A DNA stretch of 64,000 bases from Chlorobiaceae bacterium. Its GTDB lineage: Bacteria > Bacteroidota > Chlorobiia > Chlorobiales > Chlorobiaceae. Made by a program: the position numbers and the translations under genes. The stretch covers positions 151,929-215,928 of the forward strand of contig JAAXWO010000001.1 in NCBI GenBank assembly GCA_013334965.1, written 5' to 3'. Each line of letters starts with the position of its first letter. Positions within the stretch are counted from its first letter, which is position 1. Of the stretch, positions 1 to 64,000 are shown in pieces. Below the pieces are notes generated by a model. That model was given only the letters and a program-made list of their open reading frames with translations. It ran no database searches and had not been told where the DNA came from.

Positions 1-1060
1 CAACTGAAAAAAGATGGGGAATTTGGAGTAGAAGTTGTGTTATCGTCTTTCTGGGCATTAGTATTTTCTGCTCATGACGGTTTCGACCCACCGAACATAA
101 AATCTCTTACATTCACAGCCGGACTTCAGTCTCCCATATTCAGTCAGGCTTCAGCCTGTCGGACATTCAGTTCTTGTCCCTTTTCAGTTGCCCCGGACTT
201 CAGTCTCCCATATTCAGTCAGGCTTGAGCCTGACGGATATTCAGATCTTATTCCTCTTCAGTTGCCCCGGACTTCAGTCTCCCATATTCAGTCAGGCTTG
301 AGCCTGACGGACATTCAGATCTTATTTCTCTTAGTTGCCCCGGACTTCGGTCTCCCATATTCAGTCAGGCTTGAGCCTGCCGGATGTTCAGATCTTGTCC
401 CTCTTCAGTTGCCCCGGACTTCAGTCTCCCATATTCAGTCAGGCTTGAGCCTGACGGATATTCAGATCTTGTCCCTTTTCAGTTGCCCCGGACTTCAGTC
501 CGGGGTATCCGATCAAAAAAAATTATGGACTTCAGTCCAAAATCTTCACTGGATGTAATTCAGGAAATTCAATTGAAGAGGGATTCAGATATGTTATTTG
601 TTATCGGGATGGGGGATATTTGGCTAAAGCCATAATATATAATTGTATATGTTTCTCCACCCCGGACTGAAGTCCGGGGCAACTGAAAAAAGATGGGGAA
701 TTTGGAGTAGAAGTTGTGTTATCGTCGTTCTGGGCATTAGTATTTTCTGCTCATGATGGTTTCGACCCACCGAACATAAAATCTCTTACATTCACAGCCG
801 GACTTCGTTCTCCCATATTCAGTCAGGCTTGAGCATGCCGGACATTCAGATCTTATTCCTCTTCAGTTGCCCCGGACTTCGGTCTCCCATATTCAGTCAG
901 GCTTGAGCCTGACGGATATTCAGATCTTGTCCCTCTTCAGTTGCCCCGGACTTCAGTCCGGGGTATCCGATCAAAAAAAAATATGGACTTCAGTCCAAAA
1001 TCTTCACTGGATGTAATTCAGGAAATTCAATTGAAGAGGGATTCAGATATGCACCCGGTT
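1..1060. repeat. Duplicated block of 74-bp palindromic tandem repeats
   Basis: No gene is supported here. A block beginning CAACTGAAAAAAGATGGGG at 1 recurs at 680, and both copies end in the same sequence (about 534-592 and 995-1050). Inside, a 74-bp unit is tandemly repeated: GGACTT phases at 121, 195, 269, 342 and 416 with a partial unit at 490 in the first block; 800 and 874 with a partial unit at 948 in the second. Each unit carries an inverted repeat TCAGGCT-TG-AGCCTGA, and the arrays end in the palindrome CCCCGGACTTCAGTCCGGGG (487-506, 945-964). A related palindrome lies at 660-679. Open frames across the block only mirror the repeat and are not taken as genes. Confidence 0.9.
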
Positions 1061-1163
1061 ACTCGGCGGGAAGGAAAGAGGCGAGAACGAAAGATGTAAT
1101 GGGGCTTGTATCCCGAACATCAAAACAGCATCGGATTTGCTGCTCAAACCGGGACATGCTGCA

Positions 1164-2582
1164 TCAGCCTTTTCCGGCAGCCAGGTTCCTGTACCAGCCC
1201 TTGTCGATCTTTGCTGAACCGGCGATGGTCACCCACTCCTGAACACGATTGAACGAGATCGGCGTCTTGAGCCTGCCGAGCATCCTGCCGACGGTTTTGG
1301 CTATCAATTCGTCGTCAGGACCGGCACCATCCGTGGTGCGGATCCATGCCGTCGGACGCATTCCATACTCGATGTCCGGGGCCGGTACGACGACAGCCTC
1401 CTCAATGCCGGGAACGCTCGTCAGCGCCTTCTCGATCTCTTCGGGGTGAACGTTCTCCCCACCGATAACGAACATGCTGTCTTTTCTTCCCAGAACCGTG
1501 AGGTTCCCGTCTACTGAAATCTGGCCCATGTCGCCGGTATGGAACCAGCCGTCGATCTCCCTTGAACTGCGTAGACGCCCTTCATCGAGATAGCCTATGA
1601 ACAGGCAGGGCCCCTTCACGAGGATTTCCCTGTCCTGCGCGATCATCACTTCGCGGTAGGGGAGAACGGTTCCGCTATCGGTCTGCTGGGCGGTTACGGG
1701 GCGATTGGAGGTCGATATCTGTGAGCACATTTCCGTCGAACCATAAGAGAGATAGATCGGGATGCTTTCCCTGATCGCCTCTTCGAGCAGCGGAGGGCTC
1801 ACGGCGCTGCCGCCGATGAGTACCGCTTTAAGTCCCCTCATGAGATCGCCGCCGCCGGGAGTACGAAGCATCCTGTAGAGCTGCGTGGGAACAAGCGAGA
1901 GATGGGTGACGGGAAATTCAGACAAAGAATCGGCAAGGGATGCGTCGGGCGACGGAATTGCCATGGCGCCGCCGCCGGTAAGGCATTTGAAGATCATCGA
2001 ATACCCGCCCACGTGGTACAGGGGCAGGGAAAGCAGCCAGCAGTCACCCGGTCCGAACGGCAGGTTCATGGCTGAACCGATTGCGTTGTGCCAGTGGTTG
2101 GCGAATGAGTGAAGGGCGGCCTTCGGTTTGCCTGAACTCGCCGACGTGTGGATGACCGACACCGGACGTTCCATTGCAATGGCTGCATGGAATATTGAAG
2201 AAGCACTCGGGATCGCATCGGCGACGAACTGGTCGAGTTCGATAGCCTCTCCCTTGACGCTCCTTTTTGCGGAGTCGTCGACCATCGTCATTTTTGGAGC
2301 CAGCCGTTCAAGCACCCCTTCGATATGGCCTGCAGGGAACCGGTTGTTGATGGGCGCGGCCACTGCGCCGACGCGCAGCAGGGCTGCCAGGAGGAGAAAC
2401 ATCGATGGACTGTTCTGGGCGACTATGGCCACGAAGTCACCATGACGTATGCCTGATGACGAAAGTGCCGAGGCTATCCGCGCGCTTTGCTCGTCAATGT
2501 CGACGAAGGAGAGCCTCCCTTCTGACGTCATCAGCGCCGGGGCACGGCCAAACCTCTCCGCGGCTTCTGCTACGATGTCCAT
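1164..2582 (-). CDS. menE: o-succinylbenzoate-CoA ligase (MenE)
   Basis: Acyl-adenylate-forming enzyme that activates o-succinylbenzoate with ATP and CoA, cytoplasmic, in menaquinone synthesis. The 472-residue protein shows the ANL-family motifs in order: a Ser/Thr/Gly-rich phosphate loop HTSASSGKPKAAL near residue 150, YGSTEMCSQ near 280, WFHTGD near 345, GRKDSMFVIGGENVHPEEIE near 370 and a C-terminal GSAKIDKGW that supplies the adenylation lysine. The assignment as MenE rather than another acyl-CoA ligase rests on context: it is the last gene of menH-menB-menC-menE and its ATG start overlaps the end of menC by 13 bp, so translation is probably coupled. Confidence 0.93.
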   Translation of the reverse strand: MDIVAEAAERFGRAPALMTSEGRLSFVDIDEQSARIASALSSSGIRHGDFVAIVAQNSPSMFLLLAALLRVGAVAAPINNRFPAGHIEGVLERLAPKMTMVDDSAKRSVKGEAIELDQFVADAIPSASSIFHAAIAMERPVSVIHTSASSGKPKAALHSFANHWHNAIGSAMNLPFGPGDCWLLSLPLYHVGGYSMIFKCLTGGGAMAIPSPDASLADSLSEFPVTHLSLVPTQLYRMLRTPGGGDLMRGLKAVLIGGSAVSPPLLEEAIRESIPIYLSYGSTEMCSQISTSNRPVTAQQTDSGTVLPYREVMIAQDREILVKGPCLFIGYLDEGRLRSSREIDGWFHTGDMGQISVDGNLTVLGRKDSMFVIGGENVHPEEIEKALTSVPGIEEAVVVPAPDIEYGMRPTAWIRTTDGAGPDDELIAKTVGRMLGRLKTPISFNRVQEWVTIAGSAKIDKGWYRNLAAGKG

Positions 2583-3661
2583 GATGTGAGCGGTTTGAGG
2601 AGTTCATTCCTCACCGAACGGCTGTTCTGCCAGACGGCGACGGGATCGGCCATGCCTGTCGGCGTGGCGAACGGGGTTTCGAGCAGGTCGTGGGCGAGAA
2701 AGCTTGCCGTGTCGAGCCCGCATGCGGCTGGCGACGGGGCGGAGACGGCGGCCATCATCGAATACATGCCGAGGCTGATGCCGGTTTCGAACGCCGAGCT
2801 GAGGACGGCAGGCAGGCCCATCCGATATGCCCTGGCCGCAAGGTCGAGCGACTTCATGATTCCCCCGATGCGGTTCGGCTTCAGGATGAGGGCTCCGAGC
2901 GATGCTGGCGGCAACTGGTCGAGCAGTCCGGGCTGCTGCCAGAGCGATTCGTCGAGTGCCGAACGGATGCCGGTGAGGGCATGGAAATCGGGAATCAGCG
3001 AAGCGTCCCGCAACGGCTCTTCGATATAGGATACGCTGCCCGACGGGAGCGCTTTGCCGAAAGCGATTGCCTGCTCCAGCTCAAGCGACTGGTTGGCGTC
3101 GAGCCTGAGTTCCGCCCTGCCGCCAAACTGTTCGTGGAACGCACGGATGCACGAAACGATCTCCTCCATACGCTCAGCCCGAACCTTCAGCTTGAACGCC
3201 CGAAACCCCTGGACGAAGCGCAACCCGGCACGACCCATGACCGCAACGGCATCACCATCGAGTAAGGCGTTGACCGGCACTTCGAGGGCAGGCGGGAAGG
3301 ATTCGGGAAACGAGGGAAGTGATGCGTTTTCTGCCGCTTCAAGATTGATCATGGCCATTTCGAGACCGGTGACGACCGATGGAGGGAGTTCGGCGCCGTC
3401 AAACAGTTCACGGCGCTCTTCAGCGGTATTTCGGACGAGGCCGGAGAGTTTCGGTAAAAAGGCGGATATCGCTTTTTGGGCCTCATCAAGCGATTCGTCA
3501 TGGAGGCCGGGCAGAGGGGCGATCTCGCCGTATGCGGATGCCCCTGCGCTCTTCAGGGAAAGGACCAGTCCCTCGCGTTGTTCGAGGATGAGGCCTCTGA
3601 CGTTGACTGGTCCGGTAAAAGGGATGCCATACCGGCTGATGTCGGCATGGAGTGGCTTCAC
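2570..3661 (-). CDS. menC: o-succinylbenzoate synthase (MenC)
   Basis: Enolase-superfamily enzyme that dehydrates SHCHC to o-succinylbenzoate in menaquinone synthesis. The catalytic set of the muconate-lactonizing subgroup is visible: FKLKV (KxK), LRLDANQS (metal Asp), YIEEPL (metal Glu), SALDES (metal Asp) and [10 protein letters not shown] (second catalytic Lys). Length 363 residues fits the family. The start is GTG at 3661, whose last two bases are the first two of the menB stop (a GTGA overlap), a strong sign of translational coupling. Its 3' end overlaps menE. Confidence 0.94.
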
Positions 3662-4479
3662 GGGCGTTTCGGGAATTTTCCGAAATCGGGTTTACGCTTT
3701 TCGACGAACGCGTTGCGCCCCTCCTGTCCCTCTTCACTCATGTAGTACAGCAGCGTTGCGTTGCCCGCCAGCTCCTGCAGGCCCGCCTGGCCATCACAGT
3801 CGGCATTGAGCGCGGCCTTGAGGCAGCGGATGGCAAGGGGCGAATTGGCCAGGATCTCGCGGCACCACTGAACGGTCTCCTCTTCGAGGTGTTCGAGCGG
3901 CACGACCGTGTTGACCAACCCCATGTCGAGCGCTTCCTGAGCGTTGTACTGGCGGCACAGGTACCAGATTTCACGGGCTTTTTTCTGGCCGACAAGACGG
4001 GCCATGTAGCTTGCGCCCCATCCGCCGTCGAACGAACCCACCCGCGGGCCGGTCTGGCCGAAAATGGCGTTTTCCGCAGCGATGGTCAGGTCGCAGAGCA
4101 TGTGCAGCACGTGGCCGCCGCCGATCGAGTACCCGGCCACCATGGCGATCACCGGTTTCGGGCAGGTACGGATATCGCGCTGGAAATCGAGCACGTTGAG
4201 TTTGTTGACCCCCTTGTTGTCGGCATATCCCGCGTTTCCGCGGATCTTCTGGTCGCCGCCCGAACAGAAGGCCAGATCGCCCTGGCCGGTCAGGATGACG
4301 ACGCCGATCTGCTCATCGTTGCGGGCGTCCTGCAGCGCCTCGATCATTTCGTCAACCGTCTGGGGCCGGAAAGCGTTGCGACGTTCAGGACGGTTGATGG
4401 TGATCTTGGCGATGCCTTCGGCTTTATGGTAAAGGATGTCGGTGAACTCACCGGCCTGGATCCAGTTGACAGTGCTCAT
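3658..4479 (-). CDS. menB: 1,4-dihydroxy-2-naphthoyl-CoA synthase (MenB)
   Basis: Crotonase-fold enzyme that closes the second ring of the naphthoquinone from o-succinylbenzoyl-CoA. Seen: the oxyanion-hole segment [25 protein letters not shown], and the MenB-typical [21 protein letters not shown] place the start at the ATG at 4479 (MSTVNW), giving 273 residues, because it forms an exact ATGA overlap with the menH stop. A frame extension upstream to 4599 runs through menH and is not homologous-looking. It sits between menH and menC in a tightly coupled minus-strand operon. Confidence 0.96.
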
Positions 4480-5297
4480 ATCGGGAGTGACGATGGTTTG
4501 TTGATAAAACGGGTCAGTCGATCGAGGAACAGCGTGTGGTTCTCGAGATGCAACGTGTGTCCGCATTCTTCGAAGATTTCGAGGACGGAACAAGGGCACA
4601 AATTAACCATTTGACGGTCAATCTCAACGAATTTGGAGTCTTTTTCCCCCGAGCAGAACATGATCGGGAGCCTGTTGTCGGGAAGCTTTTCCCACAACGA
4701 AGGCTGGTTCCCTGTGCCGAGCGCCCGCAAGGTGGATGCGAGGGTTTTCGGGTTTCCGGCACGGCGTGCTTCGAAGATTTCGGGGAACGAAGGATGAGCC
4801 TTCAGTGTGGCAAACAGCGGCAGCCGGTACCAACGGTCGAAGAACCCTATGGGATCCTGTTCGAGCTCAGCCGCGAGCAGTTCGTCGTGTACGCGCCGCT
4901 CCCGTCGTTCCTCTTCCGTCCGCAGTCCCGGTGAAGCCGAAATGATCGCAGCCGAAGTGAAGCGCCTTGGGAAATTCAGGACCAGATAGAGCGCCATGCG
5001 CCCACCCATCGAGTACCCCACAAGGTTTACCGGGCCAGTACGCACGCTCGCAACGGACTCGAGCAGGTCAAGGGCTGCGTTATGGAACGCCATCGGACCC
5101 GTCTGGTCCCGGCTTCGGGTCGCCCCGTGTCCGGGAAGGTCGGGCATCAGGCAGTGATAGCGGTCGCTGAGAGCTTCCGCAATCGGTAGCCAGTCCCGCC
5201 CCGAACCAAGGAAGCCGTGCAGGAAAAGAATGCCTGGCAGGGAAGGATCGCCGACTGTCGTAAGATGAGGGATACTATCCTGTGATTGTCGTGTCAT
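4476..5297 (-). CDS. menH: SHCHC synthase (MenH), alpha/beta hydrolase
   Basis: Alpha/beta-hydrolase that eliminates pyruvate from the MenD product SEPHCHC to give SHCHC. Motifs: [11 protein letters not shown] oxyanion loop near the N-terminus, [10 protein letters not shown] nucleophile elbow (Ser), and a C-terminal GHTLHLE histidine. I use the ATG at 5297 (MTRQSQD, 273 residues). A TTG at 5381 would add 28 residues without similarity to the fold. First gene of the menH-B-C-E unit. Its upstream region is 530 bp long and separates it from a divergent methyltransferase gene. The function comes from the motifs plus the men context, since such hydrolases are otherwise hard to tell apart. Confidence 0.9.
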
Positions 5298-5829
5298 AAT
5301 AACTGGGTATTGTGACTGATCGCCGGACCCGATTCCGGCTGCAAAATGAACTGATTGAAGTTCAATATATGAACCGCACAAATAACCCGATGGGTCGTTC
5401 GGCAGGGAAATGTTAAATTACGCTGTAATTGCATTGCAATGTCTGCTTGTCGTAAAACGGGGAGGTTAGTGACCTCGTAAACCAAATTCATCGGGTTGAT
5501 TCGAATTATCCTGTATGAGGATGTTCAGTTGACCCTTACGGCCATCAGTGACCCTTACGGCCATCAGAGTTACAAGTGCCATATGCATCAGCTTTAGGTA
5601 TGGCTGATCTTCATATCTGTATTATTTCCCTCAAAAGCCCTCGTTTTCCCCTGACAAAACAGCCGGATTTGTTCGGTAGCGAACAATTCACCGAACATTG
5701 ATTGTTGACGGGACTCCTGATAGTCATTATTATTATATCGAACACCGTGTATTAAAATTAACAAGATGTTCGAAATTGGTGCTGGCATGAAAACTCATTA
5801 AAAATCTGGTAAAGCGGGAGCAACTAATC
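5298..5829. other. Gene-free divergent region upstream of menH
   Basis: About 530 bp between menH (minus) and a methyltransferase gene (plus). It contains an exact tandem duplication of the 19-mer TGACCCTTACGGCCATCAG at 5530-5548 and 5549-5567. Its right part (5720-5830) is AT-rich, as expected for promoter DNA. Only very short frames occur, and a 64-codon frame on the minus strand (5594-5788) has no recognisable features. Promoters for both flanking genes must lie here, but I cannot point to a convincing box. Confidence 0.6.
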
Positions 5830-6630
5830 ATGAAGAGAAAAGCATTATACAGGCCGACTGTCGAGGATGCCATTGAAATCGGTGGGATTGAAACGTTGCA
5901 TCCGGGAGGTTTTGCCCTGACCAGAAGAACTGCGGAACTTGGACAGTTAACGGAGGGGCTGAGAGTCCTTGACGTTTCGAGCGGCAGGGGAACCCAGTCA
6001 ATCTATTATGCCGGGGAGTTCGGGGTCGATGTGGTCGGCGTCGACATTTCGGCGGACATGGTGAAAACTGCTGCTTCGAATGCCGAAAAGGCAGGATTGG
6101 ATCACAAGGTGCAATTCCGGATAGGCGATTCGCAATCGTTGCCGTTTGAGGATAATTCGTTTGACGTCGTCATCAACGAGTGTGCCGTGGGTATTCCTGA
6201 CGACTCCCAGAAAGTGTTGAATGAGATGGTTCGTGTGGCAAAGCCGGGAGGCAGGATCCTGATTCATGAATCGACCTGGCGGAAGAAGTTGTCGAACGAT
6301 GAGAAAGGGGAGTTCTCCGAGCGATACGGCACGACTCCGCTGGAGCTTGCAGAGTGGCTCTCCATGCTGGAAACGGCGGGGGTGAAGAGTATCGTTTATG
6401 AGTTCGAACAGTGGTCGAAGCCTGAAATGTTCTGGAAGATCAGGAAGGATCGCGATGTCAAGCATTGGTTTTTCACGATGAGCATATCGGAAAAACTGAC
6501 AACGATGGGAAGGATATTCTCGAAATACGGCTTTGCGGGCGTCACCACGGTCATGAAAAACGAGCGGGTGTTTTACCAGGCCGTATTGGCAGGTAAACTG
6601 GGGTATGCGTTGTTCAAAGGGGAGAAGTGA
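5830..6630 (+). CDS. Class I SAM-dependent methyltransferase
   Basis: Rossmann-fold methyltransferase of 266 residues (Methyltransf_11/25 type). Motif I is VLDVSSGRGTQSI (about 48-60), followed by VVGVDIS (motif II acidic residue), GDSQSLPFEDNSFDVV (motif III/IV) and MVRVAKPGGRILIHE (post-motif). The N-terminal LHPGGFALTRRTAEL and the C-terminal third, which would bind the substrate, give no substrate I can name. A purine-rich GGGAG lies about 10 bases before the ATG. First of five plus-strand genes placed between the two parts of the menaquinone gene set, but nothing links it to quinone methylation beyond location. Confidence 0.85.
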   Translation: MKRKALYRPTVEDAIEIGGIETLHPGGFALTRRTAELGQLTEGLRVLDVSSGRGTQSIYYAGEFGVDVVGVDISADMVKTAASNAEKAGLDHKVQFRIGDSQSLPFEDNSFDVVINECAVGIPDDSQKVLNEMVRVAKPGGRILIHESTWRKKLSNDEKGEFSERYGTTPLELAEWLSMLETAGVKSIVYEFEQWSKPEMFWKIRKDRDVKHWFFTMSISEKLTTMGRIFSKYGFAGVTTVMKNERVFYQAVLAGKLGYALFKGEK

Positions 6631-6799
6631 TCATTTCGGTTTTGGTGACGCTGTGACGGATGGGTGGGAATGCGGTGGCGATGTCAAGCAATCGGCAGAG
6701 AAGATGGGTCAGCCAAAGCGTCATTGAAAAACGTATTCGTGTTGATACATTATTTTATCGATGGGGAGTTCCGGCTTTACCGAATCAATTTCATGGCAA

Positions 6800-7141
6800 A
6801 TGGCATCCGATCCTGTGTTCGTCGACTATATCTGCGATCAGATACGTGAAGCGGGTTCGATCGCGTTTCGGAAAATGTTCGGGGAGTATGCGATCTATTG
6901 CGACGGCAAGGTGGTCGCACTGGTTTGCGACAATCAACTGTTCGTGAAGCCGACCATCGCCGGGCGCTCTTTTGTCGATCGGGTTGATGAAGCGCCCCCA
7001 TATCCGGGTGCGAAGCCACATTTCCTTGTCGGTGAAAAGCTGGACGACCGGGAGTGGATATCGCACCTCGTCAGTATTACCGGCAGGGAACTTCCGTTAC
7101 CCAAACCCAGAAAGTCAAGACGCCCGGGCAGCAAGGCGTGA
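6800..7141 (+). CDS. TfoX N-terminal domain protein
   Basis: A 113-residue protein matching the TfoX/Sxy N-terminal domain: IREAGSIAFRKMFGEYAIYC, then a GKVVALVCDNQLFVKPT strand region and a YPGAKPHF loop. It is a stand-alone N domain ending in a basic tail (KPRKSRRPGSK). In gamma-proteobacteria full-length TfoX/Sxy affects competence, but single-domain versions have no assigned role, so function is left open. The ATG at 6800 is chosen because the homologous part begins right after it. In-frame codons upstream belong to a non-coding-looking stretch. Confidence 0.8.
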   Translation: MASDPVFVDYICDQIREAGSIAFRKMFGEYAIYCDGKVVALVCDNQLFVKPTIAGRSFVDRVDEAPPYPGAKPHFLVGEKLDDREWISHLVSITGRELPLPKPRKSRRPGSKA

Positions 7142-7290
7142 CGAGCGTGCAGCATTCGAACCAATGACGGTAAAAATTCCATCAGACATTGAGAGAAATT
7201 CCCGAATGGTCGGGTTTACCCGATTTCGGGATGAGGATGAACCTCGCCTCACCAGTCTCATGCTGTTTTTTCAACGCTAACTCAACTCCC

Positions 7291-7809
7291 ATGGATACGC
7301 TGGCCCTTTTCAACGAATTTTCATTGCACACGGAGTGGGCCGATTCCGTCGTGTTTTCTGCGATCATTGGCAATAAGGATGCGGAGCAGGACGAATCGAT
7401 TCTTCTTCGGTTACGGCATAACCATCTCGTTCAGAAAGTGTTCCTGGATGTCTGGCAAGATTTGCCGATAAACCCCGCTGAAACCCAGTCGCTCGATATG
7501 GCCGCATTGGCCGGGTTTGCCAGGGATGTGCATCGAAATACGAGGCGCTTTCATGAAACGCTCAACCTGACGGAGCTGGACAGGATGGTCGATCTGCCCT
7601 GGTCCGGGATGGTCAGTAAAAATCTCGGGTTCGACATAAGCAAACCGACTCTTGCCCAGACGCTCGTCCAGGTGTTCGCACACAGCGCCTATCACCGGGG
7701 GCAGGTCGTCGCCCGGCTTCGGGAGCTCTCCATGGAGCCGCCGATGACCGATTTCATAGCCTGGGTATGGGGGAACAAGCCGACACCGAAATGGCCGGAA
7801 GGGATTTAG
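7291..7809 (+). CDS. DinB-family putative metal-dependent hydrolase
   Basis: A 172-residue four-helix-bundle protein of the DinB/YfiT-like superfamily. The three metal-ligand histidines expected of the family are visible: one in FSLHTEWAD near the N-terminus and two in FAHSAYHRGQV near residue 130. The family includes thiol-dependent transferases (bacillithiol or mycothiol), which is suggestive because this genome has bshC (37690-39381), but that link is inference. Start chosen at MDTLALF (7291); upstream in-frame codons look non-coding. Neighbours are TfoX-N-like and N-acetyltransferase genes on the same strand. Confidence 0.8.
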   Translation: MDTLALFNEFSLHTEWADSVVFSAIIGNKDAEQDESILLRLRHNHLVQKVFLDVWQDLPINPAETQSLDMAALAGFARDVHRNTRRFHETLNLTELDRMVDLPWSGMVSKNLGFDISKPTLAQTLVQVFAHSAYHRGQVVARLRELSMEPPMTDFIAWVWGNKPTPKWPEGI

Positions 7810-7896
7810 GGTAGTCTGCGCGATGGGCGCAAAGGATGGTTTTGTGTCGACTGATTCGTTATGTAAGGGCTCTCATTCAATACATCGCTTCTTGCC

Positions 7897-8667
7897 ATGA
7901 ACGCCGAAAACTTCGATCTCCAGTCATATCTCTCCAGAACCGGGTTTCATGGCGTCGCATCTCCTGACTTTGCAACGCTGCAAAGCCTGATGCGTTGCCA
8001 GCTGATGTCGGTACCTTTCGAGAACCTCGACGTCCAGGCCGGGAAGGTCGTGTCTCTCGTTCCGGAAGAGATTTATGAGAAGATCGTCGTTCTGAATCGG
8101 GGAGGCTATTGTTACGAGGTCAATGGCCTGTTCGCCATGGTACTGCAGGCGATAGGGATTCCTTACCAATTTGTCGCCGCACGCCCGATGACATACCCTG
8201 TCCGCCGTCCCAGGACGCATATGGCGATTGTCGCGACGATCGATGGGGAGCAATGGTTGTGCGACCTTGGATTCGGGAGTTTCGGAATCCGGGAGCCGAT
8301 CAACATTCGCTGGCTCGACAGGGAGGTCAGGCAGGATTTCGACACGTTCAGACTTACCATGGTCTCGGAGCGGGAGTATCTGTTGCAGTCGCTTGCCGAC
8401 GGGGTCTGGAAAAATCTCTATGAGTTCAATCTCTATCCCCAGGAGTGGGTGGATTTCGAGCCGGCAAACTTCCTGAATTCGACCCATCCGGAGTCGATTT
8501 TCGTTCGGAACCTGATGGTCGTCCTTCAGACCGGATCTGGCAAGAAGGTGCTTACCAACTATTATTTCAGGTCGGTTTCGAAAGGGAGCACTGTTGAAAC
8601 GAAGATCGGGCCGGAAGAGATTCCAGCTATCCTGCTGAAGGAGTTTTCCCTCTCCGACCGGAGCTGA
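7897..8667 (+). CDS. Arylamine N-acetyltransferase
   Basis: A 256-residue NAT-family enzyme that transfers acetyl groups from acetyl-CoA to arylamines through a Cys-His-Asp triad. All three parts are visible: catalytic Cys in NRGGYCYEVNGLF (about residue 70), His in RPRTHMAIV (about 108) and Asp in WLCDLGFGSFG (about 124). The N-terminal FENLDVQ segment is also typical. A xenobiotic or secondary-metabolite role is possible; the substrate cannot be read from sequence. Part of the plus-strand accessory group between menH and menD. Confidence 0.92.
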   Translation: MNAENFDLQSYLSRTGFHGVASPDFATLQSLMRCQLMSVPFENLDVQAGKVVSLVPEEIYEKIVVLNRGGYCYEVNGLFAMVLQAIGIPYQFVAARPMTYPVRRPRTHMAIVATIDGEQWLCDLGFGSFGIREPINIRWLDREVRQDFDTFRLTMVSEREYLLQSLADGVWKNLYEFNLYPQEWVDFEPANFLNSTHPESIFVRNLMVVLQTGSGKKVLTNYYFRSVSKGSTVETKIGPEEIPAILLKEFSLSDRS

Positions 8668-8688
8668 GACGGTGTACTCAAAAATCAT

Positions 8689-9327
8689 ATGGTAATCGAA
8701 GACTTTATGCAATCCAGGGAGCATTGGGAGAAGGTGTATGAGACGAGGCCGACTGATTCGGTCAGCTGGTTCCAGGAGCATCCGCTGCTTTCGCTGAAAC
8801 TGATCAGGCGGACTGGCGTCGCATTTGCTGCGGCGATCATCGATGTGGGTGCCGGTGCGTCAACGCTTGTGGATGACCTGCTCGCCGGGGGGTACTCGAA
8901 CCTTACCGTTCTGGACCTCTCTTCTGCTGCCATTGAGGCCTCCATGAAGCGCCTTGGGCCTGAACGCAGCAGGGGCGTGACGTGGCTGGTGGACGATATT
9001 CGGGATTTCGAACCTGCTGACCATGCCTGGGAGGTCTGGCACGACCGGGCAGTGTTTCATTTTCTCACGGAAAAGGAGGATCGGCAAAAATATGTCCGGG
9101 CGGTGATGAAGGCGCTGAGGCCGGGTGGTTTCGTGATTATCGCAACGTTTTCGGACGAGGGGCCGACAAGGTGCAGCGGATTGCCTGCAATGCGATATTG
9201 CGCAGAAGGGCTGCATGCCGAATTCGGTGATGCGTTCGAGCTTTTACAGCACGAGAAAGAGAGGCATGTAACCCCGTCCGGCGGCACCCAGGAGTTTTTG
9301 TACTGCTGTTTCAGAAAGCTTGCGTGA
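8689..9327 (+). CDS. Class I SAM-dependent methyltransferase
   Basis: A 212-residue methyltransferase. Starts with REHWEKVYETRPTDSVSWFQ, a pattern common in thiopurine/selenite-type methyltransferase relatives. SAM-binding motif IIDVGAGASTLVDDLL (about 49-64), then LTVLDLS, WLVDDIRDF and LRPGGFVIIATFS. The C-terminal EFLYCCFRK is a family-like ending. The substrate is unknown. Its stop codon lies four bases from the convergent menD stop, so the accessory gene group abuts the men genes with no spare sequence. Confidence 0.85.
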   Translation: MVIEDFMQSREHWEKVYETRPTDSVSWFQEHPLLSLKLIRRTGVAFAAAIIDVGAGASTLVDDLLAGGYSNLTVLDLSSAAIEASMKRLGPERSRGVTWLVDDIRDFEPADHAWEVWHDRAVFHFLTEKEDRQKYVRAVMKALRPGGFVIIATFSDEGPTRCSGLPAMRYCAEGLHAEFGDAFELLQHEKERHVTPSGGTQEFLYCCFRKLA

Positions 9328-9331
9328 GCAT

Positions 9332-11074
9332 TCACGAAAAATAGTCAGTACCGATCTCCTTGATTTTTGCCTGGATGGTGCGGTGCAGGAGGAGGTTGTC
9401 CTGACGGGTTCCTTCGATCTCGATGACGATGCTTCTGTCGTTTTTGAGGGATTCGGCGTAGGTGTCGGCGAATTCGCTGTTCGTTTGCGGATGTGCATAG
9501 TCCAGGTCGAATGTCCGGGCTGCCGATGCAATGCTGAAGTTCTGCGGGGTGGCGAAGCACTCTTCAAACCTGTCAGTTGCCTTCGCTACGGGCAGGAACG
9601 AGAATATGCCGCCGCCGTGGTTGTTCACCACGATGACGATCAGTCGGTTCCATTCGTGGTTGAGCAGCGAAAGTGCGTTCAGGTCGTGCAGGAACGAGAT
9701 GTCGCCGATGAGCAGGGTTGCTGGAGCCTTGAGCCCGGCGGAAAATCCTGCTGCCGTGGAGATGATGCCGTCGATTCCGCTGACCCCCCGGTTCATGGCT
9801 GTGCGGAGCGGTCTGTCTGTCGCAGGTGCGGAGAACAGGTCCATGTTTCTTGCCGGCATGCTGTTCGAAATGAACAGGGCATGGTTTTCGCTGGTGAGGC
9901 TCGAAACAATCCGTGCGGCCGATACTTCGTTGACCGCCTGGTCAGGAGCGCAGGCTTCTGATTCGATCGCCTGTGCGACTTTGGAAAAGAATGCGCTGCA
10001 GTCGATACCGGCGCGGGGTTCGCGGCAGCCCGCAAGTGCGGTAGCTACCGATGCCGGAGAGGCTTCGACGTTGAGTGTGACGTTATGGTCCGGGCTGAAG
10101 CGTTCAGGGTTTTCCCTGACCACGATGTAGTGGGATGGGGGGTGCTTCCTGATCGCCAGGGCGGGCTGCTTGCCGATCACGGCTCCACCGAAATGGATCA
10201 CGACGTCCGGCCTGAATTGCTCCGTAAAGGTTTCGCTCAGGAATGCGAGTTGCAGGGGGACGCAGTGTATCGATAGCCTCATGCCGGAGGTGAGGTCGGT
10301 GAACAGGGGGATGTCGAGCGATGCGGCCAGTTCGGCGACAGCCTCTCCGTCGGCGCTGTTGTCCATGTATCCGGCTACGAAAAGCGGGCGTTCGGACTCC
10401 TTCAGGATAGTCCTGAGCGACGTGATGCCGCTTGCAGATGGGTTTTTCCTGTTGATCAGGAATCGGTTCCACGGTTCGGAAGAGGCGATCCATTCACTGA
10501 TCGGCGAGGCCCAGGGGCCATCCGTTTCCGGTTTTTCCGGCTCAAGCGGTTCTCGGAACGGTGCGTTCAGATGTACCGGGCCTGCCGGGGATCCGAGGCT
10601 TTTTTTGACGGCGTGGTCGATGGTCGACAGCAGGGAACGGAGCGGAGTGTCGGCGCCGGGAGAGGGTAGCTCGAAATTCCATCGGGTGTAGGTGCCGAAG
10701 ATGTTCTGCTGGCGAATGGTCTGGTTTGAGCCCGCTTCAAGAAGCTCGAAGGGGCGGTCTGCGGAGAGCACGATCATCGGACGGGCGTCCGCCGACGCTT
10801 CGACAACTGCCGGGAAATAGTTCGCAACGGCTGTGCCCGATGTGCAGATGAGCACCGCCGGCATTCCCGTGGCCCGCGCGTAGCCGAGGGCGTAAAAGCC
10901 TGCCGAGCGCTCGTCCGGAAACATCCTGAATCGTGCGTTCGGATTGTTTGCCACCGCAAGGGTCAGCGGAGTCGAGCGCGAACCGGGGGAGATACAGAAA
11001 AATCCGGCGCCTTGCCGGATCAGTTCTTCCACGATGACTGCGCACCAGAGGGTGGCTACCTGCTTGTGGTTCAT
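9332..11074 (-). CDS. menD: SEPHCHC synthase (MenD), ThDP enzyme
   Basis: Thiamine-diphosphate enzyme that adds the 2-oxoglutarate-derived succinyl unit to isochorismate, the first committed step of menaquinone synthesis. Seen: N-terminal CISPGSRSTPLTLAVA (PYR domain), DERSAGFYALGYARATG with the catalytic Glu region, SADRPFEL, and a C-terminal PP domain with GDISFLHDLNALSL and NNHGGGIFSFLP (GDxxFxHD-N type ThDP motif). With ATG at 11074 the protein is 580 residues, and this start overlaps the menF stop as ATGA. A 19-residue upstream extension is unlikely. Confidence 0.96.
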   Translation of the reverse strand: MNHKQVATLWCAVIVEELIRQGAGFFCISPGSRSTPLTLAVANNPNARFRMFPDERSAGFYALGYARATGMPAVLICTSGTAVANYFPAVVEASADARPMIVLSADRPFELLEAGSNQTIRQQNIFGTYTRWNFELPSPGADTPLRSLLSTIDHAVKKSLGSPAGPVHLNAPFREPLEPEKPETDGPWASPISEWIASSEPWNRFLINRKNPSASGITSLRTILKESERPLFVAGYMDNSADGEAVAELAASLDIPLFTDLTSGMRLSIHCVPLQLAFLSETFTEQFRPDVVIHFGGAVIGKQPALAIRKHPPSHYIVVRENPERFSPDHNVTLNVEASPASVATALAGCREPRAGIDCSAFFSKVAQAIESEACAPDQAVNEVSAARIVSSLTSENHALFISNSMPARNMDLFSAPATDRPLRTAMNRGVSGIDGIISTAAGFSAGLKAPATLLIGDISFLHDLNALSLLNHEWNRLIVIVVNNHGGGIFSFLPVAKATDRFEECFATPQNFSIASAARTFDLDYAHPQTNSEFADTYAESLKNDRSIVIEIEGTRQDNLLLHRTIQAKIKEIGTDYFS

Positions 11075-12474
11075 GTCGGCTGTTGCGTTATTGCCAGGAT
11101 GTCCCCGATTTTCTGCTCCACCTCTTCCCATTCGGAGTGAGGGTCGGAGCCTTTTACGAGCCCTGCTCCCGAGTAGAGGTAGACCCTGTCTTCATTGATG
11201 AGAGCCGAACGGATGCCGACGGCGAACTCGGCGGCTTCGCGGCTGAGCCAACCTACCGGCGCGGCGTACCATCCCCTGCAGAACGGCTCGATGGAGAGGA
11301 TCAGTTCCATCGACGCCTCCCTCGGGACTCCGCCCACTGCCGGGGTCGGGTGGAGCTGACGGAGCACGGTGCTGTCGTTGCAGAACTCAGGCCTGAGCTT
11401 TGCGATGCAGCGCGTGTAGAGATGGGCGAGCCGGTTGAGCTGAAGCACGTCGACCTTCTCATCCATGTCGATGTCGCTGCAGACCGGTTGAAGTTCACTG
11501 TAGATCGTGTCCTTGACAAAACGGTGCTCCCGAACATCTTTTTCGGAGTTCAGCAGCAGTTCCGATGCGGCATGGTCGTCGGCATTGACCGTTTCCTTCG
11601 TTACGGTACCGGCAAGGGCTTCGGTCAACAGCATCTCCCCGTCGCGGCGGTAGAGCCTCTCGGGAGTGAAGCTGACGAAGGCATGGCCTTCGACTGGCTC
11701 GAAGTAAAAGCGGTAGGTCGGGTTCTCGGGGAACGGGTAATTGAGCAGGAACCTGATCGCCGGTACGGCTCCTGAAAACTCGAGTTCGGTCTGGCGTGCG
11801 AGCATCACCTTGTCCATGCCCCCCTCTTCGAATTTGCTGAGGACCTGCTCGCAGTTACTTATCCAGTGCTCCCTGTCAGGGCTGTATGAGACTTTGGTGA
11901 CTTCGGGGATATCCTCGACTGCCGGATTGCTGCCTGAGGTCGCTGACGCGAGGGCGTCAAGCAGTTTTTCGAGCGCCTCGGTGCGGTTCTGGCCCGGTTT
12001 CAGCCATACGGAGCAGGTTATTGATGTCTGACCGTTTCGGCATTCGATGCTGATGAGCGGCAGGATGAAAAGCGTGGGGCTGAAGCCGGTCCACAGCTCG
12101 TTCTGTTTCTGGAGGTTGTTGAAACAGAATCCTCCGACGTAATGCGCGTGCGAATTTTTTTCCTGCATCGCCTTTTCAAGCAATATGAAGCTCTGGTCGT
12201 TCGGGCCTACTTCGGCGATCTCTATCCGGTCGGCTTCGCCGATTCCCGCGATCCATTCGCTTTTCTCGCGGTTCATCCAGAAGAGCCTGGGAAAGAGATC
12301 CTGCCGGGAGAGCCATGTGGGGCCGTCTACAACGTCGATCGGAACGCAGAAGCTCTCCAGTACCGGCCTGTCGCTTTCCGCGGCCTTCCCTGGCTGACCG
12401 ATCGCAGCCTTTACCGATTCTTTAAGGAGGTGAAGCGCCTTTTCCATCATAAGGGTACTGTCGTCCGCCGGCAT
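11071..12474 (-). CDS. menF: Isochorismate synthase (MenF)
   Basis: Chorismate-binding enzyme (467 residues) that isomerises chorismate to isochorismate, feeding MenD. The MST-family core is visible: KVMLARQTELEF, FVSFTPERLYRR, LTEALAGTVTKE, ELLLNSEKDVREHRFV, LHPTPAVGGVPRE and the C-terminal GAGLVKGSDPHSEWEE. The last three are the conserved Mg/chorismate segments. Start at the ATG 12474; a second ATG pair lies 8-9 codons in. It is the first men gene in transcription order and is coupled to menD by an ATGA overlap. Confidence 0.94.
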   Translation of the reverse strand: MPADDSTLMMEKALHLLKESVKAAIGQPGKAAESDRPVLESFCVPIDVVDGPTWLSRQDLFPRLFWMNREKSEWIAGIGEADRIEIAEVGPNDQSFILLEKAMQEKNSHAHYVGGFCFNNLQKQNELWTGFSPTLFILPLISIECRNGQTSITCSVWLKPGQNRTEALEKLLDALASATSGSNPAVEDIPEVTKVSYSPDREHWISNCEQVLSKFEEGGMDKVMLARQTELEFSGAVPAIRFLLNYPFPENPTYRFYFEPVEGHAFVSFTPERLYRRDGEMLLTEALAGTVTKETVNADDHAASELLLNSEKDVREHRFVKDTIYSELQPVCSDIDMDEKVDVLQLNRLAHLYTRCIAKLRPEFCNDSTVLRQLHPTPAVGGVPREASMELILSIEPFCRGWYAAPVGWLSREAAEFAVGIRSALINEDRVYLYSGAGLVKGSDPHSEWEEVEQKIGDILAITQQPT

Positions 12475-12560
12475 GGTGTTGTGCAGTTCAGTCTTGAGTC
12501 CTGTTAACGTCTTGAACGCCTGTCATCCGGCCTTGAGGTGCGGCGCGGAGTGATCGTGCT

Positions 12561-13166
12561 TCATTTTTTTGCGTTTTCAGGCACATCCGTTTGCAGGTGC
12601 CGTTCAAGAGCGACGGCAAGATAATTGTTTTTATTCTGAAGCCATGTATGGATTTTCCTGGCCTCATCGATTCGTCCGGTTTTAATATAGCATACCGCCA
12701 TGGAGTAGTAGGCCTCCTGGAACGAGTAGCTGTTGTCTATGGCTTTACGGTATGATGCCACGGCGTCATCGTAACGCTTCAGCTGGAAAAAGACGTTTCC
12801 GAGATCGAAATTACGGAGCGAATCGTCCGGGGCAATCTTGACCCTCTTCTCCATCCAAGGCAGGGCTGCAGCAAAGTTCTTCTGGTCGAAGTATGCCGCC
12901 CCCAGGGCTGAATAGGCCTCGTCGAGCCCCGGTTCTATCGCAATTGCACGTTGATAGGACTCTATGGCCTCTTTGTATCGCTGATGCCCGGCATACTCTT
13001 TGCCGAGGTTCAGGTAGCCCCTGGCATCTTCCGGGTTCTTCCAGACCTCCTGTTGCAGTTCCCGGATTCTGGCGCCCTTGTCCTGACAGGCGAACAGTCC
13101 GGAAATAAAGAGGAGAACGAGAAGCGGACGGACGAGAGTCCTCAGGTACCTGTATGGTTTTGTCAT
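12561..13166 (-). CDS. TPR-repeat lipoprotein
   Basis: Predicted lipoprotein of 201 residues: basic N-terminus, hydrophobic stretch VRPLLVLLFISGLFAC ending in the lipobox Cys27, then at least four tetratricopeptide repeats (for example YLNLGKEYAGHQRYKEAIES, AYSALGAAYFDQKNFAAALP, NFDLGNVFFQLKRYDDAVAS, AYYSMAVCYIKTGRIDEAR). Likely a periplasmic membrane-anchored scaffold. Partner unknown. I use the ATG at 13166; an ATG three codons upstream and a TTG at 13184 are also possible. It lies 86 bp downstream of the menF start on the same strand (upstream of menF in transcription), so it could share its transcript. Confidence 0.85.
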   Translation of the reverse strand: MTKPYRYLRTLVRPLLVLLFISGLFACQDKGARIRELQQEVWKNPEDARGYLNLGKEYAGHQRYKEAIESYQRAIAIEPGLDEAYSALGAAYFDQKNFAAALPWMEKRVKIAPDDSLRNFDLGNVFFQLKRYDDAVASYRKAIDNSYSFQEAYYSMAVCYIKTGRIDEARKIHTWLQNKNNYLAVALERHLQTDVPENAKK

Positions 13167-13352
13167 GTGGATCATATGCTTCAATATAGCGACTGGTTTT
13201 TTTTTCTGCTAACTCCTGCACGTTTTCAGCGGTTATCCTTTCTGGGGCTGAAGATCAATTGGCATGGCCATGGCGGATTTTTGCCGATGCTCGTTTTTTT
13301 GCACAAATTTTCCGGAGGGAGTATTTGCCCAACTTTTAAAAAGTGAATCAGG

Positions 13353-13559
13353 ATGAAAACAGAAATTCAAGTGAGCGGCATGCGCTGTTCGGGTTGTGAG
13401 CTGCTTGTCGGTGAGGCTCTCGAAGAGATGAACGGGGTTGAGAAGGCTCATGCTTCCCACTCGGCGGGGATCGTGGAGGTCGATTTCGATCCTGCCGTTG
13501 TGGGGCTCGACGCCATTAAAAAGGTGATAGAGGAGCAGGGGTTCAAGGTGGCCGACTGA
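13353..13559 (+). CDS. Heavy-metal-associated (HMA) domain protein
   Basis: A 68-residue single-domain metallochaperone-like protein. The metal-binding loop GMRCSGCE (MxCxxC) sits after the first strand, followed by the ferredoxin-like fold: EALEEMNGVEKAHASHSAG, VEVDFDPAV, LDAIKKVIEEQGFKV. Copper or another thiophilic metal is the usual ligand. No partner ATPase is nearby. An unexpressed-looking spacer of about 80 bp follows, then a bidirectional terminator. Confidence 0.92.
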   Translation: MKTEIQVSGMRCSGCELLVGEALEEMNGVEKAHASHSAGIVEVDFDPAVVGLDAIKKVIEEQGFKVAD

Positions 13560-13637
13560 ATCGCGTAACGTCGTAAACGGGCGACCACCCACGCTCGCTC
13601 CTGCGGAATCGGCGTTGATGGCGTTGTGGCCTGAAAC

Positions 13638-13670
13638 GAAAAAAGCCCTTGGGTTACAAGGGCTTTTTTC
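13638..13670. terminator. Bidirectional intrinsic terminator
   Basis: Hairpin AGCCCTTG-GGTTA-CAAGGGCT flanked by A6 on the left and T6 on the right, so it can act in both directions. It follows the HMA gene on the plus strand and the tRNA-Asp gene on the minus strand (15 bp from its 3' end). Confidence 0.9.
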
Positions 13671-13683
13671 TATCGGAAACGTG

Positions 13684-13758
13684 CGGAGCTGACGGGGCTC
13701 GAACCCGCGACCTCCTGCGTGACAGGCAGGCGCTCTAACCAAACTGAGCTACAGCTCC
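13684..13758 (-). tRNA. tRNA-Asp (GTC)
   Basis: Reading the minus strand, a full cloverleaf is visible: acceptor GGAGCTG paired with CAGCTCC, D-arm GCTC...GAGC, anticodon stem CCTGC-CTGTCAC-GCAGG with anticodon GTC, variable loop, and T-arm GCGGGTTCGAGCCCCGT, with discriminator G. The CCA end is not encoded. The gene is 75 nt and is followed by a T-run terminator. Confidence 0.95.
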
Positions 13759-13953
13759 GTTCCTGAATGGATGACTAAGGTAGTAAACCACATTTTTCTT
13801 TCCAAACTATTTTTTGATTTTTTGTCACTCTTTTTGTGAAGGCAGGGTCAGGGGATCGAGAGAATGCATTAATAGCGTATGAATAATGCCGGGAGTTTTT
13901 GTAATTTCACGCCATATTGGCGACAATGCCACTCGTTGGCGGCTTTACTCTTG

Positions 13954-13972
13954 TTTAATCAAAACGATTAAA
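13954..13972 (+). promoter_or_regulatory. Inverted repeat just before gltA start
   Basis: TTTAATC-AAAAC-GATTAAA ends six bases before the gltA ATG, where a ribosome would bind. It could be an operator or an mRNA hairpin over the initiation region. The right half of this leader also occurs, degraded, before the HU/SPOR gene at 18652. Role is inferred from position only. Confidence 0.4.
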
Positions 13973-13977
13973 ATGTC

Positions 13978-15321
13978 ATGACCGATTCCGACCTTCGCAA
14001 CTCCCTTACGATTACCGACAATCGTACAGGAAAATCGTATGAGCTTCCTATTGAAAACGGTACGATCCGCAGCACGGATCTTCGACAAATCAAGGAATCC
14101 GACAGCGATTTCGGACTTCTCGGTTACGATCCCGGGTATCTGAACACCGCCTCCTGTAAAAGCTCGATCACCTATATCGACGGCGACCTGGGCATTCTGC
14201 GGTATCGCGGTTATCCGATCGAGCAGCTTGCTGAAAAGAGCACCTTCCTTGAAACTGCCTACCTGCTCATCAAGGGTGAATTGCCGGACAAGGAGCGACT
14301 TGCGGTCTGGACCCACAACATCCGCAGCAATACCATGACCCATTCGAACGTTACCAAGTTCATGGAGGGATTCCGTTACGATGCGCATCCCATGGGTATT
14401 CTCGTAGGTACGGTGGGCGCGCTTTCGACATTTTATCCGGACGCGAAGGATATCGGTAACGAAGAGTCCAGGAAACTTCAGGTCAGGCGTCTGATCGGCA
14501 AGATTCCGACCATGGCGGCAATGAGCTTCCGCCACAGTCTCGGCTTGCCATACGTTCATCCGGACATCGAACTCAGCTACACCGGCAACTTCCTCTCCAT
14601 GATGTTCCGTACCATGGAGCGCAACTACAAGCCGAACCCGGTGCTCGAAAAAGCGCTCGACGTATTGTTCATCCTTCATGCCGACCACGAGCAGAACTGT
14701 TCGACCAATGCAGTCCGCTCGGTCGGCAGCTCAATGGTCGATCCCTACTCCGCCATCGCCGCAGGTTGCGCGGCTCTTTACGGCCCGCTGCACGGAGGCG
14801 CCAACGAAGCAGTCATCCATATGCTCAAGGAGATCGGCTCGGTCGACAAGATTCCTGCATTCATCAATTCCGTCAAGAGCGGTGAAGGTCGCCTGATGGG
14901 ATTTGGCCACAGGGTTTACAAAAACTACGATCCGAGGGCGAAGATCATCAAGGAGATCGCGTTCCAGGTCTTTGAGGAGACCGGCAAGAACCCACTGCTC
15001 GACATCGCCATCGAACTCGAGAGAATAGCCCTCGAGGACGAATATTTCGTCAAGAGGAAGCTTTACCCGAACGTCGACTTTTACTCCGGCCTCATCTATC
15101 AGGCCATGGGCTTCCCGACCGACATGTTCCCGGTGCTGTTCGCCATCGGCCGTACGCCGGGCTGGCTCGCCCAGTGGATCGAGCATGTCAAGGACCCGGA
15201 ACAGAAGATTGCCCGCCCGCGTCAGATCTATCTCGGGGAGGATACCAGGGACTTCGTGCCGATCGAGAAACGTCCGAAGAGGGTTATCGACGAACTCAAG
15301 TTCGGCATTTGCAGGCTTTAA
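13978..15321 (+). CDS. gltA: Citrate synthase, type I
   Basis: Condenses oxaloacetate and acetyl-CoA to citrate. The 447-residue length and the N-terminal beta domain (ITDNRTGKSYELPIENG) are of the type I, hexameric-like class. Active-site pieces: AAMSFRHSLGLPY, LHADHEQNCSTNAVR, GPLHGGANEAV, MGFGHRVYKNYDPRA and the catalytic Asp region NVDFYSGLIY. Green sulfur bacteria fix CO2 by the reverse TCA cycle with ATP-citrate lyase, so this enzyme runs the opposite reaction and its physiological role there is less clear. Its first 20 residues recur at the start of the HU/SPOR gene at 18673. Confidence 0.97.
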   Translation: MTDSDLRNSLTITDNRTGKSYELPIENGTIRSTDLRQIKESDSDFGLLGYDPGYLNTASCKSSITYIDGDLGILRYRGYPIEQLAEKSTFLETAYLLIKGELPDKERLAVWTHNIRSNTMTHSNVTKFMEGFRYDAHPMGILVGTVGALSTFYPDAKDIGNEESRKLQVRRLIGKIPTMAAMSFRHSLGLPYVHPDIELSYTGNFLSMMFRTMERNYKPNPVLEKALDVLFILHADHEQNCSTNAVRSVGSSMVDPYSAIAAGCAALYGPLHGGANEAVIHMLKEIGSVDKIPAFINSVKSGEGRLMGFGHRVYKNYDPRAKIIKEIAFQVFEETGKNPLLDIAIELERIALEDEYFVKRKLYPNVDFYSGLIYQAMGFPTDMFPVLFAIGRTPGWLAQWIEHVKDPEQKIARPRQIYLGEDTRDFVPIEKRPKRVIDELKFGICRL

Positions 15322-15340
15322 GCCGATTCCGACCCGCATT

Positions 15341-15362
15341 GCCCGGCAGGATCCTGCCGGGC
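15341..15362 (+). terminator. Perfect 22-bp palindrome after gltA
   Basis: GCCCGGCAGG-AT-CCTGCCGGGC lies 20 bp after the gltA stop. No T-run follows, so it may be an mRNA-stabilising or attenuating hairpin rather than a full intrinsic terminator. Confidence 0.55.
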
Positions 15363-15395
15363 AGTAAGGTTTCATCAATTCATCACATTCATCAC

Positions 15396-15683
15396 ATGTC
15401 AGTCACAAGGGAAAATGTCGCCTATATCGCCGAGCTTGCGCGACTGAGGTTCACTGAACCAGAGCAGGAGAAGATGACCAGTGAGCTCAACATGATCCTG
15501 CACTACATCGAAAAGCTCAATGAGGTCGATACAGAGGGCGTCGAGCCGCTCAGCAGCATTCATGACCAGATCAACGTCCTCAGGGCGGACGTCGAAAGAC
15601 CGTCGCTGTCGAACGAAGAGGCGCTGAAAAATGCTCCCGACCGGCAGGACAGGTTCTTCAAGGTGCCGAAGGTGATCGGCTGA
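15396..15683 (+). CDS. gatC: Asp/Glu-tRNA amidotransferase subunit C (GatC)
   Basis: Small subunit of the GatCAB complex that converts Glu-tRNA(Gln) or Asp-tRNA(Asn) to the amide form. The 95-residue protein has the family pattern: [40 protein letters not shown], and the C-terminal FFKVPKVIG. Start at the ATG 15396, after a run of TCATCA-like repeats. gatA and gatB are not in the window. The next gene starts 7 bp later. Confidence 0.95.
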
Positions 15684-15690
15684 TCACTCC

Positions 15691-16008
15691 ATGACGGCCA
15701 TCAGCCAAAAAGGTGACGGCGTCTGCATCTCCGTCCGCGTCCAGCCCCGCTCCTCGAAAAGCGTCATCTCCGGCATGTACGGAGAGAGCATAAGGATCTG
15801 CCTTAAAGCCGCACCTGTCGACGATGCAGCCAACAAAGAGTGCTGCGAACTGCTTGCCAAGGTGCTTGGCGTACCGCGCTCCAGGGTGTCGGTCATGAAC
15901 GGAAAAAGCTCCCGCAGCAAGGTACTTAAAGTCGAAGGACTCACTGCTTCCGCAGCCGGGGAGGCGCTTGCGCCGCATCTGTCCACTCCATCCGGCCCGC
16001 AGCCATGA
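15691..16008 (+). CDS. DUF167/YggU family protein
   Basis: A 105-residue protein of the DUF167 (YggU) fold: [56 protein letters not shown] and [11 protein letters not shown] match the family's conserved order. Function of the family is not established. It overlaps dtd by ATGA, so the two are translated together. Confidence 0.9.
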
Positions 16009-16454
16009 GGGCGGTCGTCCAACGGGTCCTGCATGCCGGCGTCTCCATCGACGGGGCATCCTTTTCGCGCATCGATCAGGGCCTGCTGGTTTTCGCAGGT
16101 ATCGGAAGGTACGATACCCCTGCCGATCTTTCGTGGATGAGCCGGAAAATCCCGTATCTCCGCATTTTCGAGGACGGCGATGGCAAGATGAACCTCTCGG
16201 TCAGGGATATCGGCGGCCAGATCCTCGTCGTATCCCAGTTCACGCTCTATGCCGATGCCAGTCGTGGAAACCGGCCGGGATTTTCGGAATCGGCCCCTCC
16301 CGAGATTGCACGGGAGATGTTCGATACTTTCGTCGAAGCCGTTCGCCTGGAGTCAGGCTGTCGGACAGAAACGGGCAGTTTCGGGGCGGACATGAAGGTT
16401 TCGCTGCTCAACGATGGCCCGGTAACCATCATTCTTGAATCACCGAAACTGTGA
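16005..16454 (+). CDS. dtd: D-aminoacyl-tRNA deacylase
   Basis: Removes D-amino acids (and glycine from tRNA-Ala) from mischarged tRNA. The 149-residue protein begins [17 protein letters not shown] and carries the two diagnostic active-site motifs, [15 protein letters not shown] and a C-terminal [11 protein letters not shown] (the NxGPxT motif with the cross-subunit Gly-cisPro equivalent). Overlaps DUF167 upstream and is followed after 10 bp by kdsB. Confidence 0.95.
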
Positions 16455-16464
16455 TGAGGTTCCA

Positions 16465-17211
16465 ATGAAAGCCGTTATCGTCATTCCTGCCCGGCTCAGC
16501 TCCAGCCGATTGAAGGAGAAAATGCTGGCCGATCTGGAGGGTGCGCCGCTGATCGTGCGGACCTGGGAGCAGGCGATGAAGTCGCGACTGACAACAAGGG
16601 TCGTCGTCGCTACCGACAGCGAAAAGATCGCTGCTGCGCTCCGTGAAGTCGATGCCGAGGTGGTGATGACCTCTCCTGACGCCGCCTGCGGAACCGATCG
16701 CATCGCCGAGGCTGCCGATATGGTCGGCGGTGATGTTTTTGTGAATCTTCAGGGGGACGAGCCGCTTATCGATCCCGATACGATAGACCTGGCCGTCGCA
16801 CCGTTTTTCTCGCAGGACCCGCCTCCCGACTGCACCACGCTCGTTTTTCCGATGGGGCCGGACGAGCGTCACCTGATCGACGATCCCCACGTCGTCAAGG
16901 CGGTGCTCGACAGGCAGGGAAATGCAATGTACTTTTCGAGAAGCCCGATACCCTACTGCCGTGAAACCGTTTCAGGCACGAAGTTTTACCGCCATATCGG
17001 TCTCTATGCCTTCAGGGCGGAGGTGCTGAAAGCGTTCGTTTCATTGCCTCCCTCCATGCTCGAACGCACCGAATCGCTCGAACAGCTTCGCCTGCTCGAG
17101 AACGGTTACCGCATCCGCTGCATCGAAACGGCCACCGACACTCCAGGAGTCAACACGCAGGAGGAGCTCGATGAGGTCAGGCGTCTCTTCAGGAGCCGCT
17201 TTATCCCTTGA
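16465..17211 (+). CDS. kdsB: CMP-KDO synthetase
   Basis: Activates 3-deoxy-manno-octulosonate with CTP for lipopolysaccharide inner-core synthesis. The 248-residue protein has [19 protein letters not shown] near the N-terminus, [34 protein letters not shown] and RHIGLYAFR, all KdsB-typical. Start placed at ATG 16465 ([11 protein letters not shown]), since an earlier in-frame ATG lies inside dtd. The last 11 bp overlap the convergent xseA gene. Confidence 0.96.
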
Positions 17212-18397
17212 CCGACGCCCTGCGACCTCCGTCGTGGAACTCGATGTCTATTTCGGCCCCTGGCACGAGCGCCTCGGCAGAGGTGACATAGCCGCCATTT
17301 TGTGATACGATTGCAAATCCACGTTTAAGCACCCTTCTGACATCGAGCATGCCGAGCCGATCAGATGCGGCGTCGAAATACTGCTCTTTCTGACGGAGCT
17401 TTTCCGTTGCGGCCCTTCTCATCTCCTTTTCGGATGCTGCCAGCCGGTCGTCGTACTGGCCGAGCATCAGCACCGGGCGGTTGAATGCATAACTGCCGCA
17501 GATGGAGTCCACCTGGAGCTGGGCGCCGGAAATCATTCCCTCCATCAATATGGACTGCCTCCCGGTAAGGCTGTCGATATGCCTCATGAGCTCATCCCTG
17601 TCCGGTACGGCGCGCTCGGCGGCAATCGATGGCGTCCCCGCCCTCAGGTCGGCCACCATATCGGCGACCGAAAGGTCGGTTTCGTGCCCGATGGCGCTGA
17701 TGACCGGGATTCGTGACCTGTAAATGGCTTCGGCCACGCTTTCGTCGTTGAACGCCTGAAGGTCCTCGGCGGAACCCCCTCCCCTGGCCACGATCAGCAC
17801 GTCAGGCCTGTGGTCAGGATTCGGGGGATCGTTGAAATAGTCGATGGCCCGGAGGATGGATTCCACAGCCTTTTCGCCCTGGACCTGCACAGGGTAGAGC
17901 AGCAGTTCGGCAACGGGGAAGCGCCTGGCGAAGACGTCGCTCATGTCCTTGATGACGGCGCCTGTCGGGGAGGTGATCATGCCGATCCTTCGGGGAATGC
18001 GAGGTATCTGTTTCTTGCGCTCCGGGTCGAAATAGCCGGCTTTTGCGAGTTTTGCGATCAGTTGGGCGAGCGCCTGCTGCTGGGCCCCTTCTCCCGTCTG
18101 GAACAGGGCCGTACAGATGAGCTGGTACCGCCCGGCAGGAGGATAGACCTCCAGCCGTCCTTCGGCGATGACCTCAAGGCCGTCCTTGAGCTCAAGAGGA
18201 AAGCGGCTGCGCACGCTTTTCCAGATTACGGCCGGAATCTGTGCCTCGCTGTCCTTCAGGGTCAGGTAGACGTGTCCGGAGCTGTGAAGCTTGCAGTTCG
18301 ACAACTCCCCTTTTACCCTGACGAACGGGAATACGCTTTCAAGTTCGTTCTTGATTGCCCTCGTCAGCTCACTGACACTCTGTGCGGTTTCGTTCAT
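17201..18397 (-). CDS. xseA: Exodeoxyribonuclease VII large subunit
   Basis: Large subunit of the single-strand exonuclease VII. The 398-residue protein has an N-terminal OB-fold ([35 protein letters not shown]), then the catalytic core [53 protein letters not shown] and GTPSIAAE. C-terminal coiled coil and [16 protein letters not shown] tail follow. No xseB small subunit is adjacent. Convergent with and overlapping kdsB by 11 bp. Confidence 0.95.
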
Positions 18398-18651
18398 GCG
18401 TCATTGTTTTTATGAAAATACGGTTTTCCGGCCTCACTTCCCGACGGATTGGAACATCATGGTACCGTTGGCAGCGTGTCCGCGGAGAGTATTAGCTTAT
18501 GAAGTGTTATATTTGGATCGGGTTTACTGGCCATGATCAATCCGGAACTTATCCGGAATGTCATGGGGGCTCAGAACGTAACCGATATGCCGGCCGGTCG
18601 TCCCGTAATCCTCTGCCGGCAAGAACCCCTAAATTGGATGTCAATTTCCTC

Positions 18652-18732
18652 AATCAAAACGAGTCAACGGTCATGCCCGATTCCGATCGCCGAAATTCGC
18701 TTGTGATTACTGACAACCGGACAGGAAAGTCA
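18652..18732 (+). repeat. Duplicate of gltA leader and first codons
   Basis: Positions 18652-18732 align without gaps to 13957-14037 (offset 4695). The 11 bases AATCAAAACGA and the TCATG around the start codon are identical, and most differences inside the coding part are synonymous or at third positions. Similarity fades after the codon for Ser20. Confidence 0.85.
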
Positions 18733-19794
18733 TGCCATGTTCCCGATTTCAGCAATTCGATGAGTAAAATTGATTTTTCTGACCCTGCGCCTGCCGAGGA
18801 TCAGAACAGGCTCTCAGGCGTTGACGAACAGCAGGCGATGCAGGGGCGGCTTGACCGTTTTTCCGGTGCTCTGGCAGGAGAGCTGCTTGCTGGCGGAGTC
18901 ATTTCGGTTGACGGACTGGGTACCTTTTCGGTTATTCATGAGCATGCCAAACGAGAAACGACCACTTCCGGATCCCGTTTCCTGCCTCCCTGTAACCGGG
19001 TGATATTCGATCCCCGTCCGACAGCCAGGGGTGAATCGGCAAGGATCGCTGCCGAACGGCTCGACTTGAACGCCGATGAAGCCAGCCGATTTGCGAAGTC
19101 GCTCACCGATATGTTTGAACGTTCCCGCAAGCAATCGATCGAACTCAGGCTCAGCGGGTTCGGCTCTTTTACGATGATCGACGGCCACTATGGATTCCGG
19201 CCCGATCCTTCGTTCGAAGAGCTCCTCAACAGCGCCTATGACGGACTGAAGACGATCGATATCCAGGAACGGCAGGATTTGCCTGTTTCGGGGGGGGAAA
19301 AAAGCAGCGGGAACTTCAATAAGGTTGCGGCGGCAATTATAGCCGCAGTTCTTCTGGCGGGAGGGGGATATTTCCTGACCCGTCAGCACTCTCCGGAACG
19401 CAGCGTCCCGTCGGTTGTCACCACAGTCTCCTCACCTGTAACGCCGACTGCGGCTAATGTTTCGATTCCGGTTGTTCCTGCCCGGAACATTGCCGCTGCC
19501 GAGCCCGATTCGGTCACGCTCGACAAAGGCCGTTTTACAGTCATCGCGGCGACTTTTTCGTCACTGAAGACTGTCCGGCAGGAGTTGCAGAGGCTTTCGG
19601 AGCTTGGCCACAAGGTAAGGATCTGGCCGGTGACCGATTCCGGTACGAAGTACTATAGGCTCGTCATCGGGGACTTTGATTCACAACGTTCGGCGTCCGA
19701 CAGCGTGAAGACGATGCCCAGGGGCCTGTCCAAAAACATCTATATTCAGCAAGCACCAAAAAATGTCGTTTTGTATGGAGAAAACGGGCTGTAA
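18673..19794 (+). CDS. HU-like/SPOR membrane protein with captured gltA leader
   Basis: A 373-residue protein. Residues 1-20 match the citrate synthase N-terminus in this window at 17 of 20 positions (DSD.RNSL.ITDNRTGKS). Residues about 60-185 look like two HU/IHF-related domains (VDGLGTFSVIHEHAKRETTT; LSGFGSFTMIDGHYGFRPDP). A single membrane helix spans about 218-236 (VAAAIIAAVLLAGGGYFL), then a Pro/Val/Thr-rich linker, then a C-terminal SPOR domain at about 286-360, which in known proteins binds denuded peptidoglycan glycans. HU-SPOR architectures exist in Bacteroidetes/Chlorobi. A G8A6 tract encodes residues 207-211. The 3' end overlaps bchY by 32 bp. An internal start at Met30 (MSKIDF) would skip the captured leader. 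Confidence 0.85.
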   Translation: MPDSDRRNSLVITDNRTGKSCHVPDFSNSMSKIDFSDPAPAEDQNRLSGVDEQQAMQGRLDRFSGALAGELLAGGVISVDGLGTFSVIHEHAKRETTTSGSRFLPPCNRVIFDPRPTARGESARIAAERLDLNADEASRFAKSLTDMFERSRKQSIELRLSGFGSFTMIDGHYGFRPDPSFEELLNSAYDGLKTIDIQERQDLPVSGGEKSSGNFNKVAAAIIAAVLLAGGGYFLTRQHSPERSVPSVVTTVSSPVTPTAANVSIPVVPARNIAAAEPDSVTLDKGRFTVIAATFSSLKTVRQELQRLSELGHKVRIWPVTDSGTKYYRLVIGDFDSQRSASDSVKTMPRGLSKNIYIQQAPKNVVLYGENGL

Positions 19795-21022
19795 TAAACT
19801 GCATCCGCAATCGATGTGTCCGGCCTTCGGTGGATTGCGCGTGCTCATGCGCATCGATGGCGCGCAGGTCTGCATGGCCGCAGACCAGGGCTGCCTGTAT
19901 GGGTTGACCTTCGTGTCCCATTTTTATGCAGCCCGTCGTTCCATCGTTTCTCCTGAACTGATGAACGTCCAGATTTCAGGCGGAAGCATGATCGACGATG
20001 TGCGCCGCACGATCGAATCCATCGCGTCGGATCCTTCGGTGCGATTCATTCCGGTCATCAGCACCTGCGTGGCTGAAACTGCAGGCATCGCCGAAGAGCT
20101 GCTCCCAAAAAGGATCGGCAATGCCGAAGTGCTTCTCGTACGGCTTCCCGCGTTCCAGATCAGGACCCATCCTGAAGCCAAGGACGTCGCTGTCTCTTCG
20201 CTCATCAGAAGGTTTGGCGCGTTCAACGAACCTCGCAGGGAGAAGTCTCTGGTCGTGCTCGGCGAAATCTTCCCGGTCGATGCCATGATGATCGGCGGAA
20301 TACTCCAGAAGATCGGCGTGGAGTCGGTCATTACGCTACCTGGAGCCGATCTCGACGATTATGTCCAGGCAGGCAGGGCTTCAGCCTGCGCCGTGCTGCA
20401 CCCGTTTTACGAGAGGACGGCTTCGCTGTTCGAATCGGCAGGCAGGAGGATCATCAAAGGCAACCCTATAGGCGCGAACGCGACGGGGCAGTGGATCGAG
20501 CGGATCGGGGAGGCGCTCGGCCTCGATCCCGTCAGGGTGAAGGAGGTCGCCGACGAGGAGCGCCAGAAAGCGAAAGAGGTGCTCGCTGGTTTCAGCAGCC
20601 GCCTGCATGGCTCGGTGATCGTTGCCGGGTACGAAGGCAACGAACTGCCGCTGGTCAGGCTCCTGCTTGAGGCCGGGCTCGATGTTCCCTATGCATCGAC
20701 ATCCATAGCCCCGACCTCGCTCGGCGAGGAAGACCATCGCCTTCTGACCATGCTTGGTACGGAGGTTCGGTATCGCAAGTTTCTCGAAGAGGATCAGGAG
20801 GCCGTACTCAAGCATCGACCGGATCTGGTGATCGGTACGACGTCGCTCGACAGCTTCGCCAAGGAGTTGGGCATCCCGGCCATCTACTACACGAACAACA
20901 TCTCCGCCCGGCCCATTTTTTTCGCTTCCGGGGCTGCATCGGTACTCGGCATGATCGCAGGGCTCATCGAGAAAAGGGAGATATACAGCCGGATGAAGGA
21001 ATATTTTGTCCCAGCCGATTAA
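19763..21022 (+). CDS. bchY: Chlorophyllide a reductase subunit BchY
   Basis: Nitrogenase-like subunit of chlorophyllide a reductase (BchXYZ), which reduces ring B on the way to bacteriochlorophyll a. BchY-specific segments are clear: HPQSMCPAFGGLRVLMR, YGLTFVSHFYAARRSIVSPE, THPEAKDVAVSSL, LGEIFPVDAMMIGGIL and NISARPIFFASGAASVLGMI. The Cys residues near the N-terminus are candidates for cluster binding. The 419-residue length is shorter than the proteobacterial subunit. The start is ATG 19763 or ATG 19775, both inside the upstream HU/SPOR gene, implying coupled translation. bchX and bchZ are not in the window. Confidence 0.95.
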   Translation: MSFCMEKTGCNKLHPQSMCPAFGGLRVLMRIDGAQVCMAADQGCLYGLTFVSHFYAARRSIVSPELMNVQISGGSMIDDVRRTIESIASDPSVRFIPVISTCVAETAGIAEELLPKRIGNAEVLLVRLPAFQIRTHPEAKDVAVSSLIRRFGAFNEPRREKSLVVLGEIFPVDAMMIGGILQKIGVESVITLPGADLDDYVQAGRASACAVLHPFYERTASLFESAGRRIIKGNPIGANATGQWIERIGEALGLDPVRVKEVADEERQKAKEVLAGFSSRLHGSVIVAGYEGNELPLVRLLLEAGLDVPYASTSIAPTSLGEEDHRLLTMLGTEVRYRKFLEEDQEAVLKHRPDLVIGTTSLDSFAKELGIPAIYYTNNISARPIFFASGAASVLGMIAGLIEKREIYSRMKEYFVPAD

Positions 21023-21130
21023 CGACTCACTCTGATTGACTGGTAGTTGAGTGCGCAAGAGGGGCGGACACACAGTTCCGCCCCTGCAGGTTCTGCGTTT
21101 CCGGGGGCAAGATCATCTTTCAGGTGTGAA

Positions 21131-21164
21131 ACGAAAAAAACCGGGAGATTCCCGGTTTTTTCGT
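21131..21164. terminator. Bidirectional terminator between bchY and frr
   Basis: ACGAAAAAA-CCGGGA-GAT-TCCCGG-TTTTTTCGT is symmetrical with A and T runs on both sides, so it can end both the plus-strand bchY transcript and the minus-strand rpmE-frr transcript. Confidence 0.92.
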
Positions 21165-21192
21165 TGAATTCGCAAGGCTGTCGAACTGTGGT

Positions 21193-21753
21193 TCAGACTG
21201 CCATGATCTCTTTTTCCTTATGGGCGATGAGCTCGATGATCTGCTTTTCGTATTTGTGCAGCAACTCGTCGGCATCTTTTTTGCCCTTGTTGCGTTCATC
21301 CTCGGCAATCTGCTTCTCTTTTTCCAGCTTTTCGATTTCGTGGATCAGATCGCGACGAAGGTTGCGCAATACGATTTTGGAATCTTCGCCAACCTTCTTG
21401 GTCAGCTTCACATACTCTTTGCGTCGCTCTTCGGTGAGCGGGGGAATGCTTACGCGGATGGTCTGTCCATCAGCAGCCGGATTGAGTCCCAGGTTGGCGT
21501 CACGGATAGCTTTCTCCGTAGCCGATACCATCGACTTGTCCCAAACCTGAACGCTCAGGGTATGGACATCAAGTACACCGATGTTGCCGACCTGCTTGAG
21601 AGGCATCTGTTGGCCGTATGCATCCACTTTTACACGGTCGAGCAGGGATGTGGTGGCTTTGCCGGTCCTGATCGAGGCTATTTCGTGTTGAAACGCCTCG
21701 ATTGCCTTTTTCATTCGCGGCTCAAATTTCTGGATAACGTCTCTGACAGTCAT
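21193..21753 (-). CDS. frr: Ribosome recycling factor
   Basis: Splits post-termination ribosomes together with EF-G. The 186-residue protein has the usual three-helix bundle pattern: KMKKAIEAFQHEIASIRTG-like helix I (residues about 12-30), then GKATTSLLDRVKVDAYGQQ, PLKQVGNIGV, and AIRDANLGLNPAADG. The C-terminal helix is highly charged. It is followed by a strong bidirectional terminator and lies 33 bp downstream of rpmE. Confidence 0.97.
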   Translation of the reverse strand: MTVRDVIQKFEPRMKKAIEAFQHEIASIRTGKATTSLLDRVKVDAYGQQMPLKQVGNIGVLDVHTLSVQVWDKSMVSATEKAIRDANLGLNPAADGQTIRVSIPPLTEERRKEYVKLTKKVGEDSKIVLRNLRRDLIHEIEKLEKEKQIAEDERNKGKKDADELLHKYEKQIIELIAHKEKEIMAV

Positions 21754-21786
21754 AACGATTTCAGATTGGTTGGTTCAGGTAACAGC

Positions 21787-22014
21787 TCACTCTGCGCTGT
21801 TTGCTGGAGCCGTAGCTTTCGCGAAGCGCTTCTTGAAGCGTTCGACGCGGCCAGCGGTATCGACGAGAACCTGCTTGCCGGTGTAGTAGGGATGGCAGTT
21901 GCTGCAGATATCGACTTTGATGTTGTTCCTGGTGGAACGGGTTTCGAAGCTGGTGCCGCAGTTCGCGCAGTTAACCGTAACTTTCGTATACTTTGGGTGA
22001 ATCTCTGGTTTCAT
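21787..22014 (-). CDS. rpmE: Ribosomal protein L31
   Basis: A 75-residue L31 of the zinc-binding (C+) type: [19 protein letters not shown], then [12 protein letters not shown], giving the CxxC pairs that hold zinc. Ends with an Ala/Pro tail. The ATG at 22014 is chosen since the family begins MKxEIHP; an upstream extension would run into the divergent recG promoter region. Confidence 0.96.
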
Positions 22015-22109
22015 GACCTTTGGAATTACGTTGTCTGATGGACAATTATCAAATGACCTGAAATAAACTGTTTTTTCCTCTAATAAACAAGCGGATACGG
22101 TAAATCGGG

Positions 22110-24227
22110 ATGGCGGCTTTTTCTTCACTCCAGGGTATCAGGGGAGTCGGCCCGAAACGGGCGGCGATATTGGCCGAAGCCGGCATCCGTTCGATCGTCG
22201 ACCTGTACGACTACTTTCCCCGACGTTACCTTGACCGGACACGGATCAAGAAAATCGGCTCCCTCACCGACGGAGAGACGGTTACGGTGGTCGGTACCGT
22301 TATCGACACCCGTCTCGAAAACGGCGGACGGGGGAGCTCCCGGTTCAAGGCACAGGTGAACGACGGTTCGGGCATGCTTGAACTGACCTGGTTCCGCGGC
22401 GTCCACTATTTTTCAAAGAGCATCGGCGTCGGGGATACGGTCGCGGTGCATGGCCGTGTGGCCTTTTTCGGTCGCCGTCCCGGGATGCAGCATCCCGATT
22501 ACGACAGGCTCGACCGTCGCGGGGAAGAGGAGCGGCAGGAGGGACCCGGAGACGACGAACTTTATAATACCGGCTCGATCATCCCGATCTATCCTACGAG
22601 CGAGGTCATGAAGCAGGCCGGTCTCAATTCCGGCGCAATACGCGCTATTGTCCACCGGGCGTTCAGGGACCAGCCCTTTAGAGTCTCCGAACATCTCAGC
22701 GGAGAGATGCTGGCTGCATCCGGGTTGATGCCCATCGGAGAGGCGTATCGCCAGCTCCATTTTCCTTCCTCACCTGACGAGCTTGAGCGGGCGCGCTACC
22801 GGATGAAATGGAACGAGCTGTTTTTTTACCAGCTTTTTTTTGCCCTTCGCCGTACCGGGGAGCGCCACAAGGTTGCCGTTCGATTCGACCATTCCGGTGC
22901 GAAAACCGCCGGCCTGCACGAACGTCTCCCGTTCTCGATGACCGGTGCCCAGAAACAGGCGGTGCGGGAGATCTACCATGACCTGAAAAGCGGCAGGCAG
23001 ATGAATCGGCTGCTGCAGGGAGACGTCGGTTCCGGCAAGACCCTGGTAGCCCTGTTCGCCATGACCCTTGCCGTCGACAACGGATTGCAGGCGGCCTTCA
23101 TGGCGCCGACAGAAATCCTCGCGTTCCAGCACGCGCTCGGCATGAAGCGGGCGCTGGAGCCGCTCGGGCTCAAGGTCGCACTCCTGACCGGCAAAAGGGC
23201 GAAAAAAGAGCGTCAGGCGACTCTTGCGTCGATAGCCGACGGTGAAGTCGATGTCGTGATCGGTACGCACGCCATTTTAGAAAATGAGGTGCAGTTCCGC
23301 AGGCTTGGGCTGGTGGTCATCGACGAACAGCACCGGTTCGGGGTCATGCAGCGCAAGGCTCTCCAGGACAAGGCAGACAACCCTCACGTGCTGCTGATGA
23401 CGGCGACGCCGATCCCCAGGACCCTGACCATGGGGGCATACGGGGACCTTGACGTGACGGTCATCTCAGAGATGCCAGCAGGTCGGACGCCTGTTCGCAC
23501 CCGCCTCTGCCGTGAGCAGGACAAGGATGGCCTGTACAGGACAATTCGTGCAGAGATCGGCCAGGGGCGACAAGCCTATATCGTCTATCCTCTGGTCGAG
23601 GAGTCTGAAAAGATCGACCTGAAGGCGGCGACCGAGAGCTTCGGGCATCTGGCTTCCGAGGTGTTTCCGGATCTGCGGCTCGGACTGATCCACGGGCAGC
23701 TGCCTCCTGTGGAGAAAGAGTCGGTCATGGAGGCTTTCAGGAGCGGGCAGCTCGATATTCTCGTGGGTACTACCGTCATCGAGGTCGGAGTGGATGTGCC
23801 CAACGCCACGGTCATGGTGATCGAGCACGCCGAGCGCTTCGGCATATCCCAGCTTCACCAGCTCAGGGGGCGGGTAGGACGGGGAGCGCACAGGTCATCC
23901 TGTTTTCTCGTATATTCAAAGCTTGCCGGAGATGCTGGCGAGCGGCTTCGAGCCCTTGAATCGACCACCGACGGATTCCGCCTGTCGGAGATCGACCTTC
24001 AGCTCAGGGGAGCCGGAAACATGCTCGGCAGGGAGCAGTCAGGCGCTGTAAGCGGGTTGCGGATCGCCGATCTCCTCACCGATGGCGAGATCATGCGCTC
24101 AGCGCGAGTCGTGGCCTTCGATCTGGTCTCGAAAGACGAAACGCTTGGACATCCTGACCATGCCAGGCTCAAGGATTACTATCTGAACCATTTCAGGAGC
24201 AGGGTGACGCTGGCCGATATCGGTTGA
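22110..24227 (+). CDS. recG: ATP-dependent DNA helicase RecG
   Basis: Branch-migration helicase that regresses stalled forks. The 705-residue protein starts with a wedge/OB region ([46 protein letters not shown]) and then the helicase core: [17 protein letters not shown] (Walker A), [13 protein letters not shown] (Walker B, RecG-specific DEQH), [32 protein letters not shown] and QLRGRVGRG. Length and motif order are standard. Divergent from rpmE-frr; rsgA follows after 57 bp. Confidence 0.97.
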
Positions 24228-24284
24228 TGTTCCCTGGGTAAAACGATATATATAAAGGGAACTCGTGATGGGAAAAGGATCGCA

Positions 24285-25226
24285 ATGAAGGAGTTGCATT
24301 CGGGGATTGTCGTCCGCTCAGGCGGGGCTTCCTATATCGTTGAGGACGAAGAGGGGCGCACGATCCGGTGCAGGACCCTGCCCGGGACGGTGAGCGACAA
24401 CGAAGGTGCGAGCCTCGTGGCTGTCGGCGACCGGGTGACCTTCAGGGCGAAGGCTTCGGGGACGGACAGGCTCGAAGGGGTCATCACCCATGTCGAACGC
24501 AGAAACAGTGCGCTCGTCAGGCGCCGTGATATCCGTCGCAACCGCAGCAAGGAGACCTCACAGGTGATTGCGGCCAATATCGACCAGCTCGTTCTCGTCA
24601 CGTCGTTCAGTGATCCTCCGCTGAACAGGCGGCTGATTGACCGCTACGTCGTTTTTGCTGAATCGGAGCATCTTCCATTGCTTATCGTCGTCAACAAAAT
24701 CGATCTTGACCGTCAGGGGGTGCTGGAAACAGAGCTCGAAACCTATCGGAAACTCGGGTGCCGGATATGCCTGGTGAGTGCATCCAGACGTACAGGGCTT
24801 GAAGAGCTCAGGGAGCTTCTGGTAGGGCGATTGTCGGCATTCAGCGGCCATTCAGGCGTCGGTAAATCGACCCTGATCAACCGTCTGCTCGGAAGGCAGG
24901 AGCTGAAAACGGCCAGGACGAGCTACAAGACAGGCAAAGGTGTTCATACGACGAGCAGCGCAACCATGATCCGACTGCCGGATGGCGGGTACGTGATCGA
25001 TACGCCGGGTATTCGTGAATTCAACCTTTCCGACATCACGAAAGAGAACCTGCGATTCTATTTCACGGAGTTCCTGCAGTATATGCCTGAATGCGGCTTT
25101 TCGTCATGCTCCCATACGGTCGAACCTGGTTGTGCAGTCCTTAAGGCTGTTGAGTCGGGCTTGATCGACATCGAGCGTTATGAAAGTTATCTGGCCCTGC
25201 TGGATTCGCTCGAACATGAATCCTGA
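24285..25226 (+). CDS. rsgA: Ribosome small-subunit GTPase A
   Basis: Circularly permuted GTPase that checks late 30S assembly. Order of parts in the 313-residue protein: OB-fold (residues about 1-75), then VVNKIDL (G4), SGHSGVGKSTLINRL (G1), TTSSATMIRLPDGGYVIDTPGIREF (G2/G3, quoted in part: DTPGIREF), and a zinc knuckle MPECGFSSCSHTVEPGCAV with the Cys-His set. Start ATG at 24285 has a purine-rich GGGAAAAGGA upstream. Same strand as recG. Confidence 0.95.
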   Translation: MKELHSGIVVRSGGASYIVEDEEGRTIRCRTLPGTVSDNEGASLVAVGDRVTFRAKASGTDRLEGVITHVERRNSALVRRRDIRRNRSKETSQVIAANIDQLVLVTSFSDPPLNRRLIDRYVVFAESEHLPLLIVVNKIDLDRQGVLETELETYRKLGCRICLVSASRRTGLEELRELLVGRLSAFSGHSGVGKSTLINRLLGRQELKTARTSYKTGKGVHTTSSATMIRLPDGGYVIDTPGIREFNLSDITKENLRFYFTEFLQYMPECGFSSCSHTVEPGCAVLKAVESGLIDIERYESYLALLDSLEHES

Positions 25227-25429
25227 CGGCATCCCGATCAGCTTCCTGCGCGATCTGTTCGCCATGCTGATCCCGGTACGGCGCCATGGCGGACAATCTG
25301 GTCTACCGTCGTTTGCCATGTGTCGGTTCATGACGGTTAATCAGATGCGCAGGTGAGAGCGTTTTGACGGTTTCCTGCCCTGTGTAAATTATCAATAAGT
25401 ATCAGGTCACACATTATCGACAACAGCAT

Positions 25430-26809
25430 ATGATCGTAACCATCAATCCGGCGACCGGTGAAACGCTCGCCGAATATCCCGTCATGCTGGCCGGCGACAT
25501 CGATACCCTTCTGCGGAAAGCGGACGGGGATTATCGCCGCTGGCGGCACACAGGCATGGACGAGCGCCGCGCTCTCATGAAAAAAGTTGCGGAACTGCTC
25601 AGGTCGCAGCTTGACGAGCATGCCCGCCTGATCTCCCTCGAAATGGGGAAGCCTTTCGGACAGGCTGTCGGCGAGGTGAACAAATGCGCCTGGGTCTGCG
25701 ACTACTTCGCCGATCATGCGGAGGCGTTCCTTCGTCCCGAAGAGAGCATTGTCGACGGAGCCAGGGGTGTTGTGAAGTTCGAGCCTCTCGGTGTGATTCT
25801 CGGGGTTATGCCATGGAACTTTCCCTACTGGCAGGTGCTTCGGTTCGCGGCTCCTACCATCATGGCAGGTAACGGAATCGTCGTCAAGCATGCCCCGAAC
25901 GTAACCGGGTGCTCAATCGCCATCGAGTCTCTGTTCCGTGAAGCAGGATTCCCGGAGCACCTGTATCGTGCGGTTCACATCGATATCGACGAGGTCGACC
26001 GTCTGAGCGGTTTCATGATCGACCATCCGGTCGTCAAGGCAGTGTCGGTGACCGGCAGTACAGGCGCAGGGCGGGCAGTAGCCTCCAAGGCAGGTCGGGC
26101 GATCAAGCGTTGCGTGCTTGAACTTGGCGGCAGCGATCCCTATATCGTGCTTGACGATGCCGACGTCAGTCAGGCGGTTGCCGTGTGTGCTGCAGGAAGG
26201 CTGCTCAATGCCGGTCAGAGCTGTATCGCCGCAAAGCGTTTCATCGTGCACAGCTCCGTCATCGAAGAGTTCACCAGCGAGCTCGTCCTGAAGATGCAGT
26301 CCGCAGTCATGGGCGATCCCTTTTCCGAAGGTGTCGAGGTAGGGCCGATAGCCCGCGCCGATCTTCGCGACCAGGTTCACGCCCAGGTCGAACGAAGTGT
26401 GGCTGCCGGCGCCAGGTTGCTTTGCGGAGGTGTGCTGCCAAAGGGAGCGGGTTGTTTTTATCCTCCGACGGTGCTTGCCGGAGTCGGCAGGGGGATGGCT
26501 GCGTATGATGAGGAAATTTTCGGGCCGGTTGCGTCGATCATTGAAGTCGAGAGTGACGATGAGGCGGTAATAGTGGCCAATGACACCGATTACGGCCTTG
26601 GTTCAGCGGTCTTTTCGAGGGACCAGGGGCGTGCGCTGGCCATGGCCGACAGGCTTGAAACCGGTAACTGCTTTATCAACTCAATGGTCAAATCCGATCC
26701 TCGCCTGCCATTCGGCGGCGTCAAGCAATCCGGCTTCGGTCGCGAGCTGTCGCATCACGGCATAAGGGAGTTCGTCAATATCAAGACCTTGTTCATTCCG
26801 GGCGACTGA
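25430..26809 (+). CDS. NAD(P)-dependent aldehyde dehydrogenase (SSADH-like)
   Basis: Aldehyde dehydrogenase superfamily enzyme of 459 residues. Seen: GVMPWNFPYWQVLRFAAPTI, the cofactor segment VTGSTGAGRAV, catalytic Glu in LELGGSDPYIVLDDAD, catalytic Cys in NAGQSCIAAKRF and EEIFGPVASI. The PWNFPYWQV and AGQSCIAAKR signatures resemble succinate-semialdehyde dehydrogenases, but the substrate is inferred. Green sulfur bacteria lack an oxidative use for the pathway that I can see here. No partner gene is adjacent: a 203-bp spacer precedes it and 400 bp follow. Confidence 0.85.
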   Translation: MIVTINPATGETLAEYPVMLAGDIDTLLRKADGDYRRWRHTGMDERRALMKKVAELLRSQLDEHARLISLEMGKPFGQAVGEVNKCAWVCDYFADHAEAFLRPEESIVDGARGVVKFEPLGVILGVMPWNFPYWQVLRFAAPTIMAGNGIVVKHAPNVTGCSIAIESLFREAGFPEHLYRAVHIDIDEVDRLSGFMIDHPVVKAVSVTGSTGAGRAVASKAGRAIKRCVLELGGSDPYIVLDDADVSQAVAVCAAGRLLNAGQSCIAAKRFIVHSSVIEEFTSELVLKMQSAVMGDPFSEGVEVGPIARADLRDQVHAQVERSVAAGARLLCGGVLPKGAGCFYPPTVLAGVGRGMAAYDEEIFGPVASIIEVESDDEAVIVANDTDYGLGSAVFSRDQGRALAMADRLETGNCFINSMVKSDPRLPFGGVKQSGFGRELSHHGIREFVNIKTLFIPGD

Positions 26810-27212
26810 TTCCGGATCAGGTCGCGTTCTGCGCTTGAGGTATTTTACAAAAGGCCGATATCGCAGTTGCACCATCATTACTGTTACCTCATGTCAACGC
26901 ACGAGGCTGTCTTTAATCCAGGTAAGGCAGCCTGCGGGCTCAAGCCCGGTTTTCCAATGAATGGGCGATGGCCCATGAATCACACGGCCAGGCGGAAATC
27001 GACTCTTGTATCGCAGGGTGGATAGAACCGGAAAGGCGACGAGCCGGAGTTCGGCGCATTTCCGGAGGCGGCCGTAAACCGGGGAAGCCAGAAAGAGGCC
27101 GGGAAGGGGCACAAAAAAAGAGCTGCTTTTTCAGGCAGCTCTTTCTCATTCATGACTTCATCGTCAAGATAGCCCACGGATGATTTGCGGCACTCTTTGA
27201 ACGTGAAGGTTT
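26810..27212. other. Gene-free region after aldehyde dehydrogenase
   Basis: About 400 bp without a credible gene. It contains a GC-rich palindrome CGGGCT-CA-AGCCCG at 26935-26948 followed by GTTTT, possibly a terminator for the aldehyde dehydrogenase gene, and a second small stem GGGC-GATG-GCCC about 15 bp further on. A clear minus-strand terminator sits at 27111-27146. The middle part (26980-27110) is GC-rich with no conserved frame. Confidence 0.6.
27111..27146 (-). terminator. Intrinsic terminator of the LuxR-type regulator
   Basis: On the minus strand AAAGAGCTGC-CTGAAAAA-GCAGCTCTTT is followed by a run of seven T. It lies about 67 bp beyond the stop codon of the regulator at 27213. Confidence 0.88.
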
Positions 27213-28436
27213 TTACAGGCCGGTAGCGAGTTCGGACAGGTAGGTCTTGATCGATTTGTGCTTGTCGAGCCCCAACTTTCTGTGCATGCGGTATCGGATG
27301 CTCTCCATGCCTCGGGTCGAGATGCCGATAGAACGGGCGATTTCCCTTGTGTCGTAATTCAGCTTGACCATAAGGCTTACCCTCAGTTCCCTCTGGTTGA
27401 GGTTCGGGTGTTTCTTCTGAAGCTTCGACAGGAATTCGGAGTCTCCGGCGGTGAGCTCGGTTTTCAGCCTTTTCTGCTTCAGTTCGGTGTCGAGCATGGT
27501 ATAGCACTGGTCGAGCAGGCGCTGCTTGAACTGCGGGTCGATGTCGAGGATCGTCAGCTGGTCGCAGATCAATTGAAGGGCAGAGGTTTTTTCGCCGATT
27601 GCCGTCGAGATTCGTGTCATCTCCATCTCCTGGGCAGCTACCCTGGCTTTGAGGGCCGTTCTCTCCTGCTCGAATCGCTGAAGCTCTTTTTTATTCAGCT
27701 CTATCTGGGCGTTGAGCTGAATGATTTTCTGGGTGAGTTTCTGCTCATTGTCTGTTTTCAGTTGCTGCAACTCCTTTTCATTGAGGGCCTCCCGGGCCTT
27801 CAGATCCTCCTGCATAAGCTCCACTGCTTTGAAATAGGGGTAGTAGTGGTTGTCGGGCGAGGGCAGGAAAACCTTCTGGTTGAGCATGTTGAGCCACGAT
27901 ATCCTGGCGATGGTGGCCAGGAACTCATTCTTCATTGAGGTTTCTTCATCAAGATTCAGGTCAGGCAGGCAGGCAGGCGCTTTACCTGACTGGAAGTCCA
28001 TGATCGTGCTCATCGCCTCCTGGTAATTATCCCTGAGCAGCACGGTTATGGTATCGGGGACCATCGCGGCGAACGTTTCAGTGATGATTCTGCAGGCAGG
28101 TTCGATATTGTAGAATACGATCACCGAGAACTGCAGTTCCCAATGGAACAGGAGGTCGTTGATTCCCTGCTTGTAATCATACGAAACATCCTTGACGTTG
28201 TGCATGTCCCAGATAAGGTATAGGGGGGGCGCTGGGGTTCCGCTTTCGCTGAGCACGGTTTTTACCAGGTCGTTGTTCAATGTCGACAGGGTGACCTGAT
28301 GATCTGCTTCGATGCAGGCATGCAGAATATTTGTTCCGATGAGGCTGAGATGTTTGACGTAACCGGCTTCAGTCTGCACTGATTTCCAGTTAGGTTTCGA
28401 CGTGATGGGAAGCTTGGAGACAGGACAATTTTTCAT
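27213..28436 (-). CDS. Coiled-coil LuxR-type regulator, paralog 1
   Basis: A 407-residue protein in three parts. Residues about 1-165 form an unrecognised domain opening with MKNCPVSKLPI and containing LSLIGTNILHA and FSVIVFYNIEPACRI. Residues about 200-290 are a long charged coiled coil (for example KARVAAQEMEMTRISTAIGE). The C-terminal 65 residues are a LuxR/GerE-like helix-turn-helix: NLNQRELRVSLMVKLNYDTR, EIARSIGISTRGMESIRYRM, HRKLGLDKHKSIKTYLSEL. The HTH resembles those on large Bacteroidetes sensor regulators. No transmembrane segment or receiver domain is visible. ATG 28436 matches the start of its paralog at 30038. The signal sensed and target genes are unknown. Confidence 0.85.
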   Translation of the reverse strand: MKNCPVSKLPITSKPNWKSVQTEAGYVKHLSLIGTNILHACIEADHQVTLSTLNNDLVKTVLSESGTPAPPLYLIWDMHNVKDVSYDYKQGINDLLFHWELQFSVIVFYNIEPACRIITETFAAMVPDTITVLLRDNYQEAMSTIMDFQSGKAPACLPDLNLDEETSMKNEFLATIARISWLNMLNQKVFLPSPDNHYYPYFKAVELMQEDLKAREALNEKELQQLKTDNEQKLTQKIIQLNAQIELNKKELQRFEQERTALKARVAAQEMEMTRISTAIGEKTSALQLICDQLTILDIDPQFKQRLLDQCYTMLDTELKQKRLKTELTAGDSEFLSKLQKKHPNLNQRELRVSLMVKLNYDTREIARSIGISTRGMESIRYRMHRKLGLDKHKSIKTYLSELATGL

Positions 28437-28808
28437 AGGTGTTACATTTCGTAATTGCGTTAAAATATACACCCGTCATGAAGTATTATTAGCTGTAATG
28501 ATACAGGTGTGAACGTATAATACGAAAATAAACAGTATACTAATTCATATAAATTCGCTTTGTGAAGTAAATCGAAGTATTGTGATGCGCGTCTGTCGTA
28601 GGGCTACGTTAATGCCGCTTAACTTTTATTCTATTTTTTATACTCTATTGAATTACTTCGTAGCGGAGGGGGGGGTGAGGTTTATCGACGTAAGCGGAGA
28701 TGTGCCATTCTGCTTACGTCGATAGTGCCATCATTCTTTATGTGAGTTTTCTCACCTCGTGATGTTCAATTATCACTCTTTCAGGAACATTTCAGTTAAA
28801 ACGGTCGA
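28437..28808. other. Spacer between the two LuxR-type paralogs
   Basis: About 370 bp. The part next to paralog 1 (28440-28660) is AT-rich and is likely its promoter. It also holds a G8 tract at 28668-28675, the 13-bp inverted repeat at 28683-28724, and a small stem GTGAG-TTTT-CTCAC at 28742-28755. No gene is seen. Confidence 0.6.
28683..28724. promoter_or_regulatory. 13-bp inverted repeat, possible operator or hairpin
   Basis: TATCGACGTAAGC and GCTTACGTCGATA are perfect inverted copies separated by 16 bp. It lies 85 bp after the end of paralog 2 and about 250 bp before the start of paralog 1. There is no T-run on the minus strand, so an operator or RNA-stabilising stem is as likely as a terminator. 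Confidence 0.5.
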
Positions 28809-30038
28809 TCAGACAGTTTCAGAGGAAAGATCAGAAAGGTACGTTTTAAGGGAGCGATGTTTGTCGAGGCCGATCTTTTTGTGTAACCGGTAACGGATGC
28901 TTTCGATGCCCCTGGTCGTCAGGCCTATGGTACGGGAGATATCCCGTGAATTATAGTCAAGTTTGATCAGGAGCCCGATTCTCAGTTCACGCTGGCTGAG
29001 GTTGGGATGCCTTTTCTGGAGCCTGGAGATGAATACGGAATCAGTCTCGGTCAGTTCCGTTTTTATCAGTGTTGTTTTTTCACCGATTTCATTGATGTTG
29101 GAGCAGCAGGATGAGACTCGCTGCTTGATTTTCGGATCGATATCGATCTCTTCAAGCAGATCGCAAAGAGACTTGAGCGATGCGTTTTTTTCTGCGGTGG
29201 CTGTGGAAATCCTCGTTGATTCAAGCTCAAGGGCAGAAATTCGTGACATCAACGCAGATTTTTCCTCCTTGAACTGTTTGGCGTTCTTTTTGTTCAGTTC
29301 GATCTGGGCATTGAGCAGGGTGGTCCTGCTTGTAACGAGAGTTTTACAGTCTTTTATAATCTGCTCTTTACTTTTTTCGTACTCAAGTTCCATTTCCCCA
29401 AGGTCACGCTGCATGATTTCGAGCACCTTGAAATAGGGATGGGCAGGGTGAGTTTCGGGGGGTATGGTAAAATGCTGTTCGAACATTTTAAGCCATAGCA
29501 TCCGTGCTGAAGTAGCAAGAAACTCCTCCTGCAAGGCCTTTTCCTGTTGGGCCGCCGGGTCTAAAGCAACATTTTCCTGTTCTTTGCCTGCCTTGAAGTC
29601 AAGAATGGTCGTTATCGCCTCACTGTAGGTATCTGCCAGAATGAACGGGCTATGCTGGGGGGCTATGCATTGGAACATCTCGTATTGAATCCTGACAGTC
29701 GGCCTGATGTTGTAGAGGACTACAAGCTTGTAGTCAGGCGCCCAGTTGTAGATGAGGTTGGTGATCGCCTTTTTGCCGGAATAGTTGTGATCGGCAATGT
29801 GTTCGCAATTGATCATCAGATACAGCGGGCGGTCTGATAGGTTCTCTTCCTTGAGCAGGTTTATAAAGTCTGCCTGATGGAGATTTTCGATAACAAGGTC
29901 CTGACTGCAGTATTCGTCTGAATGAATGATGTCCGGGCCGATAAGGCTCAACGTCCGGGCATAACCGTTCTGTCCGTGTTCAAAATACCAGTGATTTTTT
30001 TCCTTTATGGGGAGGCCGGAGACAGGGCAAAGTTTCAT
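28809..30038 (-). CDS. Coiled-coil LuxR-type regulator, paralog 2
   Basis: A 409-residue paralog of the 27213-28436 gene with the same plan: MKLCPVSGLPI opening, LSLIGPDIIHS, YKLVVLYNIRPTVRI, a central coiled coil (FKEEKSALMSRISALELEST), and an HTH end NLSQRELRIGLLIKLDYNSR, DISRTIGLTTRGIESIRYRL, HKKIGLDKHRSLKTYLSDL. The HTH is the most conserved part; the N-terminal domain is clearly related but has drifted, as expected if the two sense different inputs. Both are on the minus strand with a regulatory-looking spacer between them, suggesting an old tandem duplication. Confidence 0.85.
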   Translation of the reverse strand: MKLCPVSGLPIKEKNHWYFEHGQNGYARTLSLIGPDIIHSDEYCSQDLVIENLHQADFINLLKEENLSDRPLYLMINCEHIADHNYSGKKAITNLIYNWAPDYKLVVLYNIRPTVRIQYEMFQCIAPQHSPFILADTYSEAITTILDFKAGKEQENVALDPAAQQEKALQEEFLATSARMLWLKMFEQHFTIPPETHPAHPYFKVLEIMQRDLGEMELEYEKSKEQIIKDCKTLVTSRTTLLNAQIELNKKNAKQFKEEKSALMSRISALELESTRISTATAEKNASLKSLCDLLEEIDIDPKIKQRVSSCCSNINEIGEKTTLIKTELTETDSVFISRLQKRHPNLSQRELRIGLLIKLDYNSRDISRTIGLTTRGIESIRYRLHKKIGLDKHRSLKTYLSDLSSETV

Positions 30039-30428
30039 AACGATATTATTTTAGCCTTGAATTAAGATGAGGGCTATTGTCAACAGGTTGTCTTTGTGTG
30101 GACATCTGTTTGTTGTTACGTGATCCGATTACTTTAAGGGGAAGTACTCGGTATCCTGGGGATCACTCCGCGTCGGGAACCATGGTCTCTGAAAAAAAGA
30201 TTCTGAGTATCTGATGGTTTGGAGAGTTCACCAGGAAACCCGCTTTTTACGCTCCATTTGCTTTGCGCTCATCTCCCCGGGTTCTGGCGATGTTGAGCGG
30301 TTATTGGAAACTCAATAAATCATTTACGTAATAAATATACGAATTGGTTTTTTTATATGCGTAAACTATAACGGTAATTTATCAGTAGTCTGTATAGACG
30401 CGAATGTAAAAGTTTTTTAGGAATTTTT
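30039..30428. other. Gene-free divergent region
   Basis: About 390 bp between paralog 2 (minus) and the phosphatase gene (plus). The right part (30300-30428) is AT-rich and probably holds the promoter of the phosphatase/lipid-kinase pair. I see no repeat, RNA gene or conserved frame. Confidence 0.6.
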
Positions 30429-30947
30429 ATGCCTGTTCGACTTCTTTTTGTCTGTTATGAGAATATCTGCCGCTCTCCCATGGCTGAAGGGGCTTTTCTC
30501 CATCTGTCGTCCCTCAGGGGAATGGACCGATATTTTGAGGTGGAATCTGCGGGTACCGTCTGCTATCAGGCCGGCTCATGTCCGGACCCCAGGGCCGTGA
30601 GGGCTGCGCGAAGACATGCGATCGATATAGCTTCGATCAGGGCAAAATGCATCCACGACGTCGATCTTGATGGATTTGACAGGATTTTTGCCATGGACCT
30701 CGAAAATTATAATGATCTTCTTGAGGTGATGGGCGGTTCAGGCGAACGTCTGCACATGATGACCGATTTTGCCGTTTCCGCTCAAGGGGCGGAGGTGGAG
30801 GACCCATATTACGGTAGCGAAGAGGGGTTCGACAGGACGATGAAGCTTCTTTTACATAGCGCGGAAGGTATTCTGTCCGTCATCCGGGATGAATATGGGA
30901 TGCTTTCGGAAGAGATGAACGCATCCGATGAGGGGAACAACGTTTAA
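30429..30947 (+). CDS. Low-molecular-weight protein tyrosine phosphatase
   Basis: A 172-residue enzyme with the P-loop VCYENICRSPMAEG at the N-terminus (catalytic Cys9, Arg15; C-x5-R-S) and the general-acid Asp in EVEDPYYG near residue 120. Typical Gly at the second loop position is replaced by Glu (CYEN rather than CxGN), which is tolerated in the family. In bacteria such enzymes often control exopolysaccharide kinases, but no tyrosine kinase is nearby. The next gene, a lipid kinase, begins 10 bp later with its own GAGGTG ribosome-binding site. Confidence 0.92.
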   Translation: MPVRLLFVCYENICRSPMAEGAFLHLSSLRGMDRYFEVESAGTVCYQAGSCPDPRAVRAARRHAIDIASIRAKCIHDVDLDGFDRIFAMDLENYNDLLEVMGGSGERLHMMTDFAVSAQGAEVEDPYYGSEEGFDRTMKLLLHSAEGILSVIRDEYGMLSEEMNASDEGNNV

Positions 30948-30957
30948 CGAGGTGATT

Positions 30958-31875
30958 ATGGCGATGGGCAGTACTTATACATTTATTTTCAACCCTGCGG
31001 CAGACAAGGGGCGAGCGGCCGGAAAGGCCGGCATGCTCAGACGTTCCATCGCTGTTTTTGACAAGGCCTCCCTTGAAACCACAAGGTTTTCCGGTCACGC
31101 TGGGGATATTGCCCTGTCGGCAGCGAGGGACGGTGCGACGCTCATCGCCTGCGGCGGCGACGGGACGCTCAACGAGGTCGTCAACGCTGTGGCCGGCATG
31201 CCGGTCAGGATCGGAGTCCTCCCGGTGGGTTCGGCAAACGACTTCCTGAAAACCTTTCAGCCATCGGAGAAGAATCATGAAGAGCAGATCCGGGGATTCG
31301 CCGGAGCCGACAGTCGCAAGGTGGATCTCGGGAGGGTCGATTTCGGTAAGGGAGATTCACGGTACTTCGTCAATTCGATCGGCATCGGCTTTACCGGAAG
31401 GATTGCCTGGACGGTAAAGGCAACGCCATGGCTCAGGGGGGAGCTTTCGTATGCCTATGCGCTCGTCAGTGTGCTTTTAGGTTATACATCGGTAAAAATG
31501 CATATTAAAATCAATACTCCCGATGGGTCCATCGAGTTGGATGAGCACGTTTTCGCCTTTTCTGTTTCCAACGGAAGGGTGGAAGGCGGAAAGTTCAGGA
31601 TTTCGCCCGGTGCCGATCCGTATGACGGGCTTCTCGATGTTTGCATTCTCAAGGCGATTCCTAAATGGCGGGTTCCCGGTTATGTGTTGAAGTATCTCAA
31701 AGGGACCCAGATCCATGATCCGGAAGTCATATACTGCAAGGCTTTGTCACTCGATATTTTCATGCCGGAGAGTGATGTTATGCATATGGACGGAGAGGTT
31801 ATCGACAGGGCCGGTGGAGCCATCAGCATCCTTGCCGTGCCTCTTGCCGTTGAAATGCTTTGTGAACCTCAATAG
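30958..31875 (+). CDS. Diacylglycerol/lipid kinase family protein
   Basis: A 305-residue member of the YegS/DgkB-like lipid kinase family. Seen: the nucleotide-binding FIFNPAADKGRA, the catalytic glycine loop IACGGDGTLNEVVNA, VLPVGSANDFLKTF, and a C-terminal beta domain with VSNGRVEGGKFRISPGADP and DGLLDVCIL. Lipid substrate not determinable from sequence. ATG at 30958 is preceded by GAGGTGATT and starts just after the phosphatase stop. Likely one transcript. Confidence 0.9.
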   Translation: MAMGSTYTFIFNPAADKGRAAGKAGMLRRSIAVFDKASLETTRFSGHAGDIALSAARDGATLIACGGDGTLNEVVNAVAGMPVRIGVLPVGSANDFLKTFQPSEKNHEEQIRGFAGADSRKVDLGRVDFGKGDSRYFVNSIGIGFTGRIAWTVKATPWLRGELSYAYALVSVLLGYTSVKMHIKINTPDGSIELDEHVFAFSVSNGRVEGGKFRISPGADPYDGLLDVCILKAIPKWRVPGYVLKYLKGTQIHDPEVIYCKALSLDIFMPESDVMHMDGEVIDRAGGAISILAVPLAVEMLCEPQ

Positions 31876-31902
31876 GCGTTTCTATTTATTGTCCTGGGCT
31901 TC

Positions 31903-33138
31903 ATGCAGGTACTTATCTTTGAAGACGAAAAAACCCTGCGGTTCAAACCGCTGACCGACCTCAAGCCGGTTTACGATCTCGTCACGGGTTGTCGATCCCT
32001 GAAATCCAGGTTTCTTGCAGAAGCCATGGGCAAGGTCGCATTGTCGTGGCATCTCCGGAAGCAGATCGCTCCGTGGTTCCTTGAATCCAATCCGGGCTCG
32101 GTGGTCAACACCATTACGGATGACGACCTGATGCTGGTCAACGGCCGCCTTGTCTGCGATGAACGGGTCATGCAGATAATTTCCAGCAGGGATGTCCGTC
32201 CAGGTGAGGCGCTTGTCCAGAACGGGAGCCTTCTGTTCTGTCGCCTGAAAGCTGATGATTGTCCGATGGGAAGGGAGGGTTTGCCCAATGTCGTCGATGG
32301 CATGACGTTGGCAGGTTCCCTGTCGTGTGTCGAAGTTTCCGGCTTCATGCTGCTCGAAAATCTCTGGGACCCTGTGGCTTTCCATCCGAAGATGATGAAG
32401 CTTGACGCAAATGCGATCGCATCAGGCCGCATCGAGGGCCTGGTTCATCCTTCGGCGGTACTTGTCAATCCGGAGGCCATTTCCATAGGGCGGGGGGCCG
32501 TCGTCATGGCCGGGGCCATACTCGATGCCTCCGAGGGGTTCGTTCACATCGGTGACGGTGCGGTTGTTGAGCCGCAAGCGGTTCTCATGCAGAATGTGAT
32601 GATCGCTGCAGGCGCCAGGGTGAAGATCGGAGCAAAAATTTACAGCAATGTCTATATCGGCAGTGCTTCAAAGGCCGGGGGTGAAATCGAGGATTCGATC
32701 ATCGAGCCGTTTGCGAACAAACAGCATGACGGGTTTCTCGGACATTCCTATATTTCCAGCTGGTGTAACATCGGAGCCGGGACCGACACCTCCGACCTGA
32801 AGAACAATTACAGCAGCGTGAACCTTCTGGTCGATGGTGTCCAGATGCAGACCGGGCTCCAGTTTCTCGGACTCCTGATGGGTGAGCATTCGAAATGTTC
32901 TATCGGGACCACGTTCAATACCGGTACGGTCGTCGGCATTTCGGCCAACATATTCGGAAGCGGCATGCCTTCGAAATATGTGCCCTCTTTTTCGTGGGGG
33001 AACGGTGAGTCAGGGTATGAACCGTACATGATCGAAAAGGCGCTCGAAACCGCAAGACGGGTTATGGAACGTCGTCGAATAGCCATGAGCGCCGCCTACG
33101 AGGAGATGTTCCGGCGTGCTGCGTATGATGCCTCGTAA
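31903..33138 (+). CDS. GlmU-like sugar nucleotidyltransferase family protein
   Basis: A 411-residue protein. The N-terminal half resembles the reduced nucleotidyltransferase domain of Bacteroidetes/Chlorobi GlmU-like proteins (VLIFEDEKTLRFKPLTDLKP). The C-terminal half is a left-handed beta-helix with hexapeptide-like repeats (AISIGRGAVVMAGAI, VHIGDGAVVEPQAVL, VKIGAKIYSNVYIG, CSIGTTFNTGTVVG). The classic GxG-x-R-M signature of active pyrophosphorylases is not evident, so it may be an acyltransferase or a degenerate transferase. True role unknown; a sugar-phosphate substrate is inferred from the fold. Confidence 0.75.
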   Translation: MQVLIFEDEKTLRFKPLTDLKPVYDLVTGCRSLKSRFLAEAMGKVALSWHLRKQIAPWFLESNPGSVVNTITDDDLMLVNGRLVCDERVMQIISSRDVRPGEALVQNGSLLFCRLKADDCPMGREGLPNVVDGMTLAGSLSCVEVSGFMLLENLWDPVAFHPKMMKLDANAIASGRIEGLVHPSAVLVNPEAISIGRGAVVMAGAILDASEGFVHIGDGAVVEPQAVLMQNVMIAAGARVKIGAKIYSNVYIGSASKAGGEIEDSIIEPFANKQHDGFLGHSYISSWCNIGAGTDTSDLKNNYSSVNLLVDGVQMQTGLQFLGLLMGEHSKCSIGTTFNTGTVVGISANIFGSGMPSKYVPSFSWGNGESGYEPYMIEKALETARRVMERRRIAMSAAYEEMFRRAAYDAS

Positions 33139-33172
33139 CCCAAAACAGTAACAATCTTTTTTTTGCAATCGC

Positions 33173-33736
33173 ATGATTCTTGTTGTCGATAATTACGACT
33201 CGTTTACCTATAACCTTGTCCAGTATATCGGTGAACTTGGCGCCGAAGCGGTGGTTCATCGGAACGACGAACTGGGCGTGGAGGAACTTCTTGCCCTCGA
33301 ACCTGAAAAAATCGTCATTTCACCCGGTCCCGGCACGCCCGCCGATGCAGGCGTCACGGTAGAGCTCATCAGGGCCGTCAAGGGAAAGATCCCCTTGTTT
33401 GGTGTCTGCCTTGGCCATCAGGCCATCGGAGAGGCTCTTGGCGGAAAGGTTATCCGGGCCGCCCAGATCATGCACGGCAAGACCTCGCAGGTTTACCATG
33501 ACGGCAAGGGGATTTTCGCCGGGATTTCAAATCCGTTCACTGCCACCAGGTACCACTCCCTGATCGTCGAGCGTGAAACCATGCCCTCATGCCTTGAGGT
33601 AAGGGCATGGACTGAGGACGGCGTGATCATGGCCATGGATTCCCGTGAGCTCGGTCTTTACGGCGTTCAGTTTCATCCTGAATCGATCATGACCACCGAA
33701 GGGCATAAACTCATCAGGAACTTCCTCGAAATCTGA
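33173..33736 (+). CDS. trpG: Anthranilate/aminodeoxychorismate synthase glutaminase
   Basis: Class I glutamine amidotransferase subunit (187 residues) that supplies ammonia for anthranilate, and possibly p-aminobenzoate. [20 protein letters not shown] opens the protein, VISPGPGTP is the oxyanion region, catalytic Cys is in [16 protein letters not shown], and His/Glu are in [10 protein letters not shown]. It is not next to trpE, so it may be amphibolic (pabA). The symbol follows the commoner annotation. Confidence 0.9.
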
Positions 33737-33743
33737 GAACTTC

Positions 33744-34481
33744 ATGGCAGGTCAGGAAAAGAAAAAGCCGGTATGGGCAAAGAGCCTCGTTGCCGCCACT
33801 CCGCCAGCGGGGCAACCGCTGGCCGGAAGTGAATTCATGGCCGATGGTTGGAGGGTTTTCAAGATTATGGCTGAATTTGTCAACGGTTTCGAAACCATGT
33901 CTCGAATCGGGCCTGCTGTTTCAGTGTTCGGGTCGACGAGATCAAGGGAGTCAGATCCGGAATACCGACTTGCGGAGACCATGGGCAGGCTCCTTGCCGA
34001 GTCAGGTCTGGCTGTCATTACCGGCGGTGGTCCCGGGGTCATGGCCGCGGCCAATAAAGGCGCGCAAAGCGTCGGTGGCGAGTCGATAGGATTCAACATC
34101 AAGTTGCCCAACCAGCAGAATTCGAACCCTTACATCGATCCGGACAAGCTGGTTACGTTCCAGTATTTTTTTGTACGCAAGGTCATGTTCCTGAAGTATT
34201 CGCAGGCGTTCATCGTTCTTCCCGGGGGGTTCGGGACCCTCGATGAGTTTACTGAGGCCATCAACCTGATCGAGACAAGGAAGAGCCAGAAGTTTCCAGT
34301 CATCATGATGGATTCCGAGTACTGGGGGGAGCTTTATCGATGGATCCGGAAACGGACTCTTGAGGAGAAGGGTTTCATCAGTGAGTCAGATATGGACTTT
34401 ATTTATCTGGAAGATGATCCAGCAAAAGTCGTTGAGATCATTCAGGGTTACTATCCGGAAGGTTACAGCATCAATTTTTAA
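33744..34481 (+). CDS. LOG-family (TIGR00730-like) Rossmann protein
   Basis: A 245-residue protein of the LONELY GUY/lysine-decarboxylase-like family: SVFGSTRSRESDPEYRLAE, the phosphate-binding VITGGGPGVMAAANKGAQS and the catalytic motif VLPGGFGTLDEFTEA. Characterised members hydrolyse nucleoside monophosphates such as cytokinin ribotides. The bacterial role is often nucleotide salvage. The N-terminal 45 residues (Lys/Pro-rich) precede the domain. Starts 7 bp after trpG. Confidence 0.9.
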   Translation: MAGQEKKKPVWAKSLVAATPPAGQPLAGSEFMADGWRVFKIMAEFVNGFETMSRIGPAVSVFGSTRSRESDPEYRLAETMGRLLAESGLAVITGGGPGVMAAANKGAQSVGGESIGFNIKLPNQQNSNPYIDPDKLVTFQYFFVRKVMFLKYSQAFIVLPGGFGTLDEFTEAINLIETRKSQKFPVIMMDSEYWGELYRWIRKRTLEEKGFISESDMDFIYLEDDPAKVVEIIQGYYPEGYSINF

Positions 34482-34539
34482 CGTTGGGTTGTCGAGTCTC
34501 CTCGCGGATTGATTTGTGTTTTTTTTAGGTTCACGATTG

Positions 34540-34947
34540 TTAATTCGACCATTCAAGCAGCAATAACCGCTCCTGTTCCGTCATGGTTAACTTCGGAAAG
34601 CCGGGAATGCAGGCGTGTCCGGTGATATTGCCGGAGTCGATGATGTTGTGGATCCTTTGCATGATGTCTGGTCGGTTCTCCTGATAATTAGAGAAATCCA
34701 GGGCGACTCGGGCTTGATGGACTTCCCGGACAACATACCAGGAGAGCGGTGCAATGTAGGCGCTCCTGGGTAATCGAACATCACCGGAGTGGCAGACGTA
34801 GCAGTGCCTCCTGACGACTGCGTTTACTCCGGCTGGTATGGGGGGCTGATTCCGGGGAGGAGGAGCCATACGGTTCAATGGAACAAACTGGCACAGCATC
34901 AGGGCGATGACCATCCAGCCGGCAATGTTGCTGTTTCTTTTGTTCAT
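34540..34947 (-). CDS. Haem-binding domain c-type cytochrome-like protein
   Basis: A 135-residue exported protein: a hydrophobic N-terminal segment (NIAGWMVIALMLCQFVPL), a haem-attachment motif RHCYVCHSGD (CxxCH), then IAPLSWYVVREVHQARVALD, which matches the pattern of the Haem_bd domain (CYDCHSN, IAPVSW, VxEGR, LNFS). Axial ligands beyond the CxxCH His are not obvious. ATG 34947 is preferred over a TTG at 34962. It lies next to the cytochrome c maturation genes, which would attach its haem. Confidence 0.85.
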   Translation of the reverse strand: MNKRNSNIAGWMVIALMLCQFVPLNRMAPPPRNQPPIPAGVNAVVRRHCYVCHSGDVRLPRSAYIAPLSWYVVREVHQARVALDFSNYQENRPDIMQRIHNIIDSGNITGHACIPGFPKLTMTEQERLLLLEWSN

Positions 34948-35201
34948 GTTGCTCAGGGACAAGACGGTATGGTGACTTTATTATGGAAATTTATATAATT
35001 ATGTCGATTGATGCCGTCCAGGCTTATTGTCGACATGATATTTATTGTTAAATGAATCTTTTCAGCTGAATCACCGTTTCACTACTCATGTCGGCAAGGT
35101 GACCTGTTGCGTCACTGCGCTTTCGCGTCGTGGTGAGGCGCAAGCGGCTTCTTCTGTTATGTTTCTGTGAACGTCAACCACTTTAAGCGGTATCACTATC
35201 G

Positions 35202-35552
35202 ATGATTTTTCCCTGTGAAAAAGCCGTATGGTATTATCTGCCTCAAATCAGGGCGGATATGGCCAAGGAGCTGGTCAAGACCGGCATGACCCAGTCTCGT
35301 GCCGCAAAATTGCTGGGGGTCACTCCGGCTGCGGTCTCCCAGTACCTTCATAAGAAAAGGGGAGGACAGTCCAATAAAACCCGTCCATACAGGGAGGAGA
35401 TCAGGAACGCAGTGGAGAAGATTCGCGAGGGGGTGGCTGGAGAAGAGCTGCACGGCATGGTTTGCCGTTGCTGCCAGATCCTTAAGAAAGATGATGTTGA
35501 GTTGAGCGGTAATTGTGGTGATCAAGTAAATAATGACAATGCAAAGCAGTAA
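35202..35552 (+). CDS. Small HTH regulator with C-terminal CxxC
   Basis: A 116-residue DNA-binding protein of the type grouped as COG2522 (XRE-like). It opens MIFPCEKAVWYYLPQIRADM, has a clear helix-turn-helix KTGMTQSRAAKLLGVTPAAV, SQYLHKKRGG, and ends with a cysteine pair MVCRCCQILKK. The Cys at position 5 and the CRCC cluster suggest metal or redox sensing, but that is inference. Its last 20 bp overlap resB, so it is probably co-transcribed with the cytochrome c maturation genes and may control them. Confidence 0.8.
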   Translation: MIFPCEKAVWYYLPQIRADMAKELVKTGMTQSRAAKLLGVTPAAVSQYLHKKRGGQSNKTRPYREEIRNAVEKIREGVAGEELHGMVCRCCQILKKDDVELSGNCGDQVNNDNAKQ

Positions 35553-36783
35553 TAAACCTGTGCAGGCGGGCTCCTCTTTCGAGGGGTTCAGGATGCCTGC
35601 TGTATTTACCGTTTCGGCGATCCTTGCCGGATTTGCCGTGGAATGGTTCACCTCGGGAAGCGGCTTAGCGGTGCCCGGTTGGCCGGCAAACTTCCTTTTC
35701 CTTGTTTTTCTGGCAGTTGTTATTGCCATTGTCGGCCTCAAATTCAGGGACAGGCCCCTTGTCTCCTGGCTTGGCGGTATTCCCCTGGGTCTCAGCCTGA
35801 TCATCGGACTTGCCCTGCTCTCGCTTATCGGAGGCGTGGTCCCCCAGGATCCGGCCAAACCCGATTCACTGGCCTCGATGCTCCGGCTTAACGGAATGTT
35901 TTCAAGCTGGCCGTTCGCTTTCGTTACGCTCCTGTTTCTTTTCAATCTCGGTCTTTCCTTTGTCTGGAAGACCATACCATTCCGGGTGGCCAATCTGCAG
36001 TTCATACTGTTCCATGGCGGCTTCTGGATCGCTCTTTCGTGCGGGCTCCTGGGCAGTTCCGACCTTCAGCGCCTGATCATCCCGCTCTACGAGGGACAGG
36101 AGAGCTCCGTGGCCTATGAAATGCCTACCGAAAGGCCGGTACATATTCCCTACTCCATTTACCTGAAAGAGTTCGAGATCGATGAGTATGTGCCCCAGTT
36201 TGCCTTGTATGACCCGGAAACCGATCGGGTTATCGCCGATAAATCCAAAATCGTGCCTGAGGTTAAAAAAGGGGTAAAAGCCGACTGGCCGGGGATTGCA
36301 ACGGTAACCGTGCTCGAATTCCTGCCTTCAGCGATTCCTGACAGCAGCGGGAAACCCGTTTTTGCCCCTGACAGGAAAGGCGTGTCCTTCGCCAGGGTCA
36401 GGATTATCGAAGGGGAAAAGAGTTCTGAAGAGTGGATATGTGCCGGAGGTCCGGAAATCAGGCCGCGGTTCGTTCCAGTAGGAAAGTATTTTCTTGGAAT
36501 GATGGACGGGCAGCCCAAAGCCTTCCGGTCGCATGTGATGGTAAAGGGGGCCAGCGGAGAACGCAGGACCGAAGTGCTTGAAGTGAACAAACCGATCGAC
36601 TTCCATGGATGGAAGCTTTACCAGATGGGTTATGACGAAAAAGCAGGGAAGTGGTCGAGCCTGAGCCTTGTCGAGGCGGTCAACGATCCCTGGCTACCGT
36701 CGGTATATTGCGGGTTTTTTATGATTATGGCGGGTAATCTGCTCTATTTCTGGAAAGGTGTTAAAAAAATGGAGGAGGTATGA
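35533..36783 (+). CDS. resB: ResB-like cytochrome c biogenesis protein
   Basis: A 416-residue membrane protein of the ResB/Ccs1 family, partner of CcsA in system II cytochrome c maturation, which keeps haem and apocytochrome reduced outside the membrane. Helices at about 25-45, 50-68, 80-100, 118-140, 150-170 and a final one at about 385-405 (CGFFMIMAGNLLYFW). The large periplasmic loop carries the ResB pattern FHGWKLYQMGYDEKAG. The start overlaps the upstream HTH gene and the stop overlaps ccsA (ATGA), so the set is translationally linked. Confidence 0.88.
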   Translation: MTMQSSNKPVQAGSSFEGFRMPAVFTVSAILAGFAVEWFTSGSGLAVPGWPANFLFLVFLAVVIAIVGLKFRDRPLVSWLGGIPLGLSLIIGLALLSLIGGVVPQDPAKPDSLASMLRLNGMFSSWPFAFVTLLFLFNLGLSFVWKTIPFRVANLQFILFHGGFWIALSCGLLGSSDLQRLIIPLYEGQESSVAYEMPTERPVHIPYSIYLKEFEIDEYVPQFALYDPETDRVIADKSKIVPEVKKGVKADWPGIATVTVLEFLPSAIPDSSGKPVFAPDRKGVSFARVRIIEGEKSSEEWICAGGPEIRPRFVPVGKYFLGMMDGQPKAFRSHVMVKGASGERRTEVLEVNKPIDFHGWKLYQMGYDEKAGKWSSLSLVEAVNDPWLPSVYCGFFMIMAGNLLYFWKGVKKMEEV

Positions 36784-37577
36784 CCCTGAACGAGTTTCCC
36801 CTGATCGCTCTCGCCACCATTGCCTGCTGGTCACTTGGCAGCGTACTGCAGATTCCGGCAAGGAAGTCGAAAGCCTTCGACGGCATATCCTGGTTGTTTT
36901 TCGTCTCCGGCACCATGGTGCTCGTCTGGTTCCTCGTCTCTTACTGGATCGCGCTCGAACGCCCCCCCCTCCGTACCCTCGGAGAGACCCGGCTGTGGTA
37001 TGCCACCCTGATTCCTGTCGTAGGATTCCTGGTCGAGTATCGCTGGAAGATCAAATGGCTGAAATACTACTGCCTCGGCCTTGCCTCGTTCTTCCTTGGA
37101 ATCAACGTCATGTATCCGGATGTGTTTCAGAAAGCCCTGATGCCGGCCCTGCAGAGCGTGTGGTTCATCCCGCATGTCGTGGTTTATCTGGTCTCCTACG
37201 TGCTGCTGGCAGCTTCATCGGTGTCAGGGTGGCATAACGTTTTGCTCAATGTCCGCGGCAAACGCTCAACGCTCTCCGAATCGATGTCGCATTACCTTGC
37301 ACTGCTCGGTTTCGTCCTGTTGACTTTCGGGCTGGTTTTCGGAGCGCTCTGGGCCAAGGAGGCGTGGGGCCATTACTGGACCTGGGATCCCAAGGAGACC
37401 TGGGCGTTCATATCCTGGCTCGCCTATCTCGGTTACCTGCACCTCGTTGCAAGGAAGACCGATCCAAGGTCTCTCCAGTGGTATCTCGGCCTGGCGTTCA
37501 TCGTGCTGCTCGTCTGCTGGTTCGGCGTGAATTACCTGCCTTCAGCGCAGAACAGCGTGCATACCTACTCGGGTTGA
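36780..37577 (+). CDS. ccsA: Cytochrome c biogenesis protein CcsA
   Basis: A 265-residue multi-helix haem-handling protein (CcmC/CcsA family). The tryptophan-rich WWD-type motif is seen as AWGHYWTWDPKETWAFISWL (about residues 198-217), with conserved histidines in FIPHVVVYLVSY and further on in YLHLVARK. About seven to eight hydrophobic helices. It pairs with ResB to deliver haem across the membrane. Followed by a very strong hairpin and the convergent bshC gene. Confidence 0.92.
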   Translation: MTLNEFPLIALATIACWSLGSVLQIPARKSKAFDGISWLFFVSGTMVLVWFLVSYWIALERPPLRTLGETRLWYATLIPVVGFLVEYRWKIKWLKYYCLGLASFFLGINVMYPDVFQKALMPALQSVWFIPHVVVYLVSYVLLAASSVSGWHNVLLNVRGKRSTLSESMSHYLALLGFVLLTFGLVFGALWAKEAWGHYWTWDPKETWAFISWLAYLGYLHLVARKTDPRSLQWYLGLAFIVLLVCWFGVNYLPSAQNSVHTYSG

Positions 37578-37599
37578 GAGGAAGCCGACAGAAGGTGAG

Positions 37600-37689
37600 A
37601 AAGGACCGGAAGGACTTAAAGGACATCAATGCTGAAGAAAAGATTCTTCACTTTTTGGTCCTTTAAGTCCTTCCGGTCCTTTTCTTTTT
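37600..37689. terminator. 25-bp-arm hairpin between ccsA and bshC
   Basis: The segment at 37601-37624 is inverted exactly at 37658-37681 (24 bp, 25 with the flanking A-T pair). The loop itself holds a small stem GAAGAA...TTCTTC. A T-rich run (TTTTCTTTTTTT) follows on the plus strand. Within each arm GGAC recurs every nine bases. It most likely ends the ccsA transcript and the convergent bshC transcript. Confidence 0.85.
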
Positions 37690-39381
37690 TTACAGCTCCA
37701 CGATCAGATGCTCTTCGGTGGAATATCCCTGGAGCGCCTTGATCAGCTCGTCGATCAGGCCGGGGCCGAATTTGTTCAGGTAATAGAAGATGTTGATCGT
37801 CCTTTCCTGGGGTTTGCCTTCCGGGAAGAGGTTCAGTTCCGCCTTGTCGAGCTGTTGCAGCAGTTCGTCGTGTTTTCTTCTTCCCGCCCGATAGGTCTTC
37901 TCCTTTATGCTTCCGATGATTTTGGCAACCTGTCCTGAAGATGCTGCCAGGAAAGGCTGTAATGTCGGGTCCATTTTTACGAGCGCCGGTTCAAGCGTCG
38001 AAAGGGCTTTTGCAACTTCAGATTCGACCTGCTCGAACAGCGAGTCGATGTCGTGGTTCCCGGCGCCGGAGACCATCGATTTGCGAAGCTGCTGAAGATC
38101 CTGGAATACGGCATCATACACCTGTTTTCTCGAAAAACTCGGTCTTCCTGTTACCTTGAGCACCTTGTCCATCGTTCGCGCGATTTTCGGCTCGACGAGA
38201 GTGAAGCTGCCGCGCGGGATCATGAACGGCATGACCATGCCGAAATGTTCGTAGGCTTTCCGGAACTGCGCCATGTAGCTGATCTCTCCAGGGCCACCGA
38301 CATAGGCGAAGGTCGGCAGGACGGCATCCTGCACAAGTGGTCGTAGAATGACGTTGGGGCTGAATTTTTCAGGATGGTCCTGGCATATCTCGATCAGCTG
38401 GTGACGTGTGTACCGTTGCCTGTCGGGAAGGATGACGAAGTTGTCGGATGCAGGTTGTTCGATTTTCAGTCGCTGCCCCTGCTGGGTGAGGAAGAAGGCA
38501 TTGACCGCTCTCGGCTTGGTCTGGGCAGGATATCCCATCGATTCGAGGATAGAGCTCTGTGCGACCACGTCGTATGAGGTGGCAGGGCAGGTTTCGATCT
38601 CCCGGCAGAGGATTTCACCCGCCAGCTTTTTGAACTCGGGATCCTGGGTGGAAAGAAGTATCAGCGGGTGCTCCCTGAACAGCCGCATCATCGTTTTTGC
38701 AAAGGCGATCTCGAAGGTGGTGTCCGGTTCGTAGCATGAGATCAGGAGATCGGCAATATCCTGCTTGAAATCCGAATCAGGCAGGCTGTCAAGAAAATGC
38801 CGTACCGTGTCGGTGATGCCAGAGCCGAGCATCGTCGCACCGACCATCTGGTCTGTAAGCCGGTGTCCTCCCCCGGCCGTCACACGTTCGAGTCCTCCGC
38901 CCGAGAAAATGGATGCCGTGGCGGCTTCGTCGAAATCATGGTCTTCGCTTTCGATCCAGAAGATCGGCACGAAATCATATTCGGGGAAAAGCTCTTTCTG
39001 CTTGCCCGCCATCACCACGGCCGTCAGCGCCTTGTAGATGGTGTAGAGCGGTCCCGTGAAGAGCCCCGTCTGCTGGCCGGTGACGATCGCCATGCATCGC
39101 GGGGAGCGGAGCTTATCTATCTCCTGCTGCTGCCGTTCCGATCCTCCGAACATTCTGTTCTGCCTCGACAGGATGTTTGCCAGTTCCTGCCGACGGAAAG
39201 TCTTCGATGCGAGAATGCCGAGGTGACGATAGTAGTCGGCGTCCTTGCGGTAGTCAAGGTGGAAGCATCCGGAAACGAGACGGCTCCTCGCCTCTCCTTC
39301 GGATGTATAGTCGCAGAACAGACGGGGAAACCCCTTTTTCGGCGTCTGTATCCGCTGGTAGTCTATGAGAAAGGTATTCAC
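37690..39381 (-). CDS. bshC: Bacillithiol synthesis enzyme BshC
   Basis: Putative cysteine-adding enzyme of bacillithiol synthesis (563 residues). The family pattern is plain: [73 protein letters not shown] and [13 protein letters not shown], ending with [15 protein letters not shown]. Green sulfur bacteria make a methylated bacillithiol, so a role in thiol metabolism fits. The start is GTG at 39381. surE lies 4 bp upstream in the same direction, so the two likely share a transcript. Confidence 0.94.
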
Positions 39382-39385
39382 GCTG

Positions 39386-40162
39386 TTACTTGTTCAGTCC
39401 CCAGGTTTCGAGTTCAGCCTTGAAGCGTCGATCGGTCAGGTCGCAGGAGAGCGGCGTGACCGCCACATAATTCTGCCGTACCGCATACTCGTCGCCGGAA
39501 AGGTCGTTGTCCTGAAGCAGGAGGGTGCCGCTGAGCCAGTAGTAAGGGTTGCCGTAAACGTCGTGCCGCTCGATGGCCGCTTCTTCCCATCGGGACCGTC
39601 CCTGTCCTGTGATCAGGATTCCCCTGATTTCCGTTTCGGGAACGTTGGGGATGTTGGCCGATAGTATGGTGTCGGGCGGCAGTCCCCGGCGAAGCACCTC
39701 CCTTGCAAGGGTTCTGGCAAACTTCGCAGCATAGGTGAAGTCGGCGTTTTCGTAGGTGGTAAGTGAAAACGCCAGCGACGGAATGTTCTGGATCGCTCCC
39801 TCCAGGGCGGCGGCGACAGTCCCCGAATAGAGGGTGTTCATGGCTGTGTTGCTTCCGTAATTGATGCCCGAGACGATGAGGTCCGGTTTGCATTCGAGAA
39901 TGTGGCTCAATGCTACCTTGATGCAGTCGACGGGAGTCCCCGATACGGTATGGCCGAAAAACCGGTTGTTTCTCGAATACTTTCTTATGCGCAAGGGTTC
40001 TCCGAGCGTCATGGCATGGCTCATGCCGCTGTGAGGTTCGGCCGGGGCAACGACCGTCACTGAACCCAGTTTTTTCATCGATGCTGCCAGGGCATGCAGG
40101 CCGGGGCCTTCGATGCCGTCGTCGTTACAGACGAGGATATGTGGTTTACTTCGGGGATTCAC
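39386..40162 (-). CDS. surE: 5'/3'-nucleotidase SurE
   Basis: Metal-dependent nucleotidase of 258 residues. Metal ligands [10 protein letters not shown] near the N-terminus, ...[10 protein letters not shown], and SGINYGSN are conserved. The nucleotide or polyphosphate substrate is usual for the family. Start is GTG at 40162 (MNPRSK); no ATG would preserve the N-terminal Asp-Asp motif. Located between the patatin/barrel gene and bshC on the minus strand. Confidence 0.95.
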
Positions 40163-40212
40163 GCTTCAGGTATCCATGATGTTTACTGTTATTCCCTCGT
40201 TTCACGTGATGT

Positions 40213-43005
40213 TCAGAAATCATGTCCAAGGCTGAAATAGAAAACCGTATCGGAAAAATTGATCTGGGCTGAATCGTTAAAGTGCTCTTTTTCGAAGGCG
40301 AACGGCTTGGCTACGGTAAACCTGGCCGGACCGAGGGGAGTTTCCCATACGAGGCTCGTCCCTGCACCCTGCACCAGCTGCGTGGTCGTCATGTTGCTTC
40401 GCTGTTCCCAGACATTACCGATGTTATAGGCAAAGATGAATGATGTCGGAAAGATGATCTGCAGGGGTGATTTGTATCGCAGCAGAGCCCCCAGCACGGC
40501 GATGTTGTTGCCGATCAGGTCGTTATCCTTCAAGCCGATAAAGCGGGAGCTGTATGCGTTGCCCATGCCTCCGAGGAAAAACTTTTCCGACAGGGGCACC
40601 GCGTTGCTGCTCGTTCCGGCAAGGGCGGTCAACTGGATGGTCGTATTGGGGTTGAGCAGAAAATTCTCTTCGTGCGATCCTGCGATCTGCCAGAACGGTT
40701 CGACGTCGTTGAAGAGGCTCGACGTCGAACTGTATCTGATGTTCGTATACCGGCCTTCAGTCGGGAGGAACGAACTGTCCCTTGTGTCGAGGGTAAACTG
40801 GCCACCGAACGACGCCATGTTGTTGTTCCCGGTCGCAAAGGGCTGAGGGAGCATGTCCTGAATGAATGACTGGGCGTTCTGCAGCGTGATGTTTGCAACG
40901 AGGCGGCCGTTTTTCTGGATCCTTGTGCCGAAGGCTGTCGTCACCCCGTAACGCTGTATGCCGAAAGAGCGCGGAAGGCCGGTCGCTTTTATGCCGGTCT
41001 GGTCTTTAAGCGCGAGTTGTCTTGTTTCGATATCGCGCTGGTCGAAAAACGCTTTTGAAAACATGGTCAGGGGCGTGCTGCCGAAGCGGGGGACGCTTAA
41101 TTCCAGATTGAACCTGTTGTTCCTGTCGCTGAGCTTCGCCCAGCCTCCAATCGAGTTGGCTGTGCCGCCGAGGTTTTCGTTTCTGAAGTCAAGGAGCAAC
41201 TGGGCATTCTGCGTCTCGTCGTACCTGACTCCGAGGCGAAGCACCGAGGGAGGTTTTTCGTCGAGCCTTATGTTGAGGCTGCGTTTGTGCCGATCTTCCC
41301 GGGATGTCAAGGTTTCCGTACTCAATGATACCCGGTTGAACACACCTGTCCCATAGAGCTGGTTGATCGTTTTTTCAGCATCTGCCAGCCGGAATGTAGT
41401 GGTGGTGTCGACGACCGTTTCGCGCATGATCGGCATTTTCCCGGTGATGTTCCGGTCCTGGGAGATGCTTATCGAGTCGACTTTTCCGTCTGAGAGCCGC
41501 ACGGTGAGCTTGTCGCCGTTGATCGATGTCCTGTCGATTTCCACGAGGCTGTATCCCTTTTCCCGGTAGAGCATGACCAGCTTTTCGAGCGATCTCGTCG
41601 CAACGGCATTGGTGTAGAGCTTGCCTGTCAGCGGTCTGAACGCGTTGTCGATTTCTTTTGCAGGTATCGGTTTTTCCGGGCCGCCGACAACTTCGACGAT
41701 GTTGATGCGGGGCAGCGGGACAAGCACGAAAACAGCCGTTCCCGCATGTTCATCCAGAATTACGCGTGCCTGCGTGAACATGTCTGTGGCAAGCAGCTCG
41801 CGAAGCGCTTTTTTTACGTGTGATTCATTGCGGACGATCGCCTTTGCCGTTCTCATCTGTTCCACATATCCGGGCGTTTGCGGTATCCCCTCTATCGTTT
41901 TCGAGAAACGGGTGATATCGATATCCCGGTTGCCGGTCACCTGGATGTTTCTCTTGACGGTCGATGCGAGAAGTTTGCCTTTTGCGTAACCGGCATCGAT
42001 CAGCTGGCGAATGTCTGAAAAATCGGTCGCCTTGTGGTTTCCGATCTCCGGGGAGATGACGATGTCGGCGCGGTCGAGTTGCTGTGGATACTGGATCTGT
42101 GTCAGGATGGTCATCGCCTGGTCGGCGGCCTTCCATGGGAGATCGATATCTTCGCTGTCGGTATACATCTTTCCGTGCGTGTCGACGGCAACCTTGTACC
42201 CTGCTCCGACGATGTCGAGTTCGTCGACCGGCAGGTTGGCGACCAGTCCCCCGTCAGCGAGTTTCCGGCCGTTACGCTCGATCGGCTGGTAGAGGATGGG
42301 AATGGTGCTGCTGGCCCGCATGGCTTCCGAAAGGGGACCGGAGGTCAGGGTTACCCGTCTGCCGGAGATCAGGTCTGTGGTGACCGCCCTGAAGCTTACC
42401 GGAAGGTCTGAAAATTCGTAACCGGTATGGTAGGGTGCGTTCAGGATGAGCAGGTCGATGGTTCTCGACAGTGTTTGTGCCGAGCTCATCGATTTGGGTA
42501 CGATCAGCCGGAAATTTTCGAATCGTATGGCGATCGAGGCCCTGTCCCTGATATTTTTCTGTTCGAGGTAGCTGTTGGCCCTGGGTGCATCGTCATCGAG
42601 CGAGACCAGTTTCTGCCAGGGGAGCGACAGCGCTATGGATTCCAGCTCTGACGCGGTATATCCTGAACTGTACAGGCCGCCGACAAGAGCTCCCATGCTG
42701 GTGCCGGCGATGAAGTCGATCGGGATATCCTCCTCTTCGAGCGCCTTGAGCACTCCGATCTGGGAAACGCCGTTGGCGCCTCCGCCCGACAGGGCCAGCC
42801 CGACGGTCTTTCGCAGGGGCCTCATGGCGGGCAGGATTGCGTACCGCTTGTATGGAGTGTCGAGTGTGTCCGGGTAGACTATCGTGGCGGCAGAAGCGGT
42901 ATTGCCACGGTAGACAGGCAAGCCGGTGATCATGAGGAGAACGGCAAGCGTCATCAGGGCGGCATGCCTTGTCGGGAGATGGATCTGTATGCGTTTGCAG
43001 TTCAA
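40213..43005 (-). CDS. Patatin phospholipase fused to outer-membrane barrel
   Basis: A 930-residue protein of the PlpD-like (type Vd autotransporter) kind. An N-terminal signal (TLAVLLMITGLPVY...TASAA) is followed by a patatin domain: GGGANGVSQIGVLKAL (oxyanion hole), GTSMGALVGGLY (nucleophile Ser) and DGGLVANLPV (catalytic Asp). Residues about 390-580 look like POTRA-type repeats (TNAVATRSLEKLVMLYREKG), and the C-terminal half is a BamA/Omp85-like 16-strand barrel ending in a strand with terminal Phe (FYFSLGHDF). TTG 43005 gives the longest form; an ATG at 42954 would shorten the signal. It probably exposes or releases the lipase at the surface; substrate unknown. Confidence 0.9.
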   Translation of the reverse strand: MNCKRIQIHLPTRHAALMTLAVLLMITGLPVYRGNTASAATIVYPDTLDTPYKRYAILPAMRPLRKTVGLALSGGGANGVSQIGVLKALEEEDIPIDFIAGTSMGALVGGLYSSGYTASELESIALSLPWQKLVSLDDDAPRANSYLEQKNIRDRASIAIRFENFRLIVPKSMSSAQTLSRTIDLLILNAPYHTGYEFSDLPVSFRAVTTDLISGRRVTLTSGPLSEAMRASSTIPILYQPIERNGRKLADGGLVANLPVDELDIVGAGYKVAVDTHGKMYTDSEDIDLPWKAADQAMTILTQIQYPQQLDRADIVISPEIGNHKATDFSDIRQLIDAGYAKGKLLASTVKRNIQVTGNRDIDITRFSKTIEGIPQTPGYVEQMRTAKAIVRNESHVKKALRELLATDMFTQARVILDEHAGTAVFVLVPLPRINIVEVVGGPEKPIPAKEIDNAFRPLTGKLYTNAVATRSLEKLVMLYREKGYSLVEIDRTSINGDKLTVRLSDGKVDSISISQDRNITGKMPIMRETVVDTTTTFRLADAEKTINQLYGTGVFNRVSLSTETLTSREDRHKRSLNIRLDEKPPSVLRLGVRYDETQNAQLLLDFRNENLGGTANSIGGWAKLSDRNNRFNLELSVPRFGSTPLTMFSKAFFDQRDIETRQLALKDQTGIKATGLPRSFGIQRYGVTTAFGTRIQKNGRLVANITLQNAQSFIQDMLPQPFATGNNNMASFGGQFTLDTRDSSFLPTEGRYTNIRYSSTSSLFNDVEPFWQIAGSHEENFLLNPNTTIQLTALAGTSSNAVPLSEKFFLGGMGNAYSSRFIGLKDNDLIGNNIAVLGALLRYKSPLQIIFPTSFIFAYNIGNVWEQRSNMTTTQLVQGAGTSLVWETPLGPARFTVAKPFAFEKEHFNDSAQINFSDTVFYFSLGHDF

Positions 43006-43094
43006 AGCGAATCCGGGCGCAGCCTGTTTTTGAGATCTCGTGCTGAGTTCATATCTTCAGTTTTAATGTAAACTCTTTAGTGGTAATAATAAAA

Positions 43095-43931
43095 ATGGTC
43101 TGGTTCAAACGGGCGAAGCCCTCGATCCGAACGACGGATAAACGCGATACCCCTGAGGGTCTCTGGTCTAAATGCGATTCGTGCGGAGCGGCGCTTCATA
43201 AAAAACAGCTTGAAGACCATGTGTATACATGCCCGGAATGCGGTTTCCATTTCCGTATCGCCCCGGAGCAGTATTTCTCCTTTTTATTCGACGACGGCAG
43301 TTGGGAGGAGTTTGACGGCCAGCTCAGGGCTGCCGATCCCCTGACGTTCGTCGATACGAAGAAGTATCCGGATCGCGTTCGGGACACCATGGCCAAGACC
43401 GGCAAAACCGAAGCGTGCAGAAACGCCCTGGGCAAGATGGGTGGTTCCACGACGGTCATCTCTGCCATGGATTTCGGTTTCATCGGGGGCTCCATGGGTT
43501 CTGTCGTCGGCGAAAAGATAGCCCGCGCAGCCGACAGGAGCGTAGAGCTCAATGCGCCGCTTATCGTTATCTCCAAATCCGGAGGCGCTCGCATGATGGA
43601 AGGCGCTTTCAGCCTCATGCAGATGGCAAAGACGGCCGCTCGTCTTACCAGGCTGGGCGAGCGGGGCATTCCCTTCATTTCGCTGATGACCGACCCGACC
43701 ACGGGAGGGATCAGCGCATCTTTCGCCATGCTGGGCGATCTCAATATCAGCGAACCCAACGCCCTGATCGGTTTTGCCGGTCCGCGAGTCATCCGGGATA
43801 CCATTAAACGCGACCTGCCCGAAGGGTTCCAGCGGGCCGAGTTCCTGCAGGAGCATGGATTCGTCGACCTCATCGTGCACAGGAAAGATCTCAGGGAGCA
43901 GCTGATCAGGTTGATTGGCCATATGGCGTGA
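43095..43931 (+). CDS. accD: Acetyl-CoA carboxylase carboxyltransferase beta subunit
   Basis: Beta subunit of acetyl-CoA carboxylase carboxyltransferase, first step of fatty acid synthesis. Zinc ribbon [11 protein letters not shown]...[10 protein letters not shown] (four Cys) is followed by the crotonase-like core [38 protein letters not shown] and [18 protein letters not shown]. Start at ATG 43095 (MVWFKR); a GTG at 43080 would add five residues. 278 residues. The gene ends before a repeat-filled spacer shared with convergent thyX. Confidence 0.96.
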
Positions 43932-44167
43932 GAGGAGGGCGTTACACGTGACGCGTGACGCGCGAGGAAATTCATGGACTGTATGGACGGAATGGACGGA
44001 ATGGACAGGGAATGAAAAATACCTGGCAAACCCGCCACGGTGCCCCTTGTCACGCGTCACGTCCCACGGGTCACTAGTCACGGGTCACTAGTCACGGGTC
44101 ACTAGTCACGAGTCACGAGTCACAGGTCACGCGTCACGAGTCACAGGTCACGCGTCACGCGTCACGT
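43932..44167. repeat. Heptamer and nonamer repeat element between accD and thyX
   Basis: The spacer is filled with short repeats. At 43975-44010 GGAC occurs every nine bases (ATGGACTGTATGGACGGAAT). From about 44045 to 44167 the heptamer GTCAC-N2 is repeated many times, some copies with GTCACGGGTCACTA spacing. A 17-bp perfect inverted repeat at 43946-43962 and 44151-44167 brackets the element. The right end overlaps the 3' end of thyX, whose last codons and stop come from the repeat. Confidence 0.88.
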
Positions 44168-44817
44168 CTTCCCCATCCCAGCGCCCTGCTTGTCACGGGA
44201 AACTGTGTCTTGAAAATCTCCATGACTCCAACAGCGATGTCCCTGTGCTCCTTCTGGGTGCCCGGATCGGTACGGACTTCGAGGTAGTGTATCCAGCTGC
44301 GTATCGACCCTTTCATGTAGAGCTTCGTCTGGGTCGCCAGAGGGAGCAGTACCCGTGCACACTCCTTTGCGATTCCTTTCTCCAGGGCTTCCTCATACTT
44401 TTCCATTGACAGCTTCGCCACGCTCTCCTGTGCCTCGTCGAACCAGCGGACGGTGGCTTCGTCAAGATCATCGAGGGAGTTTTGCCGGTTCTTGGTGTCC
44501 TGGCGCCTCGGTTCGTAGTGCTCTATGGCCGAAGCTTTGGCATATCTTTGGGAGAATTCCTGAAAACAGAAGCTTCTGTGACGCAGGATCTGGGGTGAAA
44601 TTGCCCTTGACGTAACGATTTCGACGGTCATGTCCACCATTTCGAAAATGCTCCAGTGCCTGTTGACGATGCAGTAGGAGAGGAGCTTTTCGTAGTCCTG
44701 AGTCTCCTGGTGGGGACTGGATACCCTTGCGCAGTATGCGATGAGCCCTTCGGGCGTAAGCGGACGTTCGTCTACTTCGATCAGGGGGTTCGTGACGGAG
44801 ATGAGGCGTACCTGCAT
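44155..44817 (-). CDS. thyX: FAD-dependent thymidylate synthase ThyX
   Basis: Flavin-dependent dTMP synthase (220 residues), alternative to ThyA. The ThyX motif appears as [14 protein letters not shown] (RHRxxSxxxxSxRY type), together with [38 protein letters not shown] and [23 protein letters not shown] 44817. The last residues (GRRDA) are written by the adjacent heptamer repeat, so the C-terminus has been redefined by it. No thyA is in the window. Confidence 0.95.
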
Positions 44818-45031
44818 GATGGTCTGGTATGGTTTGAACGATGTTGTTCAATAAATATAAAGTCTTAAAGTCTGGGCGCAACTTGACGCGGTTAAATTAT
44901 TTAAGGATTCAGGAACCGGATTTCTGGAATTCTTGTTCTGTCTCTGTATTTTAGGTGGTAATTGCAATGCTCCGACGAACCGGAAGGATCGTCCGGCCGG
45001 AGCTCGAACAACACAAAAGGGCTGCTTTAAC

Positions 45032-45709
45032 ATGGCAAATATCAATTTCGGCTTTGAACATCAGGCGAAGAAGCTCTATTCCGGAGCAATCGAACAGGGC
45101 ATCACCAACCAGCTCGTGCCGATGGTCATCGAGACCTCCGGACGCGGCGAACGCGCGTTCGACATCTTTTCCCGCCTGCTCAGGGAGCGTATCATATTTC
45201 TCGGATCGGGGATCGACGAACATGTGGCCGGCCTGATCATGGCCCAGCTCATCTTCCTTGAGTCAGAGGATCCTGAGCGCGACATCTATATCTATATCAA
45301 CTCTCCCGGAGGCAGCGTGTCTGCTGGACTCGGCATCTATGACACGATGCAGTACATCCGCCCCGACATCTCCACGGTCTGCGTCGGCATGGCCGCAAGC
45401 ATGGGTGCGTTTCTGCTTGCCAGCGGCACTCCCGGAAAGCGCGCTTCGCTGCCGCACTCCCGCATCATGATCCACCAGCCTTCCGGCGGTGCGCAGGGCC
45501 AGGAGACCGACATCCTCATTCAGGCTAGGGAGATCGAAAAGATCCGCCGCCTGCTCGAAGAGCTGCTCGCAAAGCACACCGGACAGGATGTCTCGAAGGT
45601 TCGTGAAGATTCCGAAAGGGATCGCTGGATGAACGCCGGTGAAGCGAAAGAGTACGGTATCATCGACCAGATATTCGAAAAACGCCCCGCCCCTCCCAAA
45701 GTCGACTGA
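45032..45709 (+). CDS. clpP: ATP-dependent Clp protease proteolytic subunit
   Basis: Serine protease subunit of ClpP (225 residues). The catalytic triad is visible: Ser123 in [15 protein letters not shown], His148 in [14 protein letters not shown] and Asp197 in [13 protein letters not shown]. Upstream frame extends to 44933, but the ATG at 45032 ([20 protein letters not shown]) gives the usual N-terminal propeptide length. Followed by a branched terminator. No clpX is adjacent. Confidence 0.96.
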
Positions 45710-45732
45710 CCGCCGGAGCAGAGAGCATATGT

Positions 45733-45789
45733 GCCGCTGTGGACCGTTCTGCGCAATTCGCGCATGACCGATTTGCAGCGGCGTTTTTT
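45733..45789 (+). terminator. Branched terminator after clpP
   Basis: GCCGCTG (45733-45739) pairs with CAGCGGC (45776-45782) around an inner stem TGCGC-AATTC-GCGCA, followed by G and six T. It lies 24 bp after the clpP stop and before valS. Confidence 0.8.
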
Positions 45790-45815
45790 CAAGGAACCTT
45801 GCTGTAACCATAACC

Positions 45816-48527
45816 ATGACCGATCATACCGCTGCGCAGAATCTCGAGAAAACCTATAACCACCACGACGTAGAGGAACGCTGGAAAAGTGCGCACTGGG
45901 AGGCGCTCGGTGTGTTTCACGCCGAAAGCTCAAGGGTCCTTGAAAAGGGGGTTTCCCCCTACACCGTGCTGATGCCGCCGCCGAACGTGACCGGCAGCCT
46001 GACGCTCGGTCACGTCCTGAACCATACGCTTCAGGACATCTTCATCCGATACGCCCGAATGGCAGGTCGTGAAGCCCTGTGGCTTCCCGGTACGGACCAC
46101 GCAGGCATTGCGACCCAGACGGTGGTCGAACGCAAGCTCCGGCAGGAGGGGGTCACCAGGCACGACCTCGGTCGCAAGGATTTCCTTGCCAAGGTATGGG
46201 AGTGGCGTGACGAGTACGGAGGGCTTATTCTCAAACAGCTCCGAAAGCTCGGCATCTCCTGCGACTGGCGCAGGAACCTGTTCACCATGGACGAACGCGC
46301 CTCAGAGGCGGTCATCAATTCGTTCATCTCCCTATACCGTGACGGCCTGATCTACCGAGGCGCGAGGATCATCAACTGGTGCCCGGTTTCCCAGACGGCC
46401 CTGTCTGACGAAGAGGTAATCATGAAATCCCGGCGGGACAAACTCGTCTATGTCAGTTATCCGCTGGCAAAGGATCCGGAACGGTCGATCACCATCGCGA
46501 CCGTGCGTCCTGAAACCATCCTTGCCGACGTGGCCATCGCGGTCAACCCCAACGACCCTCGTTACAGCGACCTTATCGGTGAACTGGTCGTCGTTCCCGT
46601 CGCCGGGCGCCACATCCCCGTCATCGCCGATGATTACGTTGATATCGAATTCGGTACCGGTGCGTTGAAGATCACCCCCGCCCATGATCCGAACGATTAC
46701 GAAGTCGCCAAACGCCACAACCTTCCAGCCTTTTCCGTCGTCGGCAAGGACGGTCGCATGACCGACGATTTCGGTTATGCAGGCATGGACCGGTTCGATG
46801 CGAGGGAAAAGATCATCACCGACCTTGAAGAGCTCGGCCATCTGGTTCGCGTCGAGGAGTACGAGCACAACGTCGGGTACTCGGAACGTGCCGATGTAGT
46901 GGTCGAACCCTATCTTTCGGAGCAGTGGTTCGTGAAAATGAAGCCGCTTGCCGAGCCTGCCCTCAAGGCGGTGAACGACGGAGAAATCCGCTTCCATCCC
47001 GAGCACTGGATCAACACCTATCGCCACTGGATGGAGAACATTCAGGATTGGTGCATCTCCCGTCAGCTCTGGTGGGGACACCGGATTCCGGCATGGTACG
47101 ACCAGAGCGGAAACGTATGGGTCGCCTCCTCCTACGAAGAGGCCTGTCACCTGGCGGGTACCGACAAGCTGGTTCAGGACGAGGATGTGCTGGATACCTG
47201 GTTTTCGTCGTGGCTCTGGCCGCTGACCACCCTCGGCTGGACGGGCCTGCACAGCGATAACGACGACCTCAGGGCGTTTTATCCGACCGACACCCTGGTG
47301 ACCGGTCCCGACATCATCTTCTTCTGGGTCGCCAGAATGATCATGGCCGGCATCCACTTCAAGGGTGACGTTCCGTTCCGTGACGTCTACTTCACCAGCA
47401 TCATCCGCGACATGAAGGGACGCAAGCTCTCCAAGTCGCTCGGGAACTCGCCCGATCCGCTCAAGGTGATCGACACCTACGGTACCGACGCACTGCGTTT
47501 TACCATCGTCTATATCGCTCCGCTCGGCCAGGACGTGATGTTCGGCGAGGAGAAGTGCGAGCTGGGCAGGAACTTCGCCACCAAGATATGGAACGCATCC
47601 CGTTTCGTCTTCATGCAGCGTGACCGCGTGTTCGGCTCCAGCGAGGATTTCGAGCAGGCCTTTGCCGCCTTTGTCCCTGACCGTGAGCTGATGACGGATT
47701 CAGGCTTGTGGATCATGTCCCGCTTCCACTCCATGCTTGAAAGGTACCATCACGCAATGGCCCAGTTCAAGGTCAACGACATGGTCAAGATCGTCCACGA
47801 ATTTTTCTGGGGCGATTACTGCGACTGGTACCTCGAAGCCCTGAAAAGCGAACTCTCCGGCGAACCGTCCGCAGAACAGGCTCGCCATACGGTTTGCCTT
47901 GCGGTTCATATCCTCGAGGGTGTGCTCAAAACCCTGCATCCTGTCATGCCGTTCATCACCGATGAGATCTGGCATGCCATTGCGCCTCACAGCCCCGAAG
48001 AAAGCATCGCACTCACCGTCATGCCGAAACCCGATGCTTCGTGGGGAGCTGAAGACGCGGCCTCGTTTGATCTTGTCCGCAACATCGTATCCGAAATCCG
48101 CAGCCTTCGCTCAGCATTCAACGTTCCTCATGACCTGCGTGCCGAAGCGATCGTCAAGGTCGCCTCGAAGGAAGCCCGTACGGCGCTTGTAGCCTGCAAC
48201 AGGATATTTCCCGCCATGACCAGATGTGAGGTGCAGTTGGCAGAGGGCATTGAAAGACCAGCCCACTCCGCTGGTTCTGTCGTGGACGGCAATGAACTAT
48301 TTATCCGCCTTGAAGGGTTGATATCCTTTGAAAAGGAGAAGATCCGCGTTGAGAAGGAGATCGCTAAGGTTTCAGCATATATTGAATCTCTTCACAAAAA
48401 GCTTTCAAATCAAGCCTTTGTCGCCAACGCTCCAGCAGATGTCGTCGCCAGGGAACAGGAAAAACTGGAGGAGGCCCGATCACTTGTGCGAAAGCTTCAT
48501 GATAACCTTGATGTGCTTGCGCTGTAG
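45816..48527 (+). CDS. valS: Valyl-tRNA synthetase
   Basis: Class I synthetase of 903 residues. The HIGH signature is [13 protein letters not shown] (residues about 53-65), KMSKS is [14 protein letters not shown], and the editing domain includes [13 protein letters not shown] and [36 protein letters not shown] and the C-terminal coiled-coil arm ([19 protein letters not shown]) are ValS-typical. Motif order and length are standard. Confidence 0.97.
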
Positions 48528-48683
48528 GTTGTGCATTTTTTGCTGAGAAATGTCAGAAATATTTCGGATATTCCCAGCTTGCAGCCGTATGTCCGGGATT
48601 TTGCCGTTTGTGCCTGAGGCTGGTGGCAATAGTGCGGTTTTTTATCCTTGAAAGTATCGTGAAGTTCGAAAGGGGAGCTATAC

Positions 48684-49583
48684 ATGAGGCAATTGAAAAT
48701 AAGCAAGCAGATTACCAACAGGGAGAGTCTCTCCCTGGATCGTTACCTTCAGGAGATCGGAAAATACGAGCTGCTGACGGCTGACGATGAGGTGAAGCTT
48801 ACCATGGCGATCAAGGAAGGCTATGACATGCCTGTTGATACGCCTGAATATAAACGCGCCAAAAGAGCCCTCGACAAGTTGATCAAGGGAAACCTGAGAT
48901 TTGTGGTTTCTGTAGCAAAACAGTACCAGAATCAGGGCCTGACCCTCGGTGACCTTATCAACGAAGGCAACCTCGGCCTGATCAAGGCTGCGAAGCGTTT
49001 CGATGAAACCCGTGGATTCAAGTTCATCTCCTATGCCGTATGGTGGATCCGTCAGTCGATCCTTCAGGCGCTTGCAGAGCAGTCGAGGATCGTGCGTCTG
49101 CCGCTGAACAGGGTAGGCACCCTGAACAAGATCAGCAAGGCCTACAGCCAGCTGGAGCAGGAGTACGAGCGTGATCCAAACACCAAGGAGCTCGCCAACC
49201 TGCTTGACATGGATTCTCAGGATGTGGCCGACACCCTCAAGATTGCCGGACGGCATGTGTCGGTTGACGCTCCTTTCGCACAGGGCGACGACAACCGCCT
49301 GCTCGACGTTCTCCAGAACGACGGGCATATGCCTGACCACGGCCTGAACCGCGACTCGCTGACCCTCGAGGTCGAGCGTTCGCTCTCGGTGCTTGCCCCC
49401 AGGGAAGCCGACGTCATCCGCTCATATTTCGGCATCGGCATGGACAATCCGCTGACCCTCGAAGAGATCGGCGAAAAGTTCAAACTGACCCGCGAGCGTG
49501 TCCGCCAGATCAAGGAGAAGGCCATCCGCCGCCTCCGCCAGTCGGCTTACAACAAGGTGCTCAAGGAGTACATCGGAAGCTGA
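48684..49583 (+). CDS. rpoD: Primary sigma factor (RpoD/SigA type, short)
   Basis: Sigma-70 of 299 residues, the short type found in Bacteroidetes/Chlorobi without a long region 1.1. Region 1.2: [20 protein letters not shown]. Region 2: [59 protein letters not shown]. Region 3 follows. Region 4: [29 protein letters not shown]. Ribosome-binding site GGGGAG lies 8-9 bp before the ATG. The 3' end and terminator are partly duplicated at 51461-51568, around the radical SAM genes. Confidence 0.95.
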
Positions 49584-49641
49584 CCTTTCAGCGTGGACAA
49601 ACAATTCAAAAGCCGGCAGCAGTATCGCCGGTTTTTTTGTT
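49536..49641 (+). repeat. rpoD 3' end and terminator, left direct repeat copy
   Basis: From CGCCAGTCGG near the rpoD C-terminus through the stop codon and terminator stem. It recurs at 51461-51568 (offset 1925, plus two inserted bases after the stop), with only about a dozen mismatches and sharp outer edges. The copies bracket the Cys-repeat peptide and radical SAM genes. Confidence 0.92.
49611..49638 (+). terminator. rpoD intrinsic terminator
   Basis: GCCGGC-AGCAGTAT-CGCCGG stem followed by seven T, 28 bp after the rpoD stop codon. Confidence 0.88.
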
Positions 49642-49822
49642 GTCATGAGCCAGCCCGGGTTTTGCCGCACCGGCTGATTGTTTTGCATGTCGATTTCCTG
49701 TAATTTCCATTTATGAAATCCATTGACGCACTATTGCCGCATAAGGCAAGACGGCCGCAGCGAATAGACATATTCTTATCCCGACTCAACCGTTCAGCAA
49801 CATTCCAAAGCAGAGGTAAGCC

Positions 49823-50104
49823 ATGAAAAAATCGGTCAAAGGCATTCTGGCGTCGATTGGCGTTTCAGCACTGATCGCGGGAGGATCACTTCCGCTGATG
49901 GGAGCGGACAGACCTGAAACCCCCCAGGTCAAGGAGGGCAAGGCCGGGAAAAAATGTGCAGGAATGAAGAAGGCTGAACCGACCGCGAACGTCAAAGCCT
50001 CCAAAAAAAGCACGGCGGTGGTGAAAGATAATGTTACTGGCAAAAAATGTGCAGGAATGAAGCCTGATGCCAAGGTGAAAGCCGGCGCGGAGACAGCCAA
50101 ATAA
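49823..50104 (+). CDS. Putative RiPP precursor peptide with GKKCAGMK repeats
   Basis: A 93-residue peptide with AGAGG ribosome-binding site 7-8 bp before the ATG. Residues 1-28 look like a Sec-type signal (MKKSVKGILASIGVSALIAG, then a small-residue segment ending MGA). The mature part is Lys/Ala-rich and contains two exact copies of GKKCAGMK, at residues 42-49 and 73-80, giving the only two cysteines (45 and 76). The linkers between copies are low-complexity. No match to a known domain is apparent to me. The next gene is a radical SAM/SPASM protein 38 bp downstream, so the peptide is the likely substrate. Cys and surrounding Gly/Met would be plausible crosslink sites. This is inferred from architecture, not demonstrated. 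Confidence 0.75.
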   Translation: MKKSVKGILASIGVSALIAGGSLPLMGADRPETPQVKEGKAGKKCAGMKKAEPTANVKASKKSTAVVKDNVTGKKCAGMKPDAKVKAGAETAK

Positions 50105-50142
50105 TGGTTTTCATTCCATTCGGTACAGGGTGCTGAAAGCTG

Positions 50143-51453
50143 ATGGAGAGTCGCAGAGGTGGAAACAGGTACCGGCTTGCCGATTCGCTCCGCATGGAGT
50201 CCCGTGGAGACGGGATTCACCTGACATGGCAGGAGCCTGTCGGCGGGAGGATTCGGCAGGCCATGGCGGACATGGATGACCTGCTTGGCCTGAAAATCGT
50301 GACCGGGAACCTGGACCTGAAGTCGCTTGCCGATACCCACGACCTTCCGTTGAGCCGCTTTTACCGGCTTCTCTCCTATCTCGATCGCAAGGGGATTCTC
50401 AAAGCCCCGGCAACGTTGCTGCGCCGTGATCCGGAACTGTTTGGCCGCGACCTGGGGGATGAGCTGTTCACACTTGCCCATTTCGGGTTGCAGTGGCATA
50501 TCACCAACGCCTGTGACCTGCATTGCCGGCACTGCTATGACCGGAGCCAACGCTCTCCGATGACCGAAGCCCAGGCGCTTCGTGCCCTTGACCAGTTCCA
50601 GCACTTCTGCCATGAACACTGGGTGGTCGGCCATATCGCGTTCACCGGCGGCAACCCGTTTCTTTATCCGGGTTTTTTTGACCTTTACCGGGAAGCCGTA
50701 AACCGCGGGTTCGAGGTCGAGATTCTCGGCAACCCTGTCTCCGGCGACCAACTTGAGAAGCTCTGCTCGATAAGGCCACCCGGGCAGTTTCAGGTAAGCC
50801 TGGAGGGGCGACGATCCTGCAATGACCGTATCCGTGGCGAGGGCTCCTTTGACAAGGTCATGGCATTCCTCGATCTCCTGAAGTCATACGACATCCCTTC
50901 CGGGGTCATGTTGACATTGCACGAGGAGAATTACCGCGAGGTGTTGCCGCTTGTCCGGTTGCTTGAAGGTCGAACCGATGCTTTCAACTTTACCCGCCTC
51001 TCGCAAACCGGAGAGGGTGCCGCCCTCAGGCAGATCCCTCCCGAACAGTATAAAGGGTTCCTTGATCGCTACATTGCCTGTGCGGCCTCCAGTCATATCG
51101 CCGCCTGCAAGGAAAGCCTCATCAATCTCGCTCTCTGGGAGCGTGGCGAGAAAACGACGCCCGGATGTACCGGAACCGGCTGCGGAATTGCCTTTGATGG
51201 TGTGATTCTCCTTCCTGACGGCGAGGTTCACGGTTGCCGCAAGCTGCCGTCACGAATGGGCAATCTGTGGCAGCAGACGCTGGAGGAAATCTATTTTTCA
51301 CAGGCCAGTGCAGCACTCCGGCGTGGCATGCGGGCATGTGACGGATGCCCTGTCCGTGCTGTCTGCGGCGGCTGTATCGCTGCTTCAACGGTATCTCCGT
51401 CCGGGTTTGAATATACGGTAGACCCATGCTGCTGGCGCTTATGGGGCAAATAG
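50143..51453 (+). CDS. Radical SAM/SPASM protein, putative peptide maturase
   Basis: A 436-residue protein. Residues about 1-100 resemble a winged-helix/peptide-recognition region (KIVTGNLDLKSLADTHDLPL, SRFYRLLSYLDRKGIL). The radical SAM cluster motif CDLHCRHC has Cys124, Cys128 and Cys131 (CxxxCxxC), followed by HIAFTGGNPFLYPGFF. The C-terminal SPASM region supplies extra cluster ligands: Cys342, Cys347, Cys365, then CDGCPVRAVCGGC (399, 402, 408, 411) and a terminal CC pair (429-430). This layout is that of RiPP maturases. The closest described type I can compare is the SPASM maturase of small Cys-repeat peptides (called ACGX system in public models), from memory. The substrate is most likely the upstream peptide. 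Confidence 0.85.
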   Translation: MESRRGGNRYRLADSLRMESRGDGIHLTWQEPVGGRIRQAMADMDDLLGLKIVTGNLDLKSLADTHDLPLSRFYRLLSYLDRKGILKAPATLLRRDPELFGRDLGDELFTLAHFGLQWHITNACDLHCRHCYDRSQRSPMTEAQALRALDQFQHFCHEHWVVGHIAFTGGNPFLYPGFFDLYREAVNRGFEVEILGNPVSGDQLEKLCSIRPPGQFQVSLEGRRSCNDRIRGEGSFDKVMAFLDLLKSYDIPSGVMLTLHEENYREVLPLVRLLEGRTDAFNFTRLSQTGEGAALRQIPPEQYKGFLDRYIACAASSHIAACKESLINLALWERGEKTTPGCTGTGCGIAFDGVILLPDGEVHGCRKLPSRMGNLWQQTLEEIYFSQASAALRRGMRACDGCPVRAVCGGCIAASTVSPSGFEYTVDPCCWRLWGK

Positions 51454-51460
51454 GGGGGCA

Positions 51461-51508
51461 CGCCAGTCGGCCTGCAACAAGGTGCTCAAGGAGTACATCG
51501 GAAGCTGA
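51461..51508 (+). pseudogene. rpoD C-terminal fragment
   Basis: Encodes [15 protein letters not shown] and stop in the same frame as the rpoD end ([15 protein letters not shown]), 8 bp after the radical SAM stop. It has no start or upstream sigma sequence, so it is a passive fragment left by a duplication. Confidence 0.85.
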
Positions 51509-51568
51509 CCTTTCAGCGGGAACATACTATTCAAAAAAGCCGGCAGCAGTATCGCCGGATTATTTGTT
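51461..51568 (+). repeat. rpoD 3' end and terminator, right direct repeat copy
   Basis: Second copy of 49536-49641. The terminator stem GCCGGC...GCCGG is intact at 51539-51558, but its T-run is broken (ATTATTTG). A run of eight T and then twelve G follows (51567-51586). Confidence 0.9.
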
Positions 51569-51574
51569 TTTTTT
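51538..51574 (+). terminator. Duplicated terminator, now after the radical SAM gene
   Basis: The rpoD terminator stem copied with its flank, ending in eight T. It probably ends the peptide/maturase transcript. Confidence 0.6.
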
Positions 51575-51599
51575 GGGGGGGGGGGGAGATTGCCGTGAC

Positions 51600-51785
51600 G
51601 CTTAAAAAGAGATGGGAGCGGGGCTGTTTCATGCATCTTCGAGGTTCATTCCGTGCATCAAGTCCATACCGTCCATGATCTGCGTAACGCGTCACGTGTT
51701 ACGAGTCACGTGTTACGAGTCACGTGTTACGAGTCACGAGTCACGAGTCACGAGTAGTCCCCATTCCCCAGTCACGCGTCACGCC
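51600..51785. repeat. Second heptamer and nonamer repeat locus
   Basis: GTCC occurs every nine bases in GTCCATACCGTCCATG (51661-51676, the nonamer on the opposite strand). From about 51688 to 51745 the heptamer GTCAC-N2 recurs, with a further run at 51769-51784. The array overlaps the 3' end of the SAM hydrolase gene and writes its last codons (…GTTRDS). Same two repeat types as at 43932-44167. Confidence 0.85.
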
Positions 51786-52577
51786 CCTCTTCATCCACAC
51801 CTGATCCTCCTCTCCGATCCCAAATATCCTGCTGGCGTTGCCGTTGCGGATGGCGATCTCGATCATGCCGCTGCTTCCGATATAGGCAAGGGGCATTCCT
51901 GGCTCGACCTCTCCGTAGGTGCGCAGGATGGGTAGTGAGCCTGAGGTACCGGCAGAGAGATGCCAGGAAGGGTCGCCTTCGATCATTGATGCGTCGAAGG
52001 AGGTGATGATGTTGCCGAAGTGGTCGATCGAAACGACCTCCCCCTTCCAGCCGGTGCCGTTTTCAAGTTGGTCGTTCCTGAACATGGTGATCCGGGCGCA
52101 GGTCGAAAGCTCGACTTCGGGGCCAAGATCCTCGACAGGAACCCCTGCGGCAAGGTGAGCCGCAACCGGGGAAAAAATGTCTCTTCCGTGGAAGGTCGCG
52201 CTGCGGTTCGGAAGGTGGAACCTGGTATCGGTGAGCGCATGGCATCGGGCGTCGGGGAATCTGTCGAACACCGGAGTCAGCAGGCCGTTATCGGGGGCGA
52301 CGAAGCGGTAGGGGCCTGCCTGCAGGGCGATAGCCCTGCGGAGGGTTCCGACACCGGGATCGACGATGCAGGCGAAAACCGTCCCTTCGGGGAAATATCC
52401 TGATGAGCGGTCGAGGTGGAACGCGCCTTCACGAACGTTCTGGGAGCTGACGGAATGGGTCAGGTCGATGACCTGCGCGCTTCTGCATATGGTAGCGATT
52501 ACTCCCTTCATGACGCCGACAAAGGGGTCCTGGAGGCCGAAGTCGGTCAGGAGTGCGATCAGGGGCGGCTTGGGCAT
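51741..52577 (-). CDS. SAM hydrolase/SAM hydroxide adenosyltransferase family
   Basis: A 278-residue protein of the DUF62 family, which includes fluorinase relatives that split S-adenosylmethionine with water. Seen: LLTDFGLQDPFVGVMKGVI, DLTHSVSSQNVREGAFHL, VDPGVGTLRR, APDNGLLTP, FHGRDIFSPVAAHLA and the C-terminal SIDHFGNIITSFDAS, with IGSSGMIEIAIRNGNA. The final residues come from the heptamer array, so the C-terminus is a repeat-derived extension. Six bases upstream on the same strand is the LptF/G permease gene. Confidence 0.92.
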   Translation of the reverse strand: MPKPPLIALLTDFGLQDPFVGVMKGVIATICRSAQVIDLTHSVSSQNVREGAFHLDRSSGYFPEGTVFACIVDPGVGTLRRAIALQAGPYRFVAPDNGLLTPVFDRFPDARCHALTDTRFHLPNRSATFHGRDIFSPVAAHLAAGVPVEDLGPEVELSTCARITMFRNDQLENGTGWKGEVVSIDHFGNIITSFDASMIEGDPSWHLSAGTSGSLPILRTYGEVEPGMPLAYIGSSGMIEIAIRNGNASRIFGIGEEDQVWMKRGVTRDWGMGTTRDS

Positions 52578-52583
52578 GATGTG

Positions 52584-53729
52584 CTATTCGTTGGCTGAAC
52601 GGAAGAGCATCGCCCCGCCCAGGAGAAACAGGATGTTGGGGAGCCATGCGGCCAGCACGGGATCGATCAGGCCGTTGTATCCGATACCGCTGAGCGTCTT
52701 GAGCATGCCGAGGTAAAGGAAGCCGACGAGCAGGCTGATGGCCGCTTCAAGCGCGAGCCCGCTTCGTTTTTTCCTGGTTGAGAGCGGGACGCCGATCAAT
52801 ATGATGATCATGCTGGCGAACGGCAGCGCGATCTTTGTCTGGAGTTTGACCTTTGCTTTTTCGAGACCGGACAGCCCCGACTTTTCCTTTTGCCTGATGA
52901 AATTATAGTGCTGCACGATATTCATCTCATCGGGGTCGGCATCGATCATCCTGAAGCTATCTTTCGAAAGCGACAGTTTGAGCGTGTCGGTAGCCGGATT
53001 AGACACGAAACGATCTCCTTCAGCTGAAAAATACCTTGTTCTCGTGTTGTAGAACACCCATCGTTTCACGGCTGGCTGGTACTTCATGGAGTCGGCGTCG
53101 ATTCGCGAAACGATATGGCTTCCTTTGAACTCTTCGAGAGAGATGGTGGATGCGCCCAGCCGGTCGCGGCCGATTTCGTTGACGGAGAGTATCCTTGTTT
53201 TCGATTCAATGATGTGGAACGGACCCGCATCGCTGTTGTCCTTGTTTTTGAGGTGCCGTTTCTCAAAGCCTTTGGACCAGTCGTAGGTCGCCGGGGCGAC
53301 AAGGCATGAATTGACCATGTTGATGCAGGTAATCAGCAGGGCAACGACCATGAACGGTTTCATAAGTCTTGCCAGGCTGACGCCAGCCGATTTCAGGGCA
53401 GGCAGTTCGCATTGCATCGAGAGCTTTCCGGTGACGAACAGCGAGGCGAGCAAAGCGCTGAGCGGCGTCGTGAGAAGAAACGTGTCTGGCAGGCCGCTCA
53501 GGTAAAACAGGATGATTTTTCCGACAGGGATATGCCGGTCCATGAACACATCGAGGTTCTCGATCAGGTTGATCAGGATGAACAGGGCCGCAAAGCTCGC
53601 AATCGAGAACAGGAAGGTCACCAGAAACTGTCTTGCGATATAGCGATCGATCAGGCTCATGTATGGCGTATTCCCGGTGCGCTTCATCTTCGGGGACGGC
53701 TTTTGCCCTGCTGTTGTTCCTTTGGTCAT
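52584..53729 (-). CDS. LptF/LptG family permease
   Basis: A 381-residue inner-membrane protein of the YjgP/YjgQ family that carries lipopolysaccharide from the inner membrane to the periplasmic bridge. Two helices near each terminus (residues about 37-58, 75-98; about 310-330, 340-370) flank a periplasmic jellyroll domain. SLIDRYIARQFLVTFLFSIA at about 25-44 is the family N-terminus, so an ATG at 53660 would be a good start too. Other Lpt genes are not in the window. Confidence 0.88.
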   Translation of the reverse strand: MTKGTTAGQKPSPKMKRTGNTPYMSLIDRYIARQFLVTFLFSIASFAALFILINLIENLDVFMDRHIPVGKIILFYLSGLPDTFLLTTPLSALLASLFVTGKLSMQCELPALKSAGVSLARLMKPFMVVALLITCINMVNSCLVAPATYDWSKGFEKRHLKNKDNSDAGPFHIIESKTRILSVNEIGRDRLGASTISLEEFKGSHIVSRIDADSMKYQPAVKRWVFYNTRTRYFSAEGDRFVSNPATDTLKLSLSKDSFRMIDADPDEMNIVQHYNFIRQKEKSGLSGLEKAKVKLQTKIALPFASMIIILIGVPLSTRKKRSGLALEAAISLLVGFLYLGMLKTLSGIGYNGLIDPVLAAWLPNILFLLGGAMLFRSANE

Positions 53730-53742
53730 CTGGGGATCTCGA

Positions 53743-56688
53743 TTAATAACCGAAAATCTCCTCTAACGTCAGGAACGTCACATCGCCATATTTGCCAAGA
53801 GTCTTGAGGTCGAGCTCGCTCTTTTTACCGAGCACCAGCATTACCTGGTTTTTGTCCCTGAACTTCGATGCATGGAATTTTTCGATATCGTCGAACGACA
53901 TTTCGGGTGTTTTCTCGAAGACCTCTTTTCTGATGTCATGGTCGAGCCCCACCCGCCTTGCCTCCTCGAGCGCGAAAAGAATCTCGCTTTTTGTCATCCG
54001 CTCGGTCCGGATTTTCTGGTCGATGCCCGCCTTTGCCGACGTGAACAGCTCCGGCGATTCGGGAAGTTTCTGCATCAGCGCCTGAAATCCCTGGAGAGCT
54101 TCGGGCAGCTTGTCTGACTGGGTCCCGATATAGCTGAAGAGATAGCTGTGCTTGTCCATCTCCTTGGGAAGCTTGTACACAGAAAATACGGAATAGGCCA
54201 GGGCCTTGGCTTCGCGCATCTCCTGGAAGACCACCGAAGACATGCCGCCGCCGTAATACTCATTGAACAGCGTGACGAGCGGAACCGTGGCGGCGTTATA
54301 AGGATCGCTTCTCGACAGCATGATGATCTCGGCCTGGGTCATGTCGTAGTCAACCACATAGACATGGTTTTTCGCCGTTTCAAGCTCCTTGAACGGGTTG
54401 TTTTCGGGAACGGGGTTGAACTGCTTAGCGAAATGTCGCATGCTTTTCAGCTCGGTGAGAAGCGCTTCCGGCGTTTCCGGGCCGTAATAGAGCACCCTGT
54501 GACGGTAGCTCATGAACTTCTTTATCTCGTTCAGCAGCTCCTCCGGGGTCAGCTGATCGATCTCCCTGTCGCTCAATACGTTGGTGAACGGTGATTTCGG
54601 ACCGAATTTCCCGTAGTTGACCATCGCTTCGAAGAGTATTTTGCGCTTCGCAAGCTTGTCGTCGGCGCGCTCTTTCTGGATGCCCTCCTTCAGCTTTTCG
54701 AGCGCCTGGGCATCGGGTTGTGCATCGCCCAGCAGCTCGTCGAGCCTCGCGATGGCTTGCGTGAAGTTCTTCTTCAGGCCTGAGAGTTTGAGGTAGACGT
54801 AGTCGTCGGCGGTAAGTACCGTGAACTCGGCTCCGAGCTTGTAGAGCTCCTGGCTGAACTCTGCCGGGGTAAGCTTGGAGGTGCCGAGATACGAGAGGTA
54901 GTCGAGGGCGGTATCGATTTTCCTGTTCTGGTTTGCGCCGGTGTCGAAAATGAAATACAGGCTGTATATGTCGTTTTCAGTGTTCGGTACGTAATGAAGC
55001 CTGATTTCCGGATTGAGGTCGTAGTATCCGATGTCTTTCCTGAAATCGAGGAATACCGGGTTGACGACGCCCGTTTTTTCTGCCAGCAGGGTTTCGGCGA
55101 AGCTCGACGAGTGGTCGCGGTTGACCTTGATTGGAGTAATCGGCGGTTTCTGGATCTTTGCTTCGCTCTTCCTCTTTCCGTTTTTCTTGTAGACGGCCAC
55201 GTAGTTCGAGGTGTAATGCTTTCTGGCAAAATCGATGATATCCTGCCTCGTGATCTTTTCGATCCGTTCGATCCGGTGTACGTACCTGTCCCAGTCCATA
55301 CCCCAGACGTATGCGTCAACGAATGCTTCGGTGCGACCTCGGTTTGACTCATACTGCTTCAGCTCTTCGAGCTTGAGGTCGTTGATGATGGCTGTGATCA
55401 GCCATTCAGGGAATTTGCCCTCCTTGACGAGTTCGATCTGTTCGAGAAGCAGTTTCTTGACCTCGTCGAGGCTCTGGCCCTCTCTCGGTTTCGCGCTGAG
55501 GATGTGGGTCGAGTAGTCTTTCATGAAAACCGGCATCGATCCTGCGTCAAGCACCTTCTGCTGCTGGTTCAGGTTAAGGTCGATCAGCCCGGCGGTATGG
55601 TTGAAAAGGATCTTGTCGACGAGCGTCAGCATGTCGGCGTCGTCTGAGTTGACGCCGCCGAACCTGAAGCCGATCACCAGCTCTTCCGCTTCGGGGCCGG
55701 TCACGGTTTTTGTTATCGGTGCGGTGATGGGGGGCTCGACCGGAGAGTGGAATTCCGGAACCTCTTTCGGCGCGAGCGCCGAGAATTTCCGGTCGATCAT
55801 CCTGATGGCCGCATCCGGGTCGAAGTCGCCGGCGATACAGATGGCCATGTTGTTCGGTACGTACCAGGAGCGATAGTAGTTCATGACGTTCCTGATCGAT
55901 GGCTTTTTCAGGTGCTCTGCCTTGCCGATCGTGGTCTGCGTTCCGTAGGTGTGTGTCGGGAACAGGCCGCTGAAAAGGTCTTCCCAGAGCTTTCGGCTGT
56001 CGCTGTCCATGGTCATGTTCTTCTCTTCGTACACGGTCTCCAGCTCGGTGTGGAACAGGCGCATGACCGGGTTCCGGAACCGCTCCGCTTCAATGGTCAG
56101 CCATCGATCCAGTTCGTTCGACGGGATGTCGTTGATATAAACGGTCTGCTCTACCCAGGTGTATGCGTTGGTGCCGCGGGCTCCGATCGAGTTGAGCAGC
56201 TTGTCGTACTCGTTCGGTACGGTGTACTTCGCGGCGACGTTAGAGATGCTGTCGATGTCACGGTAGATGGCCGCCCTGTGTTCAGGGTCGTTGGTCGAGC
56301 GGTATTGTTCGTAAAGCTCTATTATTTTTTCAAGTTCGACATGCTCTTTGGCATAGTCGAGCGATCCGATCGAGTCGGTGCCCTTGAAGAGCATGTGTTC
56401 GAGATAGTGCGCCAGGCCTGTCGTCTCTGCCGGGTCGTTCTTGCTGCCGGCCCGGACGGCGATGGATGTGTAGATCCTCGGCTCGTCGCTGTAGGGGCTC
56501 ATAAAGACGGTCAGGCCGTTATTAAGCTTGTAGATCCTTGTGTGAAGCGAATCTCCGGGGATGGTCGTGTATGGGTAGTTTGCTTTTTCGGTCATCATGG
56601 ATTTACAGGAAATGAGATGGAGCAGCACTATGCCGAAGGTGAGCATGCGGCATGTCCTGCCTGTGTATTTCAGGAAAGGTCCGGTCAT
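53743..56688 (-). CDS. M16 family zinc metallopeptidase lipoprotein
   Basis: A 981-residue pitrilysin-family protease. The N-terminus is a lipoprotein signal ([12 protein letters not shown], Cys28). The inverted zinc motif HYLEH (His94, Glu97, His98) sits in [18 protein letters not shown], with the third ligand region [11 protein letters not shown] further on. It has two tandem M16 halves; the second (from about residue 520) is degenerate, as usual. Two-domain length fits PqqL/insulysin-type enzymes. A role in periplasmic peptide or siderophore processing is possible but not shown. Divergent from uvrB. Confidence 0.92.
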
Positions 56689-56913
56689 GGATCGTCATCA
56701 TCGTCAAAGAGTCAAAGAATATACCATCTGGTCGCACTTACCGGCAGGAACAAAAACGTACATTACGAAAATTCCGGAAAAGAGCCGGAAAAAAAGCGAT
56801 AGTCGTGTCGACGCCCAAAGCATACCGCCAACGGCCAAAAGAACTAACTATCCCTGTTATTAGTTCTTGTTTCGGTTGTTCGAGTCTGCCATTCATTTAT
56901 TACCAATTCATTC

Positions 56914-58962
56914 ATGCAGGGAAGTCAGGGAGGAAAGTTCAGGCTGGTGAGTCCATACGGCCCGACAGGGGATCAGCCGGCAGCGATACAGGCCCTGACG
57001 GAAGGGGTGCTCAGGGGTGACCGGTGGCAGACCCTGCTCGGCGTTACCGGTTCAGGCAAGACCTTCACGGTTTCCAACGTCATCGAGGCCATCAACCGCC
57101 CGACCCTTGTGCTCAGCCACAACAAGACGCTTGCAGCACAGTTGTACGGAGAACTCAGGCAGTTTTTTCCCGATAACGCGGTCGAATATTTTATCAGCTA
57201 TTACGATTTCTACCAGCCGGAGGCCTATATCCCTTCGATGGACAAGTATATCGCCAAGGACCTCAAGATCAACGACGAGATCGAACGGCTGCGGTTGAGG
57301 GCCACCAGCTCCCTGCTGAGCGGGCGCAACGACGTGATCGTGGTCAGTTCGGTGAGTTGCATCTACGGTTTGGGTTCGCCTGAGGACTGGATGTCGCAGA
57401 TCGTTGAACTGCGACGCGGTATGGAGATGGATCGCGACGAGTTTTTGCAGAAGCTCGTTTCGCTGCACTATTTCAGGGACGACGTCGACCTGTCGCCAGG
57501 CCGTTTCCGGGTGCGCGGGGATGTTATCGACCTCGTTCCGGGCCATGAAGAGCTGGCGCTTCGCATCGAGTTTTTCGGCAGCGAGATCGATTCGCTGCAG
57601 GCCTTCGATCCCAAAAGCGGCGAAATCATCGGTGCGGAGGATTACTCCTTCATCTATCCTGCGCGTCAGTTCGTGGCCGACGGAGAGAAGCTGAACCAGG
57701 CGATGCTCTCCATCGAGAACGAACTTGCCTGGCGGCTGAACATCCTCCGCGCCGATGACCGGCTGGTCGAGGCACAACGGCTCGAAGAGCGAACCAGATA
57801 TGACCTTGAGATGATCAAGGAACTCGGTTACTGCTCAGGTATCGAGAACTATGCCCGGCACTTGTCAGGCAGGCCTGAAGGGGAGCGCCCGTGGTGTCTG
57901 CTCGACTACTTCCCGAAAGATTTTCTCGTCGTGGTGGACGAGTCCCACGTGACCCTTCCCCAGATCCGGGGGATGTATGGCGGCGACCGCTCCAGGAAGA
58001 CCATTCTCGTCGAGCACGGCTTCCGGCTTCCCTCCGCGCTTGACAACCGTCCCCTGAGGTTCGAGGAGTTCGAGGAGATGGTGCCGCAGGTTATCTGCGT
58101 TTCCGCCACTCCCTCCGAACACGAGCTTATGCGCTCCGAAGGAGTGGTCGTCGAACAGCTCGTCCGTCCCACCGGTCTACTGGACCCGATCATCGAGGTT
58201 CATCCGGTCGTCGGCCAGATCGACCACCTTCTGGCGCGCATTCGCACCTGCATGGGACAAGGTCACAAATCGCTGGTCATGACCCTTACCAAACGGATGG
58301 CTGAAGACCTGCACGCCTATTTTCGTAAGGTCGGCCTCCGTTCACAGTACCTTCACTCCGAGATCAAGAGTCTTGAGAGGATCCAGATCCTCAGGGAACT
58401 CAGGGCAGGCGATATCGACGTGCTCGTTGGGGTCAACCTGCTTCGTGAAGGCCTCGATCTCCCTGAAGTCGCGCTCGTGGCGATTCTTGACGCAGACAAA
58501 CAGGGGTTCCTGCGCGACGCCAAATCGCTCATGCAGATCGCCGGGCGCGCAGCCCGAAATATCGACGGCATAGTGATGTTCTACGCCGACAAGATCACCG
58601 ACTCGATGCGCCAGGTGCTTGATGAAAGCTCGCGCAGGAGGCGCATCCAGCAGGAGTACAACGAAAAGCACGGCATCGAACCGCGCTCGATCATCAAGTC
58701 GGTCGACCAGGTGCTCAACACCACGAGCGTCGCCGACGCGGAGGAGCGGTACCGCAGGAAGCGCCTGGGGCTCCAGAAGCGTCCCGAGCTTGAACTGCAG
58801 GGTCTGCTGAACCAGATGACCAGGGAGGATGTGCTGCTCATGGTCGCTGAAATGAGCGCCGAAATGCAGCTTGCCGCTGAAGAGACCGACTATGAAAAGG
58901 CCGCATATCTTCGGGACGAGATTTTCATGCTTCAGGAACGAATCGGGAAAATGCCCGACTGA
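56914..58962 (+). CDS. uvrB: Excinuclease ABC subunit B
   Basis: DNA-damage recognition helicase of nucleotide excision repair (682 residues). Walker A is [16 protein letters not shown], the beta-hairpin is [17 protein letters not shown], motif II is [20 protein letters not shown], and the C-terminal UVR domain is [23 protein letters not shown] 56914. The stop codon lies inside a hairpin AATGCCCG-ACTGA-CGGGCATT (58950-58970). rel follows after 94 bp. Confidence 0.97.
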
Positions 58963-58970
58963 CGGGCATT
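58950..58970 (+). terminator. Hairpin over the uvrB stop codon
   Basis: AATGCCCG and CGGGCATT with the stop TGA in the loop. No T-run follows. May attenuate transcription into rel or protect the 3' end. Confidence 0.45.
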
Positions 58971-59056
58971 GCCGATTGCCGATGATTTCATATATACCTT
59001 ATAGGGGCTGTTGAGGCAGCCCGGCCGTACAAATTATCAAGGAGAACCGAACCTCG

Positions 59057-61249
59057 ATGCTTGCCCAGATAGGAGAGGAACATTACCAGAAACTGCACGA
59101 GATACTCCGGCTTTGCAGGACGAACCTCAAGAACTACGATGAGTCGCTCATCACGCGTGCGTTTTTCATGTGCTACCGAGCCCATGAGGGGGAGAAGCGC
59201 GCATCCGGCGAACCGTTCTTCTTTCATCCTGTGGAGGTCGCCAAGCTCCTGGTTACCGAACTGCCCCTTGACGGCGTTTCGGTCGCTGCGGCCCTGCTTC
59301 ACGACGTGATTGAGGACAGCGGCTACACATACGAAGACATTGCCGCCGAGCTTGGCACCGAAGTGGCCGACATCGTGGAGGGTTTGACCAAGATTTCGGA
59401 AATCATGGTCAACCGCGAAACCACCGAGGCTGAAGGGTTCAGGAAGATGCTGCTCTCCATGGTCAAGGACATCAGGGTCATCCTGATCAAGTTCTGCGAC
59501 CGGTTGCACAACATGAGGACCCTCGACTCCCTTCCGGACCATCGCAGGCTGCGCATGGCGCTTGAAACCCGCGACATCTACGCTCCGCTGGCACACCGGT
59601 TCGGTCTTGGAAAGATGAAGGTGGACCTCGAAAACCTGGCTCTCAAGTACATCGACCCTGAGATGTACGAATACCTCCTGAAGAGGGTTCGCCTGAGCAG
59701 GAACGAGCGCATCGCCTACCTCAACAAGATGATCGTGCCGATCACCAACGACCTGGAGAAACAGGGGTTCAAGGTCGAGGTGCAGGGTCGGGCCAAGCAC
59801 CTCTATTCGATCTACAACAAGATGCGGCTCAAGAACAAGGAGTTCGAGGATATCCATGACCTTTACGGTATCCGCGTCGTCATCGATACTGATAAGCTGT
59901 CGGACTGTTTCGCCGTGTACGGATACATCACCCAGAAGTATCCGCCGATCCCCCAGCATTTCAAGGATTACATCTCCATTCCGAAGCACAACGGTTACCA
60001 GTCGCTGCATTCGGCCATCATCGGCCCGCAGGGCTACGTGATCGAGCTGCAGATAAGGACAAGGAGAATGCATGAGTTCGCCGAACTCGGTGTCGCGGCC
60101 CACTGGCGTTACAAAGAGAAAATATCGAAGGATGACGCGGCGGTCGACTCTTTCCTCAAATGGGCCAGGGAGCTGATCAAGGATGCCGACTCGGCGGCGG
60201 CCTTCATGGAAGGGTTCAAGCTGAACCTCTATCATGACGAGATCTACGTATTCACTCCGAAAGGGGACATGAAGATCCTTCCGGCCGGTGCGACGCCTAT
60301 CGATTTCGCGTATGCGATCCATACCGAAATCGGCAACGGCTGCATCGGGGCCAAGGTCAACGGAAAGATCGTTCGCCTGACCGCCGAACTCAAGTCAGGC
60401 GACCGGGTTGAGGTAATCACCTCGAAAAACCAGAAGCCCAAGGCCGACTGGTTGAAGATCGTCGTGACCCACCGAGCAAAGCTCAAGATCAGGTCTGCCA
60501 TCAACGAGGAGAGAAGACTGGAGATAGAAAAGGGTCGTGGCATCTGGGATAAGATGCTTTCCGGCACCAAAAAGCTGTTTACCGCGAACGACGCGATCCG
60601 ATCCGTCCGCAAGTCCAGCATCAAGACCCCTGCCGACCTGTTCAGCGCCCTCGCCAATCAGCAGATCAGCAGTGAAGAGGTGATGGAGAGCGTGACCAAT
60701 CCCCAGAAAGCGGCTGATATCCAGGATAAGTCACACTCATCGGCCATTACGCAGGATTTCGCGGAGATCGCCCGTCAGGCGCAGGAACGGCCGTCCGAGC
60801 AAAAGGACGAGGTGGTCATTTCGGGACTGAGCAATATCGCCTACGCCTATGCGAAGTGCTGCAACCCGGTGCCGGGCGACGATATCATCGGCTTTGTCAC
60901 GACCGAAGGATCGGTCAAGATACACCGGACGAACTGTGTCAACGTAAGCAACGAGAACCTCCTGAAAAGCGAACGGATCGTTTCGGTGGCCTGGAACAGG
61001 AAGCTTGAGACGGAGTTTCTTGCCGGTATCCGTATTGTCGGTGAGGACAAAATCGGCATTACGAACCAGATCACCGGTGTGATCTCGAAGTTCGACACCA
61101 ACATCAGGAGCATCTCCCTTAACGCCAAGGATGGTATTTTCATCGGCACCCTCATGATCTTTGTCAAGAACACCGCGAAACTGACCACCCTGATGGACAA
61201 GCTCAGGAAAGTACAGGGGGTGTTTACGGTTGAGCGCATGAGCAGTTGA
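59057..61249 (+). CDS. Bifunctional (p)ppGpp synthetase/hydrolase
   Basis: RelA/SpoT homologue (Rel) of 730 residues, makes and degrades the stringent-response alarmone. HD hydrolase: AHEGEKRASGEPFFFHPVEV, AAALLHDVIEDSGYTYEDIA. Synthetase: DLYGIRVVIDTDKLSDC, YQSLHSAIIGPQGYVIELQI, RTRRMHEFAELGVAAHWRYK. TGS domain starts near IYVFTPKGDMKILPAGATPI. A C-terminal ACT domain follows a Cys-bearing AYAKCCNPVPGDDIIGF. AAGGAG lies about 17-18 bp before the ATG. Single-Rel organisms use this bifunctional type. Followed by a strong hairpin. Confidence 0.95.
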   Translation: MLAQIGEEHYQKLHEILRLCRTNLKNYDESLITRAFFMCYRAHEGEKRASGEPFFFHPVEVAKLLVTELPLDGVSVAAALLHDVIEDSGYTYEDIAAELGTEVADIVEGLTKISEIMVNRETTEAEGFRKMLLSMVKDIRVILIKFCDRLHNMRTLDSLPDHRRLRMALETRDIYAPLAHRFGLGKMKVDLENLALKYIDPEMYEYLLKRVRLSRNERIAYLNKMIVPITNDLEKQGFKVEVQGRAKHLYSIYNKMRLKNKEFEDIHDLYGIRVVIDTDKLSDCFAVYGYITQKYPPIPQHFKDYISIPKHNGYQSLHSAIIGPQGYVIELQIRTRRMHEFAELGVAAHWRYKEKISKDDAAVDSFLKWARELIKDADSAAAFMEGFKLNLYHDEIYVFTPKGDMKILPAGATPIDFAYAIHTEIGNGCIGAKVNGKIVRLTAELKSGDRVEVITSKNQKPKADWLKIVVTHRAKLKIRSAINEERRLEIEKGRGIWDKMLSGTKKLFTANDAIRSVRKSSIKTPADLFSALANQQISSEEVMESVTNPQKAADIQDKSHSSAITQDFAEIARQAQERPSEQKDEVVISGLSNIAYAYAKCCNPVPGDDIIGFVTTEGSVKIHRTNCVNVSNENLLKSERIVSVAWNRKLETEFLAGIRIVGEDKIGITNQITGVISKFDTNIRSISLNAKDGIFIGTLMIFVKNTAKLTTLMDKLRKVQGVFTVERMSS

Positions 61250-61289
61250 ACAAGCTGGAGCGGACGGATTGCCGTCCGTTCCAGCTTGT
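61250..61289 (+). terminator. Hairpin after rel
   Basis: ACAAGCTGGAGCGGACGG pairs with CCGTCCGTTCCAGCTTGT (one G-T mismatch) around ATTG, immediately after the rel stop. There is no following T-run, so strength as an intrinsic terminator is uncertain. Confidence 0.7.
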
Positions 61290-61440
61290 CGATGGCAGCG
61301 CTCTTTTCCATTGCAGGATCGTTCGCGTCAGCATTTTTCCCCTTCATGTTTTTGTTCGCTTCCCCTGTTGTGTTTGTCAGGCATATGCGTATATTGTGCG
61401 TAATCGCTCCCCTGGCGGTTTTAATCCTGTTGACATAAAC

Positions 61441-62004
61441 ATGATGAGGTTGATGCTTAAACAATCAATTATCCTGGCCATGCTCTGTGCCGGCCTTTCT
61501 GCAACGCCCGCTTTCGCTGCACCCTATTTATCCGCTTCTGCCGGGGCCGGTATGCCCGGTTGCTGGGAAGAGGTCGGCTGGAACAGCCATTTTGAAACCG
61601 GACTCGCGTTGAATGGTGCCATCGGCTATACGTTCGGCGCAAAAAGGGTCGAGCTATCGGTCGGTTACCAGAAGAGCGGTTATGTTGAGTTCCCTGCTCA
61701 CGACGCCACGATAATGAGCTGTATGGGGAATGGATATTATGACTTTGATGCCGGTTCCGGTGTTGTTCCCTACGTGACCGGCGGTGCTGGCGTCGTTACT
61801 GTCGAGCGTTCCTTCCTGCAGGAAGGTTCGACCGATTTTGCGTGGCAGGTTGGTGCCGGCTTGTCCGTCAATGTCACTAAAAGCCTGAAACTGGATTTAG
61901 GTTACCGATATCTCAGGCCCGAAGGACTTGAGTGTGCAATTGACGGAAATCCAGTGAAATGGGCCATCCATAACCTTCTGGCTGGCTTCAGGTACCAGTT
62001 CTGA
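61441..62004 (+). CDS. Small outer-membrane beta-barrel protein
   Basis: A 187-residue exported protein: signal peptide IILAMLCAGLSATPAFA then APYLSASAGAGMPGCW. The rest shows alternating beta-strand pattern with aromatic ends (ELSVGYQKSGYVEF, SVNVTKSLKLDLGYRYL) and a C-terminal LAGFRYQF with the terminal Phe usual in barrel assembly signals. It belongs to the eight-strand OmpA/OmpX-like (OMP_b-brl) class. Contains cysteine pairs that might form a disulfide. ATG 61441 precedes the signal directly. Function unknown. Confidence 0.85.
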   Translation: MMRLMLKQSIILAMLCAGLSATPAFAAPYLSASAGAGMPGCWEEVGWNSHFETGLALNGAIGYTFGAKRVELSVGYQKSGYVEFPAHDATIMSCMGNGYYDFDAGSGVVPYVTGGAGVVTVERSFLQEGSTDFAWQVGAGLSVNVTKSLKLDLGYRYLRPEGLECAIDGNPVKWAIHNLLAGFRYQF

Positions 62005-62028
62005 GGGTTGTTCTATCATACAGCCTCT

Positions 62029-62056
62029 TTGCCCTGGGTTGCAGCAAACCAGGGGC
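62029..62056. terminator. Hairpin between convergent outer-membrane genes
   Basis: GCCCTGGGTTGC and GCAAACCAGGGGC pair across the convergent gap, with one G-T mismatch and almost no loop. It may end both transcripts, although no T-run is seen. Confidence 0.4.
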
Positions 62057-62153
62057 CGGTGTCGAATAGCTTTCGGAGATGTCGTTATGCTGAGGCAAGT
62101 TACCGCCACTCATTGACAGTCATGGATCGTCGGGTATTCCTGCAGGCATTGTG

Positions 62154-62981
62154 TTATAGCGTCATGTCAACCCCGCATGAGGAGGTCGTGCCGAGCTCCA
62201 TGTTACGGCTCACAGCCAGGGTTGCGCGAAAAGCTCCCGTTCTTATTCCTGTGCCTGCCGAAACGACCGAAGGATTGGTTGCCATGCCGATCATCAGCTC
62301 GATGTTGCCGGAGACAGGGAACTCCCCTGCGGCGAGAAAGCGTCCGGATCGATCCTGGCTCGTCATGGCATTGACGGTCAGCAGGGTTCCGGTAGCAAGC
62401 CTGTACGAGACTCCGGTAAGCGTCGTTGCGTGCAACGGCGTGCCGGATGCGCCCATGGCGGGCGAGTTGAGGTTCATGGAGCTGATGCCGATTGTCAGGC
62501 CCGGTTTCAGTTCAGCCTGCACTCCTGCGTTCACTCCTGTTGCGGATTCGTCGCCAACGCCCCTCATCCGGATCGACATACGCGAAACAGATATGCCAGC
62601 ACGAAGAGAAGAGGTCACATGCCTTGCATAGCCGAATGCCGCCGTCTGCTCATCATACCCATTGGTGCCGAACCGGCTCACTCCCCCGGAAAGGGTTCCG
62701 TGCCGGTCGAATGACATGAGGGGCAGGCAGAATCCTCCCGTGATCCTTACGAGGTCATTGTCGCCGTAGGGCAGGGTATACGAGATTCCTGCCATGGTTC
62801 CTTCAGCCAAGGCCGTTGAGGCTGGATTGTAAAACATACCGAAAGCATCTCCGTGAACGGCGGTCATCGCTCCTGCCATGGCAAGCCCCTTCGGCTCTAC
62901 CGGGTTCTGACCGAATGAGGCGTACGTCGGAGATGCGTACAGAAGGCTGCAAAGCGTGAAGAGGGTCGGGGTTTTACGCAT
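62154..62981 (-). CDS. PorV/PorQ-like outer-membrane protein
   Basis: A 275-residue exported protein: signal LFTLCSLLYASPTYA, then the family signature EPKGLAMAGAMTAVHGDAFG, MFYNPASTALAEG, as in PorV/PorQ and UPF0164 beta-barrel proteins of Bacteroidetes/Chlorobi. Many short strands with Ser/Gly turns follow. Related proteins in some lineages act with type IX secretion, but no other T9SS gene is visible here. Convergent with the small barrel gene at 61441. Confidence 0.8.
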   Translation of the reverse strand: MRKTPTLFTLCSLLYASPTYASFGQNPVEPKGLAMAGAMTAVHGDAFGMFYNPASTALAEGTMAGISYTLPYGDNDLVRITGGFCLPLMSFDRHGTLSGGVSRFGTNGYDEQTAAFGYARHVTSSLRAGISVSRMSIRMRGVGDESATGVNAGVQAELKPGLTIGISSMNLNSPAMGASGTPLHATTLTGVSYRLATGTLLTVNAMTSQDRSGRFLAAGEFPVSGNIELMIGMATNPSVVSAGTGIRTGAFRATLAVSRNMELGTTSSCGVDMTL

Positions 62982-63182
62982 GGTCAGGGAATCGTATGGG
63001 TTGCGGATATTTTTCTGTTTACATGATTATATTACGTTGAAAATACAATTCAGTTCGCTTTGTTCCGCAGGATTTTCATTGAAACCACGTCGAATGAAGA
63101 GGCTGTCAGTTTTTGCTTCGGGCTGGCGATTGTTATATTTTTTATGGACTTTAACGGTTTTTCAAACATAGGGGAGTCAAGA

Positions 63183-63770
63183 ATGTTTCGATTCATTTCA
63201 AGGGTATTTCCTTTCCTGATCGCGCTCGTCATGCTTAACGGGTGCGGATACAACACCATGCAGCAGAACGAGGAGGCGGTCAACCGCTCGTGGGGCGATC
63301 TCGAATCCCAGCTCCAGCGCAGGGCCGATCTCGTGCCTAATCTCGTGGCCACAGTCAAGGGTGCGGCCAATTTTGAAAAAGAGACCCTTACGGCGGTGAT
63401 CGAGGCCCGGGCGAAGGCCACCTCCATCAACATTACGCCGGACAAGTTGAGCGATCCTGCCGCAATGGCGAAGTTCCAGGCGGCGCAGGGCCAGCTCTCA
63501 TCATCCTTGTCGAGGCTGCTGGTTGCTGTCGAGCGGTATCCCGAACTCAAAGCCACCCAGAATTTCCGGGATCTTCAGGTGCAGCTCGAAGGAACGGAAA
63601 ACAGGATAAGCGTGGCAAGGCAGCGCTACAACCAGGCTGTCGAGGTTTTCAATTTCTCAATTCGCCAGTTCCCGAACTCCGTGACCAACAGCGTAGCGCT
63701 CAAGCTCAAGCCGAAGGAGTATTTCAAGGCTGACGAGTCGGCCAAGGCTGTTCCTGCGGTCAAGTTCTGA
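63183..63770 (+). CDS. LemA family lipoprotein
   Basis: A 195-residue protein of the LemA family. An N-terminal lipobox ([11 protein letters not shown], Cys about 20) is followed by the long helical domain [40 protein letters not shown], and a second helix pair with [20 protein letters not shown]. Membrane-anchored, external helical bundle; biochemical role not established for the family. ATG 63183. In many genomes it is followed by a TPM-domain gene, as here. Confidence 0.93.
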
Positions 63771-63781
63771 GCGCGCCGATC

Positions 63782-64000
63782 ATGGACGCATCTTCCGGCA
63801 GAAGCCTCCGTCATCCCGGAGGCTTTTCCAGCACGCCTCGATTTATCCCGGGGCTGTTGGCCGTACTCTCGTTTCTGCTGATGCTTGCCTTGCCTGCTGT
63901 CAGCCAGGGGGCCGGCGTGCCTGCCCTTGCCGGCAGGGTCAACGATTATGCTTCGATGATATCGCCCCAGGCGAAGGCTGTCCTGGAGGGAAAGCTGAAA
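63782..64000 (+). CDS. TPM-domain (YgcG-like) protein, truncated by window end
   Basis: Open at the right edge (73 codons seen). After a basic N-terminus and a signal-like helix LLAVLSFLLMLALPAVSQ the mature part begins VPALAGRVNDYASMISPQAK, the TPM/YgcG signature. Starts 12 bp after lemA, the usual LemA-TPM pair. A hairpin AAGCCTCC-GTCATCCC-GGAGGCTT at 63802-63826 lies within the first codons, so the true start may be slightly downstream. Confidence 0.85.
   Translation, partial: MDASSGRSLRHPGGFSSTPRFIPGLLAVLSFLLMLALPAVSQGAGVPALAGRVNDYASMISPQAKAVLEGKLK
63802..63828 (+). terminator. Hairpin after lemA, inside the next frame
   Basis: AAGCCTCC-GTCATCCC-GGAGGCTT followed by TTCC, 32 bp beyond the lemA stop. 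It could attenuate read-through from lemA into the TPM gene. Confidence 0.5.

Follow-up and report, generated by a model that had tools for sequence, protein, structure and literature searches.

The window, a 64,000-nucleotide stretch of Chlorobiaceae DNA, encodes a two-gene cassette that we identify, from its sequence, as a selenium-free and diverged member of the SbtA/SbtM family, in which a short precursor peptide is followed by a radical SAM/SPASM maturase. A sequence-only reading of this DNA had described a Cys-repeat peptide next to a radical SAM protein and taken the two for a RiPP precursor and its SPASM maturase. The description was recovered in full, with both open reading frames, the repeats, the CxxxCxxC motif and the 38 bp that separate the stop codon of the peptide from the start of the maturase, and the interpretation gained a family, since the enzyme matches SbtM and the two genes are paired across genomes. 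The cassette adds a Sec-free branch to the thio(seleno)oxazole RiPPs, with modification sites that resemble the ones in copper-buffering peptides of an unrelated enzyme.

The maturase belongs to the SbtM family

The 436-residue maturase (50143..51453, + strand) matches the SbtM profile TIGR04082 with 487.5 bits (E 4.8e-146; cut-off 350), together with the Pfam Radical_SAM and SPASM domains. Its second-best family is ACGX (TIGR04340), with 157.4 bits against a cut-off of 400, and the sactipeptide and ranthipeptide maturase families score below 60 bits. The ACGX system, which had been proposed as the point of comparison, is therefore a distant second, and the best family is one that modifies peptides, not one acting on a non-peptide substrate. 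The CxxxCxxC motif of the radical SAM cluster (C124/C128/C131; 50512..50535, + strand) is invariant in all nine aligned homologues, and the SPASM region (51166..51432, + strand) contains eight Cys, C342, C347, C365, C399, C402, C408, C411 and C430, that are invariant in the nine-member alignment. Consistent with these assignments, an AlphaFold2 model of the maturase (pLDDT 77) resembles SuiB, BlsE, SkfB and CteB.

The match to TIGR04082 begins at profile position 104, and the N-terminal ~100 positions, which are present in many SbtMs, are absent. The same extension of about 100 residues is also lacking in the other complete chlorobial SbtMs and in seven more distant SbtMs; because these seven pass the cut-off, the extension is not needed for SbtM membership. 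A homology of the extension of other SbtMs to DUF2063/HvfC, suspected by eye, received no support from Pfam. Modelled alone, residues 1-96 of the maturase (pLDDT 83.5) fold into three strands followed by three helices, and the best Foldseek matches of this model are of the RRE/PqqD type (TbiB1, MibB, PqqD), with probabilities of 0.85-0.97 and E values of only ~0.05-0.14. We predict an RRE-like peptide-binding domain at residues about 11-90 (50173..50412, + strand), and the model makes it likely, though not proven, that the N-terminus of the enzyme is its leader-binding domain.

The precursor peptide combines a signal-like leader with two Cys repeats

The SbtA-type precursor peptide (49823..50104, + strand) comprises 93 residues and carries two GKKCAGMK repeats, the first at residues 42-49 (49946..49969, + strand) and the second at residues 73-80 (50039..50062, + strand). 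Cys45 and Cys76, one in each repeat, are the sole Cys of the peptide. The repeats are exact in protein and share 23 of 24 bases in DNA, which argues for a duplication within the peptide gene. The gene pair is more than a chance occurrence, because orthologues of both genes adjoin each other in three more members of the genus, whose peptides contain two to three repeats that fit G[KR][KR]C[AG]G[MIL]K exactly or nearly.

The leader, or signal-like segment (residues 1-28; 49823..49906, + strand), has a basic n-region with a net charge of +3 and a hydrophobic stretch at residues about 8-26, with a 12-residue hydropathy maximum of 2.39 from residue 8. The Sec-like signal proposed earlier thus stands for its basic start and hydrophobic segment, but its cleavage region, with LMGA before the cut and D after it, is weak. 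Residues 1-24 match the SbtA profile TIGR04081 with 23.4 bits, below its cut-off of 30.5 bits. All four chlorobial peptides miss this cut-off (14.3-23.4 bits), as do two of the three non-chlorobial SbtAs tested. Such a leader had been considered unusual for a SPASM-modified peptide. However, a hydrophobic segment after a short, mostly basic n-region is found in all 43 distinct SbtA peptides examined, indicating that the signal-like leader is a trait of the SbtA family. A loose pattern also detected a lipobox-like Cys in 18 of 39 non-chlorobial SbtA peptides, two of these cases being doubtful.

The chlorobial modification sites are Cys-only and preceded by Lys or Arg

In the four Chlorobaculum-type peptides, all nine sites are Cys, none is Sec, and each is preceded by Lys or Arg. 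In other SbtAs, by contrast, 74 of the 121 sites hold Sec, and Gly or Ser precedes the site in 111 of the 121 cases and Lys in only two; the contrast in preceding residue gives a Fisher p of 2.5e-12, with the limit that sites within one peptide or clade are not independent. The frame that follows the site, [CU][GSA]GxK, is kept in the chlorobial peptides, as CAGMK twice in the window and as CGGLK and CGGIK in congeners, in agreement with the earlier claim that the repeats mark the modification sites. The absence of Sec is explained by the genome of the window, which is 99.68% complete and holds no SelB match over the cut-off, the matches that do appear looking like ordinary translation GTPases. 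A selenocysteine reading of the chlorobial peptide was rejected, there being no in-frame TGA inside it and no SelB over the cut-off. A Cys-only, two-gene pair that can be expressed without selenium machinery would also be a convenient test system.

Since Lys or Arg before the Cys is nearly never found elsewhere, this branch has altered its site preference and could make a different product. It could be that the maturase makes thioethers of the sactipeptide or ranthipeptide type, linking each Cys to a nearby residue, for instance Met or Lys, with the loss of two hydrogens per Cys; the unusual preceding residue would fit this reading, as would the shared radical SAM/SPASM fold and the presence of the thioether formers SkfB and CteB among the best structural matches. 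However, the score of 487 bits for TIGR04082 lies far over those of ACGX and of the sactipeptide and ranthipeptide families, and the repeat retains the [CU]xGxK frame of the SbtA family, so that thioether formation appears improbable. In the part of the review PMC11002830 that covers Lewis et al. 2021, Cys and Sec peptides treated with SbtM lost four hydrogens, and NMR identified the Cys product as a thiooxazole; the thioether crosslink and the 2 Da per repeat put forward by the sequence-only reading are thus not supported for an enzyme of this family. We therefore retain the thiooxazole chemistry of SbtM as the preferred reading.

The cassette lies in a variable genomic spot

Upstream of the cassette lies a sigma factor gene, and on its other side a convergent gene for a SAM-hydroxide adenosyltransferase. 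A direct repeat of ~106 bp, present at only these two places in the genome, brackets the cassette. Its left copy (49536..49641, + strand) comprises the 3' end of the sigma-factor gene and a terminator stem, and its right copy (51461..51568, + strand), just past the maturase, comprises a partial sigma gene 3' end with the terminator, at 90.7% identity over 108 bp. This arrangement has the look of an insertion in which the end of the sigma gene was carried along or duplicated. A 14-bp tandem-like repeat (GTTACGAGTCACGT) is found downstream of the cassette, at 51684-51760, and a scan for sigma-70 promoters, in itself uninformative, returned no match.

Most relatives without the cassette have a few hundred bases between the end of the sigma gene and the convergent gene for the SAM-hydroxide adenosyltransferase; in some, this interval holds 1-2 kb of other DNA. 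Three of the cassette-less congeners (G013, G011 and G010; loci L050, L051 and L052) carry, between these two genes, related secreted-looking open reading frames of low complexity, rich in Arg and Asp. In a relative with the cassette (G007), partial copies of the sigma gene again act as brackets, and the cassette lies beyond a 4.6-kb gene, located between it and the sigma gene, for an autotransporter of 1528 residues (L048:2028-6611). In three others (G009, G012 and G017), the gene after the cassette encodes a large protein, related among the three. The protein of G009 (L003:5233-8220; relatives in L060 of G012 and L069 of G017), encoded 3' of the SbtAM cassette, is about 1000 residues long and combines a NACHT domain with a C-terminal FGE-sulfatase domain. 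Its N-terminal part matches the PADLOC candidate PDC-S60, and it may be a defence gene in a variable spot. We conclude that the interval between the sigma and SAM-hydroxide adenosyltransferase genes is variable.

The pair is conserved as a unit, and SbtM is under purifying selection

An SbtA-type peptide is found near 34 of 40 SbtM loci of other genomes and at all four readable chlorobial loci, as detected by a leader profile. This profile was built from family peptides that a pattern had initially picked up at some of these very loci, among them two chlorobial ones, and the matches there are therefore not independent. The expected co-occurrence of maturase and peptide thus holds throughout the readable loci of the genus. 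The earlier remark that no dedicated transporter or protease adjoins the pair was also correct, and a stand-alone pair proved to be the normal arrangement across 31 homologous loci. Among 81 proteins flanking SbtM at these 31 loci, no shared family emerged beyond MFS_1 in four, and no conserved metal-related gene was found. Because no shared neighbour points to a function, the two genes probably act by themselves and rely on general export.

In the window's phylum, five of 395 sampled genomes carry SbtM, and all five belong to one genus (5/86 genomes of the family). An equal sample taken around G092, the source of the Desulfobacterales record L016, from the phylum of that genome gave SbtM in 38 of 395. 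The rarity of SbtM in the window's phylum and its confinement to one genus suggest that the cassette was gained horizontally. The chlorobial SbtMs, which are 40-49% identical to other SbtMs, form a single monophyletic clade in the tree (support 100/100), on a long branch of 1.88 changes per column. No SbtM was detected on sequenced plasmids at 1e-40, and a literature search returned no work on the SbtA/SbtM system in Chlorobaculum.

A gene pair that is rare in its phylum, bracketed by partial sigma-gene copies and provided with a weak signal-cleavage region might have been acquired horizontally, have lost its function and be in decay. Against this, the dN/dS of SbtM is 0.09-0.12 relative to three congeners, indicating purifying selection, and that of SbtA is 0.24-0.36 relative to two more distant congeners (the closest pair gives 0.75, with too few changes to judge). 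Moreover, the repeats, the leader and all cluster Cys are retained. Decay is thus very improbable.

Proposed chemistry and fate of the peptide

In the proposed mechanism, the maturase would bind the leader of the precursor, probably through its predicted N-terminal RRE-like domain, and a 5'-deoxyadenosyl radical would attack each repeat Cys at its beta carbon, removing a hydrogen. Abstraction at this carbon is reportedly part of the order of steps in the SbtM work of Lewis et al. 2021. The carbonyl oxygen of the preceding residue would close onto the Cys beta carbon, and further oxidation would complete the thiooxazoles of Lys44-Cys45 and Lys75-Cys76, so that four hydrogens in all are lost per Cys. 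By extension of the family chemistry to Lys-Cys sites, formation of a thiooxazole at the repeat Cys is quite probable, although the changed residue before the Cys, the long branch and low identity of the chlorobial SbtMs and the low SbtA scores of their peptides count against it. The modified peptide would then leave through Sec by means of its own signal-like leader, in which case a dedicated transporter is not needed; export by this route seems somewhat likely. On reaching the periplasm, the peptide may use its thiooxazole thiolates as ligands for a soft metal, for instance copper(I). Metal buffering by the chlorobial peptide is plausible, but metal binding by the modified form, proposed by analogy, is itself rather doubtful.

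We know of no biological role for SbtA peptides. A thiooxazole peptide made by the same chemistry could instead serve a redox, signalling or antagonistic role unrelated to metals, as a strain-variable accessory trait. The patchy presence of the cassette (5/86 genomes of the family) points in this direction, as do the differing accessory DNA that its spot holds in relatives, including the autotransporter and the NACHT protein, and the lack of conserved metal genes nearby. However, the pair comes without an immunity gene or a dedicated export gene, and the thiooxazole peptides made by MNIO enzymes, in which a 5-thiooxazole is formed at the Lys-Cys of EGKCG repeats, are exported by Sec and bind copper (PMC12668002, PMC12452194). 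We regard such a non-metal role as a serious possibility, though short of an even chance. A bolder proposal is that anaerobic green sulfur bacteria use a radical SAM enzyme to produce a Lys-thiooxazole peptide that leaves through Sec and buffers copper(I). Such a peptide would be a convergent counterpart of the captophorins, which MNIO enzymes make, and would have arisen within the SbtA/SbtM family by replacement of Sec with Cys and of the preceding small residue with Lys or Arg. Taken as a whole, this proposal is speculative and unlikely to hold in every part.

Comparison with known systems

Among known peptide maturases, those of sactipeptides and ranthipeptides (SkfB, CteB, PapB) share the radical SAM and SPASM domains with the chlorobial enzyme, and CteB and SkfB are among its structural or sequence matches, but the sequence scores of these families are weak and another chemistry is expected of them. 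The ACGX system (TIGR04340) differs both in its maturase family, for which the chlorobial enzyme stays far under the cut-off, and in its repeat, GKKCAGMK not being of the ACGX form. The closest system is the SbtA/SbtM thio(seleno)oxazole system (TIGR04081/TIGR04082; Lewis et al. 2021, doi 10.1021/acs.biochem.1c00469), which has in common with the chlorobial pair a maturase over the cut-off, an SbtA-type leader, the [CU]xGxK repeat and the two-gene layout. The chlorobial pair departs from it in the absence of Sec, in the Lys or Arg before every Cys and in a peptide under the SbtA cut-off; its maturase also lacks profile positions 1-103, as do some other SbtMs.

The captophorins, bufferins and oxazolin, which are made by an MNIO with PME1 on EGKCG repeats, resemble the chlorobial peptide in their Sec-type signal, their Lys-Cys sites and the thiooxazole expected at each Cys. 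Unlike the chlorobial pair, in which the unrelated radical SAM enzyme has no DUF2063 partner, they depend on a multinuclear iron oxidase (MNIO, DUF692) that acts with a DUF2063 protein. Copper binding, a property of captophorins and bufferins, would be a putative trait of the chlorobial peptide. The convergence in sites and export between the two systems is suggestive and, if the chemistry proposed here is true, two enzyme classes, radical SAM enzymes in anaerobes and iron oxidases elsewhere, would have arrived independently at one and the same ring on an exported peptide.
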